Shown: positions 1 through 64,000 of the stretch, one piece after another | Layout: each line of letters opens with the position of its first letter | Numbering within the stretch: the stretch's first letter is position 1 | NCBI GenBank assembly: GCA_947495555.1 | Contig: CANLZI010000001.1 | Location: forward strand, 2,022,861 to 2,086,860 | DNA: 64,000 nt | Origin: an uncultured Erythrobacter sp. | Lineage (GTDB): Bacteria > Pseudomonadota > Alphaproteobacteria > Sphingomonadales > Sphingomonadaceae | Direction of reading: 5' to 3' | Notes under the pieces: generated by a model | What the model saw: the letters and a program-made list of their open reading frames with translations, nothing else | What the model was told of the DNA's origin: nothing | Database searches by the model: none | Made by a program: the position numbers and the translations under genes

Positions 1-84
1 CTGGCGCCTCTTTTGCATGTGATGGGCCAGCACCCTCGCACATTAGGTATTTGTAATCTGAGGGTCTTTGGCTACTGGGCTGCG

Positions 85-984
85 ATGGTCCGCGAAATCA
101 AGCCTCGATCAGGGGCAACAGGAAAATACAAGGCACGCAGCCAATTTCATGCGCCTCCTGCGATTTTCGACGGCTGTTTTACCAGCTTCTATCATCTCGA
201 ACTTGAAGTAGACGGCGGCGGCACAGTCACCGATTATCTCCAGCCGGAATGGGCCTCGATCCGATACTTCGCTGGAGCTTCCCCTTGGGCGAGCATTCCC
301 GGCGCAAAACCAATTTCCGGCGTCCGCATGGGCGGAACAGGAGCGACGACGCTGCCGACTCAATTCCGTTTGGGATCGGCTCGGGTTTGGGGAATTGGAT
401 TTTTACCTCTTGGCTGGGCTCGCTTCTTCGATGGGAAGGCATCCGACTTTGCCAATCATATCTATGATGGCGACAAACACGCTTCCTTCGAAAAATTCAC
501 GCCGTTGGCAGACGTCTTATGTGACCTCTCGGTGCCCGTTTCGCAGCAATATGATGCGATTGTTGAGCATATGGAACGCTTGGCCACACCGGGCCGCGAT
601 GACGAAACCATTATCCGAATCCACCGAGCCTTGGTCGACGAAGGAATGACATCGGTTGGCGAGATTGCTGAGAGCGCAGGCATCAGTCTGCGCACCCTAG
701 AACGGTTATGCAGTCGCTATTTTGGCTTCACTCCCAAAATGTTGATGCGGCGCCAACGCTTCATGCGCAGCCTTTCGGCCTTCATGCTGGATCGGGATGG
801 TACATGGTCGGACGTGATGGACGACCACTATCACGACCAAGCCCAGTTCACCCGCGAGTTTCATCAGTTCATGACGATGAACCCCAGCGCCTATGCAGCC
901 TTGCCGCATCCCTTTCTCGATGCCTTTATCGAGGCAAGGACACGAATGTATGGATCACCAGCACAGACGTTGGATCAGCCCTAG
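85..984 (+). CDS. AraC-family helix-turn-helix transcriptional regulator
   Basis: C-terminal AraC HTH pattern (VGEIAESAGISLRTLERLCSRYFGFTPKMLMRRQRFMRSL... AQFTREFHQFMTMNPSAY); ORF track begins at 13, ATG at 85 looks a better start. Confidence 0.85.
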   Translation: MVREIKPRSGATGKYKARSQFHAPPAIFDGCFTSFYHLELEVDGGGTVTDYLQPEWASIRYFAGASPWASIPGAKPISGVRMGGTGATTLPTQFRLGSARVWGIGFLPLGWARFFDGKASDFANHIYDGDKHASFEKFTPLADVLCDLSVPVSQQYDAIVEHMERLATPGRDDETIIRIHRALVDEGMTSVGEIAESAGISLRTLERLCSRYFGFTPKMLMRRQRFMRSLSAFMLDRDGTWSDVMDDHYHDQAQFTREFHQFMTMNPSAYAALPHPFLDAFIEARTRMYGSPAQTLDQP

Positions 985-1125
985 GCCCCCTAAGGTCGCA
1001 GCAAAATGCCTGCTTGATCACCTCGATAAACATTCCCGCACCACACAGGCCGATAAAAACACTGGCTATGGGCAAAGGCTCTTTGCCTTGAGCAACATTT
1101 CTCGCTAGCGCACGCGCTCTAATTA

Positions 1126-2292
1126 TTGAGCCAGAACATGACCGATTTGATTGAACAAAAGACAGCCGCAATTGGCGCGATTGATGCTTGCACTTCTCTG
1201 GAAGCATTGGATGAACAACGCGTAGCTGCGCTGGGTAAGAAGGGCTGGGTCAGCCTTGCCTTGAAAACGCTCGGCCAGATGAGCCCGGAAGAACGCCAAG
1301 AAGCCGCGCCTGCCATCCAAGCCGTGCGTGCCGAAATTGCCGCCGCGATTGATGCCAAGAAAGCCGCGCTGGAATCCGCCGCCTTGGAAGCGCAATTGGC
1401 GAGCGAGACGATTGACCTGACACTGCCTGCGCCAGCAACTCCTAAGGGTTCGATCCACCCGGTCAGCCAGGTGATGGACGAGCTGGCAGAAATCTTTGCC
1501 GATCTTGGATTTTCTGTCGCGACAGGCCCCGAGATTGAGGACGACTGGCACAATTTTACAGCGCTCAATATGGATGAAAGCCATCCCGCCCGCGCCATGC
1601 ATGACACGTTCTATTTCCCTGAGGAATTGGCGGATGATGGGCAACCGGCCTCAAGTAGCGAAGCGGTAGGCCACACAAAGATGCTGCTGCGCACGCACAC
1701 CTCGCCGGTGCAGATCCGATCGATGGCGAAACTGGCCGAGAAAACGCCAGGCGGTGAGCCGATCCGAATTATCGCTCCGGGCCGGGTCTATCGCTCGGAC
1801 AGCGATGCAACGCACACTCCTATGTTCCACCAGGTTGAAGGCCTGGTGATCGATCGTGACATTCACTTGGGCCATTTGAAATGGACCTTGGAAACATTCC
1901 TCAAGGCATTCTTTGAACGAGACGACATCGTGCTGCGTTTGCGGCCGTCCTATTTCCCATTCACCGAACCCAGTGTTGAGGTTGACGTGGGATACTCCAA
2001 GGAAGGCGGCCGCTGGGTCGTCGGCGGCAATGGCGATGATGCAGGCCATGATTGGATGGAGCTGTTGGGCAGCGGAATGGTCAACCGGCGCGTGCTGGAA
2101 TTTGCCGGTTATGACCCTGATCAATGGCAGGGCTTTGCCTGGGGCTTGGGCGTGGACCGGCTGGCCATGCTGAAATATGGCATGGATGATTTGCGCGCAT
2201 TCTTTGATGGCGATGTCCGCTGGCTGGATCACTATGGATTCAGCGCGTTCGATCAGCCGACCCTGTCCGCAGGCGTAGGAGCATCATCATGA
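1126..2292 (+). CDS. pheS: phenylalanine--tRNA ligase alpha subunit
   Basis: Class II aaRS motifs ([67 protein letters not shown]); followed directly by pheT; TTG start at 1126 or ATG at 1138. Confidence 0.97.
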
Positions 2293-4667
2293 AGTTTTCT
2301 ACAACCTGGCTGAAAGATCATCTCGAAACCGATGCGAGCCTTGCCCAGATCACTGATTGCTTGAACGCGATCGGGCTGGAGGTTGAAGGCGTTGAGGATC
2401 CCGCTGTTCGACTGGCAGGTTTTACTGTGGCCAAGGTTTTGACCGCCGAAAAGCATCCTGATGCGGACAAGCTGCAAGTGCTGAGCGTTGACGTTGGAGA
2501 TGGCGATCCGCTGCAAGTCGTGTGCGGTGCGCCCAATGCGCGCGCAGGAATGAAAGGCGTGCTCGGGCTGCCGGGTGCGAAGGTTCCGGCCAACGGAATG
2601 GAGCTGCGCAAAAGCGCCATCCGCGGGGTCGAGAGCAATGGCATGATGTGCTCTGTCAAAGAGCTGGAGCTGGGCGAAGATCACGACGGCATTATCGAAT
2701 TGCCTGCTGATGCGCCGGTCGGACATAGCTTTGCGGACTACAATGGCGCTGCGCCCGTTATCGACGTTGCGATCACGCCCAACCGCCCTGATTGCATGGG
2801 CGTGTATGGGATTGCGCGCGATTTGGCTGCGGCTGGCCTTGGTACGCTGAAACCGATTGCCATGCCCGGCTTTGATGCGTCGGGACCATGCCCGGTAGAT
2901 ATCCGCACCGACGATCCAGAGGGCTGCCCCGCGTTCTATGGCCGCGTGATTAAGGGCGTGAAAAACGGGCCATCGCCCGATTGGCTTCAGCAACGGTTGG
3001 CCAGCGCTGGCCAGCGCCCGATTTCATTGCTGGTGGATCTGACCAATTATCTGATGCTGGCGTTCGGTCGTCCGGCCCATATTTACGATCTCGCCAAATT
3101 GTCCGGTGCTGTCGTCGCTCGCCGGGCCAAGAACGGTGAGCAGGTGCTTGCTCTGAACGAGAAAACTTACACCCTTGATGATAGCATGGTGGTGATTGCA
3201 GACGACAATCAAGTCCATGACATTGCCGGTATTATGGGCGGCGAAGATTCGGGTGTTTCTGATGACACGACCGATGTGTTGCTGGAGATTGCCTATTTTG
3301 ACCCACCGCGGATCGGCGTGACGGGACGAAAGCTGGGCCTTGCCTCTGATGCGCGCACTCGGTTTGAACGCGGGGTTGATCCGGCGTTTCTGGGAGACGG
3401 GCTGGACCTGTTGACCGGTTTGATTGTCGAACTGGCAGGCGGCACGGCCAGCGAGGCTGTGCAGGCTGGTTCTGCGCCAAGTAAGGCCAAGCAGATCGCG
3501 TTCGATCCCGCCATGACCCAGCGGTTGGGCGGCGTGGATGTGCCGGTTGATGAGCAGCGCCGGATTCTTGAGAGCCTGGACTTTATGGTTGCCGATGGTT
3601 GGCCAACGAACGGACAAGTCAGCTGTCCTTTGCGCCGACATGACATCGAAGGTCCTGCCGATCTGGTCGAGGAAGTCGTGCGCATCCATGGCTTGGATAA
3701 GGTAGAAAGCGTTGCCTTGCCGCGGATGGAGGGCGTGGCCCGGCCAACTGCCAGCGCCGATCAGAAGCTGGAGCGGAAACTGCGCCGCGCTGCCGCCGCA
3801 AACGGATTGCATGAGGCGATCACTTGGTCGTTCATTTCTGACGAACAGGCGGCCGTGGTGGGCGGTGGTCATTGGTCGCTGGACAACCCGATCAGCGAAG
3901 ACATGAAAGTCATGCGCCCATCATTGCTGCCCGGCCTGTTGGCGGCGGTTCAACGCAATCTTGATCGCGGCGCATCTACCGTGCGTCTGTTCGAGATCGG
4001 GCGGCGTTATCTGGAAGACGGCGAGCATCCCACTTTGGTCTGCGTTCTGGCAGGCGACAAGATCGAGCGCGGCTGGGCCAATGGCAAAGCCAGCACGTTC
4101 GATGCCTATGATGCCAAGGCGATGTGTTTGGAATTGCTGGAAGCAGCTGGTGTACCGGTCGATAGATTGATGGTCATGGGTGAAGCAGGCGATGTTTATC
4201 ACCCCGGTCAATCGGCCACTTTGCGGCTTGGCCCAAAGAACCAGATCGCCAGCTTTGGCATGTTGCACCCATCTACGTTGAAGGCGTTTGATGTTGACGT
4301 TCCGGTTGCGGCTCTCGGCATCCATCTCGACGCGATCCCGGCAAAGAAAAACGCCAGCTTTGCGCGATCACCCTACGCACCGCCTGCCTTGCAAGCGGTC
4401 ACCCGTGACTTTGCCTTCCTTGTCCCGCAAGACCTTGCCGCTGGCGATCTGGTTAAGGCCGTTCGCGGGGCAGACAAAGCTAACATAGTTGCGGTCCAAG
4501 TGTTCGATGTGTTTGCCGGTGAGGGCGTGCCCGAAGGCAAGAAGTCGATCGCGGTGGAAGTCACACTCCAGCCGCAGGACAAATCCTATAAGGATGCCGA
4601 CCTGAAAGCGATCTCGGATGCGATTGTGGCGGCTGCCTCCAAGCAGGGGGCGCAGCTGCGCGGATAA
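2289..4667 (+). CDS. pheT: phenylalanine--tRNA ligase beta subunit
   Basis: N-terminal [12 protein letters not shown], tRNA-binding domain, B5 and FDX-ACB-like regions; 4-nt overlap with pheS. Confidence 0.97.
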
Positions 4668-4688
4668 TCTTCGCTCGGGCACAAGACC

Positions 4689-6209
4689 ATGTCAAACAGA
4701 CGCACATTCGCGATCATTTCGCACCCCGATGCGGGTAAAACCACGCTGACCGAGAAGCTGTTGCTACAAGGCGGCGCAATCCATCAGGCGGGCCAGGTCA
4801 AGGCGCGCGGCGAAGCCCGGCGTGCGCGCTCGGACTGGATGAAGATCGAGCAGCAACGCGGCATCTCGGTTACATCCAGCGTGATGACTTTCGAACGTGA
4901 CGGGGTAACCTTTAACCTGCTCGACACACCTGGGCACGAGGATTTCTCGGAAGACACCTATCGAACGCTTACTGCAGTCGACAGCGCAATCATGGTGATC
5001 GATGCGGCCAAGGGTATTGAGCCGCAAACGCGCAAATTGTTCGAAGTGTGCCGCCTACGCAGCGTGCCGATTATCACCTTCGTCAACAAGGTGGATCGCG
5101 AAGGCCGCCCGGTGTTCGAGCTGTTGGATGAAATTGCCGACATGCTGGCGCTGGATGTCAGCCCACAGGCATTCCCGATTGGCATGGGCGGTCAGTTCGA
5201 GGGCATTTTGGACTTCGCCAGTGGGCAGGTCGCTCGGCCCGAAGGTCCATCGAAAGAGTTTCAGGGTACGCGCGATGACAATCCGACCTTGCCGGAAGAA
5301 TTCGCCGAGAATGCTGAACTGGCGCAAATTGGCTATCCCGAATTTGACCTTGAGGCCTATCGCAATGGCGATCTGACGCCGGTCTATTTCGGGTCGGCGC
5401 TCAAGAATTTTGGTGTGACCGAATTGATCGAGGCGATTGCCAAGCTGGCGCCTCCGCCACGTCCGCAACCTGCAGGTGATCGGCAGATCGACCCCGATTA
5501 TGACGAGGTGACGGGCTTCATCTTCAAGGTGCAGGCCAATATGGACCCTAACCACCGCGACCGGATCGCCTTTATGCGGCAAGTGTCCGGCACCTTTAAG
5601 CGCGGTATGAAATTGACCCCATCAGGCTTAGGTAAGCCGATTGCGGTGCATTCTCCGATCCTGTTCTTTGCCCAGGACCGCGAGATCGCCGATACCGCAG
5701 AGGCGGGCGACATCATTGGCATCCCCAATCACGGCACCTTGCGGGTGGGCGATACGCTTTCTGAGAAGAACGAGGTACGCTTTACCGGCCTACCCAATTT
5801 TGCTCCGGAAATTTTACGCCGCGTCCAGCTGAAAGACCCGACCAAAACCAAGCAATTGCGCAAGGCGTTGGATGATCTGTCTGAAGAGGGCGTCATCCAA
5901 GTGTTCTATCCAGAAATTGGTGCGCAATGGATTGTCGGCGTTGTCGGCCAGTTGCAATTGGAAGTTCTGATCAGCCGGTTGTCGGCTGAATATAAGGTTG
6001 AGGCTGCGCTGGAGGCAGCACCCTTTGCGACTGCGCGCTGGATCAAGGGCGAGGATAAGGCTTTGGACGAGTTCGAGAGCTTCAATCGGGCCAATTTGGC
6101 AAAGGATCGCGATGGCGATTTGGTGTTTATGGCCAAGAGCCCGTGGGACGTGAATTATCAGCAGGAAAACAATCCCAAACTGACCTTTTCTGCCACCAAA
6201 GAGCGTTAG
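4689..6209 (+). CDS. prfC: peptide chain release factor 3
   Basis: GTPase motifs AIISHPDAGKTTLTEKLLL, DTPGHEDFSEDTYRTL, NKVDREGR; RF3-like layout. Confidence 0.95.
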   Translation: MSNRRTFAIISHPDAGKTTLTEKLLLQGGAIHQAGQVKARGEARRARSDWMKIEQQRGISVTSSVMTFERDGVTFNLLDTPGHEDFSEDTYRTLTAVDSAIMVIDAAKGIEPQTRKLFEVCRLRSVPIITFVNKVDREGRPVFELLDEIADMLALDVSPQAFPIGMGGQFEGILDFASGQVARPEGPSKEFQGTRDDNPTLPEEFAENAELAQIGYPEFDLEAYRNGDLTPVYFGSALKNFGVTELIEAIAKLAPPPRPQPAGDRQIDPDYDEVTGFIFKVQANMDPNHRDRIAFMRQVSGTFKRGMKLTPSGLGKPIAVHSPILFFAQDREIADTAEAGDIIGIPNHGTLRVGDTLSEKNEVRFTGLPNFAPEILRRVQLKDPTKTKQLRKALDDLSEEGVIQVFYPEIGAQWIVGVVGQLQLEVLISRLSAEYKVEAALEAAPFATARWIKGEDKALDEFESFNRANLAKDRDGDLVFMAKSPWDVNYQQENNPKLTFSATKER

Positions 6210-6261
6210 ATCGGCCAAGTGTATGCTTGCTCGGGCGAGCGCTTCGCGGCATGTAAGCGGC

Positions 6262-7131
6262 ATGAACGGTTCAGGACCCACATCGCAAACCTTTATCTCG
6301 CAGCGACTGCGACTCAACTACCTTGACTGGGGCAATCGCGGCAAACCGCCTTTGGTACTGGTCCATGGCGGGCGCGACCATGCACGCAATTGGGATTGGA
6401 CGGCGCAGGCCTTGCGCGATGATTGGCATGTGGTGGCGATGGATCACCGCGGCCACGGCGACAGCGATTGGGTGTCCGATGGCAATTATCGGTCCAACGA
6501 TATGGTCTATGATTTGGCTCAATTCATCCATCAATTGGGTGTTGGTCCCGTCTCGATCGTCAGCCACTCCATGGGCGGTAATGTGGCCCTGCGATATGCC
6601 GGTGTCGCGCCCGAAATGGTGCGCAAGATCGTTGCGATCGAGGGGCTAGGCCCCAGTCCTGACCGCCAAGCTGAAATGCGCAGCAAACCTTATCCGGAAC
6701 GCTTTGCCGAGTGGATCGGCAAGAAACGCTCGGCATCAGGCCGCACGCCGCGCAAATACAACAGCATTGAAGATGCCTTTGCTCGGATGATCGAGGAAAA
6801 CAGCTATCTCACACCAGAACAGGCCCGACATCTGACGATCCATGGGGTCAACCGGAACGAGGATGGCACCTATAGTTGGAAGTTCGATCCGCATCTCAAT
6901 GTCTGGGGTGTTGAGGATATTGCTGACGAATTTCTTCAGGATCTTTGGAGTGCTATCAGCTCGCCAACCCTGCTGCTCTATGGGGCAGACAGCTGGGCGT
7001 CCAACCCAGCCAAGGATGGCCGGATCAAATACTTTAAGACGGCTGAAGTGATCGAATTTGAAAAGGCAGGGCACTGGCTTCACCACGACCAATTTGACCG
7101 TTTTATCACTGTATTGAAGGATTTTCTCTGA
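6262..7131 (+). CDS. alpha/beta hydrolase
   Basis: LVLVHGGRDHARNWD, GHSMGG-like nucleophile elbow SHSMGGNVAL, C-terminal GHWLHHDQ; start uncertain (ORF opens at 6223). Confidence 0.88.
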   Translation: MNGSGPTSQTFISQRLRLNYLDWGNRGKPPLVLVHGGRDHARNWDWTAQALRDDWHVVAMDHRGHGDSDWVSDGNYRSNDMVYDLAQFIHQLGVGPVSIVSHSMGGNVALRYAGVAPEMVRKIVAIEGLGPSPDRQAEMRSKPYPERFAEWIGKKRSASGRTPRKYNSIEDAFARMIEENSYLTPEQARHLTIHGVNRNEDGTYSWKFDPHLNVWGVEDIADEFLQDLWSAISSPTLLLYGADSWASNPAKDGRIKYFKTAEVIEFEKAGHWLHHDQFDRFITVLKDFL

Positions 7132-7709
7132 TGGCCGATTTCTTCAATGCCTTGGAAGACAAGCATGTTGCCATGATCGAGCAACAGCCGGTTTTCTTTG
7201 TGGCGACCTCGGCACCTATGGGCCGGATCAATCTAAGCCCCAAAGGGTATGATGCCTTTCGCGTGCTCAGTCCAAAGCGTGTGGCCTATCTGGATCTGGG
7301 CGGATCGGGCAATGAAACGCATGCGCATCTGGCTGCTGATGGCCGGATCACCATCATGTTCTGTAATTTCCAACAGCCTGCGCTTATTCTGCGCATTTAT
7401 GGTCGAGGGGTTCCCGTGCTGCCGCAAGACGAGGGATGGGAGAAGCTGGCCAGCAATTTCACCCTGTTGCCCGGCACACGGCAGATATTTGTGATCGACA
7501 TTGACAGCGTGCAGAGCAGCTGCGGCTGGGGTGTGCCATTCATGTCGATGGAGGCGGAGCGGCCAACCCTGAAAAAGGCGCATGCTCAAGCCAATCCAAG
7601 CGAGTGGGAAGCCAAGACCGCGACGCGCATTGCGAGCATCGATGGTCTGCCGACCCGGGCCACCGACCGATACATTGCCGGAGAATCTGGAGAATCCGGG
7701 GCGGAGTAA
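7131..7709 (+). CDS. pyridoxamine 5'-phosphate oxidase family protein
   Basis: FVATSAPMGRINLSPKGYDAFRVL...YLDLGGSGNETHAHL...ITIMFCNFQ pattern of PNPOx-fold proteins; overlaps preceding gene stop. Confidence 0.85.
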   Translation: MADFFNALEDKHVAMIEQQPVFFVATSAPMGRINLSPKGYDAFRVLSPKRVAYLDLGGSGNETHAHLAADGRITIMFCNFQQPALILRIYGRGVPVLPQDEGWEKLASNFTLLPGTRQIFVIDIDSVQSSCGWGVPFMSMEAERPTLKKAHAQANPSEWEAKTATRIASIDGLPTRATDRYIAGESGESGAE

Positions 7710-7717
7710 CCAGCGCT

Positions 7718-8419
7718 TTGGAACTGACCATCGCCAGCTATAATATTCGCAAGGCCATCGGCCTTGACCGGCGTCGTGACCCTGATCGAATTATCAGCGT
7801 ATTGCGAGAGATCGATGCGGACGTCATCGCCTTGCAAGAGGTGGATCGACGTATCGGTCAACGTGCCAGCGCCTTGCCGCGCGCCTTATTGGATGACACG
7901 CCATGGCAAATCGTGCCCGTGGCGGTGCGCCCACGCAGCATCGGATGGCATGGCAACGCATTGCTGGTGAGGCGTGGTATCTCCATCATTCGATCCGAAC
8001 CGGTGGATTTGCCAACTCTGGAGCCTCGGGGTGCCATATCGGCTGATTTGCACTTCGCAGGCCATGACTTTCGGGTGTTGGGCGCGCATCTCGATCTTTC
8101 GGGCGTGCGCAGGCGTGCGCAAGTGAAGGCGATGTTGGCGGATTGCGAACGGCAATCACGGCCAATGCCAACAGTGATCCTGGGCGACTTCAACCAATGG
8201 ACCCAACAGCGGGGCGCTATGCAAAGCTTTGGCAACGGGTGGCGCGTGCTGCCGGCTGCCCGAAGCTATCCCTCGCGTCGGCCAATCGCTCGGCTGGACC
8301 GGATGGTAATCTCGGACGGATGGGAGTGCAGCAACAGCACGGTCCACCACAGCGCTTTGGCGACCCGGGCCTCTGACCATCTTCCCTTGGTTGCGCAACT
8401 CATGCTGCCTAAATATTAG
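7718..8419 (+). CDS. endonuclease/exonuclease/phosphatase family protein
   Basis: ASYNIRKAIGLD, ALQEVDRR, LGDFNQW, ASDHLPLVA motifs; likely TTG start at 7718. Confidence 0.88.
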   Translation: MELTIASYNIRKAIGLDRRRDPDRIISVLREIDADVIALQEVDRRIGQRASALPRALLDDTPWQIVPVAVRPRSIGWHGNALLVRRGISIIRSEPVDLPTLEPRGAISADLHFAGHDFRVLGAHLDLSGVRRRAQVKAMLADCERQSRPMPTVILGDFNQWTQQRGAMQSFGNGWRVLPAARSYPSRRPIARLDRMVISDGWECSNSTVHHSALATRASDHLPLVAQLMLPKY

Positions 8420-8438
8420 GCTATTGGCTAAAATTTAA

Positions 8439-8906
<468 letters not shown>

Positions 8907-8919
8907 CAGGGGAAAGACT

Positions 8920-10242
8920 GTGAAAAATACCCTCTTAAAATGCGCCGCGTTTGGCGCTGCAGGTCTGCTGTTTGCGCAGCCTGCTTTGGCGGCACCGGCA
9001 GCGGTTCCGAACCCGGGCAACAACGCCTGGATGATGACGGCTACCGTGCTCGTCTTGCTCATGATCTTGCCCGGCCTGGCCTTGTTCTATGGCGGTTTGA
9101 CCCGATCAAAGAATATGCTGTCCACCATGACACAAATTGGCGCGACGGCCGCACTGGCCATGCTTGTCTGGGTCATGTGGGGTTTCTCACTCGCCTTTGG
9201 TTCAAGCCCGATTGAAGGCTTCTTGGGCCAATTCATCAGTGGCGGAAGCTACTTCCTATCAGGGATGACGGCTGAAACAACGGCAGCGACCTTCACCGAT
9301 GAAGTGATCAGCGAATATGTCTTTGTAAGCTTCCAAATGACCTTTGCCGCGATCACCGCTGCACTGATCTTGGGCGCCACAGCTGAGCGTATGAAGTTCA
9401 ATGCTGTCATGATGTTCGTGCCGATTTGGCTGACGATCGTATATTTCCCGATCGCGCATATGGTTTGGGCTGGCGACGGATTGCTGTTTGCTGCCGGAGC
9501 GCTCGACTTTGCGGGCGGAACCGTGGTCCACATCAACGCCGGTGTGTCCGGATTGGTGCTGGCTTACCTTCTGGGCAAGCGTCGGGGTTATCCCGCTGAA
9601 CCCATGCCACCTCACTCGCTGACGATGACCATGGTTGGTACTGGTTTACTGTGGGTTGGCTGGTTTGGCTTCAACGCGGGCTCCGCATTGGAAGCTGATG
9701 GCTTTGCTGGCTTGGCTATGATCAACACCTTCGTAGCGACCGCTGCTGGCGCTCTTACCTGGATGGTCATCGAACGCATGATGGGCCACAAAGGATCAGC
9801 ATTGGGCTTTTGCTCGGGCGTGATTGCTGGCTTGGTTGCGGTAACACCTGCTGCCGGCAACAGTGGCCCGTTCGGAGCCATCCTGCTTGGCATCCTATCT
9901 TCGATCGTTTGCTACTTCTTCGTCGCGAAGGTCAAAGCCAAGTTCGGTTATGATGACTCGCTCGATGCTTTCGGCATCCACGGGATTGGCGGCATTGTCG
10001 GCGCGATTGGTACAGCCGTTGTGTATCAGCCGTTCCTTGGCGGCCCTGGCGATGGTTCAACCGGCGTTGGCGCTCAGCTCTGGATCCAGACCGAGGGCGT
10101 TCTTGTGACCATCGGATGGGCCGGTATTGGCACTCTGATTGCAGCCATGATTGTAAAAGCTCTCATCGGTCTGCGGGTCGATCCAGAAACCGAGGTCGAT
10201 GGTCTCGATATCTCGGAGCACGGAGAGCGCGCCTACAATTGA
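8920..10242 (+). CDS. amtB: ammonium transporter
   Basis: LALFYGGLTRSKN, HINAGVSGLVLAYLLGKR, FGIHGIGGIVGAIGT; GTG start with signal peptide just after glnK. Confidence 0.95.
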   Translation: MKNTLLKCAAFGAAGLLFAQPALAAPAAVPNPGNNAWMMTATVLVLLMILPGLALFYGGLTRSKNMLSTMTQIGATAALAMLVWVMWGFSLAFGSSPIEGFLGQFISGGSYFLSGMTAETTAATFTDEVISEYVFVSFQMTFAAITAALILGATAERMKFNAVMMFVPIWLTIVYFPIAHMVWAGDGLLFAAGALDFAGGTVVHINAGVSGLVLAYLLGKRRGYPAEPMPPHSLTMTMVGTGLLWVGWFGFNAGSALEADGFAGLAMINTFVATAAGALTWMVIERMMGHKGSALGFCSGVIAGLVAVTPAAGNSGPFGAILLGILSSIVCYFFVAKVKAKFGYDDSLDAFGIHGIGGIVGAIGTAVVYQPFLGGPGDGSTGVGAQLWIQTEGVLVTIGWAGIGTLIAAMIVKALIGLRVDPETEVDGLDISEHGERAYN

Positions 10243-10339
10243 TAATTATCTAATCTCAAGTTTGGCGGAGAGAGGCCTCCTAATCTCTCTCCTCTCTCCG
10301 CCTCTCCTTGTTCCTCCTGCGAACAAACAAACTGAACAA

Positions 10340-10371
10340 GGGCCAGAGCGAAAGCTCTGGCCCCTTTTTTT
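10340..10371. terminator. Rho-independent terminator (GGGCCAGAGC-GAAA-GCTCTGGCCC + T7)
   Basis: Perfect 10-bp stem with GAAA tetraloop followed by C and seven T; between convergent amtB and GMC oxidoreductase genes. Confidence 0.9.
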
Positions 10372-10419
10372 GTCTGGTCTCTGGTTCAGTTAAGAAGCGG
10401 AGAGAGGCGAAGTCAGTCG

Positions 10420-12009
10420 CTAGTGAGCTGCTGCAGCTTTTACAAAATCTGCACAACGCTCGCCAATCATGATGCTGGGTGCGTTGGTGTTGCCGCTGAC
10501 GATTTTGGGCATGACGCTGGCATCGGCCACCCACAATCCCTCGACACCGTTCACTTTCAACGTGGGATCAACCACCGCGTCCGGATCGCTGCCCATTCGG
10601 CACGTGCCGACGGGATGATAGACGGTGTCAGCGCGGTTGCGGATCAACTCATCCAAAGCGCTGTCATCATACAAATCAACCGGATGGCGATCGGTTGGGC
10701 CATAGGCTTGCATGGGAGGCGTATCGATTAAGCGATGCGACAGACGCACGCCTTCTCGCAACACGGCGATATCGCGTGGATCATCCAGGAAATTGGGGTC
10801 AAGGACCGGGGCCTGTGCCGCGTCAGCCGAACCCAGCCGCACTGTTCCACGGCTTTCAGGACGCAGCACGCAAGCATGCATGGAAAAGCCGTATCCTTTT
10901 ACATTCTCGCGGCCGTGATCTTCCAGAACTGCGGGCACGAAATGCCATTGAACATCGGGTGCGGGCGCATCTTGCTCGACCGACCAAAAGCCACCTGCTT
11001 CGGCATAGCAAGTAGTCATTGCGCCTGTGCGCTTGCGCCTATGTTCAAGAATCGCCGCAGCCATCTTCAGCGTACCCTTCAACGTTCCGCCGATAGGGGT
11101 CTCGGACTCGGTAGACCATCCCGAAACATAGTCGATATGGTCTTGCAGATTGGCGCCTACCTCGGGCCGATCGATGACCACCTCTATCCCGTGGTCTTTC
11201 AGATGCTGCGCCGGTCCAATGCCTGAAAGCATCAAGATCTGCGGGGAATTAAACGCTCCCGCGGATAGGATAACGCCGCGCCGCGCATAGATCGTTTCGC
11301 TTCGCCTGCCGCGCTTGACCCGCACGCCTGTGACGCGGCCGCCTTCGATCACCAGCCGCTCGACCAGCGTCTTGGTGCGAATAGTGAAATTGTCCTGTCC
11401 GCGGATTGGCTCGACATAGGCGCGCGCGGCTGACCAGCGCTCGCCCTTGCGTTGGGTCACTTGGTACAGGCCAAAGCCTGCCTGCGTTGCTCCGTTGAAG
11501 TCTGGATTGACCGGCAATTGCAATGCCGCCGCCGCTTCGACCATCGCCTCGCTGGTGGGGTTTGGCGAAACTTGATTGGATACGAACAGAGGGCCGCCAT
11601 CGCCGTGATATTCATCCGCGCCGCGTTCATTTGCCTCGGCCTTGCGGAAATAGGGCAAGACATCCTCATAGGACCATCCAGGGCAACCCATCGCGGCCCA
11701 ATTGTCATAGTCCCAGTCATTGCCGCGAATATAGACCATCGCATTGATGGCAGACGATCCACCCAATCCTTTGCCGCGCGGCTGATAGCCGATCCGGCCA
11801 TTCAGCCCCTTTTGCGGAACGGTTTCATATTTGTAGTTCGAAGAGCCACGAATAAATGGCATGAAGCCAGGCGTCTTGACCAAAATATTGTCATTGCTGC
11901 CCCCGGCCTCAACCAGACAAACCTGCTGAGAACCATCAACTGCCAAGCGTCCTGCAACTGCGCTTCCGCCGCTTCCGCCACCGATTACGATGTAGTCATA
12001 CTGTTCCAT
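10420..12009 (-). CDS. GMC family oxidoreductase (choline dehydrogenase-like)
   Basis: FAD-binding [63 protein letters not shown]. Confidence 0.94.
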
Positions 12010-12031
12010 GCTCTCTCCTTAAGCCAAGGAG

Positions 12032-13015
12032 TTAGGCAAGCTTTGTGCTGTCCGCAATCGAGTTTTGATCCGCCACTGAATTATTTGTGGCTGTGTCGTC
12101 AGTAATGTCGGCAATTGGATCGCTGCTGACGTCGCTTGCAAGGCGCTGTTGCCACCGCGCGCGGATCATATCCGATGTGTCGCGGCTTGCGTCATGGGTC
12201 CAACCCGGCTCGCGCAGCAAATAGGACAATTTGTGCTTCCATGGCGCGTGCCAAATGTCTTGAATCATCCCGATCCATTCATGGAATACCGCCCACAGCA
12301 GGTTGAAACTGCCCAGCTGTTTGACGATGCCATAGCGAATGGATTCTTCGCTGGTTTCCGGTTCGAATGTACCGAACAATTTGTCCCAGATGATGAAGAC
12401 GCCAGCATAATTGCGATCCAGATAGCGGGGATTGGTGGCGTGATGAACCCGATGATGGCTGGGCGTGTTCATAACAGTCTCGAACCAGCGGGGCATCTTG
12501 TCGATCGCCTCGGTGTGGATCCAGAACTGATAGATCAAATTGAAGCCGCCACAAATTGCCAGCATGACCGGATGGAACCCCAGCAGCACAAGCGGGAACC
12601 CAAACAAGATCCCGAATGTAAACGCGCCCGTCCATGTTTGCCGCAAGGCGGTGGAGAGGTTGTAATGCTGGCTGGAATGATGGTTCACATGGGCAGCCCA
12701 CATCCACCGGATGCGGTGGCCAGCGCGATGCACCCAGTAATATTTTAGATCGTCCAAGACAAAGCACACCGGCCAGGCCCACCACGCCCAACCAATATCA
12801 AACAGGCGATACTCCCACGCGGCCAGGAACAGCGCAAAGACAGTTCCGCCAAACAGCAGCCCGGCAACGGTTGAGCCTAGGCCAAAAGACAGGCTGATCA
12901 GCGTATCCTTAGGCTCATAGGCCTCGGGACGTCTGCGCCAGGCCCAGATCATTTCCACCAAGACCAGCAGGACAAATCCCGGAATGGCATAATCTGTCGG
13001 AGAAAAGTCAGGCAT
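12032..13015 (-). CDS. sterol desaturase / fatty acid hydroxylase family protein
   Basis: Histidine motifs WVHRAGHRIRWMWAAHVNHHSSQHYN and HRVHHATNPRYLDRNYAGVFIIWDKLFGTF. Confidence 0.92.
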   Translation of the reverse strand: MPDFSPTDYAIPGFVLLVLVEMIWAWRRRPEAYEPKDTLISLSFGLGSTVAGLLFGGTVFALFLAAWEYRLFDIGWAWWAWPVCFVLDDLKYYWVHRAGHRIRWMWAAHVNHHSSQHYNLSTALRQTWTGAFTFGILFGFPLVLLGFHPVMLAICGGFNLIYQFWIHTEAIDKMPRWFETVMNTPSHHRVHHATNPRYLDRNYAGVFIIWDKLFGTFEPETSEESIRYGIVKQLGSFNLLWAVFHEWIGMIQDIWHAPWKHKLSYLLREPGWTHDASRDTSDMIRARWQQRLASDVSSDPIADITDDTATNNSVADQNSIADSTKLA

Positions 13016-13454
13016 GGGCGGTTTCCATCGGAGTATTGGCGGCTTCTTCCCAGGCTTTCACCCATTGCTCGGGCTGCTGGAGCCGCAATTGCATGGAACC
13101 GAACCGCTTCTCGGCGCTGTTTATGATCAGGCCATCTTGGCTCAATTCCATGCGTGCATTGCTCGGCAATATTCGTCCGGCAAAATGGCTGCCATGGGGC
13201 CGCAGCAGCATCACCTGTCCTGCTGCATTGCGCAGAAGCGCGCCTTTGCCAGCTTGGTCTATGCCGATTTCCACTGCCTGAAAGCCGTCATGAACTTGGT
13301 CGGCCGCATTGCGCGCATCTTGCTCGGTCACCAATTTGGGCGTCGGTCCCAGCTTCAACCAATGCGCCAGCGCAGCCAGCAGGCCAATCGCCACCAACGA
13401 GCCAACAAACTGAAGAAGGATAGGAGAGACTTCCATGGCCAAATGGATTGGCAT
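13008..13454 (-). CDS. hypothetical membrane-anchored protein
   Basis: ORF with N-terminal TM segment (ILLQFVGSLVAIGLLAALAHWL), overlaps next gene start by 8 nt. Confidence 0.6.
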   Translation of the reverse strand: MPIHLAMEVSPILLQFVGSLVAIGLLAALAHWLKLGPTPKLVTEQDARNAADQVHDGFQAVEIGIDQAGKGALLRNAAGQVMLLRPHGSHFAGRILPSNARMELSQDGLIINSAEKRFGSMQLRLQQPEQWVKAWEEAANTPMETAHA

Positions 13455-13497
13455 GAATGCGTTGATGCGGCAAGATGCTGATCAGAGGAGACCGTCC

Positions 13498-14919
13498 ATG
13501 AAGTCTATTACGCGCTTTCTTGCCGCCGCCGCGCTCGCATCAAGTCCATTGTCTGCACAGCAAATTGATCCCGCAGCTGAAGTTGAGGCGCAGGAAGACC
13601 GGATTGAACGCGTTGCGCAACAATTGTGGGAATGGGCCGAACTTGGTTATTTAGAGGAGCGCACCAGCGGCCTGATGACGCAAGAATTGGCGTCCGAAGG
13701 TTTCAGCATTGAGACTGGCGTTGCCGAAATCCCAACTGCTTTTGTTGCCGAATGGGGAGAGGGCGGACCAATTATCGCCATCCTGGCGGAAATGGATGCT
13801 TTGCCCGGTATCAATCAATCCGCTGAACCCACTCGCGATCCGGTGGCAGGCAAACACGCCGGCCATGCCTGCGGTCACAATTTGTTTGGCGCGGGATCTT
13901 TGACAGCAGCTATCGCCGTGAAAAACTGGCTCGAGGCAACCGGTACGCCCGGTCGGATCAGACTGTATGGAACACCAGCAGAAGAGGGCGGCTCTGGCAA
14001 AGTCTATATGACGAGAGCAGGGCTATTCGATGATGTGGACATTGCCATCCATTGGCATGCCGATGACGAGAACAGCGCCGCGGCTAGTACTACTTTAGCC
14101 AATCGGTCGGCCAAGTTTCGCTTCTCCGGCATTTCGGCCCATGCAGCTGGTGCGCCTGAACGCGGGCGTTCTGCGCTGGATGGGGTGGAGGCCATGAACA
14201 TGATGGCGAATATGATGCATGAGCACATGCCGCAGGATGCTCGGATGCATTACGTGATCACTTATGGCGGGATCGCGCCCAATGTGGTGCCAGATTTCGC
14301 CGAAGTGTTTTATTACGTCCGACATCCCGATCCCGATGGTGTTGATGCGATTTGGGAGCGGCTCGAGAATGCGGCCAAAGGCGCTGCAATGGGCACTGCG
14401 ACCAAAGTGAATTGGGAAGTGATCCACGGCAACAACCCGCTGTTGGTCAACGAAACCTTGGCGAAGGTCATGGACGAGAAGCTGCGCGCGGTTGGCGGTG
14501 TAATCTATTCACCCGACGAAAAAGCCTGGGCAGAGAAGATCCAAGAATCGCTGGGCGAAGCCGCACTGCCGCTGGAAAGTGCGGCAGAGATTACCGCCTA
14601 TGGCAAATCTTTGGGTTATGGCTCAACCGATGTTGGTGATGTTTCCTGGGCGACGCCCACGGTTGGTGTCCGCACAGCAACGTGGGTGCCAGGCACCAGT
14701 GCGCATTCTTGGCAAGCGGTTGCTGCAAGCGGTCACTCGATCGGACACAAGGGTACGCAAGTAGCGGCAAAGGCGATGGCGCTGATGGCCGCCGAATTAT
14801 TCGTCAACGAGGATTTACGAACTGCCGCGAGACAAGAATTCGACGCTGCGAGAGGTGATAATTACACCTACAAATCGCTGTTGGGTGATCGTTCCCCGCC
14901 TCTCGACTACCGGCAGTAG
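13498..14919 (+). CDS. M20 family amidohydrolase (AbgB-like), secreted
   Basis: Signal peptide MKSITRFLAAAALASSPLSA; AILAEMDALPG, GKHAGHACGHNLFGAGS, GTPAEEGGSGKVYM. Confidence 0.9.
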   Translation: MKSITRFLAAAALASSPLSAQQIDPAAEVEAQEDRIERVAQQLWEWAELGYLEERTSGLMTQELASEGFSIETGVAEIPTAFVAEWGEGGPIIAILAEMDALPGINQSAEPTRDPVAGKHAGHACGHNLFGAGSLTAAIAVKNWLEATGTPGRIRLYGTPAEEGGSGKVYMTRAGLFDDVDIAIHWHADDENSAAASTTLANRSAKFRFSGISAHAAGAPERGRSALDGVEAMNMMANMMHEHMPQDARMHYVITYGGIAPNVVPDFAEVFYYVRHPDPDGVDAIWERLENAAKGAAMGTATKVNWEVIHGNNPLLVNETLAKVMDEKLRAVGGVIYSPDEKAWAEKIQESLGEAALPLESAAEITAYGKSLGYGSTDVGDVSWATPTVGVRTATWVPGTSAHSWQAVAASGHSIGHKGTQVAAKAMALMAAELFVNEDLRTAARQEFDAARGDNYTYKSLLGDRSPPLDYRQ

Positions 14920-14931
14920 TATGGCGGTAAG

Positions 14932-15372
14932 CTACGCCCCCTTATTGGCAGCGAACATGTCCATCGCTGGTCTTACTGGCGAAAGGTCATAGCCAGCTTG
15001 TTGCGCAGCCAATATCAGATCGTCGGGAGACTGTCCTGCCCGCGCTTGGGCCAATGCCCACAATAGCGTTGAACGAGTGCCGCTGCGGCAATAGGCCAAA
15101 ACGGGCCCGTCTGCGCCTTCCAGCGCTTGCTCCATCGCGGCGACTTGCGGTTCGCTAAAGCCGGTGTGCGAAATGGGAATGGCTAGATAGTCCATGTCGG
15201 CAGCGCGAGCGGCCGCCTCAATCTGGGGGCCTTGTGGTTCTTCAGGCGATTCTCCGTCAGGGCGGTTGTTGATCACCAACGTCACCCCAAGCGCTTTGGC
15301 TTCGTCCAATTGTTCGGGCTGGATTTGCGGGCTGGCATACATTGTTGGACTTAGTTTGCGAAAATCGCTCAT
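14932..15372 (-). CDS. TIGR01244-type sulfur transferase/phosphatase-like protein (DSP fold)
   Basis: VTLVINNRPDGESPEEPQG...YLAIPISHTGF...VLAYCRSGTRSTLLWALA. Confidence 0.85.
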   Translation of the reverse strand: MSDFRKLSPTMYASPQIQPEQLDEAKALGVTLVINNRPDGESPEEPQGPQIEAAARAADMDYLAIPISHTGFSEPQVAAMEQALEGADGPVLAYCRSGTRSTLLWALAQARAGQSPDDLILAAQQAGYDLSPVRPAMDMFAANKGA

Positions 15373-15658
15373 GGCACACCTGACTTTAGCGGATGATGAC
15401 GTTTTGACCGTTCTTTTGGTGGAAGAACGAGGGGCTGAGGGCTTCTTTAACGCCTCATGCGAAAATGTCACAATTCCACATGATGCAACCTCACTATGTT
15501 AAATCATTCGCATGACACCGCTTTGTGCGCTATGAGCCATTCTAGAGAGGTGGGGCTCGGCTGCTTTTTGCAGAGTCGCCACCGCGCTGGTTACGGATGC
15601 TGCCCCCGTTGCCAACGCAAGATACGACCGGGCGGTGAGACAAGGTACGACTACGGTT

Positions 15659-16420
15659 ATGGGTTACGATAGAGGGCGCCGCCGGGGCCGGGATAAACGC
15701 GACGGATTCGGTGAAGACGGCTTCGATCCTTTCGGCGGCGGAGACAAGTTTCCGCCCCAGCGCGACAGTTTTGGTGGTGGCGGTGATCGCTTCGGTGGCG
15801 GAGGCGGCGGAGGCCGTTTTGGCGATGACCGTGGCTCAGGCGGCGGCGACCGGTTCGGTGGCGGCGGCGGTGGTCGTGGACCTGGTGGCTCAGGCGGCGG
15901 TGGCGGTGGCGGTTTTGACCGCATGCCAGCTCAGGTCGTTGGCACCGGCAAGGGTGTTGTAAAATTCTTCAATTCGCAGAAGGGCTTCGGCTTTATTCAG
16001 CAAGAAGGTGGAGGCGAAGACGTCTTCGTCCATATCAGTGCTGTTGAGCGTGCAGGCCTTCAGGGTCTGGCCGAAGGCCAAGGACTGGAATTCAACCTGG
16101 TGGATCGCGGCGGCAAAGTTTCCGCCCAAGATCTGCAAGTTGTTGGTGATGTTATCGCTGTTGAAGAACGCGAATCGGCTCCACCCCAGCGCGAGTTGAC
16201 TGGTGAGAAAGCCATCGGCACCGTAAAGTTCTTCAACTCGATGAAGGGCTTTGGTTTCTTGGTGCGTGATGATGGCCAGCCAGACGCGTTTGTGCACATC
16301 AGTGCCGTTGAGCGTTCAGGCCTCCAAGCCATCAATGAAGGCGAACGGTACGAGTTTGACTTAGAGGTCGATCGACGAGGGAAGCACTCGGCGGTCAACC
16401 TTGCGCCCGTTCAAGGCTGA
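15659..16420 (+). CDS. cold-shock protein with Gly-rich N-terminus and two cold-shock domains
   Basis: Two copies of GxVKFFNSxKGFGFI/LV...[14 protein letters not shown]; N-terminal [13 protein letters not shown] and repeated DRFGGGG units. Confidence 0.92.
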
Positions 16421-16484
16421 TTCGCTTGCCACCTTGTCGGCCAATTGGCCGGGATCGTGGCAAACATCATAAACGGCGCGAAGT

Positions 16485-16509
16485 GGCGGTCCGGAAGGGC
16501 CGCCATTTT
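16485..16509 (+). terminator. Rho-independent terminator after cold-shock gene
   Basis: GGCGGTCC-GGAA-GGGCCGCC stem (one wobble) followed by ATTTT. Confidence 0.7.
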
Positions 16510-16558
16510 GCGTTGGCAATGCATTTAATTCTGAATTGAAATTGAAAAGGACTTACCC

Positions 16559-17749
16559 ATGTCGATCAGCCCATTGATGCCCGTTTACCCGCGTTGTGGA
16601 GTGCGGCCTGTGCGCGGTGAGCATTGCCATCTGATTGATGAAGACGGCACACGGTATCTTGATTTTGCCAGCGGCATTGCGGTGAATCTGCTTGGGCACT
16701 CGCATGAGGGATTGATCTCTGCGATTCAAAAGCAGGCCGAAACGCTGATGCATGTTTCCAACCTGTATGGCAGTCCGCAGGGCGAAAAGCTCGCTCGGCA
16801 ATTGGTTGATGCAACCTTTGCCGACACCGTGTTCTTCACCAATTCGGGCGCCGAAGCAGTGGAAACCGCGATTAAGACCGCTCGTGCTTATCACCAGCAC
16901 GAAGGTGATACGTCAAAGTTTGAACTGATCACCTTTGCCAATGCGTTTCATGGCAGAACGATGGCCACGATCAGCGCATCCAATCAGGAGAAAATGCACC
17001 ACGGTTTCTCTCCGTTGCTGGCCGGATTCAAATATGCCGAGTTTGACAATTTGGAATCAGCCAAGGCGTTGATGGGCCCCAATACCGCAGGATTCTTGGT
17101 TGAGCCTATTCAAGGTGAGGGCGGTATCCGCCCCGCTTCTCAGGAATTCATGCAAGGTCTGCGGGCTCTGGCAGACGAACATGACCTCATGCTGGTGTTG
17201 GATGAAGTGCAGTCTGGCGTCGCCCGCACAGGCAAGATGTATGCGCATGAACATTATGGGATCGCACCCGACATTATGGCGACCGCAAAAGGGATTGGCG
17301 GGGGCTTTCCTCTGGGTGCCTGCCTGGCAACCGAGAAGGCCGCGCGAGGAATGACCTTCGGCACGCACGGTTCTACCTATGGCGGAAATCCGCTTGCGAT
17401 GGCTGCGGGAAGCGCTGTCATGGAAGCAGTTGCCAATGACGAATTCCTCGCCTCCGTTGCAGAGAAGGGTGAACGGCTGCGGTCTCGGCTCGAGCAATTC
17501 ATCGGCAATTATCCCGAGCTGTTCGAGCTGGTTCGCGGCAAAGGCCTTATGCTGGGCATGAAGATGAAAGTCGAAAGCAGGCCGTTCTTTGTCCACCTTC
17601 GAGACAACCATCAATTGCTGACGGTTGCAGCAGGCGACAACACCTTGCGCGTATTGCCACCCCTGGTTCTGGGCGATGCGGAGATCGAAGAATTCTTCGA
17701 AAAACTTTCAGCTGGAGCAGCCAGCTACGAAGTTCCGGGTGATGGCTGA
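16559..17749 (+). CDS. argD: acetylornithine transaminase
   Basis: Class III aminotransferase ([76 protein letters not shown]); followed by argF. Confidence 0.94.
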
Positions 17750-18690
17750 TGGCTGATGCTGCAGCACGGAATTTGGTGGATCTGAGCGATGCCGGTGGGC
17801 ACGCAATCGCAGCGATGATCAACGATGCTCAAGACCGCAAGGCGGCTCGAGCATCTTGGCCCAAGGGGCAGCCTGACGCGGACAAGCCGCTGGCAGGTCA
17901 GGTTCTTGCTATGATTTTTGAGAAGAACTCGACCCGCACCCGGGTGAGCTTTGACATTGCCATGCGTCAATTGGGCGGCACCACACTGATCCTTGATGCA
18001 GGAACCAGCCAACTTGGTCGCGGGGAAACGATTGCTGACACCGCCAGGGTGCTCAGCCGGATGGTTGATGCGATCATGATCCGCACCGATGACCATGCAA
18101 AGATCGAGGAGATGGCGCGTTATGCCAGCGTGCCGGTAATTAACGGCCTTACCGACCGGTCTCATCCCTGCCAGATCGTTGCGGATTTGCTGACCATGAT
18201 TGAGCACGGAAAGGCTCTGCCTGGGCTTGAAGTCGCCTGGTTTGGTGATGGCAACAATGTGCTGCATTCGCTGCTTGAAGCGGCGGGCATGATGAAATTC
18301 AATATGCGCATTGCCACCCCTGTCGGATATGAACCCGATGCAGAGTTCATCGAGCTTGCACGGGCTGGTGGCGCTGTTGTCACTCTAACCAATGACGCAG
18401 CCGAGGCGGCCAGAGATGCAGACGTACTTGTCACCGATACTTGGGTTTCGATGGGGCAAGAAAACGCTGCCGACAAACTCGCTGCGATGGACCCCTATCG
18501 CGTAGACTCCGATATGATGAAGCGAGCCAAATCAGACGCAATATTCTTGCATTGCTTGCCAGCTCATGTCGGTGATGAAGTCAGTGAAGCGGTGTTTGAG
18601 GGTTCGCAGTCTGTTGTCTTTGACGAGGCTGAAAATCGCATCCATGCTCAAAAATCGGTGCTGCTGTGGAGCCAGCGACTGCTCGGCTAA
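17749..18690 (+). CDS. argF: ornithine carbamoyltransferase
   Basis: [54 protein letters not shown]. Confidence 0.96.
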
Positions 18691-18742
18691 GCAGAACGGC
18701 ATAGGGCTTCTTTTGCCCAGTCGAGCGCCCATATAGTGCATT

Positions 18743-19666
18743 ATGACACAGACGCCTGAAACATTTGCTGATCGATTGCTTGGATTTACGCTGCCCGACC
18801 GCAATGCGCGGGGGCGGGTTGTTCGCCTCGACAAAGTTGTCGATCAAGTCTTGTCTGCGCATGATTATCCGGCACCGATCACACACCTGCTTGGTGAAGC
18901 GTTGGTGTTGGGAGCATTGATGGGGGGGCTGCTCAAAGGCGATGCTGCGCAGATGACCATGCAAGCGCAGACGGAAGGTGGACCAATCAGTCTGCTCGTT
19001 TGCGACTATCGTGCTGGCGAAATGCGAGGCTATGTCGATTATGACGCAACTCGCTTTGCAGAATTGGGTGCCAATCCCACCTTGGCCACGATGTTCGGCA
19101 AAGGATATCTGGCGATTACCTTTGAGACCGGGCCAGGCCAAAACACAACTGGATCGGGTCAGGCCACAGGTCAGCGATATCAGGGAATTGTGCCGCTTGA
19201 AGGCGCGTCTTTGGCTGAAGCATGCCAAAACTACTTCCAACAATCCGAGCAAATTCCGACAATGATCCGTGTCGGAGTGCGGTTTGAAGGTAAGCGGTGC
19301 ATCGCCGGCGGGCTATTGGCTCAGCATCTGGCGGATGGCGAAGTAGGCCGGGAACGGTTGCATGTCCGGCTTGATCATCCTGACTGGGAGCATGTGGCTA
19401 CTATCATGTCGACGATCAGCCATGATGAACTGGTCGATACCGAGCTTTCGATGGACGCAATCGTTTGGCGCTTGTTCCATGAAGAAGAGGAAATACGGGT
19501 CCAGCCTGGCCCCGTAATGTCACGTGGCTGCCGCTGTAGCGCTGCATATTATGAGCAAGTTATTGCTCGTTTCCCAGCTGAAGAGCAGGATGCCATGCGT
19601 GATGAGGCAGGTGCAATTGTCGTCGATTGCGCATTTTGCTCGAAAAAATTCACGCTAAGCGCCTAA
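18743..19666 (+). CDS. hslO: Hsp33 redox-regulated chaperone
   Basis: Hsp33 fold and C-terminal zinc motif CRC...CAFC; argD-argF-hslO order. Confidence 0.93.
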   Translation: MTQTPETFADRLLGFTLPDRNARGRVVRLDKVVDQVLSAHDYPAPITHLLGEALVLGALMGGLLKGDAAQMTMQAQTEGGPISLLVCDYRAGEMRGYVDYDATRFAELGANPTLATMFGKGYLAITFETGPGQNTTGSGQATGQRYQGIVPLEGASLAEACQNYFQQSEQIPTMIRVGVRFEGKRCIAGGLLAQHLADGEVGRERLHVRLDHPDWEHVATIMSTISHDELVDTELSMDAIVWRLFHEEEEIRVQPGPVMSRGCRCSAAYYEQVIARFPAEEQDAMRDEAGAIVVDCAFCSKKFTLSA

Positions 19667-19758
19667 CACTCCGCCTCTATTCAGCACCAGTTTATCGCCA
19701 GTTCACTATTGGTAAGGTCTATTGCTGCATAGATGCAGTGAGAACATAGGAGTAAGCA

Positions 19759-20163
19759 ATGACAAAGAAGGGGACGTTCGCAATAGCTGCTGCAATTCTG
19801 TGCCTTTCTGGCATTGCGATGCCGACAATTGCTCAGACCGGCAAACTGGCGATGCTCGATTCCCTAGCCAAGGGTGAATGGACGGTGCGGTTCCGCGATG
19901 GCAGCGCACAACGAAAGATATGCGTGAAAGACGGGCAGGAGCTCATTCAAATCCGACACTCCGGCCCCAGGTGCAACCGGTTTGTTGTCGATGACGCAGC
20001 GTCAACGGTGACAGTTCAGTACACATGTGCAGGCAATGGTTATGGCCGGACGAGCATTCGGCGCGAAACGTCGAATCTGGTCCAGATCGAAAGCCAAGGC
20101 TTTGTGGGTGGCCAGCCATTCGAATTTCTTGCCGAAGCGCGACGCACAGGCAGCTGCAGCTAA
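19759..20163 (+). CDS. hypothetical secreted protein (DUF3617-like)
   Basis: Signal peptide MTKKGTFAIAAAILCLSGIAMPTIAQ; Cys-containing small domain. Confidence 0.55.
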   Translation: MTKKGTFAIAAAILCLSGIAMPTIAQTGKLAMLDSLAKGEWTVRFRDGSAQRKICVKDGQELIQIRHSGPRCNRFVVDDAASTVTVQYTCAGNGYGRTSIRRETSNLVQIESQGFVGGQPFEFLAEARRTGSCS

Positions 20164-20220
20164 CTAATTTAGCGGGTTTGTGATTGCCATGCGCTTTTGA
20201 CGCAGGCTAAACGGCTTTGC

Positions 20221-20916
20221 ATGAACGCAAGTCAGAACACTTTACGAAAGCCTGCGGTGGTCTTGTTGTCGGGTGGTCTCGATTCCATGGTGACGGCTGC
20301 CCTGGCCAAGGAGCAGGGCTTCGATATTATCGCCCTGTCGATCGACTATGGTCAGCGGCACAAGCGCGAGCTTTCTGCTGCACAAGATATCGCAAAGCGG
20401 ATTGGTGCTGTGTCGCATTCAACTCTGTCGCTCGATCTTCGGATGTTCGGCGGATCGGCGCTAACAGCCGATATTCCTGTCCCAAAAGAGGGGGTGGGAG
20501 ACGATATTCCGGTTACCTATGTCCCTGCGCGCAATCTGCTTTTCTTGTCACTCACCGTTGCGTGTGCCGAGGCGGCATCCTCGTCGGACGTCTTTATTGG
20601 TGTGAACGCGCTGGACTATTCAGGATACCCTGATTGCAGACCAGAATTTATCGCAAGCTTTGCCGAAACAGCGCGCTTGGGCACCAAGGCCGGGGTCGAA
20701 GGGAAGTCTTTTCGGGTTCACACCCCGCTGCAAGATATGACCAAGGCTGACATTGCAAGAGTGTGCGCAAGATTGGGTCTCGATCCAGCCTGGAGCTGGT
20801 CATGTTATGACCCAACCGACGCAGGAACGGCTTGTGGCACTTGCGATTCTTGCAGGTTACGCAGGAAAGGCTTTGCCGAAGCGAATTTAGAAGATAGCAC
20901 CGCCTATGCCGCGTAA
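20221..20916 (+). CDS. queC: 7-cyano-7-deazaguanine synthase
   Basis: VVLLSGGLDSMVTAALA, YVPARNLLFLS, Cys cluster CGTCDSCRLRRKGF. Confidence 0.95.
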   Translation: MNASQNTLRKPAVVLLSGGLDSMVTAALAKEQGFDIIALSIDYGQRHKRELSAAQDIAKRIGAVSHSTLSLDLRMFGGSALTADIPVPKEGVGDDIPVTYVPARNLLFLSLTVACAEAASSSDVFIGVNALDYSGYPDCRPEFIASFAETARLGTKAGVEGKSFRVHTPLQDMTKADIARVCARLGLDPAWSWSCYDPTDAGTACGTCDSCRLRRKGFAEANLEDSTAYAA

Positions 20917-20942
20917 ATCGCGGCCGATGACAGGAGCGGTGA

Positions 20943-22574
20943 ATGACGGATGAGAACAATCAAGCAGCGGTGCCAGACGATCAGCCGGTACCGGCTTATT
21001 CTTGGTATGCCCTTGGGGTATTGGTTGTTGTCTATGTCCTGAACTTTATTGACCGCCAGATTTTGTCGATCTTGGCCAACGACATCAAAGCGGATCTGGG
21101 CGTGGATGATGCCTATTTGGGCTTCCTATACGGGACAGCGTTCGCGATATTTTACGCCCTGTTTGGCATTCCATTGGGAAAGTTGGCTGACAGCTGGAAG
21201 CGCGTCAGGCTGATGACTATCGGCTTGGCGCTGTGGTCAGCAATGACCGCATTCTCTGGATTTGCGCGCGACGCAGCGACATTGACGGTTGCCCGTATCG
21301 GGGTTGGCGTCGGCGAGGCGACGGCGAGCCCCTCAGCATATTCGCTTATTTCCGATTGGTTCCCTGCACGCCTTCGTGCAACAGCATTGGCGATATACAG
21401 CTCGGGTCTTTATATTGGCGGGGGTATATCGCTAGCCATTGGCGGTTTGATTGTGGACCGTTGGAACGAAGCCTTTCCGGATGGTGGTCCACTTGGGCTT
21501 GCAGGTTGGCAGGCAGCTTTCATAGCCGTCGGGCTGCCAGGACTGCTCTTGGCACTATGGGTGTTTACACTGCGCGAGCCGGTACGCGGAGCGATAGATG
21601 GGTTGCCAACAAAGGAAGACCCGCATCCATTTCGCGGCTTTGTCCAGGAACTTTATACCGTCATCCCGCCCTTCACATTTGTAGGCGCGGCGTCGCGTGG
21701 AATGGGCACACTGGCCATCAATATTGCCGTGTTCTTCAGCGCATTTGTGGCCGCACATCTGATCACTCTGGGTTTGGATTCAGGCAATGGAGTGATTGCG
21801 GCGGCAATTGGCAATCTTCTGGGGGTAACGCTCCCAGCGATCACGGACCAATGGTTCCTCTTGGCGATCGGATATTATGCTGTTTTTTGTTGGGCTAGCG
21901 CTTTGCGCAAGCGCGACTATCCGACGTTTGCGCTCACCTGGGGCTCACCCGCGTTCCTGTGCACGATTTTGGGATATGGCACCGTAGCATTCATGGCATA
22001 CTCGGCTTCTTATTGGGGTGCGCCCTATGCAGAACGAGTGTTCGATGTCTCCAAGGCCGAGCTTGGCTTTTGGCTGGGCGGCGGCGGTGCCATGGGCGGA
22101 TTTCTTGGGGTTATTCTCGGGGGACGGATGGCTGATGCGCTGTTTCTGCGTATGCAGAACGGTCGCATCTGGGTCATCTTGTTCGGTCTAATAAGTCCGA
22201 TCCCATTCGCGTTAATCCAATACACCACCGACAGTTGGCCACTTTTTCTGGTTCTGAATGTTGTTGTTGGGGCCTTGGCCGCATCTGCGCTAGGTGCTGC
22301 GGCTGCCAGCAGCCAGGCACTGGTATTGCCGCGCATGCGGGGCACAGCAACGGCCACCTTCTTTTTGGCTACCACTTTGGTTGGGCTGGCGTTGGGGCCA
22401 TACACAGCCGGGTATGTTTCGGCCCAAAACGATGGCGATTTGAGCACTGGGGTGCTTTCCACTCTTTGGATTACGCCGATAGGAATGGCTTTGCTGGTTG
22501 CAGCGCTTAAGCTGGTGCCAAATGCAAACCAAAGCGTGCAAGAGCGCGCCAGAGCGGCTGGAGAGCCGATTTAA
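20943..22574 (+). CDS. MFS transporter (spinster-like)
   Basis: NFIDRQILSILANDIKADLGVDDAYLGFLYGTAFAIFYALFGIPLGKLADSWKR; ~12 hydrophobic segments. Confidence 0.9.
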   Translation: MTDENNQAAVPDDQPVPAYSWYALGVLVVVYVLNFIDRQILSILANDIKADLGVDDAYLGFLYGTAFAIFYALFGIPLGKLADSWKRVRLMTIGLALWSAMTAFSGFARDAATLTVARIGVGVGEATASPSAYSLISDWFPARLRATALAIYSSGLYIGGGISLAIGGLIVDRWNEAFPDGGPLGLAGWQAAFIAVGLPGLLLALWVFTLREPVRGAIDGLPTKEDPHPFRGFVQELYTVIPPFTFVGAASRGMGTLAINIAVFFSAFVAAHLITLGLDSGNGVIAAAIGNLLGVTLPAITDQWFLLAIGYYAVFCWASALRKRDYPTFALTWGSPAFLCTILGYGTVAFMAYSASYWGAPYAERVFDVSKAELGFWLGGGGAMGGFLGVILGGRMADALFLRMQNGRIWVILFGLISPIPFALIQYTTDSWPLFLVLNVVVGALAASALGAAAASSQALVLPRMRGTATATFFLATTLVGLALGPYTAGYVSAQNDGDLSTGVLSTLWITPIGMALLVAALKLVPNANQSVQERARAAGEPI

Positions 22575-22579
22575 CTGGT

Positions 22580-23143
22580 CTATACCTCAGGCTGAGCGAC
22601 GAATTCTAAGACACCGCAAGCGATACGTGGGCCGGCAGCTCCTGCTGGATCGCTTACGTAGTCATCGGGGCCTGCGTGTATCATGACTGCGGTGCCGTCT
22701 TGATCGTCTATCGAAGCGACCACTGCATTAGCCCGACCAGCTATATCGATTTGAATTTTAACATTTCCATTGTCTGGAATTTCAAGGTTTGGCAGGTCAC
22801 CCAGATGCTGGCCATCAGCACTTAATCTGCCATGCGATTTTCCGTCAGGATTGAGGTGCCCGTCCGCACTCTTAAAGTCGGGTGCATCGCACCGTCCAAC
22901 CGAGTGTAGATGGAAAGCTTTGGTGCCCGATTCAAATTGGCTGAGCTCAAGCTCAATAGTTACCTTGCCATCAGTCTTGTTCAGGACTGCTTTTCCTACT
23001 TCATTGTCGTCTCTATCAACGATCGCGGCACTAGCCAGAGCTATTAGTGCTCCAGAATTCTGAGCTTCGGATGATTCTGGTTCACCCTGACATGCGCTTA
23101 ACGCTACGGCTAGCGTCAATGGAATTAGAGTGGGCATCTTCAT
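22580..23143 (-). CDS. sodC: Cu/Zn superoxide dismutase lipoprotein
   Basis: Lipobox LTLAVALSAC; metal-ligand motifs FHLHSVGRCD, DGHLNPDGKSHG, HLGDLPNL, MIHAGPDDY, GPRIACGV. Confidence 0.93.
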   Translation of the reverse strand: MKMPTLIPLTLAVALSACQGEPESSEAQNSGALIALASAAIVDRDDNEVGKAVLNKTDGKVTIELELSQFESGTKAFHLHSVGRCDAPDFKSADGHLNPDGKSHGRLSADGQHLGDLPNLEIPDNGNVKIQIDIAGRANAVVASIDDQDGTAVMIHAGPDDYVSDPAGAAGPRIACGVLEFVAQPEV

Positions 23144-23185
23144 ACTTACGGGCTCCGGACGTTCCAGTTACTAGCCTAAATGCAA

Positions 23186-23211
23186 AAGGGGCCGGATTGC
23201 TCCGACCCCTT
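23186..23211 (-). terminator. terminator of the OmpA-family gene
   Basis: AAGGGGTCGGA/TCCGGCCCCTT hairpin with U run on the minus strand just downstream of the stop. Confidence 0.7.
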
Positions 23212-23237
23212 CCGAATTTTTCACCAGTGGTGAAGTA

Positions 23238-24365
23238 TTACATGCCCGAACCCGGACCGTAAGTAACTTCAACACGACGGTTCTGAAGTTCGCGTACGCC
23301 GTCTTCGGTTGGAACGCGCAATTGCGTTTCACCAAAGGCTTCGCTTGAAACGCGATCTTCTGGAACACCGCGACCGGAAAGGTAATCGCGTACCGATTCG
23401 TTACGACGCTCAGCCAGACCCATGTTGTATGTCTGCGAACCCGACGCATCGGTGTGACCAGCCAACATGACGCTCGCAGAACCACAATCAGCATAGGCGC
23501 TAACTGCGTTGTCGAGAATCGTAGCCGCTTCCGGAGTGATATCCGACTCATCCCAGTTGAAGAACACGATGTATGGACCCGTGTTGCAAACCGGTGCCGG
23601 TGGAGGCGGCGGTGGAGGCGGTGGTGGAGGCGGTGGTGGAGGCGGTGGTGGCGGTGGCGGTGGTGGTGGAGGCGGAGCTTCAGGCTCGCCACCAAAGTTG
23701 TATGTCAACGTACCAAGCACCGAATGGCTACCAATGTCAGCTTCGATCGGACGACCAAGCGTATCGGTGATACCAACACCAACTGCATTGAAGTAACGAT
23801 ACTTCAGGCCAACGTCCCAACTGTCAGTCAAAGGTGCGCGAACACCCGCGAGCAACTGCCAAGCCAAGCCTGTGTCTGAATCGTCAAACGCACCTGGACC
23901 AATATCCAGAACCGTTGTTGTCAGATCAGTCCGTGCGATACCGATACCGCCGCCTGCAAAGCCTTGGATGCCGTCATCGTCGCCGAAATCAAACAGGCCG
24001 TTCAACATAAAGCTGAGCGCGTTGAATTCACCGCGGCCAACAGCCTGCCGGTTTGATACTGTAGTACCAGGACGAGCTACCAAGCCTTCTGTGCCGATTC
24101 TAACATCGTCAACTTCTGCTTCACGGTAGCTTGCTTCAGCTTCCAGACGGAAGGCGCCGAAATCGTAACCAACCAAGGCACCGAAATCATATCCAGTGTC
24201 TGTGCCGATTGTTGAGTCAGCGTCCGTACCATCAATTTCTAAATCAATGTCTTCTACGACCATCACGCCGCCTTCACTTGCGACGTACCATTGACCGTCG
24301 CGAGCAAGTGCGGGCGCTGCAAGCGCCGTCGAAGCCATCGCCATTCCAATGACGAGTTTGCGCAT
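23238..24365 (-). CDS. OmpA-family outer membrane protein with polyproline linker
   Basis: N-terminal beta-barrel domain, long poly-Pro run, C-terminal OmpA peptidoglycan-binding domain (AGHTDASGSQTYNMGLAERRNESVRDYL). Confidence 0.95.
   Translation of the reverse strand: MRKLVIGMAMASTALAAPALARDGQWYVASEGGVMVVEDIDLEIDGTDADSTIGTDTGYDFGALVGYDFGAFRLEAEASYREAEVDDVRIGTEGLVARPGTTVSNRQAVGRGEFNALSFMLNGLFDFGDDDGIQGFAGGGIGIARTDLTTTVLDIGPGAFDDSDTGLAWQLLAGVRAPLTDSWDVGLKYRYFNAVGVGITDTLGRPIEADIGSHSVLGTLTYNFGGEPEAPPPPPPPPPPPPPPPPPPPPPPPPPPAPVCNTGPYIVFFNWDESDITPEAATILDNAVSAYADCGSASVMLAGHTDASGSQTYNMGLAERRNESVRDYLSGRGVPEDRVSSEAFGETQLRVPTEDGVRELQNRRVEVTYGPGSGM
23598..23675 (-). repeat. 12-bp tandem repeat (TGGAGGCGGTGG) encoding 26 consecutive prolines
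   Basis: Direct reading of codons CCG/CCA/CCT; four near-identical 12-mers followed by degenerate copies. Confidence 0.9.
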
Positions 24366-24553
24366 TACTGTATTCCCCTTTGTAGCGAATAGGATTCCAC
24401 CAGTGAGTATCTATCTTTTCCCCTCAATGGTGGCAAGCGGCCTTTACAGCCAAACTGTTGCAATAAAGCCTCTATCTGCATTTGACTTGCAAAAAACAGA
24501 AGAAAGAACGGCATCGCACGAAGCCTTAACGACGCTTACCGATGAAGGTTCCC

Positions 24554-24904
24554 TTAAGATCGTGCAAATATTCCTAAATTTCGCAATTCGGAGATGATTT
24601 CCGTTATGGCTTGTCTTGCCTCAACATCAATTGTTGTGCCGTTCTGAGGTTGGGCCGGGGCATCCGCTGATTGCCATGCACCATCGAATAGGAGCATCTG
24701 ACCTGAATGCTGGTCAAATACTCGCATTCCGGCGCAAGGTTGGATGAAAGACCATTCTGTTCCAACGCGGGTAGCAATATGTCCTTCGAATCCTGCCCAT
24801 TCGCCCGAGGGTGAAGGGTCAACCAACCAGTTGCCTCCATCATTGGAAGATACCGGCGAACTGGCAGATCGGCCGACTATGGCTGTATGCACTAAAGTAT
24901 CCAT
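24554..24904 (-). pseudogene. DUF2793 domain protein remnant (phage/GTA-associated), probably 5'-truncated
   Basis: MDTLVHTAIVG...GGNWLVDPSPSGEWAGFEGHIATRVGTEWSFIQPCAGMRVFDQHSGQMLLFDGAWQS follows the DUF2793 pattern; normal N-terminus absent and abuts terminase fragment. Confidence 0.7.
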
Positions 24905-25188
24905 GAGGCCTCCGCTAAAGAGGATGATATCAGCGCGATCCGCGCCTGCGGATTGGTTTCGGCAATGTGACGGACCCATTCGGCGCCCGTTCGCGTTTTG
25001 CCAAATCCGCGCCCGGCCATCACCAGCCAGACGCGCCAATCTCCATCCGGAGGTAATTGAGCGGTTCTGGCCCACATCTGCCAATGATAGGGAAACTCAT
25101 CCTTCTCTTCACAGTTGAACCTTTGGGCCAGCTGATCGCGATATTTGGGGTTGGCAGAGGCCAACCAACCCAACCGATCAGCCATCAT
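24892..25188 (-). pseudogene. large terminase subunit, N-terminal fragment only (98 codons)
   Basis: LVMAGRGFGKTRTGAEWVRHIAE (Walker A of terminase ATPases), ends at RIALISSSLAEASWIL*; rest of ATPase and nuclease missing. Confidence 0.85.
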
Positions 25189-25642
25189 CGCCGGTGTTTT
25201 CCTTAGCTTCTTGCATCACCCGCAAGCGGATTTCTTCCACCTTGCGGTCGATCGAACTGCGAATCTCGGCCGCGGTGACATTGCGTTTGGCGGCCTGCGC
25301 TCGCACCGCGTTTTCCCGGTGCATTGTGAGCAGCCGAATGACCGCGCCAAAATCATATTTGTCACCGTTGTCGGTTTGAAAGTCGCCTGCGCGCAGCAGC
25401 CGCAGAACTTCCATCTCGAGATGCTCATATCCCTCATACAGGGCATCCATCCATCGGCGCGCAAATTCGGGTTCATTGATCCGGGTGCGATATGCTTTCC
25501 CTTTTGGCACTCCAGCGGCCTCGGCCGATTTGGTAACATTGGAGGATTCGGCCAGAGCCTCCAGGAAGCGATCCCGCCAACGGGTGTTGATCTGACGACC
25601 GCGGTTGGTTGCATTCTGGGTCGAGCCCTTGGTTTTACCCAT
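25178..25642 (-). CDS. TerS-like / phage small-terminase-type protein upstream of the terminase fragment
   Basis: HTH-like ALAESSNVTKSAEAAGVPKGKAYR; immediately upstream and overlapping the TerL fragment start by 11 nt. Confidence 0.6.
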   Translation of the reverse strand: MGKTKGSTQNATNRGRQINTRWRDRFLEALAESSNVTKSAEAAGVPKGKAYRTRINEPEFARRWMDALYEGYEHLEMEVLRLLRAGDFQTDNGDKYDFGAVIRLLTMHRENAVRAQAAKRNVTAAEIRSSIDRKVEEIRLRVMQEAKENTGDDG

Positions 25643-25908
25643 AGATCACAATCCTTAGCTCGTGCGCTTATTCTCGTTGGTCCAAACGCGAACGGGCGAC
25701 TGTTCCCCCGGTGAGGGGGCAGCCGCCCGATCAAACATGATTGCTGACGAATCACACTATCGCGATGTTCCGTTTAACTAACCAATGATCGTGACAATGT
25801 CAATACAAATGTTCCAAATAGGTTAGTTATTTGCGGTTGCGCGGAGTGTACGGCTCGCTTAATCGCCGATCTCTGGGTTTCTCCCGCTGTCAAAGGTCAC
25901 GCCTCGCC

Positions 25909-26559
25909 ATGATGAAAATGCTGCACGGTCTGTACGATTGGACCATGGACAAGGCTTCGCATCCCAAGGCGCAGTGGTGGCTGGCCTTTTTCTCTTTCAT
26001 CGAATCGAGCTTCTTTCCGATCCCGCCACATCCATTGCTGGGGCTGATGTGCTTGGCTGAGCCGAAGAAAGCCATTCGGTTCGCCTTGATCGCGACTATC
26101 GCTTCGGTGCTGGGCGGTATGTTCGGATATATGATCGGGTACTTCTTGTACGAGGCGATCGGTGCCTGGCTGATCGGAGCGCTTGGTCTGACCGAAACCT
26201 TCCCGGTTGCGGCATGCTATATTCGTGAACAAGGCGCGCTGGCGGTATTCTTGGCAGCCGGTACGCCAGTGCCGTTCAAGCTGATGACCATCACCGCCGG
26301 TTTTGTGGAGATGAACCTTCTGTCCTTCACCTTGGCGGCCATCGCCGGGCGGGCATTGATTTTCATGGTGGTGGGCGTGCTGTTTCAGTTGTTCGGCGCC
26401 CCGATCAAACGCATCATTGATCGCTACCTTGGGTGGGTCACAACCGTCTTTGTCGTGCTGGTTGTGGGCGGATTTATTGCGTTTACGCAGCTGGCCGGCA
26501 GCGAGGATGAGACGCAATCCAGCAATGCCTGCGATCTGGCGACGGAAATACGTGGCTGA
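25909..26559 (+). CDS. YqaA/DedA-type (SNARE-associated, VTT) membrane protein
   Basis: WWLAFFSFIESSFFPIPPHPLLGLM...IGYFLYEAIG...FLAAGTPVPFKLMTITAG. Confidence 0.88.
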   Translation: MMKMLHGLYDWTMDKASHPKAQWWLAFFSFIESSFFPIPPHPLLGLMCLAEPKKAIRFALIATIASVLGGMFGYMIGYFLYEAIGAWLIGALGLTETFPVAACYIREQGALAVFLAAGTPVPFKLMTITAGFVEMNLLSFTLAAIAGRALIFMVVGVLFQLFGAPIKRIIDRYLGWVTTVFVVLVVGGFIAFTQLAGSEDETQSSNACDLATEIRG

Positions 26560-26578
26560 ATCAGACCAGGTTTTCTCT

Positions 26579-27820
26579 CTACGAAAGAATACCCGTTTTG
26601 GTGCCCGCGGCTTCGAACATCTTTAGGATCGTTTCCACTTCCTCGGCGCTGTGTTCTGCACACAATGAGCAGCGCAGCAAGGTCATGTTTGCCGGCGTTG
26701 CAGGTGGGCGGGCAAGATTGACGTAAAGCCCCTCTTTCAACAGTGCCTCCCACATCATCGCGCCGCGTTCCAGATCGGGCATGATCACCGCGATGATCGC
26801 ACTTTCAGGCGACGAGGTACCCAGTTCAAAGCCGAGATCGGTGAGGCCAGCATGGAGACGCCGCGAGTTCTCCCACAGATGGGCCCGCTTGTTTGAGCCA
26901 TGCATCAGCTTGCGGATCGATGTTGCAGCAGTGGCGACAACGGATGGCGGCAGGCTGGCCGTGAAGACATAGGGCCTGCACACAAGGCGCATGATTTCAA
27001 ACTTGGGATGGTTCGACACGCAGAAACCGCCAACGGTCCCAACGCTCTTTGAAAATGTTCCGATGATGAAATCACAATCATCGATCACGCCGGCAGCTTC
27101 ACACACGCCGCGGCCATTTTCGCCGATAAAGCCCATTGAGTGTGCTTCATCGACCAGCACCATGGCGCCATATTTCTTGGCGATGGCGACCATTTCCTTG
27201 AGCGGGGCGACATCGCCCAACATGGAATAAACGCCTTCCAAAATGACCAGCTTGCCTGCGCCTTCGGGCACACGCTTCAGGCGTTTTTCCATCGCTTCGA
27301 CATCATTGTGCTTGAACGGCACAACTTCGGCATTGCCCATCGCACAACCATCCCAGATCGAGGCGTGGCTATCGATGTCGAGGATGATGTAATCGCCCTT
27401 ACCCGCGATGGTGGAGATGATCCCCAAATTCGCGAGATAACCGGTCGAAAACACCATGGCGTGATCCATGGCGTAAAAATCTTTGAGCGCGTCTTCGCAC
27501 TCTTTGTGGCCTTGATAAGTGCCATTCAGAACTCGGCTGCCGGTGGTTCCGGTGCCATAATCCCGCATCGCCTGATTGCCTGCATCGACCACATCGGGAT
27601 CGAAGGTCATGCCCATGTAGTTATACGTCCCCAGCAGGATCGTATCGCGCCCGTTGCAAATTGCCCGGGTGGGAGAGAGGACTTCCTCCATCACCAGATT
27701 GAAGGGGTCTTCTACGCCGCTGGCCAGCAGGCCTTCGCGCATGGCGATGATGTCATCAAATTTAGAGAACAGATCACCGGCTGGCGCATCTGTTTCATGC
27801 GAGGAGGTTTCTGCGTTCAT
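26579..27820 (-). CDS. spt: serine palmitoyltransferase (alpha-oxoamine synthase family)
   Basis: YNYMGMTFDPDVVDAGNQAMRDYGTGTTGSRVLNGT, DEAHSMGFIGENGRG, PLP-lysine motif GTFSKSVGTVGG; coupled to an ACP gene. Confidence 0.9.
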   Translation of the reverse strand: MNAETSSHETDAPAGDLFSKFDDIIAMREGLLASGVEDPFNLVMEEVLSPTRAICNGRDTILLGTYNYMGMTFDPDVVDAGNQAMRDYGTGTTGSRVLNGTYQGHKECEDALKDFYAMDHAMVFSTGYLANLGIISTIAGKGDYIILDIDSHASIWDGCAMGNAEVVPFKHNDVEAMEKRLKRVPEGAGKLVILEGVYSMLGDVAPLKEMVAIAKKYGAMVLVDEAHSMGFIGENGRGVCEAAGVIDDCDFIIGTFSKSVGTVGGFCVSNHPKFEIMRLVCRPYVFTASLPPSVVATAATSIRKLMHGSNKRAHLWENSRRLHAGLTDLGFELGTSSPESAIIAVIMPDLERGAMMWEALLKEGLYVNLARPPATPANMTLLRCSLCAEHSAEEVETILKMFEAAGTKTGILS

Positions 27821-28065
27821 CAATCGGCCTGCGTCTTTGCTACAGCGTCAACCAACTGGCCAAAATTCTCAATCTCGGCTTGCTGATTCATGCTGATGAT
27901 GATGTCAAACTCGTCTTCGATTTCGGCCACGAAATCCATCACGGTCAAACTGTCGAATTCCAGATCATTGGCAAAGGTGGTCGCATCGGTAATGTCGACG
28001 CCCTTCTTGTTGAACGGCTCGATCAAGGAACGGATGCTTGTGTCGACTGCGGCTCGATCCATTAT
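27820..28065 (-). CDS. acyl carrier protein dedicated to the adjacent serine palmitoyltransferase
   Basis: ACP motif DLEFDSLTVMDFVAEIEDEFDI; stop overlaps spt ATG by one base. Confidence 0.88.
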   Translation of the reverse strand: MMDRAAVDTSIRSLIEPFNKKGVDITDATTFANDLEFDSLTVMDFVAEIEDEFDIIISMNQQAEIENFGQLVDAVAKTQAD

Positions 28066-28221
28066 CATTAACTCTCTTATGACTGCGATTACCGTTCTAT
28101 CGGCAAAACGCCACATTGGCGACAGACGAAGCGCATCTGCCATTGGATTGCGGCGGAAAAGCGGCTGTTAGGGCTGGTTGTCAAGTTCTCTCGTATTTCT
28201 CGTCCGGTTATAGCGCCGCTA

Positions 28222-28590
28222 TCATGCGGGCACCAAAGACTTCACCGCGTTCATGAATGGCATGATAGAAACGGGCTTGGCCAAATAGCCAGCGGCGCCA
28301 GCATCCCTGATCCGTTCCTCGTCACCCTTGCCAGCATAGGCGGTTACGGCCAGCACCGGAATGCCGCTCAACACGGGGTCACGCTTGGCCTGCTCGATCA
28401 AATCCACGCCGGAAACATTGTGCAGTTGAATATCCATAATCATCAAATCGGGGGACAGACGCCGCGCCGTTTCCAGCGCTTGCTGTCCATCGGCAACAGG
28501 CTCAACCTCAAATCCATTGGCCCGCAAAACATCGCAGAACAATTTCCGGTTTAAATCGTTATCCTCGACAACCAGTATTCTCTTTGCCAC
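28222..28590 (-). CDS. divK: single-domain response regulator, DivK-like
   Basis: Receiver domain only: RILVVEDNDLNRKLF...DLMIMDIQLHNVSG...AVTAYAGKGDEERIRDAGAAGYLAKPVS. Confidence 0.85.
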   Translation of the reverse strand: MAKRILVVEDNDLNRKLFCDVLRANGFEVEPVADGQQALETARRLSPDLMIMDIQLHNVSGVDLIEQAKRDPVLSGIPVLAVTAYAGKGDEERIRDAGAAGYLAKPVSIMPFMNAVKSLVPA

Positions 28591-28943
28591 TGCGCATAAC
28601 GCTCCCTGTTTGTGGGACCTATACTCTTATCGAAAGGCGGCTGACAATTCTTCGTTCCTCCCCATCCCCCAAACAGCGGCCCAGCGATGCGCAAACCTTG
28701 GCCCAAACTTTAGCATTGTCGGCGCTCGGCTGGATTCTTGAAGATGACGATCGGGCAGAACGATTTTTGTCCCTCACCGGCCTTGATGCCGATAGCCTTC
28801 GTGGCGGATTGGGCGATCCCTCGGTGTTGGCTGCCGTGCTCGATTTCCTCGCCAATCACGAACCCGATTTGATCCGCGCTGCAGAAGCGCTTGCGGTTAC
28901 GCCTGAGGAATTGGTCGCCGCCATACAGGAGCTTGGCGCATGA
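28584..28943 (+). CDS. DUF3572 family protein
   Basis: LALSALGWILEDDDRAERFLSLTGLDADSLR...VLDFLANHEPDLIRAAEALAVTPEELVAA; start uncertain. Confidence 0.75.
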   Translation: MPLRITLPVCGTYTLIERRLTILRSSPSPKQRPSDAQTLAQTLALSALGWILEDDDRAERFLSLTGLDADSLRGGLGDPSVLAAVLDFLANHEPDLIRAAEALAVTPEELVAAIQELGA

Positions 28944-29569
28944 GCCGTCCCTTGATTATCAGCGATTGCGATGAAGTCCTGCTTTATATGGTCGCCCATT
29001 TTAAAGAATGGCTGGAGGAAGGCGAGGGCATTCGTTTCCAGCTGGAAGGCAACAATTTTGCCACCGCAATGCGATGGGAAGATACGGGCGAACCCTTGAA
29101 CGAGAAAGATATCTGGCGGTATCTGGGTCGGTTTTTTGATACCGAAATGGATCGCCAATTGCCGATTGAAGGAGCAATTCAGGGGATCAACACTCTGGCA
29201 GAGCACGCTGATGTAGTGATCCTGACCAATCTGGTCGACAAACGCCGCGATCATCGTGCCGAGCAATTGGCTGGCCATGGATTGAACGCAAGGGTGTTTA
29301 CTAACCAGGGTCCAAAGGGTCCGGCACTGCAAGCGATTATGGAAGAGTTCCAACCCAGCAAAGCGATCTTCATCGATGACTTGGCGCAGCACCATAAGTC
29401 AGCAGCCGAAACCGTGCCCGAAATTTCACGGCTCCACCTGTGCGGAGAGCCGACAATCGCAGACCATATCGATTGTGCCCATACTGCCGGGCACGCCCAC
29501 GCACGAATAGACAATTGGGCCGAGGCCTTGCCTTGGCTGCTGGAAGAATTGGAAAGGGATCCACGATGA
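28940..29569 (+). CDS. HAD-like hydrolase family protein
   Basis: ISDCDEVLL (motif I), ILTNLVDKRR, IFIDDLAQHHKSAAE. Confidence 0.75.
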   Translation: MSRPLIISDCDEVLLYMVAHFKEWLEEGEGIRFQLEGNNFATAMRWEDTGEPLNEKDIWRYLGRFFDTEMDRQLPIEGAIQGINTLAEHADVVILTNLVDKRRDHRAEQLAGHGLNARVFTNQGPKGPALQAIMEEFQPSKAIFIDDLAQHHKSAAETVPEISRLHLCGEPTIADHIDCAHTAGHAHARIDNWAEALPWLLEELERDPR

Positions 29570-30024
29570 GCATTGAAGCGCGCCTGCAGGAATTGGGCAT
29601 TGTTTTGCCAGAAGCGGCTGCCCCCGTTGCCAGCTATGTTCCGGTAGTGGTGCATGGCGGATTTGCCCATGTGTCGGGCCAATTGCCCTTTGTTGAAGGC
29701 AAACTTGCCACCGGCAGGCTGGGCGAAGACGTATCCTTGGAAGAGGGTATCACAGCAGCGCGAGCATGCGGGCTGATGATCTTGGCGCAACTGAAGGCGG
29801 CCTTGGTGCCGCTCGACAAGGTGGACCGGATTGTGAAACTGGGCGCATTCGTCAATTCGACGCCCGATTTCACCGATCAACCCAAAGTGGCCAATGGCGC
29901 TTCGGAATTGATGTTTGATGTGTTTGGCGAAAAGGGCCGACATGCCCGCGCGGCCGTAGGCGTTCCTTGCTTGCCATTGGGCGCAGCTGTTGAAGTGGAT
30001 GCAGTCATCGCCATCGCCAAATGA
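29566..30024 (+). CDS. RidA family protein
   Basis: VHGGFAHVSGQLPFVEGKLATGRLGEDVSLEEGITAARACGLMILAQLKA; AAVGVPCLPLGAAVEVDAVIAI. Confidence 0.9.
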   Translation: MSIEARLQELGIVLPEAAAPVASYVPVVVHGGFAHVSGQLPFVEGKLATGRLGEDVSLEEGITAARACGLMILAQLKAALVPLDKVDRIVKLGAFVNSTPDFTDQPKVANGASELMFDVFGEKGRHARAAVGVPCLPLGAAVEVDAVIAIAK

Positions 30025-30749
30025 GCGAGCGTGCTATCCCCGATTGGTTGACCAGGTGGGAATATGCCCATCGCGGCAAGCACGGGGCTGGCATACCGGA
30101 GAATTCTTTGGCTGCTGCCCAGCTGGCGGTTGATGCTGGAATGGGTATCGAATGCGATATTCAGCGCAGCGCCGACGATCGGGCGATGGTGTTTCACGAT
30201 TGGGAGGTTGATCGCCTGACCAACAGTTCCGGCCCAACCGACAGCCGCACCGCGGCCCAATTGAGTGACCTTTCCTATATTGGCAGCAGTGAGAGACCAG
30301 CCACGCTCACCCAGCTGCTCAACCTGATTAATTGTCAGGTGCCTGTGCTGATCGAGATCAAGTCTAAGCCCGGTTATGATGTGGCGCTCAGCTGCGCAAT
30401 CGTTGCGCAAGCTTGTCAAACCTATCATGGACCATTTGCTGTAATGAGCTTTGACCCGCGCGTTGCCCGTTGGTTTCGGAAAAATGCTCCGAGCATCTGT
30501 GCTGGCCTGGTCATGCGCGAGGATGACCACGGCAATACGCAAAAGCCTTGGCAAAGATGGGTGGCGCACTGGATCGCAAAACCTGATTTTCTCGCTTATC
30601 ACATCGCTGCTCTGCCAAGTGCACGCGTTGCCAAATTGCGCGATGGCGGCCTGCCGGTCCTGACATGGACGGTCAATTCCGCCGAGACCCGCGCCCGCGC
30701 TTTGCTGCACGCTGATGCCCTGGTTTCAGAAGGTGCCGGACTGGCGTGA
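30021..30749 (+). CDS. glycerophosphodiester phosphodiesterase
   Basis: AHRGKHGAGIPENSLAAAQLAVDAGMGIECDIQRSADDRAMVFHDWEVDRLTN; LTWTVN. Confidence 0.92.
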   Translation: MSERAIPDWLTRWEYAHRGKHGAGIPENSLAAAQLAVDAGMGIECDIQRSADDRAMVFHDWEVDRLTNSSGPTDSRTAAQLSDLSYIGSSERPATLTQLLNLINCQVPVLIEIKSKPGYDVALSCAIVAQACQTYHGPFAVMSFDPRVARWFRKNAPSICAGLVMREDDHGNTQKPWQRWVAHWIAKPDFLAYHIAALPSARVAKLRDGGLPVLTWTVNSAETRARALLHADALVSEGAGLA

Positions 30750-31912
30750 GCGAGGAGGCAACCAGCAGCGATGGTCAAACCGCCGAGGCACTGACCGTGC
30801 AATTGGCGCCCGGTGTCGGGTCGTTTGACGCCGCGCAATGGAATGCGCTGGGCGGCAATCGCAATCCCTTTGTCAGCCACGAATTTCTCACCACTTTGGA
30901 AGATTCCGGCAGTGTGGGGGAGGGTACGGGATGGGATCCTGTACCGATTGTGATCACCGACGCGGACGATAATCTGCTGGGCGCTATGCCTGCTTATGCA
31001 AAGGGGCACAGCCAGGGCGAATTTGTGTTCGATCATGCATGGGCCGACGCGCTGCATAGGGCCGGGCGAAATTATTACCCCAAGCTGCAGATCTGTGCGC
31101 CGTTCACGCCTGCCAGCGGCCCTCGACTTTTGTTGCAAGACGAGCGGCTGGCACCCCATCTGCTAAAAGCAGCCGAGACTGTGTGCGAGCAAAATGGACT
31201 ATCGTCAGCCCATGCAACCTTTGTCGAACGCGCGCAATTGCCCCTGTTTGAGGAAGGCGATTGGCTTCTGCGCAACGATATCCAGTTCCACTGGACCAAT
31301 CAGAACTATGACAATTTTGATGGATTTCTGGATGCGCTCGCCTCGCGCAAACGCAAGAATTTGCGCAAGGAACGTGCTGCTGCCCAAGACGGTGTGCAAA
31401 TCGTCAGACTGACTGGGGATGACATCAAAGCCCATCATTGGGACGCGTTTTGGGTGTTCTATCAGGATACCGGCGCGCGCAAATGGGGAACGCCTTATTT
31501 GACGCGCGAGGCCTTTACCCTGCTGGGCGAAAGGATGGCCGATCAGATTGTGCTGGTTTTGGCGATGATGGATGATCATCCGATTGCCGGCGCGCTCAAC
31601 TTTGTGGGCGACGAGGCGATCTATGGCCGATATTGGGGCTGTTCGCTCGACAAGCGGTTTCTGCATTTCGAGCTATGCTATTACCAAGCCATCGACATCG
31701 CGATTGAACGCGGATTGGCCCGGGTCGAGGCAGGCGCGCAGGGCGGCCACAAATTGGCGCGTGGTTATGAACCCACACAGACCTGGTCAGCCCATTATAT
31801 CGTTGAGCCAGGCTTTCGCGCGGCCATTGCCGATTTTCTTGAACGCGAGCGCGAAGGCATTGCAACCGACCAATTGTTTCTGGGCGACAGGACTCCGTTC
31901 AAGAAGGCCTAG
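30746..31912 (+). CDS. GNAT/FemAB-like acyltransferase (COG3146-type)
   Basis: WNALGGNRNPFVSHEFLTTLEDSGSVGEGTGWDPVPIVI...VTFVER-like...RYWGCSLDKRFLHFELCYYQAIDIAIERGLARVEAGAQGGHKLARGYEP. Confidence 0.85.
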   Translation: MSEEATSSDGQTAEALTVQLAPGVGSFDAAQWNALGGNRNPFVSHEFLTTLEDSGSVGEGTGWDPVPIVITDADDNLLGAMPAYAKGHSQGEFVFDHAWADALHRAGRNYYPKLQICAPFTPASGPRLLLQDERLAPHLLKAAETVCEQNGLSSAHATFVERAQLPLFEEGDWLLRNDIQFHWTNQNYDNFDGFLDALASRKRKNLRKERAAAQDGVQIVRLTGDDIKAHHWDAFWVFYQDTGARKWGTPYLTREAFTLLGERMADQIVLVLAMMDDHPIAGALNFVGDEAIYGRYWGCSLDKRFLHFELCYYQAIDIAIERGLARVEAGAQGGHKLARGYEPTQTWSAHYIVEPGFRAAIADFLEREREGIATDQLFLGDRTPFKKA

Positions 31913-31930
31913 CGTCCTTGATGGCCAGCC

Positions 31931-32260
31931 TCAGGCAGCTTTGCGGCGTCCGGCAGACAGCCATTCACGCGCACGGCGCTGGGCTTCGGCAATTTCGCGT
32001 GCGGTCATCTCGTCGGAGACATCAGCCCGGCACCAACTTGCTTCTTCATGGCCTTGCGATGCGGCTATGTTGAACCATTTGTGTGCTTCAATCATGTCGC
32101 ATTCTGCACCATGGCTGCCGGTTGAATAGGCTACGCCAAGATCAAAATAGGCCGAGATGTCGCCTTGTCCTGCGGCGGCCAAGCATTGTGCGATCAACAG
32201 ATCGGATTGCTTGTTGGTCAGCTCGGTAGCTGCTGCGGTATCAATTCCCTTCAGTTCCAT
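31931..32260 (-). CDS. SEL1-like repeat protein
   Basis: DISAYFDLGVAYSTGSHGAECDMIEAHKWFNIAASQGHEEA. Confidence 0.75.
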   Translation of the reverse strand: MELKGIDTAAATELTNKQSDLLIAQCLAAAGQGDISAYFDLGVAYSTGSHGAECDMIEAHKWFNIAASQGHEEASWCRADVSDEMTAREIAEAQRRAREWLSAGRRKAA

Positions 32261-32557
32261 TTCTGGTCCCCCCTTGCCGATCCAGCGCCCCTGCCGGATG
32301 GCTTGGCACCCAAATCGCCAGAACATGGTCAACAAATGGTTAACGCGGGTTAGAGTTTTTTGATTTTTGCCGGTCATTTGTTCGGTTGAGATTAATTGTT
32401 GGCTGCTAAATCGCAGCCTGAGCACAACCGACTTGTACATAATCTCAGCCGACTCTATAGGCGCGGCAAAGGAGAGGCCTGAAACCGATGCAGTAACTGT
32501 CACGGGTCAGGTTGCGGGTCTGTCGAAACGACTTTGAGATCGGGATAAGATTACCAC

Positions 32558-33016
32558 ATGGCCACCGCTGCGTCAGACGAATCTGAAGTACTAAAACGGG
32601 CAAAAAATGCGTTCGCGCCGGACTATGTCCCGAGCGATGACGAAGACTATATGTGCGAACGCCAGCAGAATTATTTCCGAATGCTGTTGCTCGAATGGAA
32701 GCGCTCTATCCACACAGCTGCTGACCAGACCTTGCAATCCTTGCAGGATGGCCCGATCCGCGAGGCCGACCTGAATGATCGCGCTTCGAGCGAGACGGAC
32801 TGGGGCATCGAATTGCGCACCCGCGACCGCCAACGCAAGCTTATCTCCAAGATCGATTCCGCCATGCGTCGCATCGATGAAGGCGAATATGGCTATTGCG
32901 AAGTCACTGGTGATCCGATTGGCCTGAAGCGTTTGATTGCCAGACCCGTGGCGACAATGACGGTAGAGGCGCAGCAAGCGCATGAGCGACGCGAGAAGAT
33001 TTCTCGCGACGACTGA
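32558..33016 (+). CDS. dksA: RNA polymerase-binding protein DksA
   Basis: NYFRMLLLEWKRSI...DPIREADLNDRASSETDWGIELRTRDRQRKLISKIDSAMRRIDEGEYGYCEVTGDPIGLKRLIARP. Confidence 0.93.
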   Translation: MATAASDESEVLKRAKNAFAPDYVPSDDEDYMCERQQNYFRMLLLEWKRSIHTAADQTLQSLQDGPIREADLNDRASSETDWGIELRTRDRQRKLISKIDSAMRRIDEGEYGYCEVTGDPIGLKRLIARPVATMTVEAQQAHERREKISRDD

Positions 33017-33196
33017 GCAAGGTGTCGGCCAGTCTTTGAGCAGCTGGAACCTTCAAAAATTACGGTTAAGGCTTCTTTAGGATGTTTCAGCGCATAATCG
33101 CGCTGCGCGCCGTTTGATGGCGGCATACTACGATTGAACCGAACACACATAAGGGAACGCACATCACTGCATCTTGAGCAGTATGACGAACAACCA

Positions 33197-33481
33197 ATGG
33201 CAGCCACAGAACAACGCCGGGCCGTACGCGAAGCCTCTTTCCTGCTTGCCGATGTGCAAGTAGCAGGGGAAGATTCTGCGTGCCGCGTAAAGGTGCGCAA
33301 TTTGTCGGCGCTAGGCATGATGGGCGAAGGTCCGATCAAAGTTGTTCCTGGGTCTCGCATCCGTGTGAAATTCGATCAATCCGTTGAAGTCAAAGGCGCT
33401 GTCGCGTGGGTTCAACAAGGGCGTTTCGGCGTAGCTTTTGATGAAGAAGTCGACACCGCAACAATTCTGGGTGCCAGCTAA
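33197..33481 (+). CDS. PilZ domain-containing protein
   Basis: RRAVREASFLLADV...CRVKVRNLSALGMMGEG...GRFGVAFDEEVD. Confidence 0.8.
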   Translation: MAATEQRRAVREASFLLADVQVAGEDSACRVKVRNLSALGMMGEGPIKVVPGSRIRVKFDQSVEVKGAVAWVQQGRFGVAFDEEVDTATILGAS

Positions 33482-33591
33482 ACCAGCCCCGACCTTGCGC
33501 GAGCCATTGCTCGCGCCGTTCTTCACAATCTTTGCCACTGCACATAATCCGCGCTGACCGCAGAGCTCCAACCTGCTAGTCGCACATTGTA

Positions 33592-35058
33592 ATGCGACTC
33601 GTTTTGCCCATCTTGTGCAGCCTTGCCTTGGCTGGTTGCGGTGCGTCAGGTTCTGATGGGCCGGTCAATGTGGCGATTATTGGTGACAGCGAGGAGCTGT
33701 TCCAAAACGGATTACGCCTCGCGACCTCGGCTCAGCATTTACGCGGAGCAACCCACGAAGGCCTGGTGTCGCTTGATCCAGTGGGACAGGCTGTCCCCGC
33801 GATTGCAGAGCGATGGATCATCACCGACGATGGTAAGAGCTATATTTTCCGGCTGCGCGACATGGAATGGCCCGATGGCGAAACCCTGACGGCCCAGCAG
33901 GTCAGGCGGCTGTTGCTGGACAAGCAGCGCCGATTGGAAGGCACGACATTGGGCCTCGATTTGGCCAAAATCTCGGAAGTGCGGGCGATGACCGGTCGGG
34001 TTATCGAGATTCAGTTGACGGCTGCAATGCCCGAATTCTTGCGATTGCTGGCTCAACCCGAGATGGGCTTTTCCAATGATGGCGCGGGCACAGGTCCAAT
34101 GACCATGACCCGTCCAAAAGATTCAATTATCGCGCAGTTGCGCGCTCTGCCCCCCGAACAACGCGGCTTTGCAGCGCGAGAAGATTGGGAAGAATTGGCG
34201 CGTGAGGTGCATGTCCAAGCCTTACCTGCCCAGCAAGCCGTTGAAGCCTTTGGCAATGGCAATGCAGATTTAATCCTAAATGGTCGATTGGCGCATCTGC
34301 CTTTGGCAGACACCGGTCCGTTGACCCGCGGAACAGTACGCATCGATGCGGCTTGGGGGCAGTTCGGTCTGGTCTTTCGAACAGAAGAAGGACTGTTTGC
34401 CAGCGCATCCTTGCGCGAAGCGCTATCGATGGCAATTGATCGAAGCGATTTGATGCAATCGTTCAACATTGGCGGCTGGGTGCCATCGGACGAGATTGTG
34501 CCAAGAAGTTTGTGGACCGAAGTGGAACCGCAGGCGCTGGAATGGGCGGACTGGCCGATTGCGCGAAGGCACGCCGCCGCAGCGGGTCGTGTTGCTGCAT
34601 GGGTTTCGCGCACAGGAGAACGCGCCGAAGTGTCGATCGGCATGCCAGAGGGTCCAGGTAGCGAGCAATTGTACCGGGAGATCGAAGCCGACTTTGCCGC
34701 GATTGGCGTGCAAGCCAGAATGGTGCCCGCAGGCCAAAGCGCTGATTTAGAGCTGCATGACAGAGTGGCTCGCTACGCCTCTCCGCGGTGGTATCTCAAC
34801 CAGTTTAACTGCCGCATCCGCAGCGGGCCTTGTTCACCCGCAGCCGACGAACTTGTGGCTCAATCGCTGGTCGTCAATGATCCATCAGAGAAGACCAATT
34901 TGTTGGCTCAAGCAGAGCTGGAATTGACGGACTCGCATGTCTTTATTGCGTTCGGCGCGCCTATCCGCTGGTCGCTCGTTCGTAGTGGTGTGACCGGCTA
35001 TCAAGAGAACCGTTGGGGCCTGCATCCCTTGTTCCCGCTGTCTCAACCCACCATCTAG
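33592..35058 (+). CDS. peptide/oligopeptide ABC transporter substrate-binding lipoprotein (SBP_bac_5)
   Basis: Lipobox LALAGCG; HEGLVSLDPVGQAVPAIAERWIITDDGKSYIFRLRDMEWPDGETLTAQQV. Confidence 0.88.
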   Translation: MRLVLPILCSLALAGCGASGSDGPVNVAIIGDSEELFQNGLRLATSAQHLRGATHEGLVSLDPVGQAVPAIAERWIITDDGKSYIFRLRDMEWPDGETLTAQQVRRLLLDKQRRLEGTTLGLDLAKISEVRAMTGRVIEIQLTAAMPEFLRLLAQPEMGFSNDGAGTGPMTMTRPKDSIIAQLRALPPEQRGFAAREDWEELAREVHVQALPAQQAVEAFGNGNADLILNGRLAHLPLADTGPLTRGTVRIDAAWGQFGLVFRTEEGLFASASLREALSMAIDRSDLMQSFNIGGWVPSDEIVPRSLWTEVEPQALEWADWPIARRHAAAAGRVAAWVSRTGERAEVSIGMPEGPGSEQLYREIEADFAAIGVQARMVPAGQSADLELHDRVARYASPRWYLNQFNCRIRSGPCSPAADELVAQSLVVNDPSEKTNLLAQAELELTDSHVFIAFGAPIRWSLVRSGVTGYQENRWGLHPLFPLSQPTI

Positions 35059-35074
35059 GGGTAAGGAGATACGA

Positions 35075-35491
35075 ATGAACGACGATCAAGGCCCACAAGT
35101 GGTCGGAATAAGTCTGCCAACTGGCACCGATCCTCAATCCATCCGCCAACGGGTGGAATCGATGGAAATGGTGCTGGAACGCAGCTTTAAGATACCGGGC
35201 ATCAACTATCCTATCGGGTTGGACGCAGTGGTCGGATTGATCCCGGTCCTTGGCGATATCATCACGACCGCAATGGGCGCCTATATCGTTTGGGAAGGGC
35301 GCAATCTGGGTCTGCCCAAGTGGAAACTGTGGCGGATGGGCGCGAATGTCGCGTTTGATACAGTAATCGGCGCTGTTCCGATTGTCGGCGATGCGGCTGA
35401 CCTCTTGTTCCGGTCCAACACGCGCAATCTGCGGATCATCAAAAAGCACTTGGACAAGCACCATCCCGAAACACGGGTGATCGAGGGCTAG
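35075..35491 (+). CDS. DUF4112 domain-containing protein
   Basis: YPIGLDAVVGLIPVLGDIITTAMGAYIVWEGRNLGLPKWKLWRMGANVAFDTVIGAVPIVGDAADLLFRSNTRNLRII. Confidence 0.88.
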   Translation: MNDDQGPQVVGISLPTGTDPQSIRQRVESMEMVLERSFKIPGINYPIGLDAVVGLIPVLGDIITTAMGAYIVWEGRNLGLPKWKLWRMGANVAFDTVIGAVPIVGDAADLLFRSNTRNLRIIKKHLDKHHPETRVIEG

Positions 35492-35524
35492 TTACAGATG
35501 CTACTTTCGCGCTAAAGCGGGTGC

Positions 35525-36316
35525 ATGTCAGACACAGTCACCTATTCGAGTTATCTCGATCTAGAACGCATTCTCGGGGCGCAACATCCTGCCTCTGCCG
35601 CCCATGATGAACTGTTGTTTATCGTGGTGCATCAGGCCAGCGAGCTTTGGCTTAAGCTGTGCCTGCACGAACTGACTCAGGCTAGAGAGCAAATCGCGGA
35701 CGATGATTTGCGTCCTGCCTTTAAGATGCTCAGCCGGGTTGCGCGCGCTCAAACCCAATTGATTCAGAGCTGGGATGTCTTGAGCACCATGACCCCGCAT
35801 GACTATTCGCAGATCCGGCCGCATTTGGGCGGCTCCAGCGGGTTTCAATCGGCACAATATCGCCAGATGGAATTCATGCTGGGCGGGCGCAATCCCGATA
35901 TGATCAAGCTGCATGATGCCACTCCCAAAACTGCCGCCCAGCTGCGCGATGAGGCTGGCAGACCAAGCCTTTACGATGAGGCGATCCGCCTGCTGGCTCG
36001 GCGCGGTTTATCGATTGATGAGGCGGTTTTGGAACGGGCGGTGGATCAACCTTATGCCCATAACGCATCAGTGGAGCAGGCTTGGGCGCAGATTTATCGC
36101 GCGCCCCAAGAATATTGGGACTTGTACGAACTCGCGGAAAAACTGGTGGATCTGGAATATCATTTCCAACGCTGGCGCTTTGGTCATTTGAAAACGGTTG
36201 AGCGGATCATCGGGTTCAAGCGCGGGACCGGTGGCACGCCGGGCGTGCCTTATCTGGCCGGAGTTTTGAAGCAAGCCTTTTTCCCCGAGCTATTAAGTGT
36301 TCGGACCGAAATATGA
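35525..36316 (+). CDS. kynA: tryptophan 2,3-dioxygenase
   Basis: YLDLERILGAQHP...HDELLFIVVHQASELWLKLCLHEL; RWRFGHLKTVERIIGFKRGTGGTPGVPYL. Confidence 0.96.
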   Translation: MSDTVTYSSYLDLERILGAQHPASAAHDELLFIVVHQASELWLKLCLHELTQAREQIADDDLRPAFKMLSRVARAQTQLIQSWDVLSTMTPHDYSQIRPHLGGSSGFQSAQYRQMEFMLGGRNPDMIKLHDATPKTAAQLRDEAGRPSLYDEAIRLLARRGLSIDEAVLERAVDQPYAHNASVEQAWAQIYRAPQEYWDLYELAEKLVDLEYHFQRWRFGHLKTVERIIGFKRGTGGTPGVPYLAGVLKQAFFPELLSVRTEI

Positions 36317-36951
36317 AGGCAGAAGAGCGCCGACGAATCTGGGAAATTTCCCAAAAACTGAGCCCGGAATTGCCCGTTTGGCCAGGTGACACAGCGTTTC
36401 AGCATGCGCAAACTTGGACCATGGACGATGGCTCGCCCGTCAACGTGTCCGCGGTCACACTATCAACGCACTCGGGCGCGCATGCTGATGCCCCTCTGCA
36501 TTACTGTGCCACGGCGCCCGATATCGCCTCAGTCGATCTGGATGCTTATCTCGGTCCCTGCCAGGTCATCGATGCGTGCAGTGCCAATGGCCTGATCCAA
36601 GTGGCAGACTTGCCCAAAAAGCTGTCTGCCGAGCGGATTGTGCTGCGCAGTTTTGACCGCTTTCCGCGCGAAAAATGGATGGATGATACGGTGGCGATTG
36701 CCCCGGATGCGATCGACTGGATGGCAGGGCAGGGCGTTAAACTGGTCGGCATTGATGGCCCATCCATCGACCCACAAAGCTCCAAGACGATGGACGCTCA
36801 CAAGGCAGTATTGCGACATGATATCCGCGTTCTGGAAGGGTTGGTCTTAGATGACATAGCCGAGGGAATCTATGAATTGATCGCGTTGCCCTTGCCGATA
36901 GTGAATGGCGATGCTTCGCCGGTGCGCGCAATTTTGAGAGAGTTGCCATGA
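36313..36951 (+). CDS. kynB: kynurenine formamidase
   Basis: Cyclase family; LPVWPGDTAFQ, LSTHSGAHADAPLHY; 4-nt overlap with kynA. Confidence 0.93.
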   Translation: MKAEERRRIWEISQKLSPELPVWPGDTAFQHAQTWTMDDGSPVNVSAVTLSTHSGAHADAPLHYCATAPDIASVDLDAYLGPCQVIDACSANGLIQVADLPKKLSAERIVLRSFDRFPREKWMDDTVAIAPDAIDWMAGQGVKLVGIDGPSIDPQSSKTMDAHKAVLRHDIRVLEGLVLDDIAEGIYELIALPLPIVNGDASPVRAILRELP

Positions 36952-38183
36952 CATTGCTAGAGCAAGCGCGCGAGCTGGATGCAGCTGACCCGCTGGCGCG
37001 TTTTCGAGACAGGTTTTTGCTGCCCGATGGCCCAAATGGCCCCATCATTTATCTCGACGGCAATTCCCTGGGAGCTTTGCCCAAGGCGACCCCTGCCGCG
37101 ATGGCCCAAGCGGTTGAGCGCGATTGGGGTGAGGGCCTGATCCGCAGCTGGAATGATGCTGGCTGGTTCGAAATGGCTGGGCGGATTGGGGGCAAGATCG
37201 CTCCGCTGATCGGTGCGCAGCCCCATGAAGTGATCGCCTGCGACACGGTCAGCGTGAACTTGTTCAAGTTGATTGCCGCGGCCTTGCATATGCGTCCGGG
37301 CCGCAAGACTATCTTGAGCGAGCCGGGCAATTTTCCAACCGATATCTACATGATCGAGGGGCTTGAAAGGCAAGGTTTGGCGAAGCAGCGCTTGGCCAAG
37401 CGAGAGGCTTTGCTGGATGCTTTGGACCAGGATGTCGCGCTTCTGATGTTGACCCATGCGCATTACAAAACCGGCGAGCTGTTCGATATGGCCGCGCTGA
37501 CCCGCGCCGCCCATGATGCAGGGACCTTGGTTTTGTGGGACTTGTCGCACAGCACAGGCGCTATGCCGGTAGACTTGAACGGCGTGGGCGCAGATTTTGC
37601 GACCGGTTGTGGCTATAAATATCTGTGTGGCGGCCCAGGCGCACCGGCCTTTGCTTATGTGGCCGAGCGTCATCACGGCGATCTGGCCCAGCCTCTGACG
37701 GGCTGGTTTGGACATGCCCGGCCATTCACATTTTCTGACGCATATGAGGCCGCGCCTGGGATCGAGCAATTGCAATGCGGCACTGCGCCGATCCTTGGTC
37801 TGACGGCGCTGGAGGTTGGGGTTGATGTAGTTGCCGAGATTGGCGTCAAACAGCTTTATGCAAAGTCGCAGGCTCTGTCGGAATTCTTTCTCGAATGCTC
37901 AAGAGAATTGGGCGTGGATTTGGAGACAGTTAGCCCTGCGCAAAGTGACCGGCGTGGTAGCCAGCTAAGCTTTCGGCATCCTGATGCCTATGCGCTGTGC
38001 CAAGCTTTGATTGCGCGCGGTGTGATCGGAGATTTCCGCGATCCCGATATTCTGCGCCTTGGTTTTGCGCCGGCATATCTCAGGTTTGAGGATATGGCAG
38101 AGGCGGCTCGCCACCTCGCCGAAGTGTTGGAAAGTCGCGAATGGCAGCGGGCTGAGTTCAATCAGCGAGCCACTGTTACCTAA
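36948..38183 (+). CDS. kynU: kynureninase
   Basis: YLDGNSLGALPK, LWDLSHSTGAMPVDLNGVGADFATGCGYKYLCGGPGAPAF. Confidence 0.95.
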   Translation: MTLLEQARELDAADPLARFRDRFLLPDGPNGPIIYLDGNSLGALPKATPAAMAQAVERDWGEGLIRSWNDAGWFEMAGRIGGKIAPLIGAQPHEVIACDTVSVNLFKLIAAALHMRPGRKTILSEPGNFPTDIYMIEGLERQGLAKQRLAKREALLDALDQDVALLMLTHAHYKTGELFDMAALTRAAHDAGTLVLWDLSHSTGAMPVDLNGVGADFATGCGYKYLCGGPGAPAFAYVAERHHGDLAQPLTGWFGHARPFTFSDAYEAAPGIEQLQCGTAPILGLTALEVGVDVVAEIGVKQLYAKSQALSEFFLECSRELGVDLETVSPAQSDRRGSQLSFRHPDAYALCQALIARGVIGDFRDPDILRLGFAPAYLRFEDMAEAARHLAEVLESREWQRAEFNQRATVT

Positions 38184-38270
38184 AGACAGGCCTGGGAACC
38201 GCCATCATATCTGATGGCAGCCCAACATATGTTAAGGCGGCGTTCCCAAAGCTGCCTAAGGCATCATGTT

Positions 38271-38525
38271 ATGACAGGCATGGCGGCGGCATTATATACG
38301 CTAACATTTGATGGTGGACCGGCAGCCGGAGAGCAGACCGTCTCTTTCCATGCTGAATCAACTTCAACAGCATTGGAGATGGCCACGCGCGAAGCAAAGG
38401 GCGATTGGGCCAAGCTCTCGCTTGACGGTCGGCTGCTTTGCAAAATGAAGCTGGTTAGCGAGACCGGTGTTTGGCTGTTGGAAACATCAAACCAATCCGA
38501 AGGTGTTCAAGCACGCAGTGGCTGA
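38271..38525 (+). CDS. small hypothetical protein
   Basis: 84-codon ORF (MTGMAAALYTLTFDGGPAAGEQTVSFHAES...) in the otherwise empty gap after kynU. Confidence 0.45.
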   Translation: MTGMAAALYTLTFDGGPAAGEQTVSFHAESTSTALEMATREAKGDWAKLSLDGRLLCKMKLVSETGVWLLETSNQSEGVQARSG

Positions 38526-38676
38526 GCCTGATCCTCCCGCAATCCCAAGATCAAGTCCCTGACGATTACAGTTTGGGGCCGCACCACTGGTCGACGCAGT
38601 GACCGCAGGCGCGGTTCCGTCCCGCCGGGCTCCCACCAGTCCGGCGGGACATTTATCATCAGCCAGCAAGCACTGG

Positions 38677-39417
38677 TTATTGGGTGCCTAAATCGTCCTT
38701 GAACCATTCGAGATCCAGATCGTCATAGCGGTTGCGGAATTGTGCCAGTTCACACAAGCGGTCCCGGTCAATTGCAACGATCCTGCCATTCTCGCGCTCT
38801 ATCAGCCCATCCTCAGACAGCTCACGCATCAGGCGATTAACCTGTATTTCAGTTAGGCCAATGGCGTCGCCAATTTGGGACTGCGTCAATCCGATGCGGA
38901 ATTGATCTTTGCCTTCGATCCCCATCAAGCCGTGGCGCGACACAATCTCCATTATCAGCAAGGCCAGTCGTTCACGACCGCGCGTCCTTCCAACCGACAC
39001 CAGCCGATCGTTTAGAATTGCGTTTTCCATCGCAGCGAATGTGTAGAAGATCGCAGCAATCCGAGGCATTTGCGTGAATGCATCCACCAATTTGCTTCGC
39101 GGAAACACATAAATGCGCGACGGAGCGTTTACCGTAATCGTATGCGTGGCATGTTCGAACGGTATGTTTGCAGTGCCCACGATGTCACCGGCAAAATAGA
39201 GCCGCGTGATGGCGCGCGCGCCGCTGGGTAACTCCATCGACGCGAACAGTTCACCCTCATCGATAATGAACAATTGATCTGGTCCATCAAGCTCGCTGCA
39301 GACAAGCGTTTTGCCAGGCTCATATTCGCGGATTGTAGACGCGAGGCCCTTGAAGGATTCCTCCTCCTCCGCGCGCAGCGGCGTAATCTTTCCGTATTTT
39401 GCAAGCAAAGTTTCCAT
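38677..39417 (-). CDS. Crp/Fnr family transcriptional regulator
   Basis: cNMP-binding fold (FIIDEGELFASMELPSGARAITRLYFAGDIVG) and HTH (LTQSQIGDAIGLTEIQVNRLMREL). Confidence 0.9.
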   Translation of the reverse strand: METLLAKYGKITPLRAEEEESFKGLASTIREYEPGKTLVCSELDGPDQLFIIDEGELFASMELPSGARAITRLYFAGDIVGTANIPFEHATHTITVNAPSRIYVFPRSKLVDAFTQMPRIAAIFYTFAAMENAILNDRLVSVGRTRGRERLALLIMEIVSRHGLMGIEGKDQFRIGLTQSQIGDAIGLTEIQVNRLMRELSEDGLIERENGRIVAIDRDRLCELAQFRNRYDDLDLEWFKDDLGTQ

Positions 39418-39500
39418 CGATCATTTCCCTGCGAGCGCGACACTTACGTATGTGCATCGGCGCGCCAAGAAGGTCGAGCGAAAAAGTTGAGTACTGGAAT

Positions 39501-40109
39501 TCAAGCTTCCAGTTCAATGTCCCAATACAGCCAGTCGCGCCATGTCTCATGCAGATAATGGGGCGGAAACTTCTTCCCATATTGCTGCAATTGCCAGCTG
39601 GTTGGCCTGATCGGTTTCATCATCACCGGCATTTTGGCTTGCTGGGGAGTGCGTCCGCCCTTCTTCATATTGCACGGGGCGCAGGCGGTCGCGATATTCT
39701 CCCATGTGGTCTTACCGCCCAATCGGCGAGGAATGACATGGTCAAAGGTCAGCGATTGTTCGCTCCCGCAATATTGGCACTGAAAACGGTCACGCAGGAA
39801 CACGTTGAACCGCGTGAAGGCCGGAAATTCGCTGTGCTTCACATATTGGCGCAGCGCGATAACACTAGGGACTTGCATATCAAGCGATGGCGAATGCACC
39901 TCGCGATCATAGCTGGCGACAATGTCCACCCGATCCAGAAACACCGCTTTGATCGCGGTTTGCCAAGGCCACAGGCTGAGCGGGTAATAGGATAGCGGCG
40001 TGTAATCTGCGTTCAGCACAAGAGCAGGACATGCCGACAAATTGCTCGTCGGGTCCTGTTCGGCACCTCTAAAGCGCGCCGCTCGTTCGAGCAGTTCAGC
40101 CTTAAACAT
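39501..40109 (-). CDS. HNH endonuclease
   Basis: RDRFQCQYCGSEQSLTFDHVIPRRLGGKTTWENIATACAPCNMKKGG. Confidence 0.92.
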   Translation of the reverse strand: MFKAELLERAARFRGAEQDPTSNLSACPALVLNADYTPLSYYPLSLWPWQTAIKAVFLDRVDIVASYDREVHSPSLDMQVPSVIALRQYVKHSEFPAFTRFNVFLRDRFQCQYCGSEQSLTFDHVIPRRLGGKTTWENIATACAPCNMKKGGRTPQQAKMPVMMKPIRPTSWQLQQYGKKFPPHYLHETWRDWLYWDIELEA

Positions 40110-40267
40110 CGAGGTTCAACACGTGCAGCGCTCCTCCTTGATAGGTCTGAACATGCCGTGCCAGCTTAATAAGGCAAACCCGTTACCGTCTGGCTTTCCA
40201 CAAGGATTTTGCCTCAACGGCAGCATTTCTCGTCCTTTCTGCATGGTTGTGGCATTAAGGACGAGCG

Positions 40268-41098
40268 ATGATTGTTACCCGATTTGCCCCCAGCCCAAAC
40301 GGACATTTGCATCTTGGCCATGCCTATTCAGCGATTGTTGCGCATGATCTTGCGCGCGAGGCTGGTGGGCGGTTCTTGTTGCGCGTGGAAGATATTGACG
40401 GTGCACGCAGCAGACCTGAGCTGGCCGCGGCATTTCGCCAAGATCTAAAGTGGTTGTGCCTGACGTGGCAGGAAGTGCCGGCGCAATCGACCCGGCTTGC
40501 CAGCTATCTCGAAGCAGCAGAGGCGTTGAAGGCGCGCGGTTTGCTCTATCCCTGCCAATGCACGCGAGCCGAGATTGCGGCAGCCAAGCCTGCAATAGGA
40601 CCAGAAGGGCCGATTTATCCTGGAACCTGTAAGGGGCGCGAGCTGACGCCAGACGCGCGGATCGCATGGCGGTTGGATGTGCAGCGCGCTTTGGCAATAA
40701 CCGGCCCGTTGGAATGGGTCGATCAGATCGCGGGATCACAACAGGCGCGACCCGAACTGTTGGGCGATCCTGTTTTGCTGCGAAAAGATGAACCCGCCAG
40801 CTATCATCTCGCCGTGACATTGGACGATGCAGCCGACGGCATCACCTTGATCACACGAGGCGCTGACCTGTTCGCAGCGAGCCATCTGCACCGATTGCTG
40901 CAGGCCTTGCTCGAACTGCCTGTTCCTGAGTGGCATCACCATGATCTCTTGCTGGATGAGACAGGACGCAAGCTGGCCAAACGGCGCGGCTCGCCGTCCT
41001 TGGCAGACAGACGAGCCAGCGGTGAAGATGGTCTGTTGCTTGCAGAGCAACTCAGGTTGCATGCTTTTCCATCTGGAATTTCGCTGGGGAAGGACTAG
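40268..41098 (+). CDS. gluQ: glutamyl-Q tRNA(Asp) synthetase
   Basis: TRFAPSPNGHLHLGHAYSAI; short GluRS-like lacking anticodon domain; Zn motif CQC...YPGTC. Confidence 0.92.
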   Translation: MIVTRFAPSPNGHLHLGHAYSAIVAHDLAREAGGRFLLRVEDIDGARSRPELAAAFRQDLKWLCLTWQEVPAQSTRLASYLEAAEALKARGLLYPCQCTRAEIAAAKPAIGPEGPIYPGTCKGRELTPDARIAWRLDVQRALAITGPLEWVDQIAGSQQARPELLGDPVLLRKDEPASYHLAVTLDDAADGITLITRGADLFAASHLHRLLQALLELPVPEWHHHDLLLDETGRKLAKRRGSPSLADRRASGEDGLLLAEQLRLHAFPSGISLGKD

Positions 41099-41107
41099 AT
41101 ACTGCGC

Positions 41108-41338
41108 ATGACATATTTCCTCATCGCTGTGCTGGTAGTGCTTTGTGCACTTGTTGTGATCTCTCTGGTGCGCGGGATTATCGCATTTTTGCAGACGACC
41201 AAGATCGATTTGGAGAGCGGCGAGGGCACCAACGTCACCGAAATGCAGTTGCTGCAAAACAAGGCTATGTTTGCACGGATTAAATATCAGGCCATGGCCG
41301 TTGCTGTTGTGGCAGTGATCCTGGCGATCTCCCGCTAA
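41108..41338 (+). CDS. twin transmembrane helix small protein (HIG1-like)
   Basis: Two TM segments; EMQLLQNKAMFARIKYQAMAVAVVAVIL. Confidence 0.75.
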   Translation: MTYFLIAVLVVLCALVVISLVRGIIAFLQTTKIDLESGEGTNVTEMQLLQNKAMFARIKYQAMAVAVVAVILAISR

Positions 41339-41356
41339 ACACAGGGCTGCTGACCG

Positions 41357-41932
41357 GTGGTAAAACTCAACAAGATTTACACGCGCACCGGTGATGATGG
41401 ATCAACGGGTCTGGTCGACGGATCGCGCTCGCCAAAACATTCTGCCCGGATTGAAGCCATCGGTAAGGTGGATGAAGCCAACAGCGCGATCGGTTTGGCT
41501 GCCGCGGCTGTTTCAGGCGGCGAACATGCCGAGGCCTTGTTTCGCATTCAGAACGACATGTTTGATCTGGGGGCGGATCTGGCCACCCCGGCGCCGGACG
41601 AAAATTTTGAACCGGCAGAGATGTTTTTGCGCATTGTCACCTCCCAATCAGAATGGTTGGAGCAGGCGATTGACCGGCTGAACGAAAATCTTGAGCCCTT
41701 GACCAGCTTTGTCTTGCCCGGCGGCAGCGAGGCAGCTGCCCGTACCCATGTGGCCCGGGCATCGGTGCGCGCTGCAGAGCGCTCCATCGTGCATCTGGCC
41801 GCCAATGAGCCAGTTAATCCAGCGGCCATTGCTTATATAAATCGTCTGTCAGACTTTCTGTTTGTGCTGGCCCGGGTGTTTAATGACCACGGCAAAGCAG
41901 ACGTAAATTGGGTGCCGGGCGCCAACCGCTGA
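41357..41932 (+). CDS. PduO-type cob(I)yrinic acid a,c-diamide adenosyltransferase
   Basis: IYTRTGDDGSTGLVDGSRSPKHSARIEAIGKVDEANSAIG; VLPGGSEAAARTHVARASVRAAERSIVHL. Confidence 0.94.
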   Translation: MVKLNKIYTRTGDDGSTGLVDGSRSPKHSARIEAIGKVDEANSAIGLAAAAVSGGEHAEALFRIQNDMFDLGADLATPAPDENFEPAEMFLRIVTSQSEWLEQAIDRLNENLEPLTSFVLPGGSEAAARTHVARASVRAAERSIVHLAANEPVNPAAIAYINRLSDFLFVLARVFNDHGKADVNWVPGANR

Positions 41933-42014
41933 CGATTACAGCGGCGAAGATGCTGGCCAAGCTACTGGTTGCTCGCTAACAGCCCCTTTGCTGCAGTTGC
42001 GAAGGAAAATTGAG

Positions 42015-42884
42015 ATGCGGAAAATCGCGGTTATTGGTGCTGGTCAAATGGGATCGGGCATCGCTCAAACGGTGGCCCAACATGGGCTCCACGTCATGGT
42101 TTCCGACATCGATCTGGCTCATGCCGAAGCTGGCAAGGCAGGTATCGAAAAGGCGCTGACCAAATTGGTCGGTCGCGGCAAGATCGAGGCTGATGAAGCC
42201 GAAGCTGTACTAAGCCGTATTACGCCTGTGGCTGATTATGCTCCTATGGCTGATGCTGATCTGATTATCGAGGCGGCTACCGAGCGCGAAGAGATCAAGC
42301 AGAGCATCTTTGAAAGCGTGGGCAAGGTCCTGTCAGAATCAGCGATCATGGCCAGCAACACCAGTTCTATTCCGATCACGCGGATGGCCAATTATTCGCC
42401 GGATGCCGAACGATTTATCGGTTTGCACTTCTTCAATCCTGTCCCAGTGATGGGATTGATCGAAGTTATTCCTGGTCTGGCGACGGCGCAGGACACAACC
42501 GAACGTACCACCGCATTTGCCGAGATGTTGGGCAAGCAAGTGGTCCTATCTCAAGATGAGCCCGGCTTTGTGGTCAACCGCATCCTGCTGCCGATGATCA
42601 ATGAGGCAGTGTTTGTTCTGGGCCAAAGCACGGCCGGCATTGTTGATATCGATAAGGGTTGCCGATTGGGCCTGAACCATCCGATGGGTCCGCTGGAATT
42701 GGCCGATTTTGTTGGTCTGGATACCTGCCTCGATATTATCAACGTGCTGTATAGAACGACACGGGATACCAAATATCGCCCCGCGCCATTGCTGGTGAAA
42801 TATGTCGAAGCGGGCTGGTTAGGTCGTAAGACTGGGCGCGGTTTCTATGACTATTCAGGCGATGCACCGGTAGCGACACGCTAA
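42015..42884 (+). CDS. 3-hydroxybutyryl-CoA dehydrogenase
   Basis: KIAVIGAGQMGSGIAQTVAQHG; SNTSSIPITRMA; GLHFFNPVPVMGLIEVI. Confidence 0.94.
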   Translation: MRKIAVIGAGQMGSGIAQTVAQHGLHVMVSDIDLAHAEAGKAGIEKALTKLVGRGKIEADEAEAVLSRITPVADYAPMADADLIIEAATEREEIKQSIFESVGKVLSESAIMASNTSSIPITRMANYSPDAERFIGLHFFNPVPVMGLIEVIPGLATAQDTTERTTAFAEMLGKQVVLSQDEPGFVVNRILLPMINEAVFVLGQSTAGIVDIDKGCRLGLNHPMGPLELADFVGLDTCLDIINVLYRTTRDTKYRPAPLLVKYVEAGWLGRKTGRGFYDYSGDAPVATR

Positions 42885-42988
42885 ACCCTAGAACACCCCA
42901 ACCTATCAACTGGTAGACAAAACAGTTAATATGCCAAAGCCTTGCCTACCTATGGGTAGGCGACTGGGTAAATCCAGTTTTGGATGGC

Positions 42989-43396
42989 TCAGGCCGCGGG
43001 GCCTTCGTGCAAGATCCATAGCGCTGCGGCGAGAAGGATTGCGCCAGCGGTCACGCCCCAACCCATCCACCGAATGCTGTTGATCTTGGGGGCGTGCATC
43101 TGGTGCGCAGATAGTCGCTCAAAAGTGTGACAGGCGCGCCGTTCAGCTGTGTAGGACACAATCGCTCCGAGCAGAATGAACGCTGTTGCGATCACACGTG
43201 CCAGATAGGGCGGATCAAACTCACCAAAGACGGCGCGGAACGCCAGACCTATACCGATTGCCGCAAATGCTGTGCGCATCCATCCCGCAAAGGTTCGCTC
43301 CATCGCCATGATATTGCGGTCTTCCGCAAGGTCGGTGCGTTCCTCAGCAAGCTCGTTTGAGCTGCTATTCGAAGATGATTTCTGATTGTCGGTCAA
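42989..43396 (-). CDS. DUF202 family membrane protein
   Basis: LAEDRNIMAMERTFAGWMRTAFAAIGIGLAF. Confidence 0.85.
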   Translation of the reverse strand: MTDNQKSSSNSSSNELAEERTDLAEDRNIMAMERTFAGWMRTAFAAIGIGLAFRAVFGEFDPPYLARVIATAFILLGAIVSYTAERRACHTFERLSAHQMHAPKINSIRWMGWGVTAGAILLAAALWILHEGPAA

Positions 43397-43745
43397 CTAT
43401 ACGGGGCTCGCTCAAATTTTGGTCATACACACCGAAACCATTATCGGCAGGTGTAGGATCAAAACCCCTCGTATCATCGATTAGTTCCTCATCAGAGGAA
43501 AATTCAAAGCTGGGCTGTTCTTCAACAGGTCGCCGCCGAACATTTTGCTGCGCCTGTGAGACGATGGAATCGTCACCAAACTCGTTCTGCATTTCTGCGA
43601 TCTCGCGCTGCCGCTCCAACTCGCTGGTGGCAACCACCAGCGCGCCTTCCTGATCTTCTGACCCGACCAGCAAGGCAGCTCCCAACATTGTGGAGCCAAC
43701 AAAGATCAACGCGCCCTTGGGACTTTGAAAAATGTTCTTCGCCAT
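43365..43745 (-). CDS. hypothetical protein
   Basis: ORF with one N-terminal hydrophobic segment upstream of and overlapping the DUF202 gene. Confidence 0.5.
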   Translation of the reverse strand: MAKNIFQSPKGALIFVGSTMLGAALLVGSEDQEGALVVATSELERQREIAEMQNEFGDDSIVSQAQQNVRRRPVEEQPSFEFSSDEELIDDTRGFDPTPADNGFGVYDQNLSEPRIVDRQSEIIFE

Positions 43746-43799
43746 AATTACGCATGGTAACCGAACGAGCGTTAAAGTTTGGTAGACGTGCGGTAGACG

Positions 43800-46424
43800 T
43801 CAATTCTTGCTGGATTGGGCTTCTTTGGTCAGTTGATACAGCAATTCCAGTGCTTCGCGCGGCGACAGGGCATCCAAGTCCACAGCAAGCAATTTGTCCG
43901 CCAAATGGGGCTCTGCCTCTTCCTCTGGGTCATTGACCGAAGCAAACAGCGGCAAGTCTCCCATGCCAGCGGCGATGCCGCCTGTTTCGGACCGAGCCTG
44001 CTCCAGCTTGTCGAGCACCTGCTTGGCGCGTTTAACAACTGTGTTGGGAACGCCAGCCAACCGGGCAACTGCAAGTCCATAGCTGCGGTCAGCTGGTCCT
44101 TCGGCCAACTCATGCAATAAGACCAGATCACCCTTCCATTCACGCGCACGAACATGATGGAGCGACAAGGCTTCGCAACTGTCGGCCAGTCGGGCCAGTT
44201 CATGGTAATGCGTGGCGAACAGGCAGCGGCATGCGATGTTGGAATGCACAGCTTCGACAACTGCCCAAGCCAAGGCCAATCCATCATAGGTTGATGTTCC
44301 GCGTCCAACTTCGTCCAAGATCACAAAGCTGCGCTCGCTCGCCTGCGATAGAATTGCGGCGGTCTCGACCATCTCAACCATGAAGGTGGAACGGCCACGC
44401 GCAAGATTGTCCGATGCGCCGACCCGGCTGAACAAGCGATCAACCAATCCAATTCTGGCGCTTTCGGCTGGCACAAAACCACCTGCTTGGGCCAACAAAA
44501 CAATCAATGCATTTTGTCGCAGGAAGGTCGACTTACCGCCCATATTGGGCCCACCAATCAGCCAAAGCCGGTCGTGCATGGCCAATCTGCAATCATTGGC
44601 CACAAACCGTTCGCCGGTCCGGGCCAATGCCGCTTCGACTACCGGGTGGCGGCCACCCTCGATCGTCAAACTGGCGCTATCGTCGATTTGCGGACGGCTC
44701 CAACCACCTTCAGCTGCTCGTTCGGCCTGACCGGCAGCCACATCAATGCGGGCGAGCGCCGCTGCGGTTTGGGCAATGGTACCGCTGGATTGGCAAACCT
44801 GTGCCACCAATTCCTCGAAATGCGATTCTTCGGCTGCCAAGGCATGCCCGCCAGCCTCGGCGATGCGGGTGGCTTCTTCGTGCAGAGCGACCGAGTTGAA
44901 CCGGACCGCGCCCGCCATTGTTTGGCGATGGGTGAAGCCGCTGTCAGGCGCCATCAAAGCATCAGCATGCCGATTGGGCACCTCGATAAAATAGCCCAAG
45001 ACGCCATTGTGTTTGATCTTGAGCGCGGAAATGTCGGTATCTTCGCGATAGCGGGCTTCCATCGCAGCGATGGCGCGCCGGGCATCGCCCGAGGTGGAGC
45101 GCAGATCATCCAGTGCCGCGTCATACCCTTCCGCAATATAGCCGCCATTGTGCCGCTCGGTCGGCGGAGAGGCCACCAGCGCCCGCTCCATAAGGTCAAT
45201 CAAGCTGCCATGCCCCGTCAGGTTGGGCAGCAATTGTTCCAGAATTTCAGGTTGATCGGGCAGGCGGTCCAGAAAGTCATGAATCCGCCTGGCATCGCGC
45301 AATCCGTCCCGGATCTGGCCCAGATCGCGCGGCGTCCCGCGCCCAGCCACCAATCTGCCTAAAGCGCGCGCCAAATCAGGAACGCTGCGCATCGCTTCTC
45401 GCAAGTCAGCCCGGCTGATCGGATCATTGTGCAGCCAATGGACCAGCGCGAGCCGTTGTTCGATGGCGTGAACATCCAGCAACGGTGCCGCCAAATCCTG
45501 TGCCAACAGACGCGCCCCTGCACCTGTGACGCAGCGATCGATCGACGCAATCAAGCTGCCCTCGCGCCCGCCTGATTGCGCGCTCAGGATCTCAAGGCTC
45601 GCCCGTGTCGCCTCGTCCATCAACATGGTGTCGCCAGTGGCACGCTTGCGCGGCGGCAGCAGCAACGGGAGCGTTCCGCGCCCAACATGGTCAAGATAAG
45701 CCACCAGCCCACCAGCTGCCGCCAGCATAGCCCGCGAAAAATCGCCAAAGCCATCCAGCGTGGCGACACTGTGTACGGCGGAAAGCCGCCGCTCACCTTC
45801 ATCGCTGGCAAAGTCAGATCGTGGGCGCTCAATGGTTTCTTCGGGCTCGCTGTCCCACCCTTCCGGCGCGACGCATTCGCTAGGCTGAAGTCGGGCGAGC
45901 GTCGCAGCAACGGCATCGCTTGCGCACTCTTCCAGCACCATTTCGCCGGTCGAGATATCACAACTGGCAACGCCGATTGTCCCGCGAACCTCGGCCAGAG
46001 CGACCAGCAGGTTTGACTGGCGCGGTTCCAGCAATGCCTCTTCCGTCAATGTCCCGGCGGTAACAAAGCGCACGATATCGCGCTTGACCAACGCCTTTGA
46101 AACGGGCGTGCCTTCACTGCGAGCGCGTTCTTTGGCCTGATCGGGAGTTTCCACCTGCTCAGCAATGGCAACCCGGCACCCGGCCTTGATCAAACGGGCC
46201 AAATACCCCTCGGCAGCATGCACCGGCACGCCGCACATAGGCACCGGCTCTCCGTCATGCTCACCGCGCGATGTCAGCGCGATATCAAGGATGCTCGCAG
46301 CTTGGCGCGCATCTTCAAAAAACAGCTCGAAAAAATCTCCCATGCGATAGAACAGCAAGCAGCCTTCGGCCTGCGCCTTCAGCTGATGGAATTGCGCCAT
46401 CATTGGGGTGGTTTTTCCGGCCAT
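43800..46424 (-). CDS. mutS: DNA mismatch repair protein MutS
   Basis: TPMMAQFHQLKAQAEGCLLFYRMGDFFELFFEDA; Walker A GGPNMGGKSTFLRQ; DEVGRGTSTYDGLALAWAVVE. Confidence 0.98.
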   Translation of the reverse strand: MAGKTTPMMAQFHQLKAQAEGCLLFYRMGDFFELFFEDARQAASILDIALTSRGEHDGEPVPMCGVPVHAAEGYLARLIKAGCRVAIAEQVETPDQAKERARSEGTPVSKALVKRDIVRFVTAGTLTEEALLEPRQSNLLVALAEVRGTIGVASCDISTGEMVLEECASDAVAATLARLQPSECVAPEGWDSEPEETIERPRSDFASDEGERRLSAVHSVATLDGFGDFSRAMLAAAGGLVAYLDHVGRGTLPLLLPPRKRATGDTMLMDEATRASLEILSAQSGGREGSLIASIDRCVTGAGARLLAQDLAAPLLDVHAIEQRLALVHWLHNDPISRADLREAMRSVPDLARALGRLVAGRGTPRDLGQIRDGLRDARRIHDFLDRLPDQPEILEQLLPNLTGHGSLIDLMERALVASPPTERHNGGYIAEGYDAALDDLRSTSGDARRAIAAMEARYREDTDISALKIKHNGVLGYFIEVPNRHADALMAPDSGFTHRQTMAGAVRFNSVALHEEATRIAEAGGHALAAEESHFEELVAQVCQSSGTIAQTAAALARIDVAAGQAERAAEGGWSRPQIDDSASLTIEGGRHPVVEAALARTGERFVANDCRLAMHDRLWLIGGPNMGGKSTFLRQNALIVLLAQAGGFVPAESARIGLVDRLFSRVGASDNLARGRSTFMVEMVETAAILSQASERSFVILDEVGRGTSTYDGLALAWAVVEAVHSNIACRCLFATHYHELARLADSCEALSLHHVRAREWKGDLVLLHELAEGPADRSYGLAVARLAGVPNTVVKRAKQVLDKLEQARSETGGIAAGMGDLPLFASVNDPEEEAEPHLADKLLAVDLDALSPREALELLYQLTKEAQSSKN

Positions 46425-46587
46425 GGCCAGTGCGTAGCCGCGCTGAGACTGATTCGGGAAGGGACGGCGAGGCGCTTTCCCCTGCCGCAGCTATAACGTG
46501 CGCTTATAGGTCACCTCTGTCACGAACTGCGCGATTGAGTATCGACCCTCTATCGCTGGGCGCTGCAACCCGATAAGAGGCGATGCA

Positions 46588-48867
46588 TTGCAAAAGGACC
46601 AATCTGTGGCTGACGAGAAATCCAACGAATTTACCAATCGCGAAGCTTTGTTTTACCACGAGACAATTCGGCCGGGTAAAATCGAAATTGTTGCTTCCAA
46701 ACCGATGGCAACGCAGCGTGATCTCAGCCTCGCCTATTCGCCCGGTGTGGCCGCACCTGTTCAGGCAATCGCAGATGATCCGTCGATGGCAGCTCGATAC
46801 ACCGCGCGGTCGAATCTGGTTGCCGTTATCTCAAACGGAACAGCCATTCTTGGTATGGGCAATCTGGGCGCTTTGGCTTCCAAGCCTGTGATGGAAGGCA
46901 AGGCTGTCTTGTTCAAACGGTTTGCCGATGTTGATTCGATCGACATCGAATTGGACACCGAAGATCCTGACGCGTTCATCGAAGCAGTCGCCCTGATGGA
47001 GCCAAGTTTTGGCGGGATCAATCTGGAGGATATCAAGGCTCCGGAATGCTTTATTATTGAGCAAGCATTGCGCGACCGGATGAATATTCCGATCATGCAT
47101 GATGACCAGCATGGCACCGCGATTATTGCCGCGGCTGGCTTGATCAATGCGTGCAAATTGACAGGGCGCGATCTCAAAGATGTGAAGATGGTCGTCAATG
47201 GCGCTGGCGCATCGGCGCTGGCATGCACGGCCTTGGTAAAATCCATCGGTGTGCCGCATGAAAATGTGATTGTGTGCGATCGCTCTGGCCCGATCTATCC
47301 GGGCCGTGACAATGTCGATCAATGGAAAAGCGCGCATGCGGTGGAGACTGACGCGCGCACTTTGGAAGAGGCGTTAGACGGTGCCGATATTTTCCTTGGC
47401 CTTTCAGCTGCGGGCGCGTTGAAACCCGATTGGGTCAAGAAAATGACCGATCAGCCGATCATCTTTGCGATGGCCAATCCCGACCCCGAAATCATGCCGG
47501 ATGATGCCAAGGCTGTGCGTCCCGATGCGATCATTGCGACGGGCCGATCAGACTACCCCAATCAGGTCAACAATGTACTGGGCTTCCCCTTTATCTTCCG
47601 CGGCGCATTGGATGTGCAAGCCACCGCGATCAACGAGGAAATGAAGGTCGCAGCAGCCCATGCGATTGCCGAATTGGCACGCGAGCAAGTTCCTGAAGAG
47701 GTCGCGGCAGCTTATGGGAAGAATCACAAATTTGGCGTCGACTACATTATCCCGGCACCGTTTGATCCGCGCCTGATGGAGGTCGTGTCTTCTGCAGTGG
47801 CCAAGGCTGCGATGGATTCAGGTGTGGCGCTGGCGCCCATTGAGGATTTCGATGCCTATCGTCTGGCCTTGAAGGCGCGGCTCAACCCGACCACCGCGGT
47901 TCTCACCAGCACCTATGAGGAAGCGCGCTCCAACCCCAAGCGGGTGGTGTTTGCCGAAGCAGAGGAGGAAGTGGTGCTGCGCGCGGCTATCCAGTTCCGC
48001 GATTTCGGTTATGGAACGCCGGTCTTGGTGGGTCGCACCAAAGCGGTTGCGGACAAAATGCACATGCTGGGCGTTGAGAACCCACGCGACTTTGAGATCC
48101 AGAATTCGGCCGATTGCGAGCATATTCCTGCCATGGTCGACTATCTCTACAAGCGGCTGCAAAGGCGCGGCTATACCGAGCGCGATGTGAGACGTTTGGT
48201 CAATCAGGAACGCAACGTCTTTGCCGCTCTGCTGGTGGCTCTTGGCCATGGTGACGCGCTGATATCCGGATTGACGCGAACCTTTGCCCAGACCGCGCGC
48301 GAAGTGAATATGGTGTTCGACGCTAAAGAAGGTGCGGTGCCATTTGGCATCCACATGATGATCGGCAAGAACCACACCACCTTCTTGGCCGATACGACCA
48401 TTAACGAGCGCCCAAGTGCAGAAGAATTGGCCCATATCGCCCGCGAAACGGCAGCGGTTGCGCGCCGCATGGGCCATGAACCGCGCGTTGCATTTTTGTC
48501 CTATTCAACGTTTGGCAATCCAAGTGGGCGGTGGTTGGACAATATTCGCGGTGCGGTGGCCATCCTGGACAAGGAAGATCCCGGCTTTGAATATGAAGGC
48601 GAGATGGCACCCGATGCCGCACTCAATTCCAAGGTCATGGAGCTTTATCCGTTCAGCCGTCTTTCTGGTCCGGCCAATGTGCTGGTCATGCCCGGTCTGC
48701 AATCGGCCAATTTGTCTGCCAAGATCCTGAAGGAATTGGGCGGCGATGACACGATTGGCCCAATGTTGATCGGTATGGAAAAACCGGTCCAAATCGCGCC
48801 GATGACGGCCATTGCCCCTGATGTGTTGACGCTGGCTGTGCTTGCAGCTGCAGGCGTTGTGGGCTGA
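46588..48867 (+). CDS. maeB: NADP-dependent malic enzyme with phosphotransacetylase-like domain
   Basis: DLSLAYSPGVAAP, MHDDQHGTAIIAAAGLINA, C-terminal PTA-like domain; start may be GTG at 46606. Confidence 0.94.
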   Translation: MQKDQSVADEKSNEFTNREALFYHETIRPGKIEIVASKPMATQRDLSLAYSPGVAAPVQAIADDPSMAARYTARSNLVAVISNGTAILGMGNLGALASKPVMEGKAVLFKRFADVDSIDIELDTEDPDAFIEAVALMEPSFGGINLEDIKAPECFIIEQALRDRMNIPIMHDDQHGTAIIAAAGLINACKLTGRDLKDVKMVVNGAGASALACTALVKSIGVPHENVIVCDRSGPIYPGRDNVDQWKSAHAVETDARTLEEALDGADIFLGLSAAGALKPDWVKKMTDQPIIFAMANPDPEIMPDDAKAVRPDAIIATGRSDYPNQVNNVLGFPFIFRGALDVQATAINEEMKVAAAHAIAELAREQVPEEVAAAYGKNHKFGVDYIIPAPFDPRLMEVVSSAVAKAAMDSGVALAPIEDFDAYRLALKARLNPTTAVLTSTYEEARSNPKRVVFAEAEEEVVLRAAIQFRDFGYGTPVLVGRTKAVADKMHMLGVENPRDFEIQNSADCEHIPAMVDYLYKRLQRRGYTERDVRRLVNQERNVFAALLVALGHGDALISGLTRTFAQTAREVNMVFDAKEGAVPFGIHMMIGKNHTTFLADTTINERPSAEELAHIARETAAVARRMGHEPRVAFLSYSTFGNPSGRWLDNIRGAVAILDKEDPGFEYEGEMAPDAALNSKVMELYPFSRLSGPANVLVMPGLQSANLSAKILKELGGDDTIGPMLIGMEKPVQIAPMTAIAPDVLTLAVLAAAGVVG

Positions 48868-48871
48868 CCCG

Positions 48872-49402
48872 ATGAGCGCGATCAGCCGTGTTGTTTTGAC
48901 CGTAACCGGCAGCGATCGTCCCGGTTTAACATCGGCATTGGCCGAGGCTGTCGCGGCGGCTGGTGGTAATTGGCAAGAAGGTCAGCTGAGCCGATTGGGC
49001 GGGTTATATGTAGGTTCGGTTCTGGTCGAAATTGATCCGGCCAAGTCGGATGTACTGCAAGCCGGTGTGCAAGCGATTGATGCGCATGGCCTAACGGTAT
49101 CGATGCAACCAGCTCAAGATGATCAGCGAGCAGATGGGGCGCGGCTGTTGTTCGAGCTGGTGGGGCAGGACCGACCCGGCATTATCCGCGAAGTGACGGC
49201 CATCCTTGCTCAGTTGGGCGCCAATATCGAAAGCCTGACCAGTGGCGAGCAAACCGGCGCATGGGCCGGAGAACATTTGTTCCATGCGGAGGTCACGGCC
49301 ACCTTGCCGCAAAGCGTCAGCCCGGCTGAGGCTCAAGCAGCCTTGGAAGAAATATCGAGCGAAATCATGGTCGATTTCAGTTTTTCTGCCGAAGCGGAGT
49401 AA
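48872..49402 (+). CDS. double ACT-domain protein (GcvR-like)
   Basis: VVLTVTGSDRPGLTSALAEAVAAAGGNWQEGQLSRLGGLY; second domain FELVGQDRPGIIREVTAILAQLGANIESL. Confidence 0.88.
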   Translation: MSAISRVVLTVTGSDRPGLTSALAEAVAAAGGNWQEGQLSRLGGLYVGSVLVEIDPAKSDVLQAGVQAIDAHGLTVSMQPAQDDQRADGARLLFELVGQDRPGIIREVTAILAQLGANIESLTSGEQTGAWAGEHLFHAEVTATLPQSVSPAEAQAALEEISSEIMVDFSFSAEAE

Positions 49403-49404
49403 GC

Positions 49405-50118
49405 TCAGGCTCTTTGCTCGGCATCGACCCATTCTGACAGATCGACATAATAACGCTTGGGGTCCGCTGGATCGATCAGCACGTCCAGATCTTGATGGGA
49501 TAGCTGCTCGGTCAAATCCAGCCAGATTGGCCCGCTCTTAAAGCTTTGTAAGCGACCAGTGGCAGGGTGGGTTGCTTGGCCCACCACCCGAAAAGGGCTG
49601 CGGCCGTTAATCTTGACGCTGGTATCGCGATAGCATTCGATAAATTTGGCGCTGATCTGAACGCCGGTCTGTTTAAGCTGGGCAACCATTCTGCGCCGCC
49701 TAACAAAGTGCATGACCATACCGCCGCCGATCAGGGCGAATATGCTGCCGATGCCGGTAAACATGGCGGGCAGAAAATGTCGCTGCATAAAGCTGTCGAT
49801 CGCAGCGTCGCCAGGCGCGGAGGGATCATATAAGACCTGCACTTGCTCACCGCGTGAAAATCCGGGCGAATTGCTGGAAATTTGGCTGCGAAACCGATGC
49901 ACTGTTCCACGACCGTCGGTAAATTCTACCTCTGGTCGATACATGCGATCACCATCGGAATCGTAATGCTGGTGCAGCGCCACCACTGTGCCAGTTGTCA
50001 TGCCACCCTTGGCGGCCAATTGCTGGTCAGCGGCCACAAACCACAAGCCGATGCCGGCGAACAGCAAGCCTATGGCTGCAAAGAATGCTCCAATCCAAAG
50101 CGTTGCTTTGCTGGCCAT
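49405..50118 (-). CDS. DUF3592 domain-containing membrane protein
   Basis: GTVVALHQHYDSDGDRMYRPEVEFTDGRGTVHRFRS and flanking TM segments. Confidence 0.8.
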   Translation of the reverse strand: MASKATLWIGAFFAAIGLLFAGIGLWFVAADQQLAAKGGMTTGTVVALHQHYDSDGDRMYRPEVEFTDGRGTVHRFRSQISSNSPGFSRGEQVQVLYDPSAPGDAAIDSFMQRHFLPAMFTGIGSIFALIGGGMVMHFVRRRRMVAQLKQTGVQISAKFIECYRDTSVKINGRSPFRVVGQATHPATGRLQSFKSGPIWLDLTEQLSHQDLDVLIDPADPKRYYVDLSEWVDAEQRA

Positions 50119-50141
50119 CTAAATTCCTCTCGCGTTAGCGA

Positions 50142-50843
50142 TTACCGCTTTCGATAGCGAAAATACCACACTTCGTGTTCATACACTTCGCGCGCCTTTT
50201 GCTCATAGCGCGTCATGGGCCATCCTGAGGGTCGCGTATCCCAGCTGTCGCGTCCTTTTGTGACCCATTCAAAGCTGCCTGTGTGGCGCTGCATCACCAT
50301 TAAGGCATGGCGCAGATAGACGGCATGGTCCGTGCCAAACCTGAATTCTCCGCCCGGCTTCAGCTTGTCGGCGAACATTTGCACAGGACCATCATTCATC
50401 ATCCGACGCTTGGCATGTTTGTTCTTGGGCCAAGGATCGGGGTGAAGCAGATAGATCATGGTCAATGATCCATCTGGAATGCGTTTCAGCACATCCAGCG
50501 CATCGCCATGAAATAGGCGAATGTTGGCCAGACGTTGTTCGTCAATATGACCCAGCGCTGCAGCCACTCCGTTTAGGAATGGCTCTGCCCCGATAAACCC
50601 GTGATTGGGCAGCAGATCGGCGCGATAAGCGAGGTGCTCTCCGCTGCCGAAACCAATCTCAAAATGAAGCGGGCAATCTTCCCCGAACAAATCTTTGGCG
50701 GTTACCGGACCGGCGTCCGGGACGGCGATTTTTGGCAACAGGTTTTCGAACAATTCTTGCTGCCGACCGCGCAAGGGCTTGCCTATGGACCGACCATACA
50801 GCCGGTTGATCGTCGTGGGATCGCCTTCCTTAAATGCTGACAT
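50142..50843 (-). CDS. trmB: tRNA (guanine-N7-)-methyltransferase
   Basis: LHFEIGFGSGEHLAYRAD; IYLLHPDPWPKNKHAKRRM. Confidence 0.95.
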   Translation of the reverse strand: MSAFKEGDPTTINRLYGRSIGKPLRGRQQELFENLLPKIAVPDAGPVTAKDLFGEDCPLHFEIGFGSGEHLAYRADLLPNHGFIGAEPFLNGVAAALGHIDEQRLANIRLFHGDALDVLKRIPDGSLTMIYLLHPDPWPKNKHAKRRMMNDGPVQMFADKLKPGGEFRFGTDHAVYLRHALMVMQRHTGSFEWVTKGRDSWDTRPSGWPMTRYEQKAREVYEHEVWYFRYRKR

Positions 50844-50874
50844 GGCGCGTCGTTAGCCAAGGCTTACGCTGCGC

Positions 50875-52182
50875 TCAAGACGTAGTTTCGTGTCCCGCAG
50901 GCACTGTTCCCACCTGCCGCCTTGGGAAGCTGACAAACAGCACAATTAGCAGTCCCACAGAAAGGCAGCCAATCAGAAACCAGATCATGCCCAAAGGCTC
51001 AGAAAGAAAAGCAAAACTGGCCACCAGGATGCCCGCCAGCGTTATACCCTGGTTTTTCAAAGCCATGAAGATCGAGAACTGCGTGGCCGCGATACGTGGC
51101 GGACTGAACCGCATGTTGAAGACCGTCGAACCGATGGCGATCATTGTGTCGAGCAAGTTAGCAATGATGAAAAGCACGATCAGTATGCGCGAGTCCGACC
51201 AGCTCTCGGTGAGCATCGCGAGCGCGACCAGACCACTGATCAGCAGTATCTTGAACAGGATAATCGATCGCTGGCTGCCGATCCAACGGACTAAAATACC
51301 GCCAATGGTTATTGCGACAACTGCACCGATCATCTGGCTCGTCGCGTTAAAATTGTTGAGTTGGGTTTGATCCCAATTGCCATATTGCGTGGCCACCAGC
51401 GGAACAATGATTATCAAAAAGCCATAAGTCAGCCCCCGGATGACAAGGAAAAACAGCCAAACCAGATGCAAAGGTTTGACTGTATTTTGCAGCGTTTCCT
51501 TCACCAGTGGCCACCAGGCACCTACGCTGAACGACTGGGAAACAGGGCTGGCGCTTCCTGCGGACCATGGCATCCGTCTCTCGCCCTCTCTTTCCAGCGT
51601 AAAGATCATGTATATTGTCACGCAGCCAAGCAAGAGGGCGCCGACCAGATATGCTGCTCCGATTCCGAAGGCATACACCAGCGCACCCGCCAAGGCAGCT
51701 GCTGCTGCTACTCCCAACGAATATCCTCCTGAACCGAGGCTGCCGCCAATTGCTCGTTCATCTTCCAGGAGGATGTCTACGGTCAGACCATCGGCGGCCA
51801 CATCCTGAAAAACGGTGGCCGTGTTCACTATGAGCGCAGCAAAGCCAATGATCAGAATCTGGTCTGGTGTAGGAGAAACAATCGCAAAAATGACCAGGCA
51901 TGCGATCATGACCACCTGCGCTCCGATAATCCATGATCGCCGTCTGCCCATTGGCAGGAATGTGTAACGGTCCATGATGAACCCTGCGATGAACTTCAGG
52001 CTCCACGGCGCGCCTGTCATGGCGACGACGAAACCTAGGTCAGCTGCTGATGCGCCATTGGCTGCCAGCCAGGCAGGCACTACAAAATCGAACAGGCCGA
52101 TGGGTATTCCCTGTCCAGTGTATAAAAGCAGCACCGTGGCAAAACGCACCAACGCGCTTTGTTCCATCGATTGTGAGCGCAT
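50875..52182 (-). CDS. MFS transporter (AmpG-like)
   Basis: LLLYTGQGIPIGLFDFVVPAWLAANGASAADLGFVVAMTGAPWSLKFIAGFIMDRYTFLPMGRRRSWII; multiple TM segments. Confidence 0.85.
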   Translation of the reverse strand: MRSQSMEQSALVRFATVLLLYTGQGIPIGLFDFVVPAWLAANGASAADLGFVVAMTGAPWSLKFIAGFIMDRYTFLPMGRRRSWIIGAQVVMIACLVIFAIVSPTPDQILIIGFAALIVNTATVFQDVAADGLTVDILLEDERAIGGSLGSGGYSLGVAAAAALAGALVYAFGIGAAYLVGALLLGCVTIYMIFTLEREGERRMPWSAGSASPVSQSFSVGAWWPLVKETLQNTVKPLHLVWLFFLVIRGLTYGFLIIIVPLVATQYGNWDQTQLNNFNATSQMIGAVVAITIGGILVRWIGSQRSIILFKILLISGLVALAMLTESWSDSRILIVLFIIANLLDTMIAIGSTVFNMRFSPPRIAATQFSIFMALKNQGITLAGILVASFAFLSEPLGMIWFLIGCLSVGLLIVLFVSFPRRQVGTVPAGHETTS

Positions 52183-52379
52183 GAAGCGTGAAGCCACCGC
52201 CAATTCCCCTGACTTTGCAATGTGCTCCCCAGAGCAAGGCGTACATAATAAGTAGGGAAGGGCAAGTGTCGTGCTCTTTCGCCCGGGCATAATTCAGCGC
52301 TGCAAGAGCCAAAGTTTCTGCATTGTCGCCTACACACTCATTTGCCCGCGAGCCTTGAATCATGACGGCAAAGGCATAG

Positions 52380-53600
52380 GTGCCACCCAATATGCAACAA
52401 ATGATAGACCTATTTAACGCTCAGCCAGACTGGGCCCAATCGCTCGTTGGCCTGGCTGTGCTGCTGCTGGCAGCGGTGGCCGTCAATTTCTTGATCAAAC
52501 GCGTATTGTTGCGCGCGGCGGCTCCGTTTCTGGATACGCGCACGCTGACCGCTGATCGTGCTGCGGCCCGGTTTGCCAATATCCTGCCTTTGCTGATTAT
52601 CACTCGCGGCATTCCTTTGGTGAAGCATCTGCCCGATGAAGTGGTGACGGTGGCGGTCAATTTGGCCGAGGCTGGCATGATGCTGACGGCGGCCTTGGGC
52701 CTGAGCAAGCTGCTGAGCTATCTGGAAGAGGTCTATAACCGCAGGCCTGATGCCCATGCGCGCCCGATAAAAGGCTATCTACAACTGCTGAAGATCGGCG
52801 TTTTCTGCGCCGCAGCTGTCATCATGATCTCTATTCTGATCGAGGAGTCACCCTTGCTCCTGCTGTCAGGCTTGGGCGCGATGGCTGCGGTCTTATTGCT
52901 GGTGTTCAAGGACACCATCTTGTCCTTGGTGGCCAGCGTGCAATTGACCAGCAATGACATGCTGCGGGTGGGCGACTGGATCGAAATGCCCAGCATGGAT
53001 GCCGATGGCGATGTCATCGATATCGCCCTGCATACGGTCAAAGTGCAGAATTTTGATAAGACGATCACCACCATTCCAACGCATCTGTTGATCTCGGACA
53101 GCTATCGCAATTGGCGAGGGATGTCAGAAAGCGGTGGCCGCAGGATCAAGCGATCGCTGACGATTGACCAGAACTCCGTCCGCTTTCTCGATGAGGAGGA
53201 AGTCGCTTCTCTCAAGCGGTTCCGTGTCTTGAAGGACTATCTTGCGCATAAGAAGCAAGAAATCGCTGAATGGAATGAGACCGAGCTTGCGGGCGAGGAC
53301 GCTGTGAATGCTCGGCGGATCACCAATCTCGGCACTTTGCGGGCCTATATTATCGGTTATCTCAAGCGCCATCCGTTGATCAGTGACGAAGGCTTTACCC
53401 TGCTGGTGCGGCAATTGCCGTCAGGTCCAGAAGGTATTCCGATTGAGATCTATTGCTTCACCGCCACCACCAATTGGGGCGAATATGAAGCAATCCAAGC
53501 GGACATTTTCGACCATCTGTTGGCTATTTTGCCCGAATTTGATCTGAGGATATTCCAGCAACCTAGCGGCCTGGATATGCGTGGCTTGGTGAAGGATTAG
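52380..53600 (+). CDS. mechanosensitive ion channel family protein (YbdG-like)
   Basis: LLLSGLGAMAAVLLLVFKDTILSLVASVQLTSNDMLRVGDWIEMPSMDADGDVIDIALHTVKVQNFDKTITTIPTHLL. Confidence 0.92.
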   Translation: MPPNMQQMIDLFNAQPDWAQSLVGLAVLLLAAVAVNFLIKRVLLRAAAPFLDTRTLTADRAAARFANILPLLIITRGIPLVKHLPDEVVTVAVNLAEAGMMLTAALGLSKLLSYLEEVYNRRPDAHARPIKGYLQLLKIGVFCAAAVIMISILIEESPLLLLSGLGAMAAVLLLVFKDTILSLVASVQLTSNDMLRVGDWIEMPSMDADGDVIDIALHTVKVQNFDKTITTIPTHLLISDSYRNWRGMSESGGRRIKRSLTIDQNSVRFLDEEEVASLKRFRVLKDYLAHKKQEIAEWNETELAGEDAVNARRITNLGTLRAYIIGYLKRHPLISDEGFTLLVRQLPSGPEGIPIEIYCFTATTNWGEYEAIQADIFDHLLAILPEFDLRIFQQPSGLDMRGLVKD

Positions 53601-53630
53601 TCCGACCGACAACTTGAGAGCGGTTGCCTG

Positions 53631-54719
53631 TTAGGGCTCTGTCCGCACAATCGATCTCAGCCAGCGCGCAACAGGTTGAATGAATAAGTCGCGATTGCGC
53701 TGTCCATCGGCAAATGAATATGCCTGGTACATGTCTTGGTAAATCGCCAATCCATGGCCAGCCTTGGGAATCTCCAACCAAGTTGCTGAACCGGGCCGCA
53801 GGCGATTGACTGTATCGACGATTGTCCGGTGTCCATGTCGGCCCTCAAACTGTTCGTATTCCCCGAAAACCACCATAATCGGCGCTTCAATTTCCGCCCA
53901 AGTGGCCAACCAGTTCTGTTCCGCTGCTTGCCAATGCCATGCATGGGGCCTGCCATAATGCGGTTGTGCATCGGTCCCGCGTAAGGATTCCCAAACTCCC
54001 TTTAGATGCGGGTGCATTTCTTCGATCTGTTGCGGTGTTTTCTTTTGGTGGAGATAGAGTTGATGAAATTCGATGCGCCGCCGCATTTCCCGATCGACAT
54101 TGGCCGGGTCCAGATCTGGCTGACGTTCAAGCTGGATCCGATCAAACCGAACCATCCGTTCAAAATAGGTTAGCGCCCCAGCTCCTTGGGTAATCACTCC
54201 TGAGACATCGAAGCCTTGTGCAACCAGTGGCGCGGTTGTCGAACCTAAGCTGCTACCGAACACCACGACATTTGTAGGATCGACCCATGGATGATCGCTC
54301 AACTGTTCCAAGGCTTGGCGATAATGGCGCACCTCGGTTTCGTAATCGAGTTGGTCGCACCCGGGGCCTTCGCTCGCTCCATCGCCCGATCGATCAACCC
54401 GGATCAGTGCATAGCCTGCCGCCAATGCCAATTCTTCGGCCTGACTCATGCGCCCCTCTCTTGGAGCAATTGAGCCGCAAGACACCCATTGGGTCAGGAA
54501 AAGCGTGGGAAGTGGCGCTGAGCTGCCAGTTGGTCGAGTGACGAAAGCGCTGAGCGTCAGACCTTCGCTGGTGGCGACAGAGGCTTGGCTGTGCTCCAGC
54601 GGTGGGGCAGCGATTGGGGCAGGGGCGCTTTGCGCGGATGCAATGCTGCCGGTGGACGCCAGGGCGATCCCCAATCCAGCGAAAACAAAGCGAGCGAGCG
54701 TGTTTGTCAGAATAGTCAT
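53631..54719 (-). CDS. secreted alpha/beta hydrolase
   Basis: Signal peptide; VFGSSLGSTTAPLVA nucleophile elbow; KAGHGLAIYQ. Confidence 0.82.
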   Translation of the reverse strand: MTILTNTLARFVFAGLGIALASTGSIASAQSAPAPIAAPPLEHSQASVATSEGLTLSAFVTRPTGSSAPLPTLFLTQWVSCGSIAPREGRMSQAEELALAAGYALIRVDRSGDGASEGPGCDQLDYETEVRHYRQALEQLSDHPWVDPTNVVVFGSSLGSTTAPLVAQGFDVSGVITQGAGALTYFERMVRFDRIQLERQPDLDPANVDREMRRRIEFHQLYLHQKKTPQQIEEMHPHLKGVWESLRGTDAQPHYGRPHAWHWQAAEQNWLATWAEIEAPIMVVFGEYEQFEGRHGHRTIVDTVNRLRPGSATWLEIPKAGHGLAIYQDMYQAYSFADGQRNRDLFIQPVARWLRSIVRTEP

Positions 54720-54778
54720 TTGTCCAATCTGCAGCCAGGGTTGGGAAATGACAGTCTTGTGGGACGAAGGGATGAAAT

Positions 54779-55468
54779 TCAGGCCGCGCTGACCTTGCTT
54801 CGGTAAGCGTTACCCAAAGGCAGTCGGTCACCCGATCTCAATAGAACCGACGATTTTTCGACATTCACGATATTGTGCCGATCAACCGCATAGGACCGAT
54901 GAATTCGGACCCAGTCTTCTTTGCTTTGATCAATCCATTCAGAAAGTGTGGATCGAACCAGCTTGGGCTGAGAACCTTTTGCATAAAGCTCAACATAGTT
55001 TCCGGCAGCTCGCGCCCAATAAAATACATTGCCAGCAGCAATTGGTTCGCCTTGCGTAGCTGCCTTGGGTGCGTTGTTTCGAACAACCCGCTTTCGGCGA
55101 TAAAGTTCGATGGCAACCAGCGCGATGACGGCCAATAACAAGGCTGGAAGGCGCCGTGCCAGTTCAAAGCTGCTGGGCCATTGCAGGTCGAACATTGAGC
55201 CCAAACCCAATGATGCAAGGCCCGCAGCTGCCAAGACTAAGGCTGTTTGCCTCCAATTGTTCATAGTCCTGCCGATTTCGATCGCGACGGCCCAAGGGGC
55301 CAGATTGATAACACCCCAGGAAAAGGCCTCGGCAATCGTTGCCGGATTGCCGGCACTATATCGGTAGGCGAGACAGTATAGACCGCTGCCAATCACCGTC
55401 GCGCCTACAATGATGGCCAACCGTAACGAAATGGGAAGCTGGTGATAGCGGGCAAGCATATGGGTCAT
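54779..55468 (-). CDS. membrane-anchored LytTR-family DNA-binding protein
   Basis: Four hydrophobic segments followed by YWARAAGNYVELYAKG...LSEWIDQSKEDWVRIHRSYAVDRHNIVNVEKSSVLLRSGDRLPLGNAYR. Confidence 0.88.
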   Translation of the reverse strand: MTHMLARYHQLPISLRLAIIVGATVIGSGLYCLAYRYSAGNPATIAEAFSWGVINLAPWAVAIEIGRTMNNWRQTALVLAAAGLASLGLGSMFDLQWPSSFELARRLPALLLAVIALVAIELYRRKRVVRNNAPKAATQGEPIAAGNVFYWARAAGNYVELYAKGSQPKLVRSTLSEWIDQSKEDWVRIHRSYAVDRHNIVNVEKSSVLLRSGDRLPLGNAYRSKVSAA

Positions 55469-55529
55469 GTCGCCACCATAACATGCGCTGGCGATCTGTT
55501 TGCAAGCTGTGTTGTGGCCACGCGAAAAA

Positions 55530-55557
55530 ACACCCGAGGTGTTGCCACCCCGGGTGT
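55530..55557 (-). terminator. terminator of ctrA
   Basis: ACACCCGGGGTG-GCAA-CACCTCGGGTGT on minus strand followed by T run (AAAAAA on plus strand at 55525-55530). Confidence 0.8.
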
Positions 55558-55588
55558 CTATAATCTCGATAAAACCAGTTAGGTCAGA

Positions 55589-56284
55589 TTAGGCAGCTTC
55601 GGCCTTTTCTTCTGGGTCACGCAGAACATATCCGCGGCCCCAAACGGTCTCGATGTAGTTTTCGCCGCCACATGCCAGGCTGAGCTTTTTGCGCAGCTTG
55701 CAGATAAAGACGTCGATGATCTTGAGTTCCGGCTCGTCCATCCCGCCATACAGGTGGTTAAGGAACATTTCCTTGGTGAGCGTGGTGCCTTTGCGCAGGC
55801 TGAGCAGTTCCAGCATGGCGTATTCTTTGCCGGTCAGGTGAACCCGAGCGCCGTCGACTTCAACCGTCTTGGCATCAAGGTTTACCGCCAGTTTGCCGGT
55901 ACGGATGATCGATTGGCTGTGGCCTTTCGAACGACGCACAACGGCGTGGATGCGGGCAACCAGCTCTTCACGATGGAAGGGCTTGGTGACGTAATCATCA
56001 GCACCAAAGCCAAAGCTGCGAATCTTGCTGTCCATTTCCGCAATACCGGAAAGGATCAGAACCGGCGTTTGCACCTTGGCAACGCGCAGTTTCTTTAGCA
56101 CGTCATATCCGTGCATGTCCGGCAGGTTCAAATCCAGCAGGATAATATCGTAATCATATAGCTTGCCCAGGTCCAAGCCTTCTTCGCCTAGGTCGGTCGA
56201 ATAGACATTAAAGCCCTCGGTCGTGAGCATAAGCTCAATCGCCTTAGAAGTTGTCGGTTCGTCCTCAATCAACAGCACGCGCAT
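55589..56284 (-). CDS. ctrA: cell cycle response regulator CtrA
   Basis: [67 protein letters not shown]... [22 protein letters not shown]. Confidence 0.97.
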
Positions 56285-56524
56285 GGGTAATCCCCTCTTG
56301 CCCCAGTCCGTCGGTAACTACTCGTCAAGAGAAGTTGCCATGTATTAACCACACAAGGTCTGAACGGAAAAGGTTAATTTTGCGTAAACCCGCACAACTC
56401 CACGAGTCGCGTGCCCTTGTGAGTCATATGCGCAACAGGTGCCGGTGTGGATATTAACGTGTTTGCACCCAAAGGTTATCAGGTGGAATGCAGAGCCGGT
56501 GGGGGCGGTTGCGAAAAATTCGCT

Positions 56525-58018
56525 TCACCCCAAACTGTCCAGCTTCTTTTGCCGGCGCCGCTGCGCTGAAGAGCCCAAACCGATGGCCTCACGGTATTTC
56601 GCCACGGTGCGGCGGGCCAGATCGAACCCTTCGTCCTTCAATATATCGACCAATTTTTGATCAGACAGGATGGTCTTCACCGTTTCGGCATCAATCAACG
56701 CCTTGATCCGTGCTTTGATCGCTTCAGAGCTCGCCCCTTCGCCATCGGCCCCTTCGCCGGTCCGGCCAACTCCGCTGGTAAAGAAGTACTTCAATTCGAA
56801 CGAGCCACGATCGCAATGCAGGAATTTGTTGCTTGTCACCCGACTGATGGTGCTTTCGTGCATATCAATCGCGTCAGCCACTTCACGCAACGTCAGCGGT
56901 TTGAGTTCGGACACGCCGCGCCGGAAGAACCCATCCTGTCGTTTCACGATTTCTGCAGCGGTCTTCAAGATCGTCCGTTGGCGTTGATCCAGCGCCTTGA
57001 TCATCCAATGCGCGTCGTTCAGCTTTTCCTTGAGCCAGCTTTGCGCTTCCTTGTCAGGGCTGCCGTCTCGTAATTCGACATAATAGGACCGGTTAACGAT
57101 CAAGCGTGGCAATGTGTCTTGGTTAAGCTTGATATCCCACCCCCCATCATCGGTGCTGGCCAATAAGACATCGGGCACAATTGCTGCGGCGCTGCTCGAT
57201 CCATAGGCAAGGCCAGGCTTGGGATCATAGCTGCGCAATTCCGACAGCATGTCAGCGAAGTCTTCATCATCGACATCGCACATACGTTTCAACCGGGCGA
57301 ATTCGCCGCGCGCGATCAACTCCAGATGCTCGATCAGGCGTGCCATGCAAGGATCATAACGGTCCGCCTCGCGCGCCTGTATGGCCAAGCATTCGCTCAA
57401 TGATCGGGCGCCAACACCGCTCGGCTCAAGCGATTGCACCAGTTTGAGCGCTTTTTCTGTCTCCTTCTGGCTGACCCCCAGATCCTGCGTCACTTCCCTA
57501 AGGTCAAATGTCAGATAGCCGGCTTCGTCCAACAGGCCGATCAAATGGCGCGCAATGAAATCCTCTCGCTGATCGCTGACCAGAGTTCCAATCTGCTGCC
57601 CCAAATGTTCGGCCAGAGTGATCTCGCCCGTTCCGCGCTCTTCGATCGAAGGAAAGTCCGAGAAATCGGCTGCATGCGCGCCCGCTGCTCCCCAATCGCC
57701 ATCGCCCGTGTCGCGGTCCCGGTCGATGCTGGATATCTCAATGTCGAGCGGCTTGTCCGTCTCGCCCTGGGTCTGCGCCATCAATTGGTCAGAGGTAAAC
57801 TCCTCACGCGGGATGTCGTCCGGCTCGCCGTTATCGGGGCCGCTATCTTCGCGCGACACATTGCCCACTTCCAACAAAGGATTGGTCTCTAGCGCGTCTC
57901 CGATAAAGGCCTCAATCTCAAGATTGGATAGCGCAAGCAGCTTGATCGCCTGCTGCAATTGCGGCGTCATAACCAGCGATTGGGACTGCCTGAGGTCTAA
58001 CCTTGGACCCAGCGCCAT
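56525..58018 (-). CDS. rpoN: RNA polymerase sigma-54 factor
   Basis: LRQSQSLVMTPQLQQAIKLLALSNLEIEAFI; RPN-box region ILSDQKLVDILKDEGFDLARRTVAKYREAIGLGSSAQRR. Confidence 0.97.
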   Translation of the reverse strand: MALGPRLDLRQSQSLVMTPQLQQAIKLLALSNLEIEAFIGDALETNPLLEVGNVSREDSGPDNGEPDDIPREEFTSDQLMAQTQGETDKPLDIEISSIDRDRDTGDGDWGAAGAHAADFSDFPSIEERGTGEITLAEHLGQQIGTLVSDQREDFIARHLIGLLDEAGYLTFDLREVTQDLGVSQKETEKALKLVQSLEPSGVGARSLSECLAIQAREADRYDPCMARLIEHLELIARGEFARLKRMCDVDDEDFADMLSELRSYDPKPGLAYGSSSAAAIVPDVLLASTDDGGWDIKLNQDTLPRLIVNRSYYVELRDGSPDKEAQSWLKEKLNDAHWMIKALDQRQRTILKTAAEIVKRQDGFFRRGVSELKPLTLREVADAIDMHESTISRVTSNKFLHCDRGSFELKYFFTSGVGRTGEGADGEGASSEAIKARIKALIDAETVKTILSDQKLVDILKDEGFDLARRTVAKYREAIGLGSSAQRRRQKKLDSLG

Positions 58019-58038
58019 GGCTTATGTCCTGTCCCGGC

Positions 58039-58845
58039 TCACAAGGTGAAGCCTTCGCCAAGATACAACCGGCGTACATTTTCGTCCGCGACCAGATCCT
58101 GCGGTGATCCAGAGAACAAGACTTGCCCGCCATAGATAATGCAGGCGCGATCAACGATATCCAGGGTCTCACGCACATTGTGATCGGTGATCAACACGCC
58201 AATGCCGCGCCGCTTCAGGTCTTTGACCAAATCGCGAATGTCGCTGATCGACAGCGGATCAATGCCCGCAAAGGGTTCATCCAGCAGCATGATCGAAGGC
58301 TTGGCCGCCAAAGCGCGGGCGATCTCGCACCGCCGCCGTTCACCGCCGGACAAGGCCATGGCCGGGCTTTCGCGCAGTGCGGTCAGACCAAATTCGTCCA
58401 ACAGACGCTCCAATTCGGCGCTGCGGGTTTCGCTCTCCGGCTCCACCAATTCCAGCACCGAGTTGATGTTTTGTTCAACCGTCATGCCGCGAAAAATGCT
58501 GGTTTCCTGCGGCAAATATCCCAGCCCCAGGATCGCGCGGCGATACATCGGCAGCTTGGTAACGTCTTCACCGTCCATCAAAATACGGCCAGCATCAGGG
58601 CGGACCAAGCCCATGATGGAATAAAAACAAGTCGTCTTTCCGGCGCCGTTGGGGCCTAACAGACCCAGCACTTCACCCTTTCCTACCGACAGTGAAATGT
58701 CGGTCAAAATGGCGCGCTTGTCATAGCTTTTGGCGATTGAGACGACTTCCAGGCCATCCGATGTCAGACCGTCATCAGGCTGGGCGTCGGCTGGATTGGA
58801 GGCCGGTTCGACCGCATCGTCAGCAAAAGTCTCTGTATCGCTCAT
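58039..58845 (-). CDS. lptB: LPS export ABC transporter ATP-binding protein
   Basis: LGLLGPNGAGKTTCFYSIMGL; LSGGERRRCEIARALA; LLDEPFAGIDPLSI; upstream of rpoN. Confidence 0.96.
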   Translation of the reverse strand: MSDTETFADDAVEPASNPADAQPDDGLTSDGLEVVSIAKSYDKRAILTDISLSVGKGEVLGLLGPNGAGKTTCFYSIMGLVRPDAGRILMDGEDVTKLPMYRRAILGLGYLPQETSIFRGMTVEQNINSVLELVEPESETRSAELERLLDEFGLTALRESPAMALSGGERRRCEIARALAAKPSIMLLDEPFAGIDPLSISDIRDLVKDLKRRGIGVLITDHNVRETLDIVDRACIIYGGQVLFSGSPQDLVADENVRRLYLGEGFTL

Positions 58846-59024
58846 GCAAGGGTTTTAGCAGCCCAATCCCGCCAGAAAAGCCCCAATCGCGAATTTGGCA
58901 GGATTTATGCATGGCGTTGTTTGGCGTAAGCTTTGGCGCGCGGTGTGTAATATAGTTACTGTGCTTGCAACATTGGCCTTGTTTTGGAATACTCTGATCA
59001 GAGGGACTCGGGGGAAAATTGCAA

Positions 59025-59393
59025 ATGAACGACGTAATGTCGCAACAACAAGAGGAATATGCGCGGCGCCGTGACTGGCGCAAAAGCATGAGCGACAATG
59101 TCGCCTACGCATTGCTAGTCTATACAGCACTGCAGATTTTTGTGACCGTAGCAGCGATGAAATCGGGAATGGATTCGATCCTTCCCTATTTGGCGTTGGT
59201 CGTACTGGTGGCGGGTATCATTCCGGCTTGCCGCTGGTTTGAACGGCGCTGGCGTGACCTCAGCGATGACGAGGCGCACGATCCAGCGCTGGCCGGAGCC
59301 TTCCGCAAAGATCTGTTGAAGCTATGGGTGTTGGCGGTAGGGCTACCGTTCCTGCTGACCGGCTGCTTCAAGGCGATTACGGCCATTTTCTGA
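59025..59393 (+). CDS. hypothetical membrane protein
   Basis: Three hydrophobic segments; no recognised family. Confidence 0.55.
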   Translation: MNDVMSQQQEEYARRRDWRKSMSDNVAYALLVYTALQIFVTVAAMKSGMDSILPYLALVVLVAGIIPACRWFERRWRDLSDDEAHDPALAGAFRKDLLKLWVLAVGLPFLLTGCFKAITAIF

Positions 59394-59519
59394 CCCTGCT
59401 TCGGGAACCGCCCGACGCTTTCATACGCTGATTGAGCAATGGGCCGCAGATATTGGTGCGGTTGTTGTCAGGGGTATGTAATTTTGGGCAGCCAATTAAA
59501 GGCATTGAACAGTTTTCTG

Positions 59520-60905
59520 ATGGGCGTGTCTGCATGCTTGCTGCTTGCATTCTCAGCACCTGCGCATGCCTTGCTGCCTGACGTCCCGGCAGGCGATGAA
59601 ACGGTAGCCAGCACCGGCACAGATCAATCCATCCAAACCTCCCCCGCCGAAGATATGGATGACCGAATTGCCCAACGCATTCGTGACATTTTCGGTGAAT
59701 TGCCGGCGTTTGACGATGTGGAAGTTCAGGTCAGCAAAGGCGTGGTCGATCTGTCCGGCACTGTGCCCGATGCCGCCGCGATTGACCGAGCGGCCAACAT
59801 CGCTGGCCGGGTTTCTGGCGTTGTCACGGTCGAAAACGCCCTGGAACGCGATCTGTCGGTTCAGGAAAACCTGTCAGTCCTAGGGCGAATGTCCGAATTC
59901 GCATCTGACTTCCTCGGCTTTCTGCCATTGCTCCTCGTCGCAGCGCTGGTGGCCGCCGCAATCGGCGCCGCAGGCTATCTGATTGCCGGCTTTGCCAGTC
60001 TTTGGAATTGGATCGCTCCCAATCGTTTTCTGGCTGATCTGGTGCGCAGCGCGATCCGGTTTGTGTTCGTGATTGGCGGTGTGGTGATCGCGTTGGACAT
60101 GATCGGTGCAGGGGCATTGCTTGGAGCCGTTTTGGGCGGCGCCGGGGTTATCGGCATCGCGCTGGGCTTTGCAATGCGCGACACGATCGAGAATTATGTC
60201 GCGTCGCTGATGCTCAGTTTGCGGCAACCCTTTCGGGCCAATGATCACGTATTGATCAATGATCAGGAAGGACGGGTCATTCGCCTGACCAGCCGTGCGA
60301 CCGTGTTGATGACGCTGGATGGAAACCATCTGCGCATACCCAACAGCCAGGTCTTCAAAGCGGTAATTCTTAATTTCACCCGCAATCCCCAGCGGCGCTT
60401 TGCCTTTGAGTTGGGCATTGATGCTGATGATGACCCCCGCGCCGCCATGAGTTTGGGCAGCCAAGTGTTGTTGGATCTGCCTTTCGTGCTGGATGATCCA
60501 GAACCGTCAGCTCGGGTCGAGCGCGTGGGTGATTCGAATATCGCGATTAGTTTTCTGGGTTGGGTCGATCAAACGAATGCAGATTGGAGCAAGTCCCGGA
60601 GCCTGGCCATCGCTGCGGTTAAGCAGGCTTTGGAAGAGGCTGGTTTTGCTTTGCCCGAGCCGATCTATCGCTTGCGCTTTGACGGCCGGACCGATCCTTT
60701 GCCGATCGGGCGTTCGAGGGCACCTAGACAAGCTGATGCCCCTGCTCCGGAACCTGCACCAAAGAAGGTCTCACCAAGCACGGCGGGAACGGATGCGGAT
60801 GATGTCCGGCCAGAAAGCGAAATTTCCGATATGGTCGATAACGAGCGCCAGACTGACGCAGAGCAAGCCGACGATTTGCTCGATGACACCCGACCAGTAG
60901 AGTAG
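59520..60905 (+). CDS. MscS-family mechanosensitive channel with N-terminal BON domain
   Basis: Signal peptide, BON-like DVEVQVSKGVVDLSGTVPDAAAIDRAANIAGRVSGVVTVENAL, then MscS core GVIGIALGFAMRDTIENYVASLMLSLRQPFRANDHVLIND; start may lie upstream (ORF opens 59439). Confidence 0.9.
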   Translation: MGVSACLLLAFSAPAHALLPDVPAGDETVASTGTDQSIQTSPAEDMDDRIAQRIRDIFGELPAFDDVEVQVSKGVVDLSGTVPDAAAIDRAANIAGRVSGVVTVENALERDLSVQENLSVLGRMSEFASDFLGFLPLLLVAALVAAAIGAAGYLIAGFASLWNWIAPNRFLADLVRSAIRFVFVIGGVVIALDMIGAGALLGAVLGGAGVIGIALGFAMRDTIENYVASLMLSLRQPFRANDHVLINDQEGRVIRLTSRATVLMTLDGNHLRIPNSQVFKAVILNFTRNPQRRFAFELGIDADDDPRAAMSLGSQVLLDLPFVLDDPEPSARVERVGDSNIAISFLGWVDQTNADWSKSRSLAIAAVKQALEEAGFALPEPIYRLRFDGRTDPLPIGRSRAPRQADAPAPEPAPKKVSPSTAGTDADDVRPESEISDMVDNERQTDAEQADDLLDDTRPVE

Positions 60906-60961
60906 GTGACTAACGCTCGGCAGCGCCCCGCGCTTGAGTAGCCCTAGACACAGCCTACAAG

Positions 60962-61489
60962 CTAGGCCGCGCCGCGCTCGATCGCCTCGACAACCACCTG
61001 ACGGGCTTCTGCAGCATCGCCCCATTTGCCCACCCGGACCCACTTTTCAGGCTCAAGATCCTTATAATGGGTGAAGAAGTGCTCGATCTGCTGAAGGATG
61101 ATCGAGGGCAAGTCCTTCGTCTCACCAACATCAGAATAATAGGGGAAGGTCGTGTCCACCGGCACGCAAATCAGCTTTTCATCGCCGCCATGCTCGTCTT
61201 CCAGATTGAGCACGCCAATCGGGCGAGATCGCACCACGCAGCCAGCGATAAACGGGCTGCGCGCAATCACGAGCGCGTCCAGCGGATCGCCATCGGGTGA
61301 CAAGGTGTGCGGAATAAAGCCGTAATTGGCCGGATAGCGCATCGGCGTGTGCAGAATTCGGTCGACAAATAGCGCGCCTGATTCCTTGTCGAATTCATAC
61401 TTCACCGGTTCGCCGCCCGTGGGAACTTCGATGATGACATTCAAATCTTCAGGAGGATTGGTACCGGTGGAAATCTTGTCGATGCGCAT
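60962..61489 (-). CDS. ppa: inorganic pyrophosphatase
   Basis: VIIEVPTGGEPVKYEFDKESGALFVDRILHTPMRYPANYGFIPHTLSPDGDPLDALVI. Confidence 0.97.
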   Translation of the reverse strand: MRIDKISTGTNPPEDLNVIIEVPTGGEPVKYEFDKESGALFVDRILHTPMRYPANYGFIPHTLSPDGDPLDALVIARSPFIAGCVVRSRPIGVLNLEDEHGGDEKLICVPVDTTFPYYSDVGETKDLPSIILQQIEHFFTHYKDLEPEKWVRVGKWGDAAEARQVVVEAIERGAA

Positions 61490-61627
61490 GGAGGAGCTTT
61501 CTGTTCAATAAAATCGATTCCGGTCGTCATGCCGGATTGATATTTGGCCCCTCTCCCAAGGTGTGAAGGCCCAATAGCGGGAGGAGCGGCATTGCGAAAG
61601 GGCTTCCTTGCCCCTAATCGCAGCGGA

Positions 61628-62959
61628 ATGAGCAAGAACACGCCAAAAGCCATCCGCGGCACGCAGGATATTTTCGGACCCGACGCCGAGGCATTTGCCT
61701 ATGTGGTTGAGACCTTTGAACGGGTCCGTAAGCTGTACCGGTTCCGCCGGATCGAAATGCCGGTGTTTGAAAAGACCGAAGTGTTTGCCCGCTCGCTGGG
61801 CGAAACCACCGATGTGGTGTCGAAGGAAATGTATTCCTTCGAAGATCGCGGCGGAGATTCGCTCACCCTTCGGCCCGAGTTTACCGCCGGAATTGCTCGC
61901 GCTTTTCTGACCAATGGTTGGCAGCAGCATGCACCACTGAAAGTTGGCACGCATGGCCCGCTGTTCCGGTACGAGCGTCCACAAAAGGGGCGCTATCGCC
62001 AGTTCCACCAGATCGATGCAGAAATCATTGGCGCGGCCGAACCGCAAGCCGATGTGGAGCTGCTCGCCATGGCCGATCAATTGCTCAAGGAATTGGGAAT
62101 TGAAGGCGTAACCTTGCACCTCAACACTTTGGGCGATGGAGAAAGCCGCGAGGCGTGGCGCGCTGCTCTGATCGACTATTTTCGCGGCGTGAAGGACCAG
62201 TTGAGCGAGGATTCGCAAGAGCGGCTGGAGAAAAATCCGCTCCGCATTCTCGACAGCAAGGATCGCCGCGACCAGCCATTCCTGCCCGATGCGCCCAAGA
62301 TTGATGCGTTCTTGTCCGACGAAGCGCGCGCGTTCTTCGAAGCGGTTACCAGCGGCTTGGACGCAGCTGGAGTGAAATGGGTGCGGGCCGAAAATCTGGT
62401 GCGGGGGCTCGATTACTACCGCCACACCGCATTTGAATTCATTCCCGAAGAAGGCTCTGCAGCTGCAGACGCACTGGGCGCACAAAGCACGGTGCTGGGC
62501 GGCGGTCGCTATGATGGTCTGATCGAAAATCTGGGCGGCGCTCCGACACCAGCTGTTGGCTGGGCTGCAGGTATCGAGCGGCTGGCTATGCTTGTCGGTG
62601 AGCTTGAGGCAGAGAATCTCGACGTCGCGATTATCCCGATGGGAGACGCGGCACTTGCTCTTTCTCAGTCGCTCGCGGCAGAGCTGCGCGCGGCGCATTA
62701 TTCCGTAGAAATACTGGCGACGGGCAAGGCGAAGAAGCGGATGGCCCGCGCAAATGAAGCGGGCGCAGCTGCTGCGTTGGTTATTGGCGATGATGAAATC
62801 GCGGAAGGAACTGTCCAGTTCAAGGATATGCAAAGCGGCGCACAGTCTGAACTCAGCCGCGAAGGGATCCTTGAGCCGCTGATGGAATTGACCACTGCTC
62901 GCGACATGGCATTCCTGGATGACGAGATCGCATCGCTAGCCGATCTGGCTGACGAGTAA
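61628..62959 (+). CDS. hisS: histidine--tRNA ligase
   Basis: [42 protein letters not shown]. Confidence 0.96.
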
Positions 62960-62964
62960 GCGAA

Positions 62965-64000
62965 GTGCAAATACCCGCTGAACGCCTTGATCAGATCGCG
63001 CATCGCTTTGCCGAGCTGGAGGCCCGCATGGCATCCGGCACGCTGGAGGGCGATGAATTTGTCCAGGCGAGCCGTGACTATGCCGAGCTGGAGCCGGTGG
63101 CGAAAATTGCTGCCGATGTGAAGGCTATGCATCAGGAAATTGCTGGACTGGAAGAGATGCTCTCCGACCCGGAAATGAAGGCGATGGCAGAGGATGAGTT
63201 GGCCGAGTTGCGCGCTCGTCTGCCCGATGCCGAGCGCGAGCTTGCAGTGAAATTGCTGCCTCGCGATAGCGCAGATGCACGGCCTGCTATGCTGGAAATT
63301 CGCGCCGGTACGGGCGGCGATGAGGCGGGATTGTTCGCGGGCGATTTGTTCCGCATGTATGAACGCTTTGCCGCCGAACAGGGCTGGAAGGTCGAGCCGG
63401 TCAGCATGAGCGCGAGCGAGGTTGGCGGGTTCAAGGAAATCGTTGCCAACGTCAAAGGCTCTGGCGTGTTCGCCAAGCTGAAGTTTGAAAGCGGGGTCCA
63501 CCGCGTCCAGCGTGTGCCAGTGACCGAAAGCGGTGGCCGAATTCATACCTCGGCTGCCACCGTGGCGGTGCTGCCAGAACCCGACGATGTCGACATTCAT
63601 ATCGATCCCACGGACCTAAAGATCGACACCTATCGCGCCAGCGGTGCGGGCGGCCAGCACGTCAACACCACCGACAGCGCGATCCGCATCACGCATGAAC
63701 CCAGCGGGTTGGTGGTGACTTGTCAGGATGGGCGCAGCCAGCACAAGAATCGCGAAAAGGCGATGCAAGTATTGCGCGCTCGATTGTTCGAGAAAACCCG
63801 CGACGAGGCGCAAGGGGCCGAGGCCGAAGCGCGTAAGGCGATGGTCGGCAGCGGAGACCGTTCAGAACGCATTCGGACCTACAATTACCCGCAGGGCCGC
63901 GTGACCGATCACCGGATTGGCCTGACCTTGCACAAGTTGGACGAGATCATCGCCGGATCGGGTCTTGGCGAGCTGGTCGACGCGCTGATTTCCGAGGACG
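62965..64000 (+). CDS. prfA: peptide chain release factor 1 (3' end beyond window)
   Basis: Own translation from GTG 62965: [51 protein letters not shown] motif [21 protein letters not shown]; absent from the ORF track because it runs off the window. Confidence 0.96.

Follow-up and report, generated by a model that had tools for sequence, protein, structure and literature searches.

The closest described systems to the locus reported here are the gene transfer agent (GTA) clusters of the RcGTA type, known from Rhodobacter capsulatus and from sphingomonads including Citromicrobium (PMC3338782). DUF2793 has been named as a tail-fibre family among GTA genes, and the pseudogenization and loss of GTAs in alphaproteobacterial lineages have been read as takeover by cheaters together with deletion bias (PMC10883770). 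It is an open question whether selection maintains GTAs or whether they are constantly lost to cheaters. We analysed a 64,000-nt stretch from an uncultured Erythrobacter sp. (assembly GCA_947495555.1, contig CANLZI010000001.1, positions 2,022,861 to 2,086,860 of the forward strand), hereafter the window. Its closest intact relative agrees with the described clusters in gene families, gene order and size (~14 kb), whereas the window keeps only the two ends of such a cluster and its genome has no capsid or tail-sheath genes. Like the lost clusters of PMC10883770, the window represents a GTA-negative lineage close to GTA-positive relatives. In contrast to those reports, the losses described here are mapped to the base, and most of those in the family share one register-exact junction. 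GTA loss itself is already known; the family-wide, register-exact pattern is what is new, and we found no description of a recurrent register-exact GTA deletion in the literature searched. Taken as a whole, we consider it likely that the window carries a GTA deletion scar and that its family is subject to a recurrent deletion at a hotspot.

The closest match to the TerS protein of the window (97% amino acid identity, 5 changes in 154 residues) lies on another uncultured Erythrobacter contig, CANLZP010000001.1 (L002/L040, here L040). This locus holds a complete RcGTA-type cluster of ~14 kb between the same yqaA-like and ompA-like flanking genes as in the window, at ~94% nucleotide identity. The genes run TerS, a 442-aa TerL, HK97 portal, S78 protease, HK97 capsid and head-tail connector, followed by tail tube, GTA-gp10, tail-sheath TIM barrel/Rcc01695, baseplate hub, an NlpC-type gene, Rcc01698/megatron and DUF2793. 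The GTA-specific families PF11836 (GTA-gp10), TIGR02217 (Rcc01695), TIGR02218 and PF23666 (Rcc01698) were all matched, together with HK97 portal and capsid. The GTA locus has this fixed position between the yqaA-like and ompA-like genes in most of the intact and deleted loci examined, across genera. The window retains the following features.

23238–24365, minus strand: OmpA-like protein, which also borders the GTA locus on the right in relatives (tblastn synteny)
24554–24904, minus strand: DUF2793 remnant (GTA tail fibre family), residues 37–152 of 152 (PF10983, E = 8e-18, above cut-off; L040 alignment)
24905–24908, minus strand: deletion junction, a 4-bp interval with 0–2 bp of microhomology ('CC') and one base unassigned (blastn of both flanks against L040)
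24907–25188, minus strand: TerL remnant, codons 1–94 including Walker A AGRGFGKT (L040 alignment, phrog_2, PF03237 N-terminus)
25178–25642, minus strand: TerS, GTA terminase small subunit, intact ORF of 154 aa (phrog_4044, E = 2e-12; L002/L040 alignment)
25909–26559, plus strand: yqaA-like membrane protein, which also borders the GTA locus on the left in relatives (tblastn synteny)

The window aligned to positions 336–2125 of L040 and then to positions 14983–17394, with ~94% identity. Homology on the left stops at 2125 and on the right restarts at 14983–14985, so that the window lacks ~12.86 kb, L040 positions 2126–14984, from TerL codon 95 to DUF2793 codon 36. An earlier note, made from the sequence alone, had proposed that one internal deletion removed the capsid and tail module and left both ends, with the TerS-TerL head joined directly to a DUF2793 tail-end gene. 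The alignment it suggested, with a relative carrying the full cluster between the same flanks, bore this out when done with L040. The three ORFs lie where it placed them, and its placement of the junction at 24895–24915, a ~20-bp uncertainty, is now narrowed to the 4 bp given above. Two details needed amendment. The 98-aa TerL ORF (24892–25188, minus strand; phrog_2 E = 6e-5, PF03237 match below cut-off) does keep the N-terminus through Walker A, but only 94 of its codons derive from TerL; the final four residues and the stop are DUF2793 bases read in the wrong frame, to 24892. Similarly, an ORF does begin at the ATG at 24904 that had been taken as the start of DUF2793, but this ATG encodes an internal Met of the intact protein, of which the first 36 residues are missing and the last 116 are kept.

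The remnants have diverged little from L040. In the TerL remnant 271 of 282 nucleotides and 94 of 94 residues were identical, with 11 silent changes and no amino acid change, and 107 of 117 DUF2793 codons, counting the stop, were the same in translation. Because the TerL remnant protein is unchanged, we take the loss to be recent. Searches of the window's genome (2.78 Mb, 100% complete) found no HK97 capsid elsewhere, no GTA tail-sheath domain and no TerL sequence beyond codons 1–94, and DUF2793 was present once. With neither capsid nor tail-sheath domain elsewhere, the genome therefore has no second GTA cluster, a point that the earlier note had raised. We conclude with high confidence that one recent deletion, most likely by end joining with 0–2 bp of homology, took ~12.86 kb out of an RcGTA-type gene transfer agent and left the scar seen in the window. 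Judged from its gene content, the organism, left with TerS and useless cluster ends, should be unable to make GTA particles.

We searched with full-length TerL through 301 genomes of the family and 114 genomes of the window's genus. A match was found in 239 of the 301 family genomes; most were full length, and many covered only residues 1 to ~151. At these shortened loci TerL is fused directly to DUF2793 at residue ~20, and portal, capsid and tail genes are missing. The GTA capsid was absent from the genomes with hotspot-deleted loci, in which only two weak prophage-type matches were found. Full or near-full TerL was present in about 58 of the 114 genomes of the genus, where 30 of the 32 informative TerL-cutting deletions start at TerL codon 151, just before Walker B. 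Twenty-eight of the 30 join DUF2793 codon ~20 in one register and the other two join g15. The exceptions among the 32 are G549, cut at about codon 116 near a contig end, and the window itself, cut at codon 94; the window did not use the hotspot site, and its break needs no special mechanism.

The hotspot junction was carried by about 60 genomes in about 20 genera. From the H150 codon of TerL to the Q codon of DUF2793 the distance is exactly 10 bases in 53 distinct junction sequences and 11 in one, in a sample partly picked with the register-10 pattern. The surveys based on TerL involved no such selection, and they agree. One extra base also occurs in L078 and in the split assembly G241. The common product resembles CAYGC-NN-GCCGRGCAG, with the two middle bases contributed by one side or the other. 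Among 401 genomes of the order, the junction pattern occurred in 29, every one of them in this family, and the reversed pattern in none. These findings suggest a recurrent, position-specific deletion in the family. The earlier note would have been contradicted by relatives that share the same short arrangement as a conserved gene set. Many relatives do show TerS-TerL'-DUF2793, but this is not a conserved gene set: the arrangements represent repeated scars, because their junction differs from that of the window, they are interleaved with intact relatives and some have decayed.

Deleted and intact loci interleave in trees of the TerL N-terminus and of DUF2793. The TerL tree across the family required 22 changes of the deleted/intact label, compared to a mean of 21.8 after shuffling, and the DUF2793 tree 20 changes versus 19.8. 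A genus tree from the flanking genes (about 1000 columns) gave 13–15 label changes, 9–10 of them forced by well-supported branches, and with deletion counted as irreversible, 10–14 origins among 19 hotspot loci; each of these trees represents one locus that recombination may blur, and the genomes are one per species, with no direct ancestor-descendant pairs. We also aligned eight deleted/intact pairs at base level. Their deletions span 9.5–13.2 kb, and the partners share lineage-specific bases right up to the junction, as in L344/L375 (QFSHA before it and SGQ after it) and L349/L373 (EPFINH). In most of 35 loci compared, the two junction bases equal either the TerL bases (a wobble position plus T) or the last two bases of the DUF2793 F, Y or I codon in the closest intact relative. 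Together, the trees, the pairs and the junction bases favour many in-situ deletions, and independent recurrence at the hotspot is the reading we think probable.

A single ancient origin would also account for an identical register in about 60 genomes. The register-exact junction would have arisen once, long ago, and the deletion allele would since have moved by homologous recombination, its flanks being re-homogenized to each host lineage; it might perhaps have been carried by GTA particles, whose capacity is below the size of the intact cluster. Alphaproteobacterial GTA hosts do recombine, and microhomology does not explain the join. We nevertheless regard one origin as unlikely, although it deserves serious weight. 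In the sister pairs, lineage-specific bases lie 0–9 bp from the junction on both sides. Deleted loci of different genera were no more alike than deleted-intact pairs when silent positions close to the junction were compared, including those of the 10 codons adjoining it. Of 35 loci, 23 have the two junction bases predicted from their nearest intact relative, where 13.7 would be expected with random relatives. Furthermore, the same left site served for a second product, in which TerL codon 151 is fused to g15.

Independent recurrence also has to be set against an error of assembly or of the databases, for which three draft assemblies could be cited. Two of them, G241 and G147, have a contig end and a contig start at the precise points where an intact and a deleted form would part and rejoin, and in G690 one contig ends at the divergence point while an overlapping contig reads through the joined form; a contig with the GTA interior is missing from all three. 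Contig ends of this kind would arise if the assembly graph included the intact form as well as the deleted one, and in these assemblies they may mark mixed populations. An artefact is very improbable for the hotspot junction as a whole, since in many genomes the joined form is internal to one long contig, it also occurs in a metagenome-assembled contig from another collection (L005), and the joined sequences carry lineage-specific substitutions and in some cases decay, such as the TerL stop in L349.

Selection could instead have domesticated TerS-TerL(1–151)-DUF2793 as a mini-locus. Its ORFs are open in most deleted loci and nonsynonymous changes are few in close pairs, but we give this possibility little credence. 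The cut in TerL falls before Walker B, the reading frame of the TerL remnant ends at variable points, a large minority of loci have lost the junction ATG (CACGC), and both stops and DUF2793 decay occur; pN/pS was about equal in deleted and intact loci, a measure that is saturated and informative only for the closest pairs. The hotspot-deleted loci L349 (G666), L356, L350 and L358 are visibly decaying, with a TerL stop codon or an altered or shortened DUF2793, and this decay is evidence that the remnants are scars. Finally, the earlier note had allowed for a prophage as well as a GTA, and although TerS, TerL and DUF2793 are phage-type families, an ordinary prophage remnant is scarcely credible at the window, given the GTA-specific families of the intact relative (GTA-gp10, Rcc01695, Rcc01698/megatron) and one locus conserved across genera.

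Recurrent in-situ deletion at sites specified by sequence could proceed as follows. Deletion starts at TerL codon 151, immediately after CAYGC and before the two variable bases, and ends at DUF2793 codon ~20, immediately before the GCCGRGCAG-like motif, in a fixed register. The sites may be joined either by site-specific recombination or by end joining after a nuclease cut with a ~2-bp stagger. The resulting GTA-negative cells would then be favoured or tolerated, in line with the cheater idea of PMC10883770. By our own analogy, the fixed register and the origin of the two junction bases from either parent site would resemble the products of serine recombinases, with their 2-bp crossover; unlike in those systems, however, the hotspot has no clear symmetric sites, and the analysis turned up no recombinase or other enzyme, no known family of sites and no excised circle.

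The two g15 products bear on the right end. L345 and L346 (genomes G652 and G697) show a second recurrent junction, which runs from TerL codon 151 into g15 at a GCCGAGC motif without a change of register and keeps the 3' part of g15 and DUF2793. The site of the g15 join corresponds, in the intact relative of L346, to the sole exact GCCGRGCAG of the 13.4-kb cluster, and this speaks for recognition of DNA at the right end. The motif is common to the DUF2793 and g15 ends and lies in conserved codons, and so partly reflects protein constraint. The left motif, CAYGCNTGG, also sits in conserved codons (H-A-W-C-D-E), and the test of its sequence requirement was weak and confounded by phylogeny. In IMG/VR we found no joined junction and no clear circular-junction sequence, the search giving two candidate matches, and the TerL-portal gaps of some clusters, read by eye, held no obvious homing endonuclease. 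Only tentatively, we suggest that a site-specific excision system, built into the GTA clusters of sphingomonads or encoded by their hosts, uses TerL codon 151 and DUF2793 codon 20 as recombination sites. Populations would thereby continually yield GTA-negative cells through an exact deletion of ~13 kb, which would turn producers irreversibly into non-producers.

A recurrent base-level register of loss, with intact and deleted forms that apparently coexist, provides a countable marker of GTA loss, and the rate of loss could be measured in a single culture by one PCR or a read scan. If a specific enzyme does the cutting, it would control a domesticated virus in a new way.

GTA clusters of this family erode in many ways. 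Off the common register, besides the window, are L079 (TerL codon 152 joined to g10/g11), L092 and L096–L098. Partial deletions join capsid to DUF2793 in L109 (G205), portal to DUF2793 in L044 (G047), portal to g9 in L114 (G195), TerL to g10/g11 in L079 (G108) and TerL to g13 in L092 (G084). L109, joined at DUF2793 codon ~20, was considered as a hotspot case and rejected: its intact relative has CGGGCAG microhomology in the capsid gene, which makes this an ordinary microhomology deletion. Fuller loss at the same locus between yqaA and ompA was seen in G299 (L176), G006 (L177), G020 (L178) and G067 (L180), which keep only TerS and a DUF2793 end, or only a g15 end (or portal end) and DUF2793. 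DUF2793 is often the last gene remaining at such loci.

Similar ORFs lie between yqaA and TerS in two genera (L085, 6186–7154; L104, 1203–2150), and by eye they look like IS1595-type transposases. The OmpA-like protein of the window (23238–24365) has a long poly-proline stretch. Contigs of two relatives (G372 C19 and G536 C30) begin within the ompA-like homologue, probably at an assembly break caused by the repeat.
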